From Paraescarpia echinospica (lineage: Eukaryota > Annelida > Polychaeta > Sabellida > Siboglinidae): 64,000 bases of DNA. This document shows positions 1 to 64,000 of the stretch, in pieces. Within the stretch, counting starts at the first letter, position 1; each line of letters starts with the position of its first letter. A program made the translations under genes and the position numbers. A model generated the notes under the pieces. The model worked only from the letters and a program-made list of their open reading frames with translations. It was not told the origin of the DNA and ran no database searches. The DNA is taken from NCBI GenBank assembly GCA_020002185.1, contig CM034533.1, positions 51,305,081-51,369,080 of the forward strand, read 5' to 3'.

Positions 1-130
1 CCACCACAATGCAGACAAGAAGTGTTGCATGGGTTACATCTTGCGCATCCAGGAATCAGCAGAATGAAGAGTCTTGCACACAGTTACGTGAGGTTGGCCA
101 GCAGTTGGACACAGAGCTGGAAGGAATGGT
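1..130 (+). pseudogene. Ty3/gypsy integrase zinc-binding fragment
   Basis: From base 1 one frame reads a gypsy-type integrase HHCC region, with the hallmark string HPGISRMKSLAHSYV. Near base 95 the family match moves to another frame (LDTELEGMV), so the copy is frameshifted. It is cut at about base 130 where LTR-like sequence starts, and its upstream part lies outside the window. In intact elements this domain belongs to the pol integrase that inserts the cDNA. No catalytic core follows before the C-terminal piece at 812, so this is a dead remnant. Confidence 0.75.
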
Positions 131-795
131 TGTAGCATTTCTGCTATTTATGTATTTTCAGAATCTATTTTCTGGTCATTTTATCTCGTCATTTTGTTAA
201 GGTAGAAAAGTCAGGCAGGAGTTGCGTAATTAGTAATAGGCTAGCGCAGGTGTTCAGGTGTGTATGTGTGGTTATAATTGGCATTTTAATGAGTTGTATG
301 CCCACTAAAGCGTGGTAGGCGTGGTTATAATTATATTTTAATTAACTGGTGTCGTCGTGGACGAGTACATTATTATAGTTATAGGGGTGTTTTCATGATG
401 CATACATTAGGTATAGCTCATTATCGCATTCTTGTTGATTTAATTGGTTCAATCCGGTCATGTGTTGTGCCTTTTGATCTAGGTATTTGGGCTAGGTATA
501 AAAGTCTATGACAGGTAAGAGATCGGGCACGTATGAATTTGGAAGAGATAACGGGGCTGTAATGGCGTGGTGTCACCCCGGTGCCCAGAAGGATTTTGCA
601 AAGATCGGATAAATTTAGAAGAGATTCAGGGCTGTAATGGCGAGAGAAGGAGAGCGAACGGCCGACGACAACTCTGCGTAGCGGGCCGAGAAAGGCGCGG
701 ACGTAGCGAGCGCGTGGCAAAGATACGTGTCGAGCGCGTGTCGAAGATTCGTGATTTTTGTTCGACTATCGCCGAACTACCCAGTCGACAACTGG
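131..795 (+). mobile_element. LTR-like segment
   Basis: The first 19 bases (TGTAGCATTTCTGCTATTT) are identical to the start of the solo LTR at 26653, whose ends are fixed by a target duplication. Later shared text is weak. The segment replaces the missing integrase core between the pieces at 1-130 and 812-1300. Its right end is guessed from a CA dinucleotide near 795, and I find no matching 5-bp duplication. An imperfect tandem repeat of about 70 bp (around 536-567 and 608-641) lies inside. Confidence 0.35.
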
Positions 796-811
796 AAAGT
801 GACTGATTGAA

Positions 812-1300
812 GTGCTAAATCAGAGGAATATGATATCTAGGTTAGATCTCCTTCACCCAAGCCTGCAATGGAAGGTTCGCATGAAACAAACACAGATAAA
901 AGAGACAAACGACCGCAAAACACACCAGAGGAAGTTTGATCCAGGAGAGTATGTGTGTGTCAAGAACTTTGGCCCACGACTGAAATGGTCGATCGGGACG
1001 ATCATTCATGTTACCGGTCCTGTGTCATATGCGATAGCACTCCAGGATAGAAGAGAGTGTCGAAGACACGTAGATCATCTCCGGTCGCGTTGTGCGGACA
1101 TGGAATCAGCGATTCCTGTGTGTCATATGGAACAGGTTGACAACGAGACCGCACTGCAGAACTACTGCAAACCACCAAATTATGTGCTACAAATCAACGA
1201 GGTGCAAGTCGCTGCACCAACACCAGATGCACCGAATGCAAGTGTATCATCACAGCCGACAGAATAACGGCCGTGGTCGTACAGGGAATCTGGAGGTTGT
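812..1300 (+). pseudogene. Ty3/gypsy integrase C-terminal fragment
   Basis: The reading frame 812-1267 encodes the typical end of a gypsy pol. It contains FDPGEYVCVKNFGPRLKW followed by GTIIHVTGPVSYAI and RRHVDHLRSR, matching the GPY/F module and the RRHVDQLRPR-type end of metazoan gypsy integrases. It is followed by a polypurine tract and an LTR-like start at 1473, as expected for the 3' end of such an element. The catalytic D,D-35-E core is absent upstream, so it is not functional. Confidence 0.85.
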
Positions 1301-1459
1301 CTACCCTTCAATTCCGTAGTTGTGGTGAATAATGAAACCAATAATAATTATGTTTCACAGCAGGTTGGCAAAGGACATTCGTTCACAGTGACGTTGGCTT
1401 AACTGGACTTTACGATGACAATGAACGATATTAGCTGTGAACTTATTATGTTTCATTTT

Positions 1460-2241
1460 AGAGGGGAGGAAATGTGATGATGTTACTTTAGATCGAAATG
1501 ATCGTTTAACTACGCGTCACCGGAACTGTGCGAGTTCCCGCGCATTGCTGACCTGCCACGCGAATTAAGTTGTTGTTATTTTACATAGAATGGCATCGTT
1601 TTTTCTCGGCCAAGTCCTAACAACTGAGGTACTTTCAAATAGAAATAATACGCGATATTAGTAAATGAAGTTTGTGTGGACTAGGACTTGTAGAGTATCG
1701 ATTCGGGACGGTTTGCGTAGTGCTAGAATTAGTTTGATTCTTAGGACAGACCATTCTACTATATTTTGTTTTGGTAATAAGTATAGTAACTAAGGGATAG
1801 CAAGAAATTATATATCACTGCGGTGAGATAGAGTAACCTTGGAGAGTTATTCAAAAATAGAATAGGAGATAATCTTCCCACCGAGGAGATGCAGGCCCCT
1901 AAACTGGAATTGTTCAGAACTCTCCTCGCAATTATCCAAGTCACAGAGCACATTGTACAAACCTAGAACAAAATTTACATTTTCTTTATTTGTTTTAAAG
2001 ACTTCGATATATTTTTTATTTATCGTTTTATTTTTTTTGCGCTGTGCCTACGTTATAACCTTCAATATGATGAGGTGATGTAGTCTCGGGAAGACGAAGC
2101 AGATATAAAGATATCAAAAATCTGCACAGCTTCATTTTAGTTTGTACTCAACATCTTTGGCAATAAAAAGGTAAGTTCTTATATAGCGCAGAATCCTGCC
2201 CTCGGGGCTGCTAAAAGCGCTTTACACTTTACTCCCTGACA
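1460..2241 (+). mobile_element. Polypurine tract and probable 3' LTR of the gypsy element
   Basis: A purine run (AGAGGGGAGGAAA, 1460-1472) is directly followed by TGTGATGATG, the usual PPT-LTR junction, and it lies downstream of the integrase C-terminus. An AATAAA occurs near 2161. The right end (about 2241, ...CCTGACA) is only a guess, because no second copy or target duplication is available here. Confidence 0.5.
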
Positions 2242-2337
2242 GACTTGTTCAATCGAACACCTCCTCGACTTCTCTGGGAAGCATCCATTATGCTGCAATT
2301 AATGCGCGAAGACTTTGTACACGAATATCCATCACTG

Positions 2338-2493
2338 TCTATAGCCAGGTACTCATTCATACAACTGAGTTAACTGCAGCAATGCAGATTGAACAAACTT
2401 GCCCAAGGTTCGACACCGCAGCACATGATTCGAACCTGTGTTCTCTCCGTCGAGAGTCCGACGCTCTATCCACTGCACCACTGCGCTCCACCC
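2338..2493 (-). mobile_element. tRNA-derived SINE
   Basis: On the minus strand the head resembles a tRNA with both polymerase III promoter boxes: box A (TGGTGCAGTGGATAGAGCG, 2462-2480) and box B (GGTTCGAATCA, 2426-2436). It is followed by a non-tRNA body containing CCTTGGGCAAG and an end that reads GTATGAATGAGTACCTGGC, similar to L2-type SINE tails. The body and tail argue against a functional tRNA gene. Confidence 0.7.
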
Positions 2494-2870
2494 CATGGAT
2501 ACAAATATTACAATGACCGATGATGTTTTTTGACATTCCAGTAGTAATGCATAGACATCTTTATAATATGTGAACATTTCAAGAGGGTGTAATGACATTT
2601 AGATGCACGTATTCAATTGTAAAGAACACAATCCATAAATGCCAAAAAGTGAATATTGTGTTTATATATGTTAAGCATCATAACATAAACTGTTTCTTTG
2701 TTACATTGTAGGAATGTGTATATTTCATATAGTTGATGGACGTCAACCGTGCATAATTTGTCTAGACAATGACATAATAGTTTTTATTGTGAATCAATTT
2801 CCGATTCACTTCATGTCCCACGTATACAAATTATGTAGGGTGACCTTGACTTGACCGATGAACCACATAC
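2494..2870. other. AT-rich intron-like sequence
   Basis: This lies downstream (minus strand) of the last recognised NIDO exon. I see no further exon of that gene here. The next exon is probably left of the window. Confidence 0.4.
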
Positions 2871-5302
<2,432 letters not shown>

Positions 5303-5930
5303 CGCAGTGCTCGCGCAATATATACTCCATACCGGGAGCCAGTCGTTCGTCGCTGTCACCTTCATTCGGGATACTTCATTACCTGGACATGCTGCCAGTG
5401 AAAGTCAACGTTGTGTGAAGGTCGCACCACAGGTCGTACGAAATTATGGACGTCACACGATCATCATCAATATCATTAGAAGTGATAGAGTATAATTGAA
5501 ATTAAGAGTTGAGTTTCATTCGGCAAGCTGAACCAGGTGCGATGATTGAGAGCCGAGTGAGAGGTAGCATTATATTCCGAGACGGGCGTCTGATTGATAT
5601 ACTAACACCTAAGTTAGATTAATGACCGCGTTCTCGTATAACTTGATGTACGCGGGCGGGTGCGCACGCACACAAATTCAGGTTCATTGTAAAACAAAAT
5701 TATATTTGATAAATTACTCATACATAAGTATTTTCGGCAGTTTGTTTAATTACACATACAAGTCTCATATGTAGGAGAGACCGAAGCTAGCTCTTATAAT
5801 TTTCAGTTAAAGCAACTTTTTTTTAATGAAAAGTTTGATATATGCATTGCTTTAATGGATATATTTAAGTTAATATTTGTATTAATAAGATTGATATTGT
5901 CAAATGTATTATGCATGATCATTGTGAAAT
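5303..5930. other. Upstream flank of the NIDO gene
   Basis: No gene is seen. The promoter of the minus-strand NIDO gene should lie here or in an unseen upstream exon. A TATATAT is present about 23 bases from the chosen ATG, which is too close to be a convincing TATA box. Confidence 0.3.
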
Positions 5931-5931
5931 T

Positions 5932-5980
5932 CCCTCAGCGCGGTTGACTGTAACAACTAGCCCCGCCATTCGGGGCTAAT
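5932..5980. repeat. Hairpin TAGCCCCG/CGGGGCTA
   Basis: ACTGTAACAACTAGCCCCG, a 5-base loop and CGGGGCTAATTGTAACAG form an almost perfect stem. A related hairpin with similar text is at 8934-8990, to the right of the transposase remnants, so the pair may mark the ends of one DNA element. Confidence 0.4.
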
Positions 5981-6204
5981 TGTAACAGCAAAGAACATGT
6001 GGATCGCGACGCAACTGTCACTCGTTACATGTTAATATTGTTATATTAATTGGATTTTACATATTTATACGCAGTGTACATAATGTGTACCATAAAGATG
6101 GTGTTCACATCTTCATGTACTGTTTTTCATTTTCTGTAACCCATGGGAGCGTATCACTGTTATTCTTACATATCCAAAAATTGCGCAATGTGTAGGTAAT
6201 AGCG

Positions 6205-7010
6205 CAGGGGTTCTTAACCTTTTTGGACTGCGACCCAAATTCCTGTCGTGGGATTTGATAGGCGACCCAAGCCTCCAAACATAATTTGTCACAAGCTAAA
6301 TAATAAAAAATGAGAACTGCTGCGATAATAACAAAATAAACAATGACAAAATAAATATGCATAACATAGATAAATGATAACACTTATTTAATACGCTTGC
6401 TGAATTACAACGACCAAAGAGTTGTGTGTCACAGCTGATGCAACTACGACTGATACACCGACCAGACGTGTCCAGATGGACAAACATTGGAATGCTTTAA
6501 TTACCTAGTAGCAACGCTGGCTTTGAACTGATTTACCTGGTTCTTCAAAACGCGGTGTTGTTGATGACAGGTTGCATCAAAAGTGATGCTCTGGCTACAA
6601 ACGGTTACGGAACTTTGTCTTCGTGAAGGTAAGCGCCGAAAATCTTGCCCCACACAAGTAGGTTGTAGGTAAGGGTAGGAGCACGCGAGTGCTTCAACTC
6701 CCAGGACTGGCTTTTCTTTGTGGACTTTAATCCAGAACGCACTCAACAATATTTTTTTGTTTTTTGAAGTGAACTGCTCTTGCAGCATACTGATACTTGA
6801 CATGTCTTCCGGTAGATCTTTCGCTTTGATACCGAATGGGTTTGACGCGACGATGGTTTGGATATCCGTTAATAAAACTGACGTGCTGCCTTTCCTCCCT
6901 CTATTTTCTCTTCCACAGCTTAATCTTACTCTTGAATGTTTGTCAGCTTCTCTGAATGCCCAAACAGTGTCCGATCACGATCGTGATTTGAAGTGTTCAA
7001 GTCGTTGATC
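6205..7010 (-). pseudogene. hAT-family transposase remnant with one terminal inverted repeat
   Basis: The left end is CAGGGGTTCTTAACCTTTTT (6205-6224), followed by GGACTGCGACCC, a classic Charlie/ZBED-type hAT terminus. To its right, the minus strand encodes hAT C-terminal text in shifting frames, including a TKTKFRNRL...EHHF...PRFEE-like piece and a TVWAF..KIKLW-like region near 6960-7000, broken by stops and frameshifts. The matching right terminus was not found. A pogo-like element lies directly to the right. Confidence 0.6.
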
Positions 7011-7159
7011 TCAGTAAACGTATTTGCAAGGCCGGCGAATTGCAGCGTCTACTTCGAGTATGAAAATGTTGTGGCCAGAGGATGATTCTTCTCCCAGAAC
7101 CTTTCAACCTACTTGCATAAAGCAACCACGCGTTGAAGCATCTTTCCTCGAGATAGCGG

Positions 7160-7227
7160 TCCCACCTCAGAGTGGTACGGTAAATGCACATGATCCCACC
7201 TCAGAGTGGTACGGTAAATGCACATGA
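7160..7227. repeat. 34-bp exact tandem duplication
   Basis: Two exact copies of a 34-base unit starting TCCCACCTCAGAGTGG lie at 7160-7193 and 7194-7227, at the C-terminal side of the pogo-like remnant. Confidence 0.85.
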
Positions 7228-7229
7228 TC

Positions 7230-8600
7230 AGCTTTTTGGGAACTAATGTATTTGTTCCGGTGATGTCCTGATGCCACAAGGCCCAGGCTCCGAATCTTTC
7301 TCCTGGCTTTTCTCGTTTCCACTGTGACCAGACTACGGATCTTTCTCCTTGCTTTCCTTGTTTCCAGTGTGTCCACGCTCGGGATCTTTTTCTCTGTCAC
7401 ACCTCAATTGCGGCGGACTGGGGCACATCTCTTGAGCTTGCTGCTGTATTGCTGACAGTGCTGGACGGTCGGTTCCATAACGAGGCAAGAAATCGTCATG
7501 TGTAAAGATGTATCGATTAAAAGGGCTAATTCCGCTAACGCGAAAGCGCTGCTGGATATTGGATGGCGTTGTTGCCAATCAATGCTACCTTAATTATGGC
7601 AGGGAGATCATAGATCGCGATGGTTTTTCTTGGATTGCATTTCATCCACCCATCTTTTGCCAATTTGATGTATTTCTTGAGCGGCCTAAACATACTCCTA
7701 TCAAGAGGGTGCCGTCTGTGACGACATTGAGGAGGGAATGCTAACAACACCAAGTCATTTTCTTGCGAGTAATTGATCACATCTAGCGAAATATCAGACT
7801 GGTCATTATCGAGAAGAAGTAGCACTTGTTTTTCTTTTATGCACCTGGTAACGTCTTTAAAGTGTTTCGTGAACATCAAAAAGTCATCCGCGTTCATCAA
7901 ACCTAAAGGATTAGCTGAACCGATGCTTCCGATGGGAGCACTGGCCAGGAGATGGTGCGGAAGTTCACCCGTGGGAATATAAATATGGGTGGTAGACAGG
8001 TTCTGCTAGCGCTGACCTCTAAAGCAACTGTGACAAGAGTCCCACTTTCGGCGGATGTCGCCATTCCCATCTGTTTAGCACCTCAAGATGCAACGATGCG
8101 AGTCGGTCCTTGTACTGTTGTAACACCCATTTCGTCGACATTATATATGTCATGACATTTATATCTGTACTTGTCTTGAACCTCAGCCAAGTTGTCAAAG
8201 AACATTCACCCGATTGAAACTCGTTGCTCTGCTTAAGCTACTAGCTTCCGGGGTTCGGATTGACAGCCTGCTGTTTCGCTTAAGAAACGCTGTGACCCAA
8301 TCTGGATCAGCTATCTCATAATGAGCCCAATTGTCGGGCGCCACGATTCCGTTCGCAACGGCAAATCGATATGCCAAACGTCGCACGTCCTTTAATGAAC
8401 GGCCGTGATAGATCACCGACGCTCTCCGGATATAATCAGCCAGCAATGCTTCTTGCTCTGCACATAAGACCATTCCAGGGCAAGCATTCCCGATAGTGGT
8501 TGCCTCTCCTTTTCGAAGCTTCTTGCAATAACGATTGAGTGTCATGAAGCTGCCCTGCAGTAAATCAGATATGCTTACCGTTAAGTCATTAATAAATTGA
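7230..8600 (-). pseudogene. pogo/Tigger-like (CENP-B type) transposase, broken
   Basis: Read on the minus strand, the parts occur in family order. First comes the HTH/CENP-B-type DNA-binding region at 8195-8580, with LADYIRRASVIYHGRSLKDV and PEASSLSRATSFNR. Next is YNVDEMGVTTVQ with the first catalytic Asp (around 8130) and a PPIFIFPRV segment. Then come LLLLDNDQSD with the second Asp (around 7820), LDRSMFRPLKKYI and finally FRVSGISPFNR (around 7540). A frameshift near 7955 separates PPIFIFPRV from MNADDFLMF, and another separates the last two parts. The enzyme would cut and paste its own element; this copy is inactive. A GT microsatellite abuts the N-terminal side. Confidence 0.85.
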
Positions 8601-8610
8601 TGCCACGATA

Positions 8611-8838
<228 letters not shown>

Positions 8839-8933
8839 ATGAAACAAAAGTCGCACACTTGGACACATTGGTCGATATACAAGCCCTTCAGGCCAATGCA
8901 ATAATACAAGGATTTGCCAATAATGGCCTTCGG

Positions 8934-8990
8934 GGTAAGTTGTTACAGTTGTAATTACCAGCGCTGTTACATTTGTAACAATTTACCCAA
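8934..8990. repeat. Imperfect palindrome GGGTAAGTTGTTACA...TGTAACAATTTACCC
   Basis: The two arms match with a few differences around a short centre and resemble the hairpin at 5932-5980. This is possibly the right end of the DNA element whose transposase lies between. Confidence 0.4.
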
Positions 8991-10285
8991 AACTAGTTGT
9001 TTGCAGTTGATTCCCCTGTGGCATAGTGCCGTTTTATATACAGTATATTTGTTCCAAGTTTCTCAAATAATATTTCATAAGTGCCTGCGCCGGATAATAT
9101 TGTGAGAACACAGCTAAAAAAGTTTGTGATGGTTAAAAAGCCATTTCTGTCCATACGTCTTTAATGTCGCCTTGTGATCGGCTCGTTTTTGCACGGTGCT
9201 GGACTTCCAACGAACCATCCTCGAAGGCGTCTCCATCTGTGTGTTATATTTTCGTAAAATGTCTCTGTAACAACGCACCCCTGTATATAACTTGCCACGG
9301 TCTCACCTACCTAAATAGATCACATGTGTCGTGCATTCACGCACATGTGCACACGCGCACACGTTCAAGCACTCTATATTATGTACAAAAAACTATGTGA
9401 TAATTGTATCCGTGCCATTTGGAGCCAGGACATATGCTTGTATTAGATGGTTAAACAGGTAATTTGATTTAACTACTTAAGTCGATGAATCTGTGCAATT
9501 TCTTGATACAAAAACTGTGTCAGTAGCTAGTCGCATACACATTGCATATGGAATTAAGTAATTTGTTAACATGGTACACGGTACACATTGTTCTGATTTT
9601 GTTCTAACACGCACGCACGCACCTGCCCGCGCTTACGCACGCACACCCACACACCCACACGCACACGCACACGCACACACACACACAAACACACATTTTA
9701 AATTAGACAGTACTTTATTAAACATCCTTATATGGATTCTATATTGGTGTATCCAAACAATGCGATTATAATTTACTGATTTCATAAGACGTTCTTACAT
9801 TCAAATTTCATTCAGACTAAGTCGTCGATTATTCTGAAAATTAACGACATACGTTTGCATATCTTTATTGACCAAACGTCACAGAATAAATATTTCGGTA
9901 ACATCGCAACCCACATAATTTAATGTATGTTAGGAAAGGCTGGCAACTCCTCCAAAACTCAGGTATGCTGTTGACAGGTAACCTCATTCATCAATAGTGT
10001 GGTGTGAAGTTGTTTCGTCACGTAGGAAAACGGCGATGATGGATGCACCAAATACCAGTTTCCGCCCGTATTCAATGACGTCATTATACCAAAACATCAT
10101 TGGCATTGGTGAAGCCAGTGTATAACTATACATGTACAATGTTCACATGTAGGTGCGATATTAAGAATTTCAGTCAATATACGATAGCCCAGAATTCATA
10201 CAACGAACAAGCAATTATTGAAAAAAACTCAAGTAAAGCAATCAACACCGGACATAGTACTGTGAAGGTCCCTGTATATTGATCG
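8991..10285. other. Non-coding stretch with CA/CGCA microsatellite
   Basis: No gene recognised. A CA/CG-rich simple repeat is at about 9607-9690. The rest is AT-rich unique-looking sequence. Confidence 0.5.
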
Positions 10286-10597
10286 ACCAGACGCTGTATC
10301 ATAATTTAACAAGATTTAACAAGATTGCCGCCCAGATAATTAAATCTAGATGGCAGGTGGACAAGAAGCCCTTTGGCTTATCGAGAGTTCAACCGTTTTA
10401 TTTGCGTGACTCGCGCCATTCTGAGATATGCGTCGTTTATATTGTTAAACATATTCACGCTACTAGAACCCACACAATCAGCAGATAATATGTTCCATTC
10501 ATTTACAGTCCTTTGTGAAAATGAGAACTTTCTTATATCTAATTTACATTGCTTCTTTACTAATGTAACTTCATGTCCTCTAGATCTTCTATCTTTC

Positions 10598-13021
10598 TTA
10601 ACTGAGAAAAAATATTTCTATCAATATTTCATAACCATTCAATATTTTAAACACTTCTACTATCTGATCTCCTCTCATTCTTATGGTCTCCAGTGTTGTT
10701 AAACCACAGTCTCTTAGGCCTATTTCATAACTAAGATCCCTCAATTTTGGTATCGTTTTAGTCGCTCTCCTCTGTACTAGCTTAGCATATTTATGTCCTT
10801 CCTGCAATACGGTCTCCACACTTGTATACAATATTCTAAATGAGGCCTAACTATTGTTTTGTACAGCGGTATTATTAGTACTTTTTCCTTATACGCTATA
10901 TTTCGCCTAAATAATACAATGATTAGATTTTCCTTTGAAGCTTTTGAAGCAATTCCACACTGCTCTGAAACTTTCATATCAGCACTAATGGTTAACCCTT
11001 TTTTGTACACTGTATATCTTCGTTCCCATGTCCATGGAGGCATTTAAATTTCCCAAAATTGAACAACATTTGCCACTTTTTAGACCATTTTATCAACCTA
11101 TCAAGATCATCTTATAATGTTGTCTATCTCCATCACTTTTAATCATTCTAAAAACGTTTGTATCATCCGCAAATTCCAACACCTTGCTTGTTATATCATC
11201 GTCCAAATCGTTTATACATTATTAAGAATAATACAGATCCCAATACTAATCCATGTGGTACCCCACTGAAAACTGATTTCTAGTTTGAAGCCTCCCCATT
11301 GTCTTCTGTCAAGCAGTCATTTGTTATCCATTTAATTATACCATTTCCTATGACATGGGCCTTTAGTGTAGCCAGTAATCTTTGATCTTTGCACTTTTCG
11401 AAAGTAGATGATATAAGCTCATGATACCTCGTCTACCCACGTAATGATATCTTCCAAAAACAAAACATATTTGTTTAAAATCATGATCTCGCTTTTAGAA
11501 ACCCATATTGAGATGAGTTTATCAAGTTATGTTTAACAAGAAAATCCACCACGTGATCTTTAGTTAGTCTTTCTAATAATTTGCAAATCGCCGATGTTAA
11601 ATTCACTGGTCTGTTGTTCTCTGACTTGTTTATAATTTTTTTTAAATAACGGTATAATTTTTTGTACAATTTCCAATAGTAGTTTGGGGGAATCCCATCA
11701 ACTTCAGGTGATTTATTATCCTCCGTAGCCTTTATTTTCGTAGCTACCATTTCCGGGGTTACAATCAACTGTAATAAATTGTCTGATTCTGCCCCCTTGA
11801 ACTTAGCGTCTGGTACTGGCAGTAAACTAGTATCTTCCCTGGTAAACACTGAACTAAAATACTCATTCAAGCCTTCTGCCATTAAGAATCCTTCTGATAT
11901 TATATTTCCAGCACTATCTTCTAGAGGACCGACCTTATCCTGAACTGTCAGTTTGCTTCGAACATACGCATACAAACTCTTGAGGCAAATTGTTTTATAT
12001 TACACGGTGATTTTTATTCATAGTTTCTCATTACAGGTGTAGCTTGGTTAAATACTTCTTTATGAATGTTGTAGTCTTCATCATTTCTAATACGTCTACA
12101 TGACTTCTACATCATTTGTATGTACTTAATTTTTCTAATGTCTTCTTTCGATAAGTGTTTCTTTTTGGACCGTTTCCCTTGCATTTTGAAGGGAACAAAT
12201 TTATTGACGATGCACTCAATTTCACTCTTTATGATATTCCACCATTATGTTGCTGTCTTATTCTTCAGTGTGTTATTCCTTTCTATATTTGCTAAATATT
12301 TCCTCATGTCCTTATATCTTCCTTTTATAAAATGTCTCCTGTACTGCTTTTTACTATTCCTTTCTGATTTTACTTTGATGATAACATGTATCTGCTTGTG
12401 ATCATTTCTCCCCAGTGGGTCACATATATTGACATTGTCAACTAATTCATTTAATTCATTTCCATTTATATGCCCATTTTTTAAATCCCACGTAATAACA
12501 CTGTCCCTTTTGCTCACTTCCATTATAACGTTTTGTATTTTTTCATTATCTTCTATGCTTGTGTTTGGACGTCGATAAACTAACCCAACTGTTAACGTTG
12601 TGTTTCCTGTAACTATGTTACACCGGACAGCTTCTTCGCAATCTGCTTCTATTTCTAATTTTATTTCGTAAGTCTGGATAGATTCTTTACTATATAAAAT
12701 AAATCCACCTCCCCTTCTTCCTATTCTATCTTCCCTAAACATTACATATCCTGTCAGTCCCAATTCGGCATCTGATATATCGGTGGTGGCCCATGATTCG
12801 GTTACATCTATTATGTGAGTGACAACATCTACTACCATAGTGTTTAGTTCATTTCTTTTGTGTATTATACTCCTTGCATTAAAAAAACCACATTGATATC
12901 GAGCTTCAGAACAGTTTTTTAGACTGTTCTTTGCTGATATATTTGTGCTGTCTTTATCTATGCCTCCAGTTTCAGGCTTCTTTGTGAGTGCCCCCTGTGA
13001 ATCTAGTTTAAATAGATGCAA
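10598..13021 (-). pseudogene. LINE ORF2 (endonuclease and reverse transcriptase) remnant
   Basis: The endonuclease frame 13021-12245 includes CGFFNARSIIHKRNEL, VTESWATTDISDAEL and GRRGGGFILYSK, the APE domain of CR1-type ORF2. The RT frame 11975-11481 has KSPEVDGIPPNYYWKLY, then RPVNLTSAICKLLERL and NSSQYGFLKARS. The palm with the catalytic aspartates (expected between about 11480 and 11050) is not open. The C-terminal frames contain IRPHLEYCIQVWRPY-type text (10777-11043) and QRRATKTIPKLRDLSYE (10598-10831). The intact protein would nick target DNA and prime reverse transcription. This copy is dead. Confidence 0.85.
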
Positions 13022-13033
13022 CCTGTCCCAATG

Positions 13034-13960
13034 TCAACCGATCGCAGCAGGTTCTCTGAGAAAACTGCTGCCCCTTTTTCCACTTAGATTGAGGCCGTCC
13101 CACATGTACATATCTTCCCTCCCAACAAAGTATCCCCATAAATCTGTGAATATCACCCCATCTTCTTCACACATATGCTCAACTACTTCGTTGATCGCCA
13201 TCCTCTTGCTGTTTCCCCCCTTCCACCCATTTCTGTCAAAATTCCTGAGATAATCACCTGTTCTACTCTTGTCTTCTTTAGCTTCCTCACTAACTGTCTG
13301 TACTTCTGTACTGTCCCAGTTGTTCCCTCCATTCTGCATTATTTGTCCTTACGTGTACTATAGTGCATAGACCCTCCCTTGCCATGCCCCAATACTTTCT
13401 CTACCCTTTCATTCAGATGTTCTATCCTAGCAACCCCCCCCCCCCCGTAGACAAACAACGACGTCCAACCCCTCGTTTAGCGTCTTATCTCTCTTTCTCA
13501 GAATAAATTCGCCCATGGACACGCTCTCTTTTCTCGTTTCCTCCTCAATCACTTCCTCAGAGTAGCTCCTTCTCCGGTTTGCATCTGTCTGGTTGTTGTC
13601 TTTTCCCCTGCCGTCTTCTTTCCTATCATATTTCCATTCATTTCTGTCGCTTTTTTTCTTGTCACCTTTTCTATTGTCATCGTTCCTCCCACCACATTTC
13701 TCTGCTCTCCCGTCACATTTCCCTATCTCTTTTTCTATGGTCACTTTCTCCCGTGTCACCTTCGCGCCTGTCACGTTTTCTGTCGTCGATTCTCCAGTTT
13801 CTTTCCCTCCAATCACCTTCACTCCTCTAAGTCTGCTTTCTTCAGCCTTCTTGCAACTACTTTGCTCCTTCAGTCTCACAGTATTTCCAACTCTCTCCCT
13901 GTCGTATCTCTCCATTCCACCTGTCTCTTTGCTAATTCTCATCTTCATCCCCTCCGTAAT
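13034..13960 (-). pseudogene. LINE ORF1 remnant with GDSL/SGNH-like segment
   Basis: The frame 13339-13034 reads FTDLWGYFVGREDMYMWDGL followed by NLSGK, matching the C-terminal block of the esterase-like ORF1 of CR1-type elements (MRDGLHLSGKG). Upstream (13948-13427) is a very basic, Lys/Glu/Arg-rich frame ending DVVVCLRGGGG, close to the DVVVHxGTN block of the same domain family. A poly-C run at 13433-13446 breaks the two. Confidence 0.7.
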
Positions 13961-14237
13961 ACCTGTCAGCCTAAGTCTATATCATTCTACAGACACTCCT
14001 ACTTCCAACATCCCACGCACTGAAAGATAACTTAACTAACTTAGTCTTTATAAAGATTATTTCCTGTGAACTACAGTATACTTTATGTCACAGCAGATTT
14101 TAATTACACAGCTGACTATCCATCCTATTAGGAACGCTAACGTTACTGGTAGTGACCTAATTGTAATACAATCATTCCGCGCCCTAGCGAAAACGTGGGA
14201 CAAAACCTACATAAACAAACAGGAGTTCGATCGACTC

Positions 14238-14271
<34 letters not shown>

Positions 14272-14839
14272 TAGTGCTACTTTATGAATAATATTCAGGT
14301 AAGAATAATACTTGTCGCTCAATATTTCCACTTGTTTTTCACATTTTCTGCACCAACTATTCTTCACGATCTAGACCCGATAATAGTTCTCATTTCTCCC
14401 TACCTTCTACAATAAGGACGTCCCTGCAGAATACGACGTTTGTCCATTTAGAACTCCAATTTGTATAATATTTAAGCAGTCAAATTACGTCAAAATATTT
14501 CGACCTCAAACAAGTGACATAAAATCTTTATGCGGAGGCCCCCATAAATTTATATTGTGGGGGTCCTGGGACAACTACCCCGTCTGTTCTGCCCTGAGAG
14601 CGAGAAGACAACATTGGACCGTTAGTGGTGACGACAAAAACGCATTGATCCATATAGTATTCAAACTTGTGGCACTTGGTGCGGCTCGCACACACCATTA
14701 GAAATTGTGTTGACAACAGAGCCATTTAATAACTATGGAAATATAGTATTGTTCTTTGGCGGAAAATTCACTTGGAATGTTAGATCATAAAATAAATGTA
14801 CACACTTTGTAAAAAGTCAAACACGTACGTGCGCGCGCG

Positions 14840-14877
<38 letters not shown>

Positions 14878-15303
14878 CTCACACAAATGGGCATGCAAAG
14901 ATAAAATTTATATGTAGAATAGTAATAAATGTCACTTAAGTTAAATATCTTAAAATAAGTTTAATCATCACTCAAATTACAAATCGCAAATCTTCTCAGG
15001 CTTACTCAGTGTTAAACTGACAGAGAATCCTGGCAAAGATGGAGGGAAAGAAGGACGATTACGCATTCATTCATTAATTGACGAGGGAACAAATTAGTTT
15101 CGAGTGCGATTCAGTTTGCATTGAGGGAGTTCAACACGGCGGCCAGAAGGAAGCAGTTTGTAGCATGGGGATGTGATGTCAATAATATTTTTTCAACACA
15201 AATGACAGAACAGAATCTCGCTGCATCAGATATGATGTAGGTAAGAATTGTGACCGAAATGTAACTTCCGGAAGTATATATTGACGCTTCAGTCGAATAT
15301 GTT
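13740..15303. repeat. Direct duplication, copy A
   Basis: This copy matches 20945-22515 in the same orientation in two blocks: the ORF1/5' region of the CR1-like LINE and its flank (13740-14240), and a block from the CA repeat to about 15303, including TGACAGAACAG...GCATCAGATATGATG. The middle part (14290-14800) is not shared. Small TA (14240-14268) and CA (14839-14872) runs lie inside. Confidence 0.85.
14997..15185 (-). mobile_element. LINE 3'-end fragment
   Basis: The minus strand reads the LLPSGRR...CKLNRTRN.FVPS motif that ends ORF2 of several metazoan LINE families, in broken frames. Related fragments are at 22215-22390 and 44225-44400. Confidence 0.55.
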
Positions 15304-16889
15304 ATGATTAATTACATTATTAACACCCGCCCTCATGACCAATGCTATCCCATTATTAGGAGAGTATTGGTGGGCAACCGTGACATTGGTTCGATGAAGC
15401 ATTCATGCACCAACAGAACAATTGTGTTAAAACATGTTTCTAAAGATATGCGGGGAGGGACACGATAGAATGCACCAATGCAATTACGTGACATATTTGG
15501 AGTGAAAGTAGATGGAAAAATTAGATGAAGCAATCAAACCAATTTGGGAAGTACGTGTAACCTTGGTCCCTCTGGAAGAAAGAGAAATAAAATGTCAAGC
15601 CGAGCTTAATTTTCTCTCTGTTGCAAAAAAATAACCATTGAATATATAACCCAAAATCTCCACTCCGTTACCAAACTGCCCAGATGATCCTAAGGCTGGA
15701 GTTCATTTCTTAGCTTTACCAAATCTACACAGCTCTAACAGAGAATAAATAATTTACTTTGAACCAAATAGGGCAAATATAAGCAGCTATATTCTTAATA
15801 ACATACGTAGAAAAGCTACTTAGGTAACGGAGTGCAAAAAGGAAAACAAAAGTGGAGTGGAATATGCACAATTAAAATGAAATTGAAGATCAAATTTTAA
15901 TATCAAACTTTGAACAAAATAACCGTGAAAGTGAACATAATGAAGGAACCCTTCAGAGAAAACATTTTGCTTTGTAACAAGAATAAACATAGACCTATTT
16001 ACTCCATGTATTACCACTCCGCTACTAAATAACTGAACTCCATTACTTAGTAATTGCACTGTAATAAAGACAGCATGTAAAGCCACACCTTCACTGACAA
16101 ATTAAGCAAGTAAACAATGTCAATTGTTATTGAGTTAAATAAATACTAAACATGATTCCAGATATGCATGTATGTGTATATGCACTCCATAACTACCAGC
16201 TCACCACTCTGTTACCATTTAGACTGTAAAAGAGTGGGAAGCAACGGATTTTAAATTTCATCACTTTGTACATCGCTCTCAGCTGACAGTGCGTGTCAAT
16301 GCGGAGATGTCTCGACGACTTTTAGTCCACACATATGAAAAAAAAACTAACTATATCGCTTTACCTCTTGAAAATATTGGTAACGGAGTAGTAGATAAGA
16401 AAGTATACTCACCATACACGATGCAAATCAAGTGAAATTTTTCTGGAAAGTGGAGAGTATTTTGATAATATTTCAAATGTTTTGATGTCGTGTGGGGACA
16501 CATTGTAGAAGACTTATCAACCGCAATTGCTACACAAGCATTCGCTAGGTGGCACGCATTTTTAGTGTTGGTAACGAAATGGTAATGGAGTATGTGGACA
16601 CCTGTATTTAGCTCTGTGTACCATACTTGCTTTTGTGTTAGGCTATTGTGTTTTGCTCATTTACTCATCGAATTACGTGTGTAACTGCCAGTCTCCTAGG
16701 GAATGTATTCTGCAGCATACAAATACATTTCTGTCAGTGTGAAGAGCTCACCTTCTGCTGGGGACAGGGGAAATTTCACTGAAACATCACCTATATGTCT
16801 CTCTCTACAGTTCACTAAACGTCAAGGTAGAAAAGTTTTTATGGTTTCTTGGTTCACATTTTTGAAAATTATACAAAGTAGCATCCTGG
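15304..16889. other. Gene-less region with recurring CTCCGTTACC-type words
   Basis: No gene recognised. Words close to CTCCGTTACC or its complement GGTAACGGAG recur at about 15660, 15823, 16000-16050, 16183-16215, 16379 and 16569-16594. Confidence 0.4.
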
Positions 16890-19245
16890 TGGTGTGGTGC
16901 GAGCACAAGTCTGCGTGACGCGTCCAGTGTCGCAGCGTAGCGAGTAGTTTGTAGTGCGTGAGCTTCTTGCTCTCGCTTTCAGTTGCGAACGCCAGCTAGC
17001 CCCTTCACAGGGGCGAAAAGGGACATGAGTGCGCAAGCCTCCCCTGCTGCTACATAGCCTCTCCATAGACAAGACTCTAGCATGATCTCCTTGTGGTACA
17101 CTGCGGTAATTGGGCACCTTACGGCCCCAGGCTAACATGCTAGGGATCTAGGAGAGGGACAACACTGATTTAAAAACCTGGGTAGACCCAACTAATTAGC
17201 CTTGAGAGGCAGTGGGTCTAGGAGAAGGAAAACTCTGAATTCAAACCATCAGCAGATCAAGTTCACTAGTCATGGAAGACATTGACCTACGGGAAGGAAA
17301 ACATGGAAGAAAAACCCACGAATGGAGTGGGAGTGATTATGAAGCAGGAATACAGCAAGGAAGTCATCAGGGTGGAACGATGGGAAGGCAGGATAATTGC
17401 AGTGTGGATGTTAGTTGGAGGAGTGATGATGTGCATACTATCCGGCTATGCCCCACAGTCAGGGAGAACTCAAGAAGACAAGGATGCATTCGGAAACAAC
17501 CTGGAAGAAGTTATTGGGCATGTGGAGCCCGAGACAATGTTGGTTGTGGCAGGTGATCTAAAGTGCACATGAAGGAAAGAGACAGAACAGTTAGGAGACC
17601 TTAGGAAAGTACGGATATGGAACGAAAAACAGAGAGGGACAAGATCTCGTCGAGATGCTAGGGAGAAATCATCTAGTGGTGGTAAACTCCTTCTTTCAGA
17701 AGAAGGAATCACACAAGGTCACATACAGAAGTGGAAACAACAGAACAGAAATACATCTGCTGATTGTTAGAAGCAAGCAGTTGAACAAGGTTAGGGACTG
17801 CAAAGCAATGGCAGTAGAGCATATACCGAGCCAACATAATCCATTGGTTTGTAAAATGTGGATAGGAAGAGGCAAACAGAGAAGGGGTAAACAAAGACAG
17901 GTAATCAAATGGTGGAAATGTGAAGGAGAGGTGAGCCCAATATAAAACTGAAGTAGAATGGAAGTTCAGGCTACTCCAAGAACAAAGGGAGGATGTGGAA
18001 TCAGAGTGGAAAGCACTGAAGGAAGGCTTTGTTAGAACAGCTGAGGAGATATGTGACCGAACATCACGAAAGCCCACACAAAGTCGAAAGAAGAAAGAAC
18101 AGTGGTGGTGGAATCAGGAAGTTGAACAAGCAATACGAGAAAAAATGAGGCACTGAAGTGTTTGGAAGAAGCGGGTGATGAAGAAAAGACAAGGTTGAAG
18201 CAGAAGTACCGAGAGAAGAAGAAGGCAGCAAATAAGGCAGTTGCTAAAGCAAGAGATGAAAAACAGCAGGAATTATGTGATAGGATTGAAGAAGATGAAG
18301 GGAAAATATGATCTTCAAACTTGCCAGGGATAGAGACTGAGACAGCAAAGATACTATACGAACATCAGCAATGAGAGACGCGACGGGACACTGGTCACTG
18401 GAGCAAAACAAGTGCTGGATGTTTGGGATGAGTACTTCAAGAAACTACTAAATCCGGTGGAAGAATATGAGATAGAGAAATTCCTCATACTGAGGAGTGA
18501 TTGTGCCGATATGGAAGGGGAAAGGGGTCATCCACGTCCTAGGGAGATACAGAGGCATCACATTACTGAGCCAAGCCCTGAAATTGTTGGAAGGCATACT
18601 GGAGGCTAGGGTGAGGCTTACAGTGGAGAACAAGATCGGAGAGAATCAGCTGGGATTTAGGAAAGGGAGAGGAACTTTTGATGGATTGTTTGCAACCAGA
18701 CAAATTATCGAGAAGAAGAGAGAATTTAAAAAGGATGTAGCATTCGGTTTTGTAGTTAGTGGGACAGAAAACTGAAGAAACAACTGAAAGGAATAGCGTT
18801 GGAAGCTTGCGTTGTACCAGCCTGTATATATGGGATGGGAACACTGTCACTGACAGAGAGACAGGAGGAGAAACTATAGGTAGCAGAAAACAACTGGGTC
18901 AGAAGAATATGTAGATTAATAAGAGGATAGAAGGAAGATGAAGGAATTTAAAGAGGAGATTGGAATGAAAAAACACATAAAGAGGAAAGTAACCGGTAAC
19001 AGAATGAGATGGGCGGGACATGTACATAGAATGGGTGAAGACTGACTGGCGAAAAGAGCATGAAAAGTAGAAGAGGGTGGCAGACGAAGGAGAGGAAGAC
19101 CAAAGCTGAGATGGAACGCCATGAATGGACGGCCATTGCGGATGAGATGTAGAAAGAACTGTTAAGAAAAGTAGAAGAAGCTACCAAGTGACGTGGACCC
19201 CACCCCACAAGGGAGCAAGGGGAAGAAGAAGAAGAAGATGAAGCA
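16890..19245 (+). mobile_element. APE-type LINE, internally deleted
   Basis: A GC-richer 5' leader (16900-17270) is followed by endonuclease text: TNGVGVIMKQEYSKEVIRVE, ILSGYAPQSGRTQEDKDAF and ETMLVVAGDL. Later comes RT text: YRGITLLSQALKLLEGIL and IGENQLGFRKGRGTFDGLFA (about 18550-18720). The palm with the catalytic motif is deleted near 18760, and the C-terminal part resumes with ALEACVVPACIYGMGTLSLT-like text and GRRRRGRPK-type text (about 19080), ending in a GAA-rich tail at 19212-19240. Many frameshifts make it inactive. Clade assignment (RTE- or Jockey-like) is not certain. Confidence 0.8.
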
Positions 19246-19689
19246 TCCTACATGCATTATCCATGAATTTGAGGAACCATGATATTGAAGGGACACCAAA
19301 TTTACAAAAATGTCACGTAATTTTACTGTTATCCATTTTCCAAGATCTTAGACAGGGCGACGAAAAAGTGCGTCACGGGAAGCGTGGTGAACCGCTGATG
19401 AATCTCCCGAAATAAAAAAGGGTGGCAGATATATAGTGTCCTCTGGGATAGGGCGCCACCTATTTATAAGGTTATTGAGTTTTAGTTATTTTCATAGTGA
19501 ATAGAATATCGTGCTATTAAAAAGTGGTCGGTGGGACGTTTCAAACACTGTTCGACAACTGTTCACACTGTTTTACAAAATGGTACCAATTTTTTAAGAT
19601 ATCGAATATCACGATGGAAATATCGCTCTTTCAATTAAGAATAATTTAAAGATCACGTTGGTGAAACGCATTGTGGAAATACGCATTAA

Positions 19690-20849
19690 GGTGGCTGCAC
19701 CGGGTATCATATGCTTCTTTTGAATTAATAATTTCTAATATACGTTTTGAAGATTAACTAACTATTTTTTTCTCAGAGTTTGCCTCAGATACCAAACAAT
19801 ACTCCAGACCAAAAAGAATTGATTTTTTATGTTGTTTAGATATATTTAAATGTGTTTAAAAACAATTAAAAATATGTCAAAAGTCACCTTAAAAAATAGC
19901 ATTTTATTTTATTTTGAGCAACTACCTAAAAGAAAAATGTGTATGGTTGTAAGTACAAACATGTTATTAACATTCATACCGGTTTTTTTGTAAACAAATG
20001 CATATTAAGTTTGATACAGCTTCATAAACATTTTGCTACAATGTTGAAAGACAGCAAAAATCCGTACTGCATTTTTGGCACGACCCCTTCACCAAATATA
20101 AAACCGCCCGAGCAATTTTGGGTAAACACAAGTCGAGGTCGTGTGCCAAGTTATGGCTTTGTAAATATTGTAGTTTTTATAAAAAGTTACATTAAGTAAT
20201 ACTTCTTGGTTGTTACCAATAATACAAGTGTCACCAGATGCTTGTTTTTTGCTTAGAAATGTGACTTTTTTACTGGCATTTGGCTTATTTCAACACGATT
20301 TGACAGACACTTCTATTACTGAGATTTCCCCCCAAGGTTTTCCCGCCAACTTGTCTCATGATATTGTGTTACGAAGGGCCATGTGTTGAACTTGTTGTGG
20401 TAGACAAGATTGATTGACACCTTCTGGTGTCAGTCACATGTCATTGCAAATGGCGGCAGAGGTCGGGCATTATCGGAGAAAAAACAAAACTACCGCCAGT
20501 ATTTGGTGATTTGACAGCGTATTGCATTTAGGTAATTATAATACAACACCACAGTGGCATGATAATAACCAGGCTATTTTGATCTGCATTCATGGTGAAT
20601 AAATTTATGTTTGAACTGGGCTGACGCACACGTGATCGTCACTATGGAAACATCGTCAGTTTCCAAGAATCTGAAAAGGGACTTTCCACAGACACACTAA
20701 AAATACTAGTTTTTAAAGGACTGATTGGTGCCATATGGTGATAGTGCCTTGGTTTTTTTAATAGTACACATGTTCGTACTGACTACTACTAATATTCTAT
20801 GAAGAAAAAAAGCAAGAAATCAACTGACATGATACCCGTTGCAGCTACC
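19690..20849. mobile_element. Non-autonomous TTAA-type DNA transposon
   Basis: The left end is TTAA then GGTGGCTGCACCGGGTATCA (from 19690). The right end is its inverted match GATACCCGTTGCAGCTACC then TTAA (ending at 20849; TTAA at 20850-20853). The ends match over about 21 bases with two differences. A TTAA duplication is characteristic of piggyBac and Kolobok elements. No transposase is visible inside; the open frame at 19939-20199 has no family resemblance. Confidence 0.75.
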
Positions 20850-21958
20850 TTAAATGTTCTGTCGGATTATATTTCAGGACATATTTTCCTTAAGTACTTA
20901 ATATCTTAATGAAACGGTTCCCGTGTATGAAATTGAGCTTTACATAAATTCTACGGTCACTTTCTCCCGTGTCACATTCACGCCTGTCACGTTTTCTGTC
21001 GTCGATTCTCCAGTTTCTTCCCCTCCAATCACCTTCCCTCCTCTTGGTCGGCTTGCCTCTGCCTTCTTGCCACTACTCTGCTCTTTCAGTCTCACTGTAT
21101 TTTCAACTCTCTCCCTGTCGCCCCTCTCCATTCCACCTGTCTCTTTGCTAATTCTCATCTTCATCCCCTCCACAATACCTTTCAGCCTAAGTCTATATCC
21201 TTCTGCAGATACTCCTAATTCCAACACCCCACGAACTGAAAGATGAATTCCTCCTCCTTGGTTTCTGCCCTTGACTAACCACAGCCAGACAAGACAAAAT
21301 CAACCACCCAGCTGTGGCAGTGATTGCACACCAAGTGTCCCTTTATCTAGACTTGCCGCTTGCAAGGCGCTATATTAGAATGTATTTAATAATTGAACTA
21401 ACTTAGTCTTTATAAAGACTGTTTCCTATTTCGTATGTACTACAGCACACTTTATGTCACAGCAGATTTTAATTACACAGCTGAATATCTATCCTATCAA
21501 GAACGCTAACATTACTGGTAGTGACCTAATTTTAATACAATCAATTGCGTTACGATAGACTGCTTATTTATTTAGGATATACCGCGCCCTAGCGAATACG
21601 TGGGACAAAAACTACATAAACAAACATGAGTTCACACGACTATCGCCCTTGCTTAATTTTACCAACATTTGTACCTAAACAAAGCATCTTGCAGGTACTG
21701 GCTTACACATATATTATCGTTTGTTAGTAGTTTTATGTTTGTTACTTTATCTCCTATATATTCTACCAGGTAATCAGGTTTGTTAAATCTAGTTTACAAC
21801 ATTTTCGAAGGCTAAGTTACCTTATTTTCATTCACTAGACTAAAGTGTTTTAAAATACTTTAACTAACTTTAAGCACAACTGTTACGCAATATATGTATT
21901 GTGCTACTTGATGAATAATATGTGCTACTTGATAAAAAGTCACATACGTGCGCGCGCT

Positions 21959-22094
<136 letters not shown>

Positions 22095-22214
22095 CTCACA
22101 CAAATGGGCGTGCAAAGATAATATTTACATGTAGAATAATGTCACTTAAGTTAAATAACTTAAAATAAGTTTAATCATGACTGAAATTACAAATCACAAA
22201 TCTTCTCAGGCTTA

Positions 22215-22390
22215 CTCAGTGTCAAACTGGCAGAGAAACCTGGCAAAGATGGAGGGAACGAAGGACGATTACGCATACATTCATTAATTGAAGAGGGAAC
22301 AAATTAGTTTCGGGTGCGGTTCAGTTTGCATTGAGGGAGTTGAAAGCGGCGGTCACAAGGATGCAGTTTGTAGCATGGGAACGTGATGTC
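22215..22390 (-). mobile_element. LINE 3'-end fragment (copy B)
   Basis: Closely related to 14997-15185 and more distantly to 44225-44400. The minus strand carries the broken LLPSG..-type C-terminal block. Confidence 0.55.
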
Positions 22391-22639
22391 AATAATATTT
22401 TTTCAACACAAATGACAGAACAGATTCTCGCTGCATCAGATATGATGGAGGTTAGAATTATGCCGAAACGTAACTTGGGGAAGTTTGTATTGACGCTTCT
22501 GTCGAATCTGACAACGTCGGATAGATACCGATTCGCTGAATTCCTAAACCTCTCTTTCGTCGCGTCTTATTACAACACTTCATTCTAGCCTCGGCTTCAA
22601 CCATCAAACGCTCTCTTCGGCAAACGCCATCGGAATCTA

Positions 22640-22930
22640 TACCGACCAACGCCGATAGGCGGCGCCATCACTCCAAGCGTCAGCCTCACAAAATAAACAC
22701 CACACCACCGCTATGCGGCGACACCGACAACACCAATAAAATACATCGGTCCGTCTTCGCTATGCCTCCGGATTTTAACTCAACAATACCGATAGGCGGC
22801 ACCACTCCAAATCATAGACGCAACGATAATGGCACTTCTACCATCTAGCTCCAAAAACCCCAATCTCTCGACCCCCTCCACCTTCGGTATCGAATCCCCA
22901 ACAAAACCAATAGGCTGCGCCAACAACAAT
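22640..22930. repeat. Cluster of CCGATAGGCGGC-like words
   Basis: CCGATAGGCGGCGCC, CCGCTATGCGGCGACACC, CCGATAGGCGGCACC and CCAATAGGCTGCGCC occur at irregular spacing of 60-120 bases. They resemble the motif repeated in the inverted-repeat arms at 28.6 and 33 kb. Confidence 0.5.
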
Positions 22931-24184
22931 AGCCGCGCGTCTAGCCGGTAGCTCTTCAGTTGGCTCGTTTCGTCAGTTTCCAGTATAACGGGTAGATCGT
23001 TATGCCGCGTTAAACAATGTAAAAATACAGAAATCAGCAAAAATGGGACATGCTAAAAGATACGATACGTCACTTTACCCAATTTTTCAGATTTCAGGAC
23101 TGTCAAGCTCACTACTTACTACTGACGCAGTCGTAGTCAATCAACGGTTGCACCATCCCTGAGAAATACAGTCTCCTTGTATGTAGCGGCATTAAGTTTT
23201 TCACTTGGTTCAACAAATACAGCCCACAGCGAAGCTTGGTGCACAGCTTTGCCAAAAGACAACGCGACTAGACAGCGCGACGCGACACTGCAAGCATGCT
23301 GAACAGCTGATAAATCACCCGAAATTACACAAAGTTGTCGGGTATATAAATCTTACTCATCATGCCCACAGGAGCGTATACCAAGTAAAGCCTAGCGCGC
23401 TGACCATCCGCGCGCGCAAGTACTGGTACGCTGCTGATTGAATCAGTCTCTCAGTACACCCCGGCCCCTCGCTTTGTAATATGCTGAAGTTAAACTCAGT
23501 CAATTATGCCGTTCGCCAGAATGTTTTCGTTTCAGATATCAAGTTTGCCCATGTCGCGTGTAACGTTCGGAAAGTAGAAGTAATTATTTGAATACACAAT
23601 ACCGCTCAGCCGGTATTGAGAATGTAGAGATTCTCGTTAGTCGCTGGTACGCCTTTAAATTAAGGTGCAGGTGGGGCGCGTGTCTATATTGTTCTCACGT
23701 GTGGTACAGTCGCGACCGCTGGACTCAATCACTAGTTTGATTCGACTGACTTCCATAACTTATCTGACAGAGGTCGTGTGCGTATAAACCGTTCCTGGCT
23801 TGTTAGGATGACTCTGGCCAATTGAAGGGGTATTAGTGACAACAAACACGTGAGTCTTTAGATTAGAACAGTCCGATTTATATATATATATATATATAAA
23901 TCGGACTGTTCTAATCTAAAGACTCACGTGTATATATATATAGTATCTTCTCTTTCACCAAAGCACGCGCCGTCTAGCCACGCAGCCTTGGCAGCGAAGC
24001 GCAACCTTCACGCCTTAACGATCACGCCCCACAGCCTTACATATTCGACTAGTGTAAAGTAATCGGAATGTCTGTCCTTGTAAATAGTGAGGTTAACGGC
24101 ATACTTAGAGCACATTTAAATTCGTTGATGCTTCACATTTCATTCGTCAAGCCCACTTTAGTCGACTCCTCACCAGCGTCACCA
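22931..24184. other. Gene-less stretch
   Basis: No gene recognised, apart from the palindrome at 23846-23931, which is listed separately. Confidence 0.4.
23846..23931. repeat. Perfect 86-bp palindrome with TA core
   Basis: Arms of 43 bases, beginning ACACGTGAGTCTTTAGATTA, are exact reverse complements about the centre 23888/23889. The centre is an 18-20 base TA run, and another TA run follows the right arm. It could extrude as a cruciform. Confidence 0.95.
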
Positions 24185-24520
24185 AACAATCCGCCATATA
24201 GTTTCGCAACAGTTGGCTTTCACATTTTGTTATTTTCTTCTTCAATGCAATAATATATGGGCTGTAGAGATAAGCTACTGTGAAGGATGAGCTAAACGCC
24301 TTTTCTTCTGATATATATCCCTCTTCAGGGTCCTACACTTATCCGTCCCTTCGCGTGTTCCCATGTGAATATCCGTCGCCTGGCTTTCCGTTCCACCCAG
24401 GTTGATATACAAGCGCTGCTGTAGTTCCTTCCCATCAAGTTGTATGTCGAACACTTTGTTCTTCTGAACCATTCGAAGCAACCCCTTTTTTCTCCAGTTT
24501 TATTACCTGTCATCACCTTT
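24185..24520 (-). repeat. Dispersed repeat with conserved minus-strand frame
   Basis: This matches 45960-46290. On the minus strand both copies keep similar peptide text: QKNKVFDIQLDGKELQQR, then YINLGG, TDIH and a KKRRLAHPSQ end here, against YINMGG, TDIHFEH and KERRLARPSQ there. That suggests decayed copies of one protein-coding element. I do not recognise the family. Confidence 0.5.
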
Positions 24521-26330
24521 TAATGTCCAGTGAATTTTCGGCAATACTCATATTCTGACTGACGTTCAAAGTGAACCATTCGATCATTTGTGTTCTTCAT
24601 ACGATACGTCCATCGTGTTATTGTTATTATTATTTCTCTGGGAACAATGTCGTACGTTTCTTGCATATCTGCACATCCAAAGTTATATTATCCAATCTCA
24701 TTTCTACACAAGTCGTTTCAGAGCGAGCACCTTCTCTGCTGCACCTCTTCCTCTTCTGAAATCTGATAGTCTTCACAAATTTTACACTACACTATATCCT
24801 TCGTATTATTTCATTCAACATCCTCTGCAACAAATTCAGAAAACTACTCAACAACGTGACCGCTATGTTCCATGGTATGGAGACAAACCACAGTAATTGC
24901 AACATAACAGTAGCAAACGTGAGTTCACCGAACGAACAAAGATTCGTTCAAGTTCTACAAAAAACGATTTTATTTTCATTTCTGTATTTTTATAGTCAAA
25001 ATAATTACGTGTCTACAGTACGGAAATATTTTTCTGTAAATTATTTGTAAATTATCTAGCTGCAGAACCACATGTTTTGTAGTAATGTGACATGCATCTA
25101 TTTCCGCCATATCTTCTTGAGCGAATAAAGCTAAATTCGTATACAAATACAGCAATCGGAAGAGTCGATTAGGGTAATTTCCAAAAAACATTTAATTAAC
25201 AAATCAAACCATTTATAAAGCACAACAATTATGGATTAGTATAAATAAAAACAAATTAAAAACACATATCCCGTCTTTCCCACGTTTTCCTTCTTGCCAC
25301 ACTATATATTATTTACTAGGCCAGTCATATATTTCCTGTATTACTCCTCCACCCCCGCCCCTCAAAACACCTTTGAATTGAAACGAAGATAATACGACGA
25401 CATGCATGTCAGACCGCGCATCTTGATGCGGAAAAGTTCGCCGGCACACAATTTGGGGGTGTAAGTGATAACACTCGTGGCTTGAGGACATATAATTAGT
25501 GGCGTTGTTAAGTGTCAAGTACTGACTCGTCGACGTCGCAAAATTAACTTGTGGGGCAATCAACCGGGGTTACATATCCAGTCCACTTAGCCTGGACCCT
25601 CTAGGCGGTACCACTGTATTTCACTGTGTGTATGTTTGTTGTGTGTGTGCGCGTATGCGTGCGTGCGTGCGTGCGTTGCTAACACGCGACAGGCATTTTT
25701 ATAATTATTACGTGACCGTTGAGCGCCTCCCATCTCGTATACATGTTAAGAATAGGTACGTTATGCCTACAATTGTGAACGACCCCTAAACTCGCTGGAC
25801 TTCGTCAACGCAGCGTGAGGCAGCTATTTTGTGTTTGAGTCTGGCTATTGCGGTGCCTGCTTTTTTAAAGTTGTTCTCACCAAGTCGGCGGCGCGTTGTT
25901 TGACAACGGAATAAATCTGCGTTAGTTCCCGATGACGCTCCGGGTGGTTGGGTTCATTGGTGGTTTCACTGGCATTTTGTATCAGGTAAATGCGATCAGT
26001 AGGACAGCACAGCGGAGTGAGGGAGGAGGAGAGGGAAATGAAAATGATAGGGAGAGGTAGAGGAAAAACACAGGGAGGAGCACATAGTGGGTAGAAGGAT
26101 GGAGAAAAGGAGAGGAAGAGGGTATGGGAGAGGGAGTGGTTGAAGATTAGGGCGAGGGGAAGTAGAAGGAGATGAAGAATGTGACGGAAAGGATGAGAGC
26201 GATTTTAGTTGATGCCATCAAAAGGTTAAAAGCTTTGTGCGGGTTTCATCTGAGATAGTGTCATTGTAAAAATGTAATGTGATTTATATTCACAAGCCAG
26301 ATATATATTTTTTTTATAGCTGATTGCTCT
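24521..26330. other. Gene-less stretch with a purine-rich tract
   Basis: No gene recognised. Bases 26000-26195 are almost all purines on the plus strand (GGAGAGG/GAGGAA-type). A GCGT/GTGC simple repeat lies at about 25640-25676. Confidence 0.5.
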
Positions 26331-26652
26331 ACACTGGCAAACACGTAACAAACTGGAAATCTCGACGGGAGTTACGGCCTATAAGAAACACCGGAACTGG
26401 GACAACTACAGACACTTTCAGAGAGAATGCAAGCGCAGCATAGGGCGAGCTGAATGGGAGCACATCAACAGCGTGATTGAGGAAGGCCTACAAATAAAAA
26501 ACAGCAAGCCCTTTTGCCAATATATCAAGAGTAAGCGACAAGACAACATCGGTGTATCCCCACTCAAACAGAAGACAACCTTGTTTAGTGACAGCATGTC
26601 CAAAGACAGGATACTACTGAAGCAGTTCCAGTCAATGAAGATGGATCACCTC

Positions 26653-27734
26653 TGTAGCATTTCTGCTATTTGTGGGTGTTTAAATCTACTTTCCTTAGGT
26701 TTAATTTGGTAAATGACGAAGGTCAAGCCAGTAGGCAGATTGTTGACCAACCGCATTAGTTACGTAATTACAGCAACTCGGTTGCAGATGCGCTCAGTGG
26801 GGCGTGGTATTATGTTGCTTGCGTTTCTAGGCAAGCAAGCGGTTTCACTGTATCTTAGAGGGTGTTCCACAATGCGTAGCTTGAATTGTATATTGTATTA
26901 GCCAATAAAAATGATGGAAACCTCAAAGTCATATGATGTGTAAATAGTTCCGCTTATATAAACGTCTGTCATACGTATTTCGCCATATGGGCGCTAGTGA
27001 AGGACTGGGACAGATCCAGGGTTGAACGACACAGGTTACCCTGCTGCCTAGAGAATGGCAAATCAAGTCGTGAAGCGTGGTGGGAATCGTTAACGTGGGT
27101 TACGTCCCCAAGATTTCTGAGCTCGGCGTGATGACTTCAACAAACGTTCGTATAGGTTCGAGATGAGGCTAGCCCAATATAAATGTATATTTTCTAATTG
27201 AACGTATCTATTATTTGCTGTTTTATGAATGGTAATTATATGTGGTTTTGAAGTGAGGTATTATTACCATTGAAGTATACATATGTATATTTATTGTAAC
27301 TAATTACTGTAATGAGAGTCCGCGAGGGCTAGCTATATGTTGTGTATTTTTCTTATGAGATTTATTCTTAGATAACACTTGGCGCCTAGTGTTTGCTCGT
27401 GTAGTGGAACAATCCACCTTAGAAAGGAAGAGGAATTGGATAACTGAAAGATTAATTGTAACTTTAGTTTCTTAGTTAAATAGATTCAAAGATTCAGTGT
27501 TGTTGTTTATTAAGTTCCATTAAGATTTGGGTTACGGGATTTCTTTATTCTTTTCATTTTTTTGCTAATCGAGATACTTACCAAAAGGAAGATATCTTGT
27601 AATAAAGTTTATTAAATAATTCTCGTTCTTTGTTGCTTGTTCACGATAACCGTACTTTCTCATATGCGTTGACCTTGACATATAAGAACCCTACTAGACC
27701 TGTGCCATCTAAGTGTACTCGCTAATCCGTGACA
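26653..27734 (+). mobile_element. Solo LTR with 5-bp target duplication
   Basis: The LTR begins TGTAGCATTTCTGC and ends ...CCGTGACA. It is flanked on both sides by ACCTC (26648-26652 and 27735-27739). Removing it and one ACCTC restores one LINE reading frame across the junction, which confirms both ends. The length is 1082 bp. No internal gypsy sequence remains, so it formed by LTR-LTR recombination. The first 19 bases match the LTR-like segment at 131. Confidence 0.9.
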
Positions 27735-27888
27735 ACCTCTACCACCCATGGACGACCACCCATGTCAGCCAATAGAAAACATCACCTTCACTGTGGCCGG
27801 TGTAGCCAAACTTCTTCGAAGTGTAAACCCTGCAAAAGCCTGTGGCCCCGATGCCATACCCAATGCAGTCTTAAAAAAACTGTGCAGA

Positions 27889-27966
27889 TGTAGGTAGGTA
27901 GGTAGGTAGGCTTTATTTGGAATTGTATTAATAATAATTACAAATATAAACAATCCGTAAAACAAT
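27889..27966 (-). mobile_element. Short SINE-like tail insertion
   Basis: (GTAG)n followed by CTTTATTTGG and AT-rich text interrupts the LINE frame. On the minus strand this reads as an AATAAAG end with a CCTA repeat tail, typical of a 3'-truncated SINE or LINE insertion. Confidence 0.5.
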
Positions 27967-28550
27967 TGCTCCAGCCTTGGCAGATATCTTCCAGAAGTCC
28001 CTGGACTCAGGCATTCTACCAACGGATCAGCAAACAATTCCAGTGTCTTAAAAAAGGTGGTAAACACCAAGCATCCAACTATATACCTATTTCGTTGACG
28101 TCCGTGTGCTGTAAGCTCATCGAGCACATTGTATGCTGACATCTCCTGAATCACATAGAAAAGAACCAGATCCTCTCATCACTGATCCACGGATTCCAAT
28201 TCAGGGTTTTCGTGCAAAACCCAGCTATCACTACCTGAAACGATTTTCTCACTTCATACGACAAGGGCAAGCAAGTGGATGGTGCCTTACTTGACCTCAG
28301 TAACGCCTTTGATACTGTCCTACATAGGAAGCGATTCAACACTAAAAATGTTATACACTCAGCGTCAGCAACAAATCCAAGTATTTTTGCAGTCTTGGCA
28401 GCAGCATCCTCAAACAAGTCCCCAACAACCCATACCTAGGACTCGACATTTCAGATGACCTCAAGTGGCACACTCACATATCCACCATCACTAAGAAAGC
28501 AAGCTCTTCGCTAGGTTTCCTCCGATTTTTTCCGAACTAAAATAGGTGAC

Positions 28551-29276
28551 CAGTAGCGCCACCTATCGGATTTTCCATGAACTACATATATAAGTGGTGC
28601 CACCTGACGGACAAGTTGTAAACTAAATGTAGGAGTACTGCCCAACTTCGTGCGTCTTATTTGACCAGTAGCGCCACCTACCGGATTTTCTGTGAACTAA
28701 ATTACAATGTTGTATAGGTTATTAACTGGTGCCATCTGGCGGATAAGTTGTGAACTAAATGTTCGAGTACTGCCAAAATTCGTGTCTCTTGCACGCTTGC
28801 GTGCAATAGAGCCCCCTGACGGATAGATCAGAAACCACAAACATCATCCCCTAGTGGACAAGTGAGCGAACCACATATGAGTACTGCAAAAATTCGTGTC
28901 TCTTGTTTTTGTCGAGTGCTTACTCCTGGTGGATATATCATCATCAACTGAAAGCACCCCTGTTAGATAAGTGGTGAACTATATAACTACTCTGCAGTTC
29001 GCGCTTGTGTACATTCTACTCAGCAGTCCGTGCTTTTGAATTTTCTACGATCCGTGATCTTTCGGCACGCCCACGTGACTTTTCGGCACATTTACTAACT
29101 ATATAAGCGCGGAGCTCTACCAGTCGAACCATCATTCGTATCACGACGACAGCACGGCTAACATCATCATCATCATGTTGAAGACACCCTACTACCGACC
29201 TCGCAATGCGGCAGACTCGAGCGACGAGGACGAGCCGACGAGCCGACCCATCATGCCGGTGATCAACCGTCCTTCC
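28551..29276 (+). repeat. Left inverted-repeat arm
   Basis: This carries at least seven CTCF-like words (C/TGCCACCTAGCGGA type) at about 28555, 28597, 28670, 28729, 28810, 28846 and 28922. A TATA box follows (29100-29106), and the first 34 codons of the RPA-like gene start at 29175. Homology to the right arm ends inside that gene. Confidence 0.85.
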
Positions 29277-29333
29277 ACCAAAGTGGTTGTATACATTTTT
29301 GCGAGGTTAACCCCAACTTTTTTCTCTAGCTAA
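29175..29333 (+). pseudogene. Truncated 5' copy of the RPA-like gene
   Basis: ATG at 29175 starts the same MLKTPYYRPRNAADSSDEDE N-terminus as the full gene on the right. After codon 34 the sequence leaves the homology and reads unrelated residues to a stop at 29331-29333. It keeps its own promoter copy, so a short transcript is possible. The OB-fold and zinc ribbon are missing. Confidence 0.75.
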
Positions 29334-29394
29334 CCTAATTAGATAGTTTTACCCGCTAGATGGCGACATCATGTGACGTAGTACTCCGATTATC

Positions 29395-29925
29395 CACTAG
29401 GGGCGTTACGTCGGAAGTGACGTCGTACCGGAAGTTACTTGACTGTCATGGCAGCCTCTACTAGGGACGCCACGTCGGAAGTGACGTTGCACCGGAAGTT
29501 ACTTGAATGCCATGCCGACCTGACATGGCGGACTCTATGCTTCCGATTTTCCCGGAAGTGCGTCAACGAGTAGAGATCTATCATGGTCGGTAGATGACAA
29601 TACTCTGACTAATTGCATTGGTGTCCGTTGAGTGGCGTTGGGAACCATGATGGTCACCTCTTTGAATGAAGTCCTGTCAGATGGTTGTCCTTACATGTTA
29701 TTGACATAGTCGTTTTCGATCATAGCAGTTTTCAAATTCGCTTGTTATGGCAGCCTCTACTAGAGACGCTACGTCGGAAGTGACGTCACACCGGAAGTTA
29801 TTTCACTGTCATGGTGGACTCTACGCTTCCGGTATTCCCGGAAGTCTGTCAACGAGTAGAGATCTATCATGGTCGATAGATGACAATACTCTGACTAATT
29901 ACATTGGTGTCCGTTGAGTATGTTA
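29395..29925 (+). promoter_or_regulatory. Duplicated ETS/CRE-like module array
   Basis: CGGAAGTGACGTC (ETS-like core next to a CRE-like TGACGT) followed by ACCGGAAGTTA occurs three times, at about 29412-29439, 29475-29501 and 29774-29800. CTTCCG...CGGAAG pairs occur near 29540 and 29834. The surrounding 170-190 bp (from about 29450 and about 29750) is a direct duplication. CTCF-like words are also present at about 29350 and 29395. The function is inferred from motif resemblance only. Confidence 0.5.
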
Positions 29926-30207
29926 TGTGTTGAGCGTGTGTTGTGTATGTGTGTTGTGTATGTTGTATATGTTATGTGTTGAGCGTGTGTTGTGTATGTG
30001 TGTTGTGTGTGTATTGTATGTTGTGTGTATGTCGTGTATGTTGTTAGTGCTGTGTATGTATTGTACGTTGTGTGTGTTGAGTATGTGTTGTGTATGTTGT
30101 GTGTGTGTGTGCATTGTATGTTGTATGTGTTGTGTGTGTGTTGTATGCGTATTGTATGTTGTGTGTGTTGTGTATGTTGCGTATGTATTGTACGTTGTGT
30201 GTGTGTG

Positions 30208-30288
<81 letters not shown>

Positions 30289-31143
30289 GTGTATGTTGTG
30301 TGTTGTGTGTGCTGTTTATGTGTTGTGTGTGTTGTATATGTTGTGTGTTGTGTGTGTTGTGTATGTGTTGTGTATGTGTGTTGTGTGTGTGTATTGTATG
30401 TTGTGTATGTTGCGTATGTATTGTACGTTGTGTGTGTTGTGTGTGTTGTGTGTGTGTGTGCTGTTTATGTGTTGTGTGTGTTGTATATGTTGTGTGTTGT
30501 GTGTGTTGTGTATGTGTTGTGTATGTGTGTTGTGTGTGTGTGTATTGTATGTTGTGTATGTTGCGTATGTATTGTACGTTGTGTGTGTTGTGTATGTTGT
30601 GTGTTGTGTGTGCTGTTTATGTGTTGTGTGTGTTGTATATGTTGTGTGTTGTGTGTGTTGTGTATGTGTTGTGTATGTGTGTTGTGTGTGTGTATTGTAT
30701 GTTGTGTATGTTGCGTATGTATTGTACGTTGTGTGTGTTGTGTGTGTTGTGTGTGTGTGTGTTGTGTATGTTGCATATGTATTGTACGTTGTGTGTGTTG
30801 TGTGTGTTGTATGTGTATTGTATGTTGTGTGTGTTGTGTATGTTGCGTATCTATTGTACGTTGTGTGTGTTGTGTATGTGTTGTGTATGTTGTGTGTGTA
30901 TTTTATGTTGTGTGTGTTGTGTGTGTGTGTTGTGTGTGTTGTATGTGTATTGTATGTTGTGTGTGTTGTGTGTGTGTGTGTGTTGCGTATGTGTTGTGTG
31001 TGTGTGTAGTGTATGTTGTATATGTTGTGTGTGTGTTGTGTGTGTTGTGTGTGTTGTGTGTGTATTGTATGTTGTGTGTGTGTGTGTGTGTTGTGTGTGT
31101 TGTGTGTGTTGTGTATGTTTTGTGTGTTGTGTGTATTGTTGTT
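29926..31143. repeat. GT-rich satellite with ~150-bp higher-order unit
   Basis: Variants of GTTGTGTATGT alternate over 1.2 kb. A distinctive GCTGTTTATG word recurs at 30311, 30460 and 30612, showing a higher-order unit of about 150 bp. A pure (GT)n block lies at about 30206-30287. All frames are open because the sequence lacks A-containing stop codons; they are not genes. Confidence 0.9.
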
Positions 31144-31288
31144 TGAGTGAGTGAGTGAGTGAGTGAGTGAGTGAGTGAAGGAGTGAGTGAGTGAGTGAGT
31201 GAGTGAGTGAGTGAGTGAGTGAGTGAGTGAGTGAGTGAGTGAGTGAGTGAGTGAGTGTGTGAGTGAGTGAGTGAGTGAGTGAGTGAGT
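31144..31288. repeat. (GAGT)n array
   Basis: About 36 units of GAGT with two single-base variants. The same tetranucleotide in complement forms the array at 59690-60080 beside the polymerase-type element. Confidence 0.95.
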
Positions 31289-31414
31289 GAACATACACGA
31301 AGGATGAGTGAGTACGTGAGTGCTTTGAGTGGATTGTTAATCGGGACTTAGATGAGTATCTTTACTTGTGAAGTGTAAGACACGAAAAAATGACACAAGT
31401 TAAGATTTGAACAT

Positions 31415-31420
31415 TTTATT
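31415..31420 (-). terminator. Poly(A) signal of the two-gene minus-strand unit
   Basis: AATAAA on the minus strand, 92 bases after the stop of the 31512-31970 gene. Confidence 0.55.
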
Positions 31421-31511
31421 CGTGTACAACACAAACGTATTTACAGGTCGTGCTCCATTCTCTGCAGTTGAATTAATGTCACTAAAGGTCTCATAAAACC
31501 ACAAGACAGAT

Positions 31512-31970
31512 TTACAGATCATCCTCCATTACTGTCAGAACAATTTGCTTTAATTTGTTTCGCCACTCCTCTGAAAACAGTTCTTGCAACCAACTCCCGA
31601 TAGTACACAAGTGATCGGACGTCAGGTCGGATAGCTTCAAACCTGCGTCTAACAAAACACACAACCAGTCTTTCATCACTGCAGTTGAATTAATGGCCTC
31701 CACAGACTCGTCAAAGTGCATATAAATTAGAATGTCATCAGGTAACATACAATCGTGATGAAATTGACTAGGATCGCCTATCTCGCACGCGAGACACTGT
31801 CGTCTCGACAGTTCAACGACGGCACATGCTATGTGACATGCAATCGTCTTCTTCATTTCCGTCGCAGGAAACTCAAGCGTAAAGTTCGGACCAGTGGCGA
31901 CAGGAGCGGTGGTTGTCACATTGGTTGCGTGAGTAGAAATTGTGACATCGTCAGGAGCGGAAGTTGTCAT
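31512..31970 (-). CDS. Uncharacterised 152-residue protein with a Cys/His motif
   Basis: An intact frame from ATG at 31970 (no earlier ATG in frame) to the stop at 31512. The N-terminal 35 residues are Thr/Ala-rich and low complexity. Residues 59-74 form C-x2-C-x8-H-H-x-C around DPSQ, a plausible zinc-binding knuckle. The C-terminal half is mostly helical-looking and ends acidic. It follows the RPA-like gene after 73 bases on the same strand. A CCTGTTTCAG (acceptor-like; exon would start at 32024) precedes it, so it may be reached by splicing rather than by reinitiation. I recall CxxC...PSQxxHxC frames near virus-like insertions in animal genomes, but do not know the function. Confidence 0.6.
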   Translation of the reverse strand: MTTSAPDDVTISTHATNVTTTAPVATGPNFTLEFPATEMKKTIACHIACAVVELSRRQCLACEIGDPSQFHHDCMLPDDILIYMHFDESVEAINSTAVMKDWLCVLLDAGLKLSDLTSDHLCTIGSWLQELFSEEWRNKLKQIVLTVMEDDL

Positions 31971-32043
31971 ATCGGCCGTGTCGGCGGAAGGTGTCACATC
32001 GGCAGGGATGACGGCAGACAGAGGCTGAAACAGGATACGGAGC

Positions 32044-32601
32044 CTAGTGTATCACCTCCACGTGAGTGACGTTGAAGTTTGTGTAAGTATCTCGTCGAGT
32101 TTTCTTTATGGTGAGAGACACACGAGTTCCCGTCAACGAGTTCAGTTTGTAAGTCTGCATCGTTTCGTCCATAACAGCAAACGTCTCGGCATTCACGTCA
32201 AGGAGAAGAGCCATACACTGGTCGAATAAAGTCAGCCATATAGATCGACCCGTCGCTGTCTCGACAAAGCACATGCGCACCACGAAATGCATGTCAGAAG
32301 CAACGTAACCGTGTCGTTCGCATTGCAAATGTCCCCTATCGTCGGTAATCATACGCTTCTTGCAGTACCTGCACCCGATGTAGAAGGGAGTGTGCTGGCG
32401 TACTCTGTCGATGAGGAGACCTCTGATCTTGATAACGGCGTCGGCGCTTACCGTTGCTTCTAGAGCTGAGATGTCCACGACGTCAGGTTCCGACGGCACG
32501 GAAGAACGGTTGATCACCGGCATGATGGGTCGGCTCGTCGGCTCGTCCTCGTCGCTCGAGTCTGCCGCATTGCGAGGTCGGTAGTAGGGTGTCTTCAACA
32601 T
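32044..32601 (-). CDS. RPA-like OB-fold single-stranded-DNA-binding protein
   Basis: An intact 185-residue frame. Start at 32601 is chosen because it is the ATG shared with the left arm and lies about 66 bases after a TATA box; an upstream in-frame ATG at 32661 would lie near or before the expected transcript start. Residues 1-45 are polar and acidic (SSDEDE). Residues 74-133 match the replication protein A large-subunit C-terminal OB-fold (Rep_fac-A_C type): a zinc ribbon C77-x2-C80-x13-C94-x2-H97 followed by VVRMCFVETATGRSIWLTLF and DQCMALLL. Such proteins bind single-stranded DNA during replication. In mobile or viral elements they probably protect replication intermediates, which is an inference here. 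No disruption is visible, unlike nearly all surrounding repeats. Confidence 0.75.
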   Translation of the reverse strand: MLKTPYYRPRNAADSSDEDEPTSRPIMPVINRSSVPSEPDVVDISALEATVSADAVIKIRGLLIDRVRQHTPFYIGCRYCKKRMITDDRGHLQCERHGYVASDMHFVVRMCFVETATGRSIWLTLFDQCMALLLDVNAETFAVMDETMQTYKLNSLTGTRVSLTIKKTRRDTYTNFNVTHVEVIH

Positions 32602-33222
32602 GATGATGATGTTAGCAGTGCTGTCGTCGTGATACGAATGACGGTCCGATTGGCAAAACACCGCGCTTATATAGTTAGTAAATGTGCCGAAAAATCACGT
32701 GGGCGTGCCGAAAGATCACGGATTGTAGAAAATTCAAAAGCACGGACTGCTGAGTAGAATGTACACAAGCGCGAACTGCAGAGTAGTTATATAGTTCACC
32801 ACTTATCTAACAGGGATGCTTTCAGTTGATGATGATATATCCACCAGGAGTAAGCACTCGACAAAAACAAGAGACACGAATTTTTGCAGTACTCATATCT
32901 GGTTCGCTCACTTGTCCACTAGGGGATGATGTTTTTGGTTTCTGATCTATCCGTCAGGGGGCTCTATTGCACGCAAGCGTGCAAAAGACACGAATGTTTG
33001 CAGTACTCGAACATTTAGTTCACAACTTATCCTCCAGATTGCACCACTTGTAGTTCATAACCTATACACCAGGGGGATTTAGTTCACGGAAAATCCGCTA
33101 GGTGGCACTACTGGTCAAACTAAGACGCACGAATTTGGGCAGTACGCGAACATTTACTTTACAACGTGTCCGTCAGACGGGGCGCTATTTTATTTCGACC
33201 AAATTCCGCTAGGGGCGCTGGT
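32500..33222 (-). repeat. Right inverted-repeat arm
   Basis: Reverse-complement partner of 28551-29276. Read on the minus strand it carries the same series of CTCF-like words, the paired CTTTCGGCACG/TTTTCGGCAC words around a CACGTG, the TATA box and the first codons of the intact RPA-like gene. Confidence 0.85.
32667..32673 (-). promoter_or_regulatory. TATA box of the RPA-like gene
   Basis: TATATAA on the minus strand, also kept in the left arm (29100-29106). A TCATTCG initiator-like word follows at about +30 in both arms. Confidence 0.55.
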
Positions 33223-33254
33223 TTTAAGTTCATGACCTATCCGCTATGGCGCCA

Positions 33255-33310
33255 CTTGACCTTGACCAACACCCTGGTACTTGACCTTGACCTTTGACCT
33301 ACATCCGGGT
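33255..33310. promoter_or_regulatory. Cluster of nuclear-receptor-like half sites
   Basis: TGACCTTGACC occurs twice, the second running into TTTGACCT. On the minus strand this gives AGGTCAAAGGTCA (DR1) and TCAAGGTCA (extended half site). It lies just outside the right arm. Confidence 0.4.
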
Positions 33311-33369
33311 ACTTTTGCTCTTGCACCCATCCGAATCCAACATACACTCGTACACCACCTCCTTTACTG

Positions 33370-33970
33370 CTCTTAACGTATAAGGAAAAAGAGCTAATAA
33401 TACCGCTGTACAAAACAATAGTTAGGCCTCATTTTGAACATTGTATTCAAGCGTGGAGGCCATATCGCAGGAAGGACATAGATATGCTAGAAAGAATGCA
33501 GAGGAGAGCAACTAAAATGATATCAAAACTAAGGGATCTTAGTTACGAAATACGCCTTAAAAAATGCGGTTTAACAACACTAGAGACCAGGAGATTGAGA
33601 GGAGATCAGATAAAAGTGTTTAAAATATTGAATGGTTATGAAAATATTGATAGAAATATTTTTTTCTCAGTTAAGAAAAATAGAAGGACTAGAGGACATG
33701 AAGTTACAATAGCAAAGGAGCAGAGTAGATTAGATATAAGAAAGTTTTCATTTTCACAAAAAAACTGTAAATGAATGGAACAGATTATCTGCTGATTGTG
33801 TGGGTGCTAGTAGAGTGAATATGTTTAAAAATAAAATCGACACATACCTCAGACGGGCGGGATACACATAGGTAAAAGGGTCGGACTCTCGATAAGCCAA
33901 AGGGCTTCCTTGTGCACCTGCCACCTAGAGTTAATTCTCTGGGTGGCAATCTTGTTAAATATATTGTTAA
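33370..33970 (+). mobile_element. CR1-like LINE, 5'-truncated 3' end
   Basis: The frame reads IVRPHFEHCIQAWRPYRRKD, QRRATKMISKLRDLSYEIRL and GHEVTIAKEQSRLDIRKFSF. The 3' UTR ends in repeats of TTGTTAAATAT at 33950-33975. It is the same family as 10286-14030, inserted in the opposite orientation. Confidence 0.85.
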
Positions 33971-34214
33971 ATATCATTCGCCAGCCGGCCCCTCAGCGTT
34001 AAGCACAAACTTTCGACCGCGCAACTCGCGAAAAAGTTACTTCTCAATTGATCCGTCTATGTTATAAAACAGTTCGTTCTCTGTTTGTTTGTGCACCCAC
34101 GTCTTCGTTGGTCTTGTATGTATCGGGCCGACATTTTGCATGTGATCTACGGCCCCATTGAAATGGTTCGTATATTTAGACATTTTCGAAATTCGTCGGG
34201 GAGTTGATAACATG
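33971..34214. other. Repeat-derived spacer
   Basis: Text around 34065-34160 (CTCTGTTTGTTTGTGCACCC and ATTTTGCATGTGATCTACGG) recurs near 35325-35390, and part of it at 3450-3500, so this is another dispersed repeat. Confidence 0.5.
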
Positions 34215-34690
34215 GGGGCTCAATATGTTATATTGTCCGTCCCCACTTAAACTACTGCAGTGCTGTCTGGAACCCATGCATCAAGAAGGAGGTAAACCAA
34301 ATAAAAAATATCCAGCGCCAGGCAGCCAGATTTGTCCTGAACAACTATAGTCAGATAGAAAACGTGTCCGCAATGATTAACCACCTCCATTGGGACTCCC
34401 TTGAAAGAAGAAGACAACTCTCTTGCCTCCTCCTGATGTATAGGATCCAAAACCAACATATTGTCATTAATGGTAATCACTACTTTGCCCCAATGCTCCC
34501 CACCGGTACAATATATTATCATCCAAATAAATATAAGATTATCCCACCTCGCATTCGGGTCTACAGCAATCCTTTCTTCCCAAGCACTCTCTTCCGGTGG
34601 AACGCCCTGCCCGGGAATATGTTGGTAGCTCCACCCATCCAGGCCTTCAGGGAAGCGGTTGTTTCACACTGGTCTGTGTTTTTACTCACA
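34215..34690 (+). pseudogene. LINE ORF2, right part (C-terminus)
   Basis: VRPHLNYCSAVWNPCIKKEV, IQRQAARFVLNNYSQ and FFPSTLFRWNALPGN give the thumb and C-terminus expected after the left part at 26335-28527. It is joined to a CA microsatellite at its 3' end. Confidence 0.8.
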
Positions 34691-34764
34691 CCTCGTTCAT
34701 ACTTTACTCGCACTTTATATTATATACTTTTTCTCACACGTTCACATCTGACACAGCGCAATTG

Positions 34765-34912
<148 letters not shown>

Positions 34913-35707
34913 GGCATCAAAATTCAGACTGATGGACTATGCTGATTAACCACACAGAAGTAGAAGTAGAAGTTCGAAAGGCTGTACGTGGAGTTCCACC
35001 CGCGGAATTTAGTTTTTCTATGTCATCGTAAAGATAATTATGTCATGGATATATACAGACATTTTGAATAGTTTTTAAGTTATTGATGTTTGAAAATCCT
35101 CATCGCTTAACAGGCACCAGGCCTACCTGTCGTTGGTCACGTCTGCAAGCTTACAAGTAGCGCCCTCTTTCGCATTTCATATATTTACTACATATAGAGC
35201 TATATGTCATTTTGTCATTTAGCGTCAAAATTATCGCCCGTCAAGTTAATGTATTATAAAAAGTGAATGTCAAAAGTTATCTTGGATAACCTGGAATACG
35301 ACATATCTATATCAGAAAACAATTAATTCTCTGTTTGTTTGTGCACCCACATCTCCGTTAGTTTTGCATGTATCGGGTTGAAATTCCAACTCAGCATCCG
35401 CTGTTGCTGGTTACGTCAGCTAGACGGGTAAGCGACTGACATTGAGATTTCTGGCAAAAATGTTGTCCTAACAACTAGGCCAGTGACCTGTTACCATTTA
35501 TTAATGCGGGTAGGCTGCACGCACGCACACACACACGCGCGCACGCATACACATGCGCACACGTACGCACACACACACACACGCGCGCGCGCACACGTAC
35601 GCACACACACACACAATATTAGATAGCTAGCCCCATTAGTTGTAGATAATTGTTTTTATTTTAAATTAAACAAGCGAATGCTATTCTCGAATGTTCCCTT
35701 GTTACAG
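34913..35707. other. Gene-less stretch with CA/CG simple repeat
   Basis: A mixed CGCA/CACG/CA repeat lies at 35518-35615. Otherwise nothing is recognised except the dispersed repeat word near 35325-35390. Confidence 0.5.
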
Positions 35708-35979
35708 GTGTTCATTTGGCAATTGAAGAAATATTCCGACAGAATGTAAAGGAGTGTTGCAAAGACATTTGTCCAATTGCAAATCAAGCTGATGACGAAA
35801 AGGTTCAGTGCATGGTGTATTTTAACCAAACTTCATCAACTGTCACGTTGTGGAGTTGGCCGTTTACAAGTTTGTCTGCACAGCTGGATCATTTAATGAC
35901 AGCGATGAAATTTATAAGTAAATATAGTAGAAAGCCATGTAAAGACATGTTGGAATTATTATCGTTATATTCCTCATGA
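35708..35979 (+). CDS. Candidate terminal exon of an unknown host gene
   Basis: A pyrimidine-rich stretch ending TTACAG is followed by an open frame (from about residue VHLAIEEIFRQ) of about 90 codons to TGA at 35977-35979. An AATAAA lies 30 bases on, at about 36010. The peptide has five cysteines and ends KDMLELLSLYSS. I recognise no family, and no partner exon was found, so this rests on signals alone. Confidence 0.3.
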
Positions 35980-36611
35980 TACGCAACTACACACACACTG
36001 TCTGAGTGCAATAAACTGGCAACTTGATGGCTTCAGAAAATAACTATCATGATTTGTCATGCGGATGTGGGATCAGATCGGTAATACAACAGGAGGACTC
36101 TGCAATTGTGTGTGGTCAACAAAATTTTCACCGCATTTCCATCTTTGAACAATGTACGATCTCGCTATGCACAGCCATAAATATGGACTGCCTGAAAGCA
36201 GGGAAGGAAAATATTTCCAGATTATTTTACAAGCATTTTTATACATTGTGATTTATTATTTACTGTTTTAAAATATGTAAAATGAAGGGTAAATAATTTG
36301 AAAAAGGTTACCAATGTTTTAACAGATATTTGCAATAGAATTACCTCAGATATGTTTATCTAGCATCAGGAAATCAACGTAAACTGTATTTCACTTGCAT
36401 GGAGGTGTCATTGGAACTATTATATCATTTCACAGGAGTGAAGAGTTTGTGAATGGGATTTAATGTGTAAATGTATTATTTGTACAGGTGCATTCATTTT
36501 ATTATCAAAGGGCTAGATGTTGCTGAAGCATTCATCCTTTTTTGTATTTGTACATACATTACCATTGTACAAAAAACAACTGTGTAGGCTTCAAACTTCA
36601 TATTAGGTGCA

Positions 36612-37470
36612 GATTCAGATTTCAGATTCAGATTGTTTATTACCAATTAGCATTTAAAATGTACGAGGAATTCTTGGCGTTGTGGCGTCAACATACATAC
36701 ACGTTTGTCTCCCCTGCCCCCCATCATGCACACGCAAAATATACAATCAGAAACATTATGAAACTATGCTAAAACTAGTATAAATTTAAACCAAGGCCAA
36801 CTGCCAACATATTTTAAGACAGTCGTACATCTATTGACATAAAGTGAACTTGATATCATAATACATGTATTAATACCGTCTGAACATTACCTAAAAAGTT
36901 AAAAAGTATACATGTAGTTAAATAAGTAATAAATAAATTAATAAGTAAATTAGCTCACGATATAAAAACTACGCTGACAGTTAAAAAGTATGTACATACA
37001 TGTACTCAAGTTAATAAATAAAAAAATAAAACATTAATTAATTATAAAAAAAATTATAAAAATAATAATTTAGCATGGCGACATAAAATCTAAACCGACT
37101 GAAAACAGTATCATGGCATCTCGCGGTTCAAGTGACTCACAACCTGCGAATAAAAACTATTTTTAAGTCTAGTAGTCCTTGTCTTAATATTTCTATAGCG
37201 CTTGCCAGAGGGAAGAAATTCAAAGAGATGGTTGGCTGGGTGGGTAGTATGCCATACAATGCTCTTGGATTTTCGCGCACAGCGAGCATGGTAAATAGAT
37301 TAAAATGGATGGCAATTCGCGCCCAATGATTCTAGATGCGTCCTTATCATAATCTCCTGAGCAATTCCGAATCTCCTGTGCATTTACTGAAATGTTAATT
37401 TGAGTAATAGCGCTGGACGCAAATGAGCAACAAAAGGCAATAACGACAACGCATGACAAGAGTCGGCAGT
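36612..37470 (-). mobile_element. LINE 3' end with (TCTGAA)n-type tail
   Basis: On the minus strand broken frames read AYYPPSQPSL and FLPSGKRYRNIKTRTTRLKN, the HPxxxLFExLPSGRRYR C-terminal block of many metazoan LINEs. A 3' UTR follows and ends AATAAACAATCTGAATCTGA at 36612-36640. Confidence 0.7.
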
Positions 37471-38299
37471 AGCGACTGTGACACTGACAGTCGCCAGCGA
37501 GACCCGCTTGCCTTCGACCCGCGCCGACGATTGTCTTGTGTCGATTGATGGTATCAATGCTTCTACTACCGGGAATTGTGTTGGCACTATATCGTTTTTC
37601 AACGATATCCGAGCATTACGATAACCAAGTGTTGCCAACTTCTTCGGGCTGTATTTCGTCGGCTTGAACATCGGTCACTTGATTTTTGCGAGGCATTTCT
37701 TCAATAAAACGGAACCGGAAAAATGGTGTGTTCTTCTATTTCTAAAAGAGTCAACATTACAACAAAATACCGCACAATAACCCATCCTGTTGCTCGCTTT
37801 CCACAGCCACTACCGCTGTCATCTTACAGTGAATGAATGGAAGATAGCTGGCGTCCCTCATCTGTGACGTCACATCCAAAGACCGTATATCAATACAAGA
37901 CGGTGCAGCGCGCGCTTTCTACATTGGTCGAGGACAGTACGTAAGCAGTTCGTCCGCCATTCTGGAGTTGCGCCAAGCCAGACCATACGCGTGCAGAAAA
38001 TGCAGTTCTTTGCATTACCATTGTCCAACATTTTCAACGATAACCTAAATATTTTAATTATATAACAAGTGGTACAGCCTGACGATTATTCTGATGAAAC
38101 ACGACGAAGTTCAGTTGGCTCAATAAATAATTGCAACGTTTCTATGTGATTTTTTTTTATACAAATTTCATTATTTTGAATTGTGATAGGCAAAATACTT
38201 CAAGGATTACTTTAATATTTTTTATTTTATATGACGCATCACAGCTTGGTGATTATTCTGATGAAATGAGGTCCCTGAACAAATGCGCTAACATCGCGC
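37471..38299. other. Possible CpG-type promoter region
   Basis: No gene recognised with confidence. A TGACGTCA (about 37865) and GC-rich text with GTCCGCCATT (about 37950) suggest a promoter. A minus-strand ATG at 37696 starts a short frame (MPRKNQVTDVQADEIQ) that could be a first exon. Confidence 0.3.
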
Positions 38300-38335
38300 G
38301 CTGCGGTCCCGTAGGCGCATGCGCTTGCCTCCCGA
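38300..38335 (+). promoter_or_regulatory. NRF1-like site before a candidate first exon
   Basis: GGCGCATGCGCTTG around 38313 matches the palindromic NRF1 consensus GCGCATGCGC and sits about 20 bases before ATGGCGGAC. Confidence 0.4.
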
Positions 38336-38464
38336 ATGGCGGACAAAAACCTTCAGTGTAGACTGCCATTTTCTCGCACAGTGACGCCTCCTGTCCAAAT
38401 AGAGGCTCCTTGGTCACATTTACGCTTCCCGAAAAGCGCGCCAAAATACGCATATTCGAAAAAG
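38336..38464 (+). CDS. Candidate first coding exon of an unknown host gene
   Basis: ATG in a GAATGGCGG context begins a 43-codon frame (MADKNLQCRLPFSRTVTPPV...) ending AAAAAG before GTCAGT, a fair splice donor. A GC-rich, NRF1-like promoter precedes it. No downstream exon could be linked and no family is recognised. Confidence 0.3.
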
Positions 38465-38868
38465 GTCAGTTGCACGGTGTATAATGTGGTATTACTAATT
38501 TATAGATGTTTGGGGATTGTTTTGGCTTGGTGGATATGGAAATATATAGCAAGATGTAATTTAACGTCAATTCACGATATTGGGGTTTTTAGTTCCTTTA
38601 AGGTTGAATGGTGTTCAGATATCTGTGAAAGTCAGTTGGTGCAGCTTGTAGTGCAGGTTTTAGTGGTGCGTCAAATGTGGTAACGGGTACTCATGTTTGT
38701 CTTCTCTTGCTTTCGGCTTCCACCGATGTCTAGCCTCGGCGAAACCGTTGCCATGTGGGTAGGCTCTTGAGTCAAAGGCTAAGGGAGTAAACCCACTCAG
38801 AAAATCTGGTTTGGGATCCACAGGCGGTTTGTGTACTTCCTTCCCACATTCGGGCACTCCCTGCAACC

Positions 38869-39070
38869 AGGGTTGGGGCGAGTACCCAACTAAAATACTC
38901 CAGTAACGAGTACGAGTACTGTGATATGTACGAGTACGAGTACGAGTAACGAGTACTTCATCCGAGAGAGTACTCGAGTAACGAGTACGAGTACTTCTGA
39001 AAGTACTCGTACGATTACTTTTGAAAGCACTCGTATGGGTACTTTTGAAAGTACTCGAGCACAAGTACTT
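38869..39070. repeat. GAGTAC-rich subterminal repeat, possible hAT end
   Basis: CAACCAGGGTTGGGG (about 38869) is followed by at least ten GAGTAC/GTACTC words. This is the layout of some hAT elements, which have a CAGxGTTGGG-type terminus and subterminal arrays bound by transposase. No transposase is seen nearby. Confidence 0.45.
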
Positions 39071-39399
39071 AATATAATTTTCGCTGCGCAGTCACGCATT
39101 CTGCCCAAAAGATTATTCACTTAAGTGGTTCGTGTGTGACCGTTTATCAGTTTCGCGCAGTGTTTACATTTCACTCTGATGCTGCCCTCAGAACCACGAG
39201 GAACCTAAAATGTACTCAGTATGTATGCCATACTCGACATACTGGCAAAGAACTCTGCTTGCATATAGTGATCGAGAAAGGTGTTGCTCTGTCTGTGTCA
39301 CATAAGACACTGGCAATCTGACCTAGTCACTGAACTGACCTACACCTGAGCATTCCACCTGGGTCCCCATTCCACCTAACCATATTTCATTCACTCATG

Positions 39400-42300
39400 C
39401 AGCCTTGAGCCTGTTGACAATGTGATTGTAAGATAAGAAGTGTCTTAGCTATAAATCTTCTATCTTCGATTCACAAGGGCAAACCAGGAAGACGTTTTCT
39501 TATTGATCTGGCATTAGCTGCTTCATTCTTTCAACTGAGAGGACACTCTGCCTGCTTGTGTTCGACTCAAGGACAAGTAACAACACGGGAGATGGTAGTA
39601 ACCGGTTATAAGCCTAACGCTCGATTGCCATAGAACATGGTGCCAGGGATCACCTCTGACAGTGGGAAACACTTTTGTCTCATGGTTAGTATCCGTCAGC
39701 TCCATCCAAATTGAATGGGGGATTCAATTTGATGTAACCCGCCACAGTCTGAAGGCCTATATGGGTGTTCAGACCTAATATCAGTCTGCAACCCTCACAC
39801 CTGCAAAACGACAACGAAAACTGTGCTTCGGCACGTGGAATGTACGGAAAATGTCCTCAGGAATGTCCCCGGATTACGTTTCCATTAGCGATCTAAACAA
39901 GAGTGCTGTAATCGGCCGATAATTAGCCAAGAGGTCAGTTGATATTGCAGCACAGCAAGAAACAAGACTACTCGAGACAGGCTCCATCAGAGAGTCTAAA
40001 TACACAATATACGGTCACGCAAATCAGTTGGCTCTAACTATCAACATGGAATTGGACTTCCTCTTAAGAATACCTTGTGCAGCAAGTTAGAGGGGCCACA
40101 CGCAATCTCTGATCGTATTATGACAGCACGCCTTTCTCTGGAGAAAGGTCATGCCACAGTTATCTCTGCCTATGCACCCACTTCGATAGCACAGTCAGAC
40201 GTTAAAGATACCTTCTATGCGGCACTCGCACAAGTAGTTTAGTATCTGCCTACTTCGGACAAGCTAATAGTACTTGGACATTTCAAAGCTCGAGTGGGTA
40301 ATAACAAAGATTCCTGGCCTGACGCTATAGGTGCTTTTTTGCATGGGGAAAATAAATGATATTGGTCAACATCTCCTGGAGCTTAGTGCTAAATTCCAAC
40401 TATGCGTCGCTAACACCTACACACAATGTAAGGCTCATCACAAGGTATCCTGGGTGCACCCCAGAACCAAGGCATGGATTCAACTAGACCTTGTTCTGGT
40501 TCGACGATGCAACCTGGACGATGTCACCAACACTAGATTATACCACAGTGCAGATTGCGACACGGATCATAGTCTTGTCATCTCAAATATGAAACTGTCG
40601 CAGAAGTCCTACCACACTGGAAAGAAACATGGTCAACCAAGGGTTGTTATAACCAAAACTTGTATCCAGCAACTGAAAACGGATTACAACGCAACACCCA
40701 GAAACCAAATCGATCAACTAGATGAAGACGGGAATGCAAATGGTTATTGGTGGCTTCTCAAACACACCATTCACTAATCAGCCTAGGCATAAGCTGTTGT
40801 CATAACTCAGACTGGTTCACAGCTAGTCTTGGCACTATGAAACATACAATTGAAGCAAAAAGCAAAGCACTCCTGGAATACAAAAGCAGACCAATGAGAC
40901 CACCAGACCTTGCTACTGGGCTTCCCGAAGTCTTGCTCAAAGAAAAGCCAGGCAAGCGATTGACCAATACTACATTGGCCTAAGTGAGGATATCGAGACA
41001 GCGGCAAACACTGGGAAACCTAAAACTATGTATGCGGGCATAAAACAGCTATAGATCCCACAATAAGGAAAACTGCACATCTCAAATCGAAAGATGGTGT
41101 CACACTATCAAAAAGAGATGACCAAATGAATCGCTGGATTGAATACTTCTCCGACCTGTATAGCACGGAAAGACAATATTCGGTGTGTACAATTGACAAA
41201 GTCCCTTCTATGGAGATAATGGATGAACTTCATAACGAACCACAGTTCACAGAGATAGAGGCAGTTATTGCCAGATTGTCAACTAATAAAGCCTCTGGTC
41301 GAGATGCAATTCCTGCAGAGCTGATAAAGGCAGTCAGGCATTGTTATCACCATTCTACAGCCTTATCCTGAAGTGCTGGCGGGAACGCTCAATTCCACAT
41401 GAAATGAGGGATTCAAATATAATCATACTGTACAAAAACAAGGGTGACAGAGGCTACTGCAATAACGACAGAGGCATATCTCTGCTCAGTGTTGTAGGGA
41501 AACTATAATTGCACGTATCATCCTCACACGTCTACAAATTTGGCAGAATGGGTGTACCCCGATTCACAGTTCACCCAAATTAAGATTCAAATATGTGGTC
41601 AAGAGATATATAAAAGACTAGAGCATCGACCCTCTACGCTGGCAGACTTTTGCTGAAAGCAGAGTCATCTGGCGAGCCTGTCTGACTGGTGGTTCAGCAA
41701 ATGACATCGAAGCACACCAGATAAACCAGGAATTCAAGCATGCGAGACGTCATGTCAGAAATCCAAGTTAACCTACCTGATGCAGCTACAACAAGCTCTC
41801 AAGACAGCAGCTGGCCTCTACTACTATCTATGAAAACGTGCAATACTGGTATAGTTACTTTGGAATATTTATATTAACCCTAAATCAAAAATTATATTGC
41901 ACATGACATAATTTCCAGATTTTTCCTTCCTTTTTTCCTGTAATTCAATATCCGCCCAACATCCTGGCAGCATCATAAATTGTAGTTGAATTGTTTTACA
42001 GTATAGTAGTGTGGGTATTCATGGCAGGGTTTGTATACATGTCACTCTTAAAAATTCCTGCTTCAAAGCATATTTTTTGTATGTAGAATGTATGTATTAT
42101 ATACAACCCCAAGTTCTCGCAAAGCGTTCAATATACAAAAACCAATATAATACTTGTGTTCATGTGTGAAGGTATACAGCTTCGCGTAGCAGTGCAAGGC
42201 CTTACTTGTTCTCAATGACATGTTCTCTTTTGTTGTTGGTTACAGAGAACAGCAGTTGTCCACCCTCCATCACATTGTTGGCTGGACAGGGAATGTGACA

Positions 42301-44224
42301 TTACACAAATGTGCACACGCTGCAGTCGTGGAGGGCGAGGTGACAATAATAGCAAAGCTCCTCTGCATTCTCCACCAGGCAGCCATCACTGCACGGCACC
42401 TTCTGCGAGCTCTTCCCCAGCTCACCAAATACTGCCAAACTGGACAGAATGTACAAAGGTACATCAGGAGTCACATGTTGCAATAGGAACTTTGTGGTGA
42501 CCATTGATCCGAGTCATTCTAATAACAGCACCTCTACCATCTTGCGGCATGGCAGTCGTTAGAGCATGAGACTCTCAATTGTGACTATGTGGGCACATAT
42601 ACACTTGTTACTATTTTGAAACTTGGACAGTTTAGCACCATCTATCTGGCAATGATGGATATGTGTGTATGAATAGTCTGCGTGGTAACTGCCGAATGCA
42701 AAAGCAGCCACCTACCCATGCTAATGGAATGGGTGGCCGATGTGTTCACTGGAACTGTCAAGTTGCCAGAAATTGCAGTACCAGCATGGTCACACTCACT
42801 GGGGCAGACATATGGTCATGCACCAAAACAGACCAAACACGATATTCTAGCGACAAACGTCAGTCGAATTGTAAATAGTCAATGCAACAAGGATGTATTG
42901 AGGGACTGGCGGTTTGCCTTTGGAATGTTGTATATATATGTCATACTCATTCACAAAATTGGTTCCCCTCCCCATCACATACAATCCTATTGTTTTCGGT
43001 AAGGTGTCTAGTGGATCGTGTATAAAAAAATTCAGTCCTGAAGTGCTGAATTATATCCCTCATGCTGCTCCCCATCAACTTCATCACCATTCTGATACTT
43101 CTTCACGACAAGATGACTGCAACCTTCCTCTTTAATGGGACTGAAACAGAACTTTTCACCATCCGTACAGGGGTGAAGCAAGGATGCGTTATCGCACCGA
43201 CCCTCTTCACTATCAACCTATGTGCCATACTCTTTCTCGTTCGTGACCGCCTTCCACGTGGCGTTGAACTTCACTACCGGCGTGATGGAAAACTTTTCAA
43301 CTAGATACTTCTCAAGGCCAACACAAAAGTGATGAAGACTGCCGTCATAGACGTTCAATATGCTGATGATTGTGGCATTATTGCTCACTCATCGGGGAAG
43401 CTTCAGACAAGCCTAGATCTCCTTACATAAACCTATAAAAGTCTAAGACTTTTCATCAACATCAGAAAAACCAACGTACTGCAGGCAACAATGAAGGACC
43501 TTCCCGAAAACAAAATATCTGGAACAATCCTAGAAGTTGTTGAACATTTCCCGTACTTAGGGAGTCATCTATTTCAGAAGGCCACCATCGAAGCAGAAAT
43601 TCAGCATCATATATGCTGTGCCAGCACATCCTTCAGGAAACTGCGCAACCGACTCTTCGATTACCACAACCTCAGGAAAGAGACTAAGGTGATGGTCTAC
43701 AAAGCCGTTTGTGTTACCACTCTACAATACGGGAGCGAGGCCTAAGTCGCATATAGTTGTCATCTAAAGACCATAGAGAAATTCCACCAACGTTGCCCCA
43801 GGAAGATTATTTGCATCCAATGGGAAGATTGATCAATGAGGCGAAGACAACCAGTATTGAAGCAATGATAACGCAGAACCAGCTCCGCTGGACTGGCCAC
43901 TGTGTTGGAATGTCAGACAGCCTCCTTCCCCGACAAGTATTGTTCTCACAACTAACGCATGGTTCGAGAACACGTGGTGGCCAGAGAAAACGTCTCAAAG
44001 ACAATGCAAAATATTACATGAATAAAGACCAGATTGACATCAACAATTGGGAGGACAAGGCTGCGGACCGTCTACTTTGTCGACGTAACATCCACCAGGC
44101 AACGGCCCAATTTGAGACAGACCGCCTGCGTCACGAGGCGGAGAAACGGCACCTACACGTCGCCGTCCCACCTGGAACCTCCTGCCCACACTGCAACACG
44201 AGGGACCGCTGATGATGATGGTGA
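39400..44224 (+). mobile_element. APE-type LINE with a foreign segment replacing part of the RT
   Basis: The leader starts at about 39400. Endonuclease text follows from 39825 (RKLCFGTWNVRKMSSGM, VDIAAQQETRLLETGS, SAYAPTSIAQSDVKDTFYAA, then 40345-40700 with QLDLVLVRRCNLDD and YHSADCDTDHSL). Then come the linker (40747-41000), RT text (IARLSTNKASGRDAIPAELI, RGISLLSVVGKL), GVKQGCVIAPTLF (43170), YADD (about 43360), PYLGSHLFQKA (43550) and the C-terminus to 44212 (NQLRWTGHCVGMSDSLLPRQ, CPHCNTRD). It ends in a TGATGATGATGG tail. Stops and frameshifts are frequent. Text of about 1.4 kb at 41600-43015 does not belong to the LINE. Confidence 0.85.
41600..43015. other. Unidentified segment inside the LINE
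   Basis: It replaces the RT motif A region. A degenerate tRNA-SINE-like head (TCGTTAGAGCATGAGACTCT) is near 42550-42600. On the minus strand, 42500-42280 reads a cysteine-rich peptide (CSDGCLVENAEELCYYCHLA, then HDCSVC) that could be zinc-binding. I cannot name the source element. Confidence 0.4.
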
Positions 44225-44400
44225 TGGTTAAGCTGGCAGGGAAGACTGGCAGGGATGGATGGAACGAAGGACATGTACTTATTCATTACTCTAATAATTG
44301 ACGAGGGAACAAATGAATCTTGACTGCGATTCAGTTTACAGTGAGGGAGTTGAGAGCGGCGGCCGGAAGGAAGCAGTCTGTAGCATGTAAACAGGGGATG
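44225..44400 (-). mobile_element. LINE 3'-end fragment
   Basis: The minus strand reads CYRLLPSGRRSQLPHCKLNR then SQDSFVPSSIIRVMN, a clear LINE C-terminal block. It is the best-preserved relative of the fragments in copies A and B. Confidence 0.65.
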
Positions 44401-44814
44401 GATAAATAAGGCATTAATAAATATACACATCTAATCTACCAGTGTAAATTGGTGACACGGGTCAATATTTGTTAAAGTGTAAACAAACTATGTCATCAAC
44501 ATTTTTAACACACTGAATATACATATATATGTGTTTACATTATATGTATTTCCACATTTGTTTGTGTTATGATTGGATGTTTGTCTTTTGTAAATTTTTA
44601 CATGCAAAGAAAAAACATGACTAAATTCCAGTTTGCAGGGTAATTGGTGGATATGGACAATTTGTGTACTACAGATATTATACAATGACATGTAGGCTAA
44701 ATGTGTTCACTTGTCTGCATTTGTTTTACGCATACGCTTGCCTGCACCCAGATTAATCAACAGTCAACAAACCGACGTTGACAACGTCACCAGTCATCGA
44801 CGGCTCTAGTACAA

Positions 44815-45775
44815 GAGCTAGCAAGGTTTATTTACATTTTATTTGCGAAAGGTCTGAGGGTGATTTCTGGGGTAAAGTTACTATAGAATCCGAGTATCTA
44901 TTTCTTAAACAATTCTACTTGGAAGATTTATCAGAATTTGCATCCTACGTGGGGCACCCTCTAAGCACACCTAAGTTGTTTCACGTCGCGTCGCATTCAA
45001 CAGTTTCAATTTTATGAGTAAAAATCGCGTGTAGCAACCACCGAAACATATAAATGAGGTATCAGAAAAAAGGTGATACATGCTGGATCTGCAGGTATGC
45101 TTGAATTAGTTCTATCCACAACATATCATGACATACGAAGCTGTATGTAACTGTTCCCAAATTGCGCACAAGATGATGTTCGAAAAAAGACAAATCAATG
45201 TCCTTCCGTTTATGTGGCTAGACCATGGATGCAATTACTGGTCGAAGTCGCACATCATTAAAAAGCTGTCTTATTCTGCTGACAATTGTAAGCAATTAAT
45301 TTTCATTGTGATCTGACATAAAGGAGCCAAGAAAATGTTAACAAAAGGGATGGTAACCGCTAAAACACGAAAAAGTGAAAATTGACACAACTTTCGTCTA
45401 CCAATTTGACTGTCTACATATCGAAACATCAATCGCGATGTTACCAATGATTATTATCATGTTCTTATTTAATTGTTCCACTAATATGAAGTGTTTTAGC
45501 GGTAGTAATAGTAATATTCACGAATCGCGCAGAACAGTGTTGTGTGCAACAACCCAACTTTTGCAGTTCAATCTCAAGCCGACAAGGACACAAATGGTCC
45601 ACGCAAGTACAAATGCGTCTACATATTATGCGCAACTATTTAGTATAGTAGAAACGTAGTTTTGTAACCTAATACTTCAACCTTTCAGAAATACACATAT
45701 AACAAGAACAACGAGTTTAAAATGTACGCTGACGAGGTATGCTACATTTTGAAAAAAGTAGTCCTAAAGTTGTAT
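44815..45775. repeat. ~950-bp repeat unit, copy 1
   Basis: Matches 46378-47338 in direct orientation over its whole length, with clear divergence. It contains a plus-strand frame starting MTYEAVCNCSQIAHKMMFEK (45128). The origin is unknown. Confidence 0.75.
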
Positions 45776-45959
45776 GTATGTACACAGCCGAGGAACTTTA
45801 GGCCTGATGTTCTATCTAGGTACGCTCTACTCCTTAGAACAACTTGTTCACATAGTTTGCTTGATATAGTTCATACCACAACAACGGACGTTCATCCAGT
45901 GAATGATGAGAAATGTGTAACCAGTGCGTTTAGTTAACGCCAACATGTTTTTTTCTCAA

Positions 45960-46377
45960 CCAATCAGCCATTTATTTTTGCCACAGTAAGCTTTCACATT
46001 TGGCTATTTTCCCCTTCAATGCTGTACTATCTGGGCTGAAGAGATAAGCTGTGAAGGACGAGCTAAACGCCTTTCCTTCCTATACATATCCCAACTCTCT
46101 CTTGAATGTCCTACACGCATCCGTCCCGACGTGTGCTCGAAGTGAATATCCGTCTCCGAACAATTGTCCTCGCTTACCGTTCCACCCATGTTTATATACA
46201 AACATATCTCTCTGTTTCAGTTCTTTCCCTTCCAGCTGTATACCGAGGACTTTGTTCTTCGGCTACACCCAATGTGTTGCCTTCTATTCGACTCTTATTA
46301 TCAGTCGACTGTCGAAGTCTGTGGAACATCTTCTTCCGCTGTCCAATGAGGCACTATCTTTTAGTCTAAGAGCCAGG
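45960..46377 (-). repeat. Dispersed repeat with conserved minus-strand frame (second copy)
   Basis: Relative of 24185-24520. It lies exactly between the two ~950-bp units, so it may be part of the same larger element. Confidence 0.5.
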
Positions 46378-47338
46378 AGGGTTTTATTTACATTTTAGTA
46401 TTTGCCAAAAGGTATGAGTGTGGTTCCTAGGATAAAATTCCCACATAAGCCGAATATGCATTTCTTACAAAATTCTACTTGGAAGAGTTCTCAGAATTTG
46501 CATCGGGAATGGGGCATCCTCAAATCACACCTAAGTTGTTTGCGTCGCGTCAACAGTTTCAATATTATGAGTAAAAGATAGCACGTATCCACCACCAATA
46601 CATATAAATGAGGCACAAAACGAGATATACTTATTCTGCAGGAGGGCTTGGGGTAGTTTATTCGAAAAATCTCATGACCTATGAAGTTGTATGTGTCCAT
46701 ACCCAAATTGCGCACAATAAGACGTTCGAAAAAAGCAAATCAATGCCTCTCTATTTATGTGACAACAACATGAATGCAATTGTTGGTCCAAGTGACCAAG
46801 CAATGAAAAAGTAGTCTTACTTTGCTAACTTACCGAACCAATTTTATGTTGGTCTGATATTATGGAGCCGAGAAATTATGTTTAACGGAAGGGGTTGTAA
46901 CCGCGAAAAAGGAGAAAAGTGAAAAATGACACAACGTTCGTGTACCAATTTGACTGCCTACACATCGAAATATCAATCGCCATGTTACCAATCATTAGTA
47001 TTATGTTCTTATTTAATTGTTCCACCAATGTGAAGTGTCCACCGATAATAATAAGAATATTTACGACTACCTACCGCGTATAAGCGCAGAACATTGGCGT
47101 CAGTGTTGCGTGCAACAGCACAACGTTTGCGGCTCATTTTCAAGTCGGCACGAACATAGATATTCACGTAAGTACAAATGCGCCTACATTTCGTGCACAA
47201 GCATTTATTGTTGTGGAAAAGTAGTTTTGTAATCTGATATATCAACCTTTCATGAAATACGTACATGGCAAGAACGATGTGCCTAATATGTACGCCAACA
47301 ACGTAGGCGATATTTTGAAAAGACTGTAAGCCTAAATT
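46378..47338. repeat. ~950-bp repeat unit, copy 2
   Basis: Direct partner of 44815-45775. The corresponding frame here starts MTYEVVCVHTQIAHNKTFEK (46674). Confidence 0.75.
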
Positions 47339-47339
47339 T

Positions 47340-47400
47340 GCTTCAAACGTCTTCTCGTGCGCAATTTGAGGATGGTCACATACAGCTTTGTAGGTCATAA
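47340..47400 (-). repeat. Inverted fragment of the same unit
   Basis: The minus strand reads MTYKAVCDHPQIAHEKTFEA, homologous to the MTYE.VC frames of both direct units but inverted, immediately after copy 2. Confidence 0.7.
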
Positions 47401-47451
47401 TATTATGTCGATAAAACTAATTGATGCATTCATGAAAAATAAGCATGTAAC

Positions 47452-47697
47452 ATGCTTTCACATGTTACCTCATTTAGTGGCAAGAAACTACGCGGCACCA
47501 ACGTTTATGTAAACGAACATTTGACGGCAAAGCAAGCGAACCTCGCGAAAACCGCCCGTCTACTGAGAAAGCAAGGCAAAATCCAGTCAACGTGGACGAG
47601 AAATTGCAAGATCTTCGTGAAAGCGAACGGTCCTGCGGACAGTGCCAAGATTCGACTCGTTAAGTGCATGGACGATTTCCGCGACTTTGATGTCTGA
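47452..47697 (+). pseudogene. LINE ORF1 C-terminal piece
   Basis: GTNVYVNEHLTAKQANLAKT and ARLLRKQGKIQSTWTRN match the baculovirus-FP-like C-terminal domain common in LINE ORF1 proteins, which bind the element RNA. The N-terminal part is missing. Confidence 0.7.
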
Positions 47698-47985
47698 CTC
47701 CACCGACGAAATGAACTTTACGTCTACGACTATGTGGTTTTTGTTGTTGTTGTGCAACTTCTATACTAGTTTTGCACACTGCGTGACTCTGTCTTTGGTG
47801 TCTGATTCCACCGAAATTAACTCTACGACCCGGCTGTTTTTGTTGATGTCCATCCACTGTATTACAGTTGTACACTGTGTGTTTGTTCTTATTGATAACA
47901 ATGGTCAAAACTGTATATTACTTTATTATAGCAAACATTGCTTTGCTGTTTCTATTTCATTTAATACCTACTATCTACCATTTAC

Positions 47986-49797
47986 ATGGCTAACACCGTG
48001 AAAGAAAATTACTCACTCTCAAATTGTGATGACATGGATAACATATTTGAAACCTACAAATATACTGAACACAGCAGGTGTCATTTTGAAAAGGATGTCG
48101 ACCCTGAAAATAATTATTACAACAACATATCAACATCTTGTAAATATTATACAGAACAACAATTCAATAATGAGGTAAACATAAATTATGATGGTGGTCT
48201 GTCTTTGGTACATTTTAATGCTAGAAGTCTGAGTACTAGCTTCAGCGATATACAAGATCTTCTCAAATCACTTAATGTAAAGTGTGATATTATAGCAATA
48301 AGCGAAACGTGGCTGAGCAAGGACTCATCTCCTTTATATACGTTTAATGATTATGATGCTTTTCATGTTGTTAGAGACAACAGAAAAGGTGGAGGTGTGG
48401 TGATTTATGTTAACAAGAAGCTAAATGGGCGATTATGCGAAAAAGTCATTAATAGTTGATAACTTACTAGAATGTGTTACTGTTGAATGTGAAATTAACC
48501 GACACAAAACTGCACTGATCAGTTGTGTATATAGGTGCCCTGGGTCTAACATGGTTTCATTTAATGACAATATTGAACAATTGTTTAGTCGTATACGTTG
48601 CACCAAAACCATATATGTATGTGGTGATTTCAATATAGATTTGTTTAAATGTGATAGTCATAGTGGAACCAAGCTATTTGTAGATCTTATGTACAGTCTT
48701 GGTCTATACCCTTTAATTAATAGACCTAGCAGAATTACTACTACCTCTGCAACCCTTATAGACAACATTTTTACTTCTGAACTTGAGTGCAAGATTGATA
48801 GTGGTCTATTAGTAAATTATATCAGTGATCATCTTCCTGTATTTGCACTGTGCCATTGTACTGTAAAACGTAACGTGAACGAACATTCTAACAAGTGTAT
48901 TCGTCATCTTAGCGAAGAAAACATCAATGCATTGAAGTGTAACTTAATGCAAAATTCTTGGCATACTGTTATCGGTAGTAAAAATGCAAATATAGCATAT
49001 GACAACTTTCTTCATGATTTTACACAAATGTACAACAAACATTGTCCTGTGTCAACTGTACGACCTAAAGTATTAACAATTAGTTTTTACAAACCGTGGT
49101 TTACTAAAGGACTCAGAAACGCATGTATCAAAAAAAATCATTTGTATAAAGCATTTCTGTCATCCAGATCAATTATCTCGGAAACTAGATATAAATCGTA
49201 TAAAAATAAATTAACAGGTATTCTCAGATCCACTAAGAAACAATATTATAGCAGTTTACTCGCACAGAAGAAAAATGACATTGCTGGCACCTGGAAAGTA
49301 CTTAAAACTGTAATGGGAACACCTCGCTTAGGAAATCACTACCCAGATCAGTTTGTTATTGATGACATAACCATTAGTAATAAGGAATATGTAGCGAACC
49401 TGTTTAACAATTATTTTACTAATATCGGTCCGGAGCTGTCAAAGGATATAACGGCACCAACAAATGTTTCTATTTATGACTACCTAGAAAACAGAAACAG
49501 TAACAATTTATTTCTAACTCCAGTTAATGAAGATGAAGTTATCCGAGCTGTGAACAATTGAGAAAGTAAAACATCCACAGATTGCGAAGACATAAGTATG
49601 CATTTGGTCAAAGAAGTTATTAACTCCATTGCAAAACCTATCACTTATATTTGTAATCTATCTTTCACTTCTGGAGTATTCCCGGAGAAAATTAAAATAG
49701 CAAAGGTTATCCCACTCTTTAAATCTGGGGATAAGTATATGTGCACTAATTATAGGCCTATTTCACTATTACCACAATTCTCAAAAATATTAGAAAA
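47986..49797 (+). pseudogene. LINE ORF2, nearly intact, interrupted by the gap
   Basis: The endonuclease begins near 48190 (VHFNARSLSTSFSDIQDLLK, IIAISETWLSKDSS, GGGVVIYVNKK). A frameshift at about 48445 moves the frame, which then continues CVYRCPGSNMVSFN, VCGDFNIDLF, ISDHLPVFAL and, in the linker, KPWFTKGLRNACIKKNHLYK. A TGA at 49559-49561 lies just before the RT block KTSTDCEDISM...FKSGDKYMCTNYRPISLLP, which ends at the N run. The rest of the RT is presumably inside the gap. Confidence 0.85.
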
Positions 49798-50797
49798 NNN
49801 NNNNNNNNNNNNNNNNNNNNNNNNNNNNNNNNNNNNNNNNNNNNNNNNNNNNNNNNNNNNNNNNNNNNNNNNNNNNNNNNNNNNNNNNNNNNNNNNNNNN
49901 NNNNNNNNNNNNNNNNNNNNNNNNNNNNNNNNNNNNNNNNNNNNNNNNNNNNNNNNNNNNNNNNNNNNNNNNNNNNNNNNNNNNNNNNNNNNNNNNNNNN
50001 NNNNNNNNNNNNNNNNNNNNNNNNNNNNNNNNNNNNNNNNNNNNNNNNNNNNNNNNNNNNNNNNNNNNNNNNNNNNNNNNNNNNNNNNNNNNNNNNNNNN
50101 NNNNNNNNNNNNNNNNNNNNNNNNNNNNNNNNNNNNNNNNNNNNNNNNNNNNNNNNNNNNNNNNNNNNNNNNNNNNNNNNNNNNNNNNNNNNNNNNNNNN
50201 NNNNNNNNNNNNNNNNNNNNNNNNNNNNNNNNNNNNNNNNNNNNNNNNNNNNNNNNNNNNNNNNNNNNNNNNNNNNNNNNNNNNNNNNNNNNNNNNNNNN
50301 NNNNNNNNNNNNNNNNNNNNNNNNNNNNNNNNNNNNNNNNNNNNNNNNNNNNNNNNNNNNNNNNNNNNNNNNNNNNNNNNNNNNNNNNNNNNNNNNNNNN
50401 NNNNNNNNNNNNNNNNNNNNNNNNNNNNNNNNNNNNNNNNNNNNNNNNNNNNNNNNNNNNNNNNNNNNNNNNNNNNNNNNNNNNNNNNNNNNNNNNNNNN
50501 NNNNNNNNNNNNNNNNNNNNNNNNNNNNNNNNNNNNNNNNNNNNNNNNNNNNNNNNNNNNNNNNNNNNNNNNNNNNNNNNNNNNNNNNNNNNNNNNNNNN
50601 NNNNNNNNNNNNNNNNNNNNNNNNNNNNNNNNNNNNNNNNNNNNNNNNNNNNNNNNNNNNNNNNNNNNNNNNNNNNNNNNNNNNNNNNNNNNNNNNNNNN
50701 NNNNNNNNNNNNNNNNNNNNNNNNNNNNNNNNNNNNNNNNNNNNNNNNNNNNNNNNNNNNNNNNNNNNNNNNNNNNNNNNNNNNNNNNNNNNNNNNN
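49798..50797. other. Assembly gap (1000 N)
   Basis: Exactly 1000 unknown bases, so the size is probably nominal. Frames across it are meaningless. Confidence 0.99.
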
Positions 50798-51165
50798 GTA
50801 ATTGTATTATCTAAAACACACACGTCAATTATCTGAGATATACTTCAATTGTACCCGTAAATATAAGTTTAATCGCACGTGATGTCGGCGAAGTCACGCA
50901 GCGGGGCGAGCATTGTTTAAGAAATGCAAATGCAAACAACATGGCGATCATACAGGGTAATTTGTTATATTGTAGACCGAAAATTGCTATGTTAAGTCTA
51001 AATTAAATGCAGGGACGCGAGTCGATTGCACAAAGACACGTAGTTTGATAAAATTCAAATATTTCAGAGGAAACCAATTGGAAGTCTTATCCAATTATAT
51101 ATTTACATACCATTTCAAGTGAAACATATAAATCTGCTAACAACGACCGTCTACGTCCTTTGCAG
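50798..51165. other. Sequence between gap and first visible vWD exon
   Basis: AT-rich and not recognised. Probably intron of the vWD gene. Confidence 0.4.
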
Positions 51166-59266
<8,101 letters not shown>

Positions 59267-59486
59267 TGAGGCGGTATCGTGCAAGCGCTTGAAGAAGGTC
59301 GAAGACGTTCCTCATTATCCTAGATTGTCCGTTTTTTTTGTGGTCTGACGACACATTGGACGTGAACTTAACGAATATGTACTTCTTAGAATCATACGAC
59401 AGTAACTGTTTACTGTTGGTACCAAGCTAACATGAATGTCGCCGACTCGACGTATGTCTGTACCGAAAACTTCAAAGTGCAACAAT

Positions 59487-59492
59487 AATAAA
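59487..59492 (+). terminator. Poly(A) signal of the vWD gene
   Basis: AATAAA 221 bases after the stop codon and the first one downstream. Confidence 0.55.
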
Positions 59493-59689
59493 TATAACTA
59501 ATGATTTCAGACTATGTTGTGTTGATATGGTTGAAAAGCTAGCTGTGCGTAGCGGTAGACCTGAGCACACTGTTTCCTGTCAGTGGTTTCTCGTGTATTA
59601 AGGACCTCAAAAACGGATAGGTCCAAGGGGCCACTCTTAGTCACCCATTGGTGGGATTATTCAAAACATACATCGTAGGAAATATAAGG

Positions 59690-60080
59690 CACTCACTCAC
59701 TCACTCACTCACTCACTCACTCACTCACTCACTCACTCACTCACTCACTCACTCACTCACTCACTCACTCACTCACTCACTCACTCACTCACACAAGCAC
59801 TCACCCATTCACTCACTCACTCACACAAGCCCTCTCTCATTCACTCAATCACTCACTCACTCATTCACTCATTCACTCACACAAGCCCTCACTCATTCAC
59901 TCACTCACTCACTCATACAAGCCCTAACTCACTCATTCACTCACTCACACAAGCCCTCACTCATTCACTCACTCACTCACTCACTCACTCACTCATTCAC
60001 TCATTCACACAAGCCCTCACTCATTCACTCACTCACTCATTCACTCATTCACTCACACAAGCCCTCACTCATTCACTCAC
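59690..60080. repeat. (TCAC)n array with a longer variant repeat
   Basis: Pure CACT/TCAC units to about 59790, then repeats of about 50-90 bases mixing ACTCATTC with ACACAAGCCCTCACTCATTC. The tetranucleotide is the complement of the array at 31144-31288. Confidence 0.95.
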
Positions 60081-60209
60081 GCCCTCCCTTCGTCGCTTTT
60101 CTAGCATTTTATCTTTTCAACATGTTACCGTGGTAACATTTTCGTATTTTAGTGCGTTCATCTCGCCATTCATTTCATTGCTTACATTTGAACCATAAAC
60201 ACCTACATC

Positions 60210-61194
60210 ATGAGCTCCTCGACTATTCTACTGGATGCCAACAAGCCCACACCATCACCGTTCCAGTGCCCAAATTGCAAGACACATTTCTCACGTCGGG
60301 ACAACTTGAAACGACACATTGCCGGCATTCACGGTGGACGATCGACAAACACCACGTCACTGGATTCACTTGTCTCGGGGCACACTATGACACTAACGTC
60401 TCTGGCCCCAGCGACAAGCTCGATATTCTCGTCGCCATCTCAGGTGACCATGGAGTATACAAAGAAGATGGCGCTTGTTGATCCTCGTAGTTTGGAAAAC
60501 ATTCAACTGCAACGTCCTTCGACTGCTAATCCTATCCAAAGTGTCTTGCAACGACTCGACAATGAAATGCAAGACATACTGGAACGAAGCGATGTACACG
60601 AGAGGGAAAAGGTTGTGTTGTATAACCAGGTGTTGAATCGGTACAACGATCTTTCCGACAAAAGTATCCAAGAACCCGTGCGTGTGGTCATCAAAAGCAT
60701 TCCCAGCAAAGTCGAAAACAAACTTCAACCTGCTAACGAAAATGAAGTCGTCGAAAAGGAGAGCATTGAAAACGAAATCACCGACAGCGTTCCAAAAACT
60801 ATGAAGCAGAAAGCACGAAGACTACTCGATAAAATGAAAAGTGCCGTAAGGTGGAACGATCGCGGTGAGATGATGTACAGAAACTAGGCGGTTCCCGGAA
60901 GTAATAACCTTGGACCTTGTGAATGACGTGCTGAGAAAACGGAAGTCGTTTGAACCGGTGGGATGGGAAACCTTCGCTCGTGGTCTCAAGGACGTCAACA
61001 CGCCAATGGAATTAGTTGGGAACTCAGATCGTTAGCTTTACATGCAGACAGCGTCAGTGGACGACGATATATCAAAGGAAAAAAGCATTCCATTCGACAG
61101 CGATCGTCATCGGAATCGTAGACGACCTTTATCGTCGCGGCGCGCAGCTCAATCGGTGACACCTTTGCAAATCACACGTTGGGAGCCTTATTAG
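60210..61194 (+). pseudogene. C2H2 zinc-finger protein of virus-like-element type, frameshifted
   Basis: ATG at 60210 opens 225 codons. A C2H2 finger (C20-x2-C23-x12-H36-x4-H41, within FQCPNCKTHFSRRDNLKRHI) is followed by a linker, then the block ALVDPRSLENIQ and LQRLDNEMQDILERSDVHER, then EKVVLYNQVLNRY. I recall this block from uncharacterised proteins in Polinton/adintovirus-like insertions in animal genomes. Near 60880 the family match leaves this frame, which stops at 60887. It goes on in another frame with LDLVNDVLRKRKSFEPVGW, followed by one in-frame TAG (61033-61035) and a basic tail ending at 61194. The gene therefore carries at least one frameshift and one stop. It converges on the polymerase remnant. 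A structural or DNA-binding role is inference only. Confidence 0.65.
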
Positions 61195-61489
61195 CATTGC
61201 TGATTTGGAATCTACAGGAACAGGGTGCAAGAGACATCATGTTGATGTTATGGATAAGTGTGTTTGTTTTTAGTTTTCATAGTCATCAAGATACACCTCG
61301 CTTTTCCCCGTTTCAGTGACAACAATTATTTTGTGAACGTATCAATGTGGGTGATGTTCAATATACCTAAGTGAATTTTGACTTAAGAGTGGTATGTAAT
61401 GTTTGCATGTAATGTTGGCATGCACGTTCTTGTATTACCTTAATTAAGCAATAACAAAGTCGACACCATATGTGCGTTTGTGAAATGTT

Positions 61490-61730
61490 TTATTCAGACA
61501 CCCAAGAGAAAGTGTCAATCTTATAAAATCTTGGAAACCTTAATTATATACAAATTGATATGATATGATACACACATTGTATTCAGACACCCAAGAGAAA
61601 GTATCCCTGTGAATTATATCACATATATTCTTGTTATGAGACACCCTAGAGAAAGTGTCACTATTATAAAATCGTGTAAACCTTAACAACTATATACAAA
61701 TCGACTTCATATGATACACAGCCACTGTTA
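61490..61730. repeat. Tandem repeats with GACAC...GTGTC hairpin
   Basis: GACACCCAAGAGAAAGTGTC (61497-61516) recurs with one or two changes at 61586-61605 and 61640-61659. The first and third are followed by similar text (TTATAAAATC, then AAACCTTAA, TATACAAAT and ATGATACACA), so a longer unit was duplicated. Confidence 0.8.
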
Positions 61731-62082
61731 GACAGTATGCTACACTCTGTGTTTATTTATTTTATGACACGACATCTGCAGCGATTGAAGTATACAATAT
61801 ACTTCGTTTATTTTCACCAATGTCCTACTTAAAAATAGAAAGCACAGGACAGTGATGATGATGATGCAACAATGACGTGTGTGTGTCGATATACGTTTTA
61901 ACAATTGACAAGATAGGAGTCGATAAAAACAATAGTTCATCACGGCTATATTAAGACCGGATATTACACGGCTATCTCTCGAGTGCACCGAACAGTAAAT
62001 GTGAAATGTGAAAAAGTACACTCTTTAATAATCGACAAGTAGGATTCAGTTTTATCAGCGATAAAAATAATACCTGATCACG

Positions 62083-62132
62083 GTTACACCAAGACTACAT
62101 GTTACACCAAGACTAAACGTTACACCAATAAC
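62083..62132. repeat. Short tandem repeat GTTACACCAAGACTAAAC
   Basis: Three adjacent imperfect copies just downstream of the polymerase remnant stop codon. Confidence 0.75.
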
Positions 62133-62182
62133 GAATGATACACGGGGAGTGTTGCTCACGAGAAGATTTACTGGTCTGTCTA

Positions 62183-64000
62183 TTATACCAGACACGGAGA
62201 GGTAGAGATTCCATCGGCTTGTACCGGTCGTTTGCAATAAAAATATGTAAGTGCAGAATGTTCTTGAATATAAGTAAAAACTGAAGCATTCTTCACAAGA
62301 AACCCTCGAATTTTTCCAACGCCACTCTCTTTGGTTTTGGGTACTTTCAAAAATATGTCTTTGTCAATTTCGTTGTGTCTCTTATTTAGACCTTTCGTGC
62401 TGAATTTATCCGTATCACCAAAACAATAATATGTTTTGCTGCACAACCCGATAAAACTTCTACCTCCGTATTCGACCTTGAATAGGCCAGGTGTCCTTTT
62501 GTCGTGACGCGCACTCGCAATACAACACGATGCCGAAGGGACCCATTCTTTCCCTTCCATCCGACAAGTGACATAGTCGGGTGCGTGCGCTTCACAACAA
62601 ACAGCAGGAAACCACCGGGACAAGCTTGTAAAGTATTCTTGTCGTTTATCGGTGGTAACACAATCGTCTAAACAAGAAAAAGGTAGACTTAAATATGCGG
62701 AATCCGTATCCATCTCGCACTATTGGAAGAGAGGACGCTCTACGTAATAATTTGAAGAGGGAGATCGTATTTAATGGATTTCTTGTTCATTGTTAATTGG
62801 TACACGGATTCCGTAATTGAGTCTAGCTGGCGAAAACGATGACTGTTAATTCCTTGGCTCGCCGTTTTACTATTACAAAAGATAACATTTCTGTGGAGAT
62901 CCTTATTAGTGATACATTTTCCATAGCCACTATTCCCAAGAAGTTTCATCGTATCACCAATAATGGCCTTGTCCGGGTGCACGTCACCTTCGCGGCGTGC
63001 ATTCGAGACGGCATTGGCAAAATGTTTGAAACACGGACTGGGTTCGTATTCTAAAACTTGATAAACGTGAGATACGATCAGTCCGTGTTTCAAATACCAT
63101 TTTAACAAAGGTGTACCTACAAGAATTTGTTTACCAAAATACGAAGCCATCAGTGTACGCCGAGGAGTAGATAATATATTGTGCTCTTCAGCGTAAGCTC
63201 GCATATAGGGACCGATGTCGTCACGGGTAATGTTAATTTTTTAAAAATGGGTTGCATTTCACCAAAATAATCTTTAAGATGATCTGGAACAAAATTGTCG
63301 CACTCTACCATGCCAAATAGGCGACCTTCAACTACATTTTGTAAAACTTTATCTTGGGTCATTTCCCACTTCAGGTTACGGTGAGGAAATTTTGAATTTA
63401 GAAAATTTCTTATTTCTGAATTTTTCCGAATTTCTTTCCATTGACATTCCCACATTTCGACGACCTCGGCATATTTACCCAAATACGTAGTATTCTTTTT
63501 AGTTTCTGATAGGAGATCGGCCATAGACTTTCCGTTGATAGAGTTGGTTTGCTCCACGTTACAAGGACAACCGTGAAAATAGCAACCGTGAAATTGATAA
63601 ATGGTGCGAGTCTGGGCACACCATCCGTCAACGGGAAGTTTACGATCCCCAATGCGTTTCTCTTCTCCGTTAAATTGATGCCTTATCGTTGTATTCGTCT
63701 CGTGAGCTACCCACTCTAGCCATTCAAGAGCCATTTTTACGTAAACACGTGATGTTTTAGGTCTAAAATTATTGTCTCGGCTACGACGCGTATAACATCC
63801 GGTAGGTATATCTTGTGAAAGAGCCCAAAGGTATAAGGCATTAGCATCGTAGCCAATAATAAAACGACAGGGGCGAGCTGACTCACCCATTTCCGATTCA
63901 CGAAGCCGTGTAACGTCAACTTCGTGATGGCGGTGATAAATTACAGACGGGCCCCCTACTATGGCATTTTTTTTACATATCGTGTAAATCCCAATCTTTT
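62183..64000 (-). pseudogene. Protein-primed-type family B DNA polymerase (Polinton/adintovirus-like), broken, runs off the window
   Basis: Read on the minus strand from the right edge, the order is that of DNA_pol_B_2. First is VGGPSVIYHRHHEVD, near the exonuclease/palm border. Next is the palm motif A region IIGYDANALYLWALSQDIPT (about 63870-63810), then an insertion region with cysteine/histidine pairs. The fingers motif region KLLGNSGYGK (about 62940) follows, then motif C MDTDSAYLSL (from 62713) and a thumb-like C-terminus to the stop at 62183. Breaks: a frameshift in an A/T homopolymer near 63240; a deletion of roughly 20-25 residues and an in-frame TAG just before motif C (62720-62765). 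In intact elements this enzyme copies the element DNA. This copy cannot make a working enzyme. The upstream part lies beyond the window. Confidence 0.85.

What the first reader, a model, noticed from the sequence alone, without database searches (positions are those of the whole stretch)
28551..33222. Element with 725-bp inverted arms encoding an intact RPA-like protein, nested in a LINE
The arms are inverted copies that include promoter and gene start. The right half keeps two open genes with TATA box and poly(A) signal, while all neighbouring repeats are riddled with stops. No integrase, transposase or capsid gene is present. Long inverted ends plus a replication-type ssDNA-binding protein suggest a self-replicating DNA element (Polinton-like, or the end of an integrated DNA virus) rather than a cut-and-paste transposon.
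Basis: partly seen in the sequence, partly recalled or inferred. Interest (0 to 1): 0.8.

Follow-up and report, generated by a model that had tools for sequence, protein, structure and literature searches.

The report
Shortened Polinton with inverted ends
The inverted repeats are the ends of a shortened copy of a virus-like mobile DNA (a Polinton) that is abundant in this animal genome and that, in the younger copies examined, keeps its replication gene and its packaging genes on two separate elements with the same ends.

Summary
In detail: inverted arms of about 725 bp carry a promoter-like box and the start of an RPA-like gene, and two intact genes remain. It is one element: an internally deleted, non-autonomous copy of a Polinton/Maverick. 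In the same genome the RPA gene has 3,595 first-look candidates; all 150 scored are at least 93% identical and 137 of 150 show no stop. Related copies have AGTAGT ends; of nine read at both ends, eight have matching 6-bp flanks (one low-complexity) and one matches at 5 of 6 bases. They encode an integrase with chromodomain, an A32-type ATPase and a weakly matched adenain-like protease. Polymerase and capsid names rest on motifs I recall, not on profiles.

Beyond the finding: P elements carry the polymerase, S elements the ATPase, integrase and capsid-like genes; both share a C2H2-ORF2-RPA terminus. Polymerase lies within 15 kb of the MCP-like gene in 2 of 96 scored loci, integrase within 5 kb of it in 55 of 112. 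Apparently undivided copies, 92-93% identical to the polymerase query, exist. I read this as a bipartite Polinton. Physical separation is seen in the copies examined; mutual help is inferred, and an undivided helper outside the scored lists is not excluded.

The parts
28524..29276 (+). Left terminal-repeat remnant: promoter-like region, TATA-like box 29100-29106, ATG 29175 and first 34 codons of a left RPA gene; outer end missing
29277..29925 (.). 'mid' non-coding repeat block, directly inside the terminal repeat in relative L043; related sequence in L031, L032, L034, L039, L043 and L044
29926..31290 (.). TG-rich and GTGA microsatellite
31512..31970 (-). ORF2, 152 aa, C-x2-C...PSQ..H.C motif; frame open from 32051
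32044..32601 (-). ORF1, RPA70 DBD-C-like protein, 185 aa
32500..33371 (-). Right terminal repeat, outer part with promoter-like region (TATA-like 32673-32667) and intact terminus (AGCAGTAAAGGAGG read inward, 1 mismatch to the family motif) at 33371
60210..63620 (.). Piece of a second, broken family copy: C2H2 gene 60210-61191 (+) and polymerase pieces 62375-63620 (-)

Best explanation
The feature is an internally deleted, non-autonomous copy of a Polinton/Maverick. Shown: its right end is the family terminus and its two genes are the family's terminal genes; related copies are flanked by 6-bp target duplications; in the scored and read copies the polymerase (P elements) and the integrase-ATPase-capsid-like block (S elements) almost always lie apart, next to the same C2H2-ORF2-RPA terminus. 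Inferred: the S integrase inserts P, S and derivative copies because they share ends; the P polymerase copies them by protein priming; the RPA-like protein coats displaced single strands; deleted and palindromic copies such as this one are by-products carried along in trans.
For: 150 of 150 scored RPA loci at least 93% identical, 137 without a stop. Terminus at 33371. AGTAGT ends and, in nine copies read at both ends, eight matching 6-bp flanks (one low-complexity) and one 5 of 6. Pfam in complete copies: rve E 7.9e-7 (29.7 bits, under its 32.6 cut-off), Chromo 29.1 (cut-off 25.1), Pox_A32 26.6 (cut-off 22.8), Peptidase_C5 18.9 (under 21.3). Polymerase within 15 kb of MCP-like gene 2 of 96; polymerase-RPA pairs 35 at 3.0-4.1 kb and MCP-RPA pairs 29 at 2.2-3.9 kb, both downstream on the opposite strand. 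Integrase within 5 kb of MCP-like 55 of 112, of polymerase 2 of 112; 0 of the 40 best polymerase loci have MCP-like or integrase within 15 kb; RPA loci within 6 kb of polymerase only 36, S gene only 41, both 1, neither 72, of 150. NADAR: 30 of 70 best rows have integrase and MCP-like in order, 15 of these also RPA, 0 of the 30 a polymerase within 15 kb. RPA pN/pS 0.32.
Against: Only 96-150 of about 3,600-4,600 candidates per gene were scored, ranked by likeness to P or S queries, so diverged undivided copies are under-sampled. Apparently undivided copies exist (L052; C5:7996743). 72 of 150 RPA loci have neither module within 6 kb, and 57 of 112 integrases have no scored MCP-like gene within 5 kb. 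No Pfam, PHROG or PDB match supports the polymerase or capsid names. One S-layout copy (C423) lacks integrase and ATPase. No data on expression or movement.
Confidence: 0.75

Rival explanations
1. P and S are two ordinary deletion families of an undivided Polinton that still exists and supplies everything in trans; the division is partly a sampling effect.
For: Two loci with the undivided order, 92-93% identical to the polymerase query; lists are capped and ranked by similarity to P or S queries.
Against: Among the best-scored loci many polymerase and MCP-like frames have no stop at 98-100% identity, yet 0 of the 40 best polymerase loci have MCP-like or integrase within 15 kb, while the same lists do detect integrase next to MCP-like in 55 of 112.
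Confidence: 0.3
2. The window feature is two separate insertions of related elements lying tail to tail.
For: Differences between the arms are clustered and the left terminus is missing.
Against: L043 has the same terminal repeats at both ends with the 'mid' block directly inside one of them; a deletion of about 1.26 kb turns that layout into the window's left arm.
Confidence: 0.05
3. A Helitron or Helentron relative that encodes an RPA-like protein, as in plant, mite and other Helitrons.
For: RPA gene and microsatellite; RPA-only semi-autonomous Helitrons are described (PMC4683698 passages).
Against: Long terminal inverted repeats, AGTAGT ends and 6-bp target duplications; mite Helentron RPA has DBD-A and DBD-B (PMC4067079 passages), this one matches the DBD-C family.
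Confidence: 0.01

Closest known systems
Polinton/Maverick (polintovirus), e.g. vertebrate Mavericks (PMC8097293, passages and section 7; PMC4028283, passages)
   Same: AGTAGT ends, 6-bp target duplications, rve-type integrase, A32-type ATPase, adenain-like protease; capsid-like and polymerase-like genes by recalled motifs
   Different: RPA-like, ORF2 and NADAR genes at the ends; polymerase and the integrase-ATPase-capsid-like block on separate elements in the younger copies examined; terminal repeats of about 1.9-3.1 kb with genes in copies that have RPA at both ends, against 46-1,447 bp in vertebrates
Bidnaviridae (PMC4061559, passages)
   Same: Two linear genome parts with conserved ends and a Polinton-type polymerase gene
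   Different: Small ssDNA viruses of silkworm with a parvovirus-type capsid; not integrated elements
Mothra and other RPA-coding Helitrons (PMC4683698, passages; PMC4067079, passages)
   Same: Semi-autonomous element coding an RPA-like protein and thought to be helped in trans; tandem repeats
   Different: Rolling-circle elements with other ends and without target duplication

Membership tests
Polinton/Maverick | Terminal inverted repeats with (AGT)2 or related ends | tested here: met
   18 of the 24 locus stretches scanned show the 14-base motif exactly or, in L044/L045, with 2 mismatches; the window's right end has 1 mismatch. The left end of L048 (AGTAGTTAAG) was missed by the scan and no right terminus was found in L043
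Polinton/Maverick | 6-bp target site duplication | tested here: met
   Nine copies read at both ends: eight match at 6 of 6 (C6 low-complexity, read by eye because my script was one base off), C7 at 5 of 6. Not testable in the window copy, whose left end is gone; the C8 copy was left out because its flanks are palindromic too
Polinton/Maverick | Retrovirus-like (rve) integrase | tested here: met
   In S copies: rve E 7.9e-7 but 29.7 bits under the 32.6 cut-off; Chromo 29.1 above 25.1. Absent from the window copy and from the P copy read in full
Polinton/Maverick | FtsK/A32-type packaging ATPase | tested here: met
   Pox_A32 26.6 bits, cut-off 22.8; S copies only among those read
Polinton/Maverick | Adenovirus-like cysteine protease | tested here: inconclusive
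   Peptidase_C5 E 0.0013, 18.9 bits under the 21.3 cut-off; no PDB match up to E 0.1
[quoted passage not shown]
   PolB-like motifs seen by eye (motifs recalled); no Pfam, PHROG or relevant PDB match
Polinton/Maverick | Double jelly-roll major and single jelly-roll minor capsid proteins | tested here: inconclusive
Polinton/Maverick | Polymerase and integrase together on one element | tested here: not met
   Not met in the young copies examined (0 of 40 best polymerase loci have integrase or MCP-like gene within 15 kb; 2 of 112 integrases within 5 kb of a polymerase); met in the order of L052. Hence filed as a variant of Polintons
Helitron/Helentron | No target duplication, no long terminal inverted repeats | tested here: not met

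The most novel reading that the evidence does not exclude
A bipartite Polinton: two kinds of separately integrated, largely intact and recently multiplied elements, one with the polymerase, one with integrase, ATPase and capsid-like genes, that depend on each other and share promoter-bearing ends coding for an RPA-like ssDNA-binding protein; it arose by division of a Polinton whose undivided copies still lie in the genome.
Probability: 0.6. Interest if true: 0.9.

Novelty: new variant of a known kind. Interest (0 to 1): 0.82.

Why it matters
Polintons are seen as relatives or ancestors of several DNA virus groups. A family that can be read both undivided and divided into a replication part and a packaging part would let one study directly how a segmented DNA virus arises; bidnaviruses, with two genome parts and a Polinton-type polymerase, are the natural comparison (PMC4061559 passages). 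An RPA-like protein as a terminal gene would add a replication factor to what Polintons are known to carry.

Tried and rejected
Helitron reading: considered first because of the RPA gene and the microsatellite; dropped on the ends and target duplications. Host RPA paralogue: dropped, the gene is multicopy and intronless. Viral contigs: none of 1, 97 and 152 pattern-matching stretches encodes a relative; prokaryote genome contigs: none of 24. ORF2 searched alone: none of 12 candidates; found through the ORF2-like tail of P0010. ORF1 model poor (mean pLDDT 52.1); its best Foldseek rows are RPA subunits but at TM 0.25-0.30. ORF2 model: no match at E 0.001 or better in PDB or BFVD. The C8 palindrome has arms at 99-100% identity that continue into its flanks and may be an assembly artefact; it gave several query proteins and is still among the counted loci, as one of the two polymerase-MCP pairs within 15 kb. 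The junction 29276/29277 was never searched in the genome, because the tool did not complete. NADAR counts use the 70 best of 161 matches (147 candidates scored). In one search, 26 of 30 RPA loci had an open frame and 4 were dropped; 9 more sequences were added, one of them (C7 left) the same locus as L027.
Full report
OBSERVATION. The arms are real: 28604-29276 against 33176-32500, 93.5% over 680 nt, 28555-29276 / 33219-32500 by profile, to 28524 on the left by relatives. Each carries a TATA-like box, an ATG and 34 codons; 102 of 103 bases from the ATG inward agree. In the right half the gene goes on as an open frame of 185 aa, followed by one of 152 aa and AATAAA. Base shuffles of the two frames stay open in 6 and 3 of 20,000.

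PROTEINS. ORF1 reaches the Pfam cut-off for Rep_fac-A_C (31.4 against 28.5 bits) and matches yeast RPA1 with an alignment profile (E 1.7e-4; single sequence E 0.017). A low-confidence model ranks RPA structures first (E 9.7e-4, but TM 0.25-0.30). The protein search gave 30 relatives among 91 candidates, two of them named from the tubeworm Ridgeia piscesae. ORF2 has 19 relatives, reached through P0010, a protein in which ORF1-like and ORF2-like sequence run together. Three contig lengths occur among both ORF1 and ORF2 relatives, which suggests linkage. No convincing match for ORF2 in Pfam, PDB or BFVD.

COPIES. The window lies in an assembly of 1.084 Gb. The RPA gene has 3,595 first-look candidates; 150 were scored, all at least 93% identical, 137 without a stop. 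Pooled pN/pS of the gene is 0.32 over 35 sequences, one locus entered twice (595 pairs).

ENDS. Nineteen stretches covering nine convergent RPA pairs were fetched. Copies start and end with AGTAGTAAAGGAGG or close variants. Nine copies were read at both ends: flanks AACATA, CACGCA, GACCAG, TACGAG, CATGTT, ATATAT (low complexity; the script was one base off there, and I read it), GCGCTC (C11:5771038-5783588) and TACATG (C5:1595934-1609130) match at 6 of 6; C7 matches at 5 of 6. These are the ends and duplications given for vertebrate Mavericks (PMC8097293, passages and section 7). The window's right end carries the motif with one mismatch at 33371; its left end is lost.

GENES OF COMPLETE COPIES. 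Pfam: rve (E 7.9e-7, under its cut-off) plus Chromo, Pox_A32, weakly Peptidase_C5 (under its cut-off), C2H2 (the window's C2H2 reaches its cut-off). The polymerase, MCP and minor capsid names are mine, from recalled motifs; profile and PDB searches gave nothing.

TWO LAYOUTS. The P copy on C4 (L046, L047), read in full, has RPA, ORF2, polymerase, C2H2, ORF2, RPA and no S gene; the S copy on C6 (L048, L049), read in full, has RPA, ORF2, ATPase, 112-aa protein, integrase, two minor capsid-like genes, 136-aa protein, MCP-like gene, protease, C2H2, ORF2, RPA and no polymerase. C423 has the S layout without ATPase and integrase; C2 keeps only a polymerase fragment. In two further copies, read in part, the far end has no RPA gene (C11 P copy, C5 S copy). 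There the S copy has a protein that, by eye, starts like the RPA protein and ends in a NADAR domain (Pfam 1.7e-21). The positions of their genes leave no room for the other module (inference).

TEST. Scored loci: MCP-like 97 of 4,572 candidates, polymerase 96 of 4,340, integrase 112 of 4,422, RPA 150 of 3,595. Polymerase within 15 kb of MCP-like: 2 of 96. RPA downstream on the opposite strand: 35 polymerase-RPA pairs at 3.0-4.1 kb and 29 MCP-RPA pairs at 2.2-3.9 kb; 3 and 6 other pairs within 8 kb have other layouts. Integrase within 5 kb of MCP-like: 55 of 112; of polymerase: 2 of 112. Of the 40 best polymerase loci, 0 have MCP-like or integrase within 15 kb. RPA loci: polymerase only 36, S gene only 41, both 1, neither 72, of 150 within 6 kb. 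Of the 70 best NADAR rows, 30 have integrase and MCP-like gene in order, 15 of these also RPA, none of the 30 a polymerase within 15 kb; 1 of 70 NADAR rows has a polymerase within 15 kb. The integrase-MCP linkage is the positive control for list depth. The weak point is that lists are capped and ranked by likeness to P or S queries.

UNDIVIDED COPIES. L052 holds polymerase, a protease-like stretch (52% identity), ATPase (74%), 112-aa protein (93%), a C2H2-like stretch (75%), integrase (92%), two minor capsid-like genes (87% and 95%), 136-aa protein (93%) and MCP-like gene (94%) in a row, polymerase at 91%. C5:7996743 has polymerase and integrase 3.0 kb apart. The other close pair, on C8, lies beside the suspect palindrome.

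THE WINDOW COPY. In L043 the 'mid' block lies directly inside the right terminal repeat; in the window it follows codon 34 of the left gene, so about 1.26 kb of the left repeat appears deleted. Three fetched copies without P or S genes (their stretches hold runs of N) are near-palindromic, arms 96.9-97.7% over 3.1-5.4 kb, with target duplications, as fold-back replication products could be (inference).

MECHANISM. Shown: shared ends, target duplications, many frames without stops, constraint on RPA, separation of modules in the copies examined. Inferred: integration of all kinds by the S integrase, replication by the P polymerase, strand protection by the RPA-like protein, packaging by S proteins.

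NOVELTY. Four library searches listed no title or abstract start that names a bipartite Polinton, and two on RPA with Helitron or transposon terms gave Helitron or unrelated papers. I read passages or one section of eight papers. In PMC12220804 'bipartite' refers to networks (passages); in PMC11071308 the words RPA, NADAR and segmented do not occur in the main text held. Most listed papers were not opened and subscription papers are mostly not held. The probability of the novel case was lowered from 0.62 to 0.60 on re-checking the ascertainment limits.

Noticed in passing
28555-33109: Both arms and the mid block hold CTCF-like motifs (consensus recalled): 9 of the window's 14 matches with up to 2 mismatches lie here, 3 of them exact; 3.9 (sd 1.9) expected for the whole window.
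   Followed up: partly
60210-63620: A second, broken copy of the same family in the P layout: C2H2 gene and polymerase pieces facing each other 1.2 kb apart.
   Followed up: partly
L053:7052-7976: ATPase-like (61-64%) and 112-aa-protein-like (41%) sequence just beyond the terminus of the C11 copy: probably an older, different Polinton.
   Followed up: no
L036-L038 (C8:57830501-57852500): A palindrome centred in an ATPase gene whose 99-100% identical arms run on into the flanks; perhaps an assembly artefact.
   Followed up: partly
4196-4834 and 7535-8005: A NIDO (nidogen-like) domain and a DDE_1 transposase remnant, minus strand.
   Followed up: no
34056-34135 and 35306-35385: A short interspersed repeat, two copies 83% identical.
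   Followed up: no
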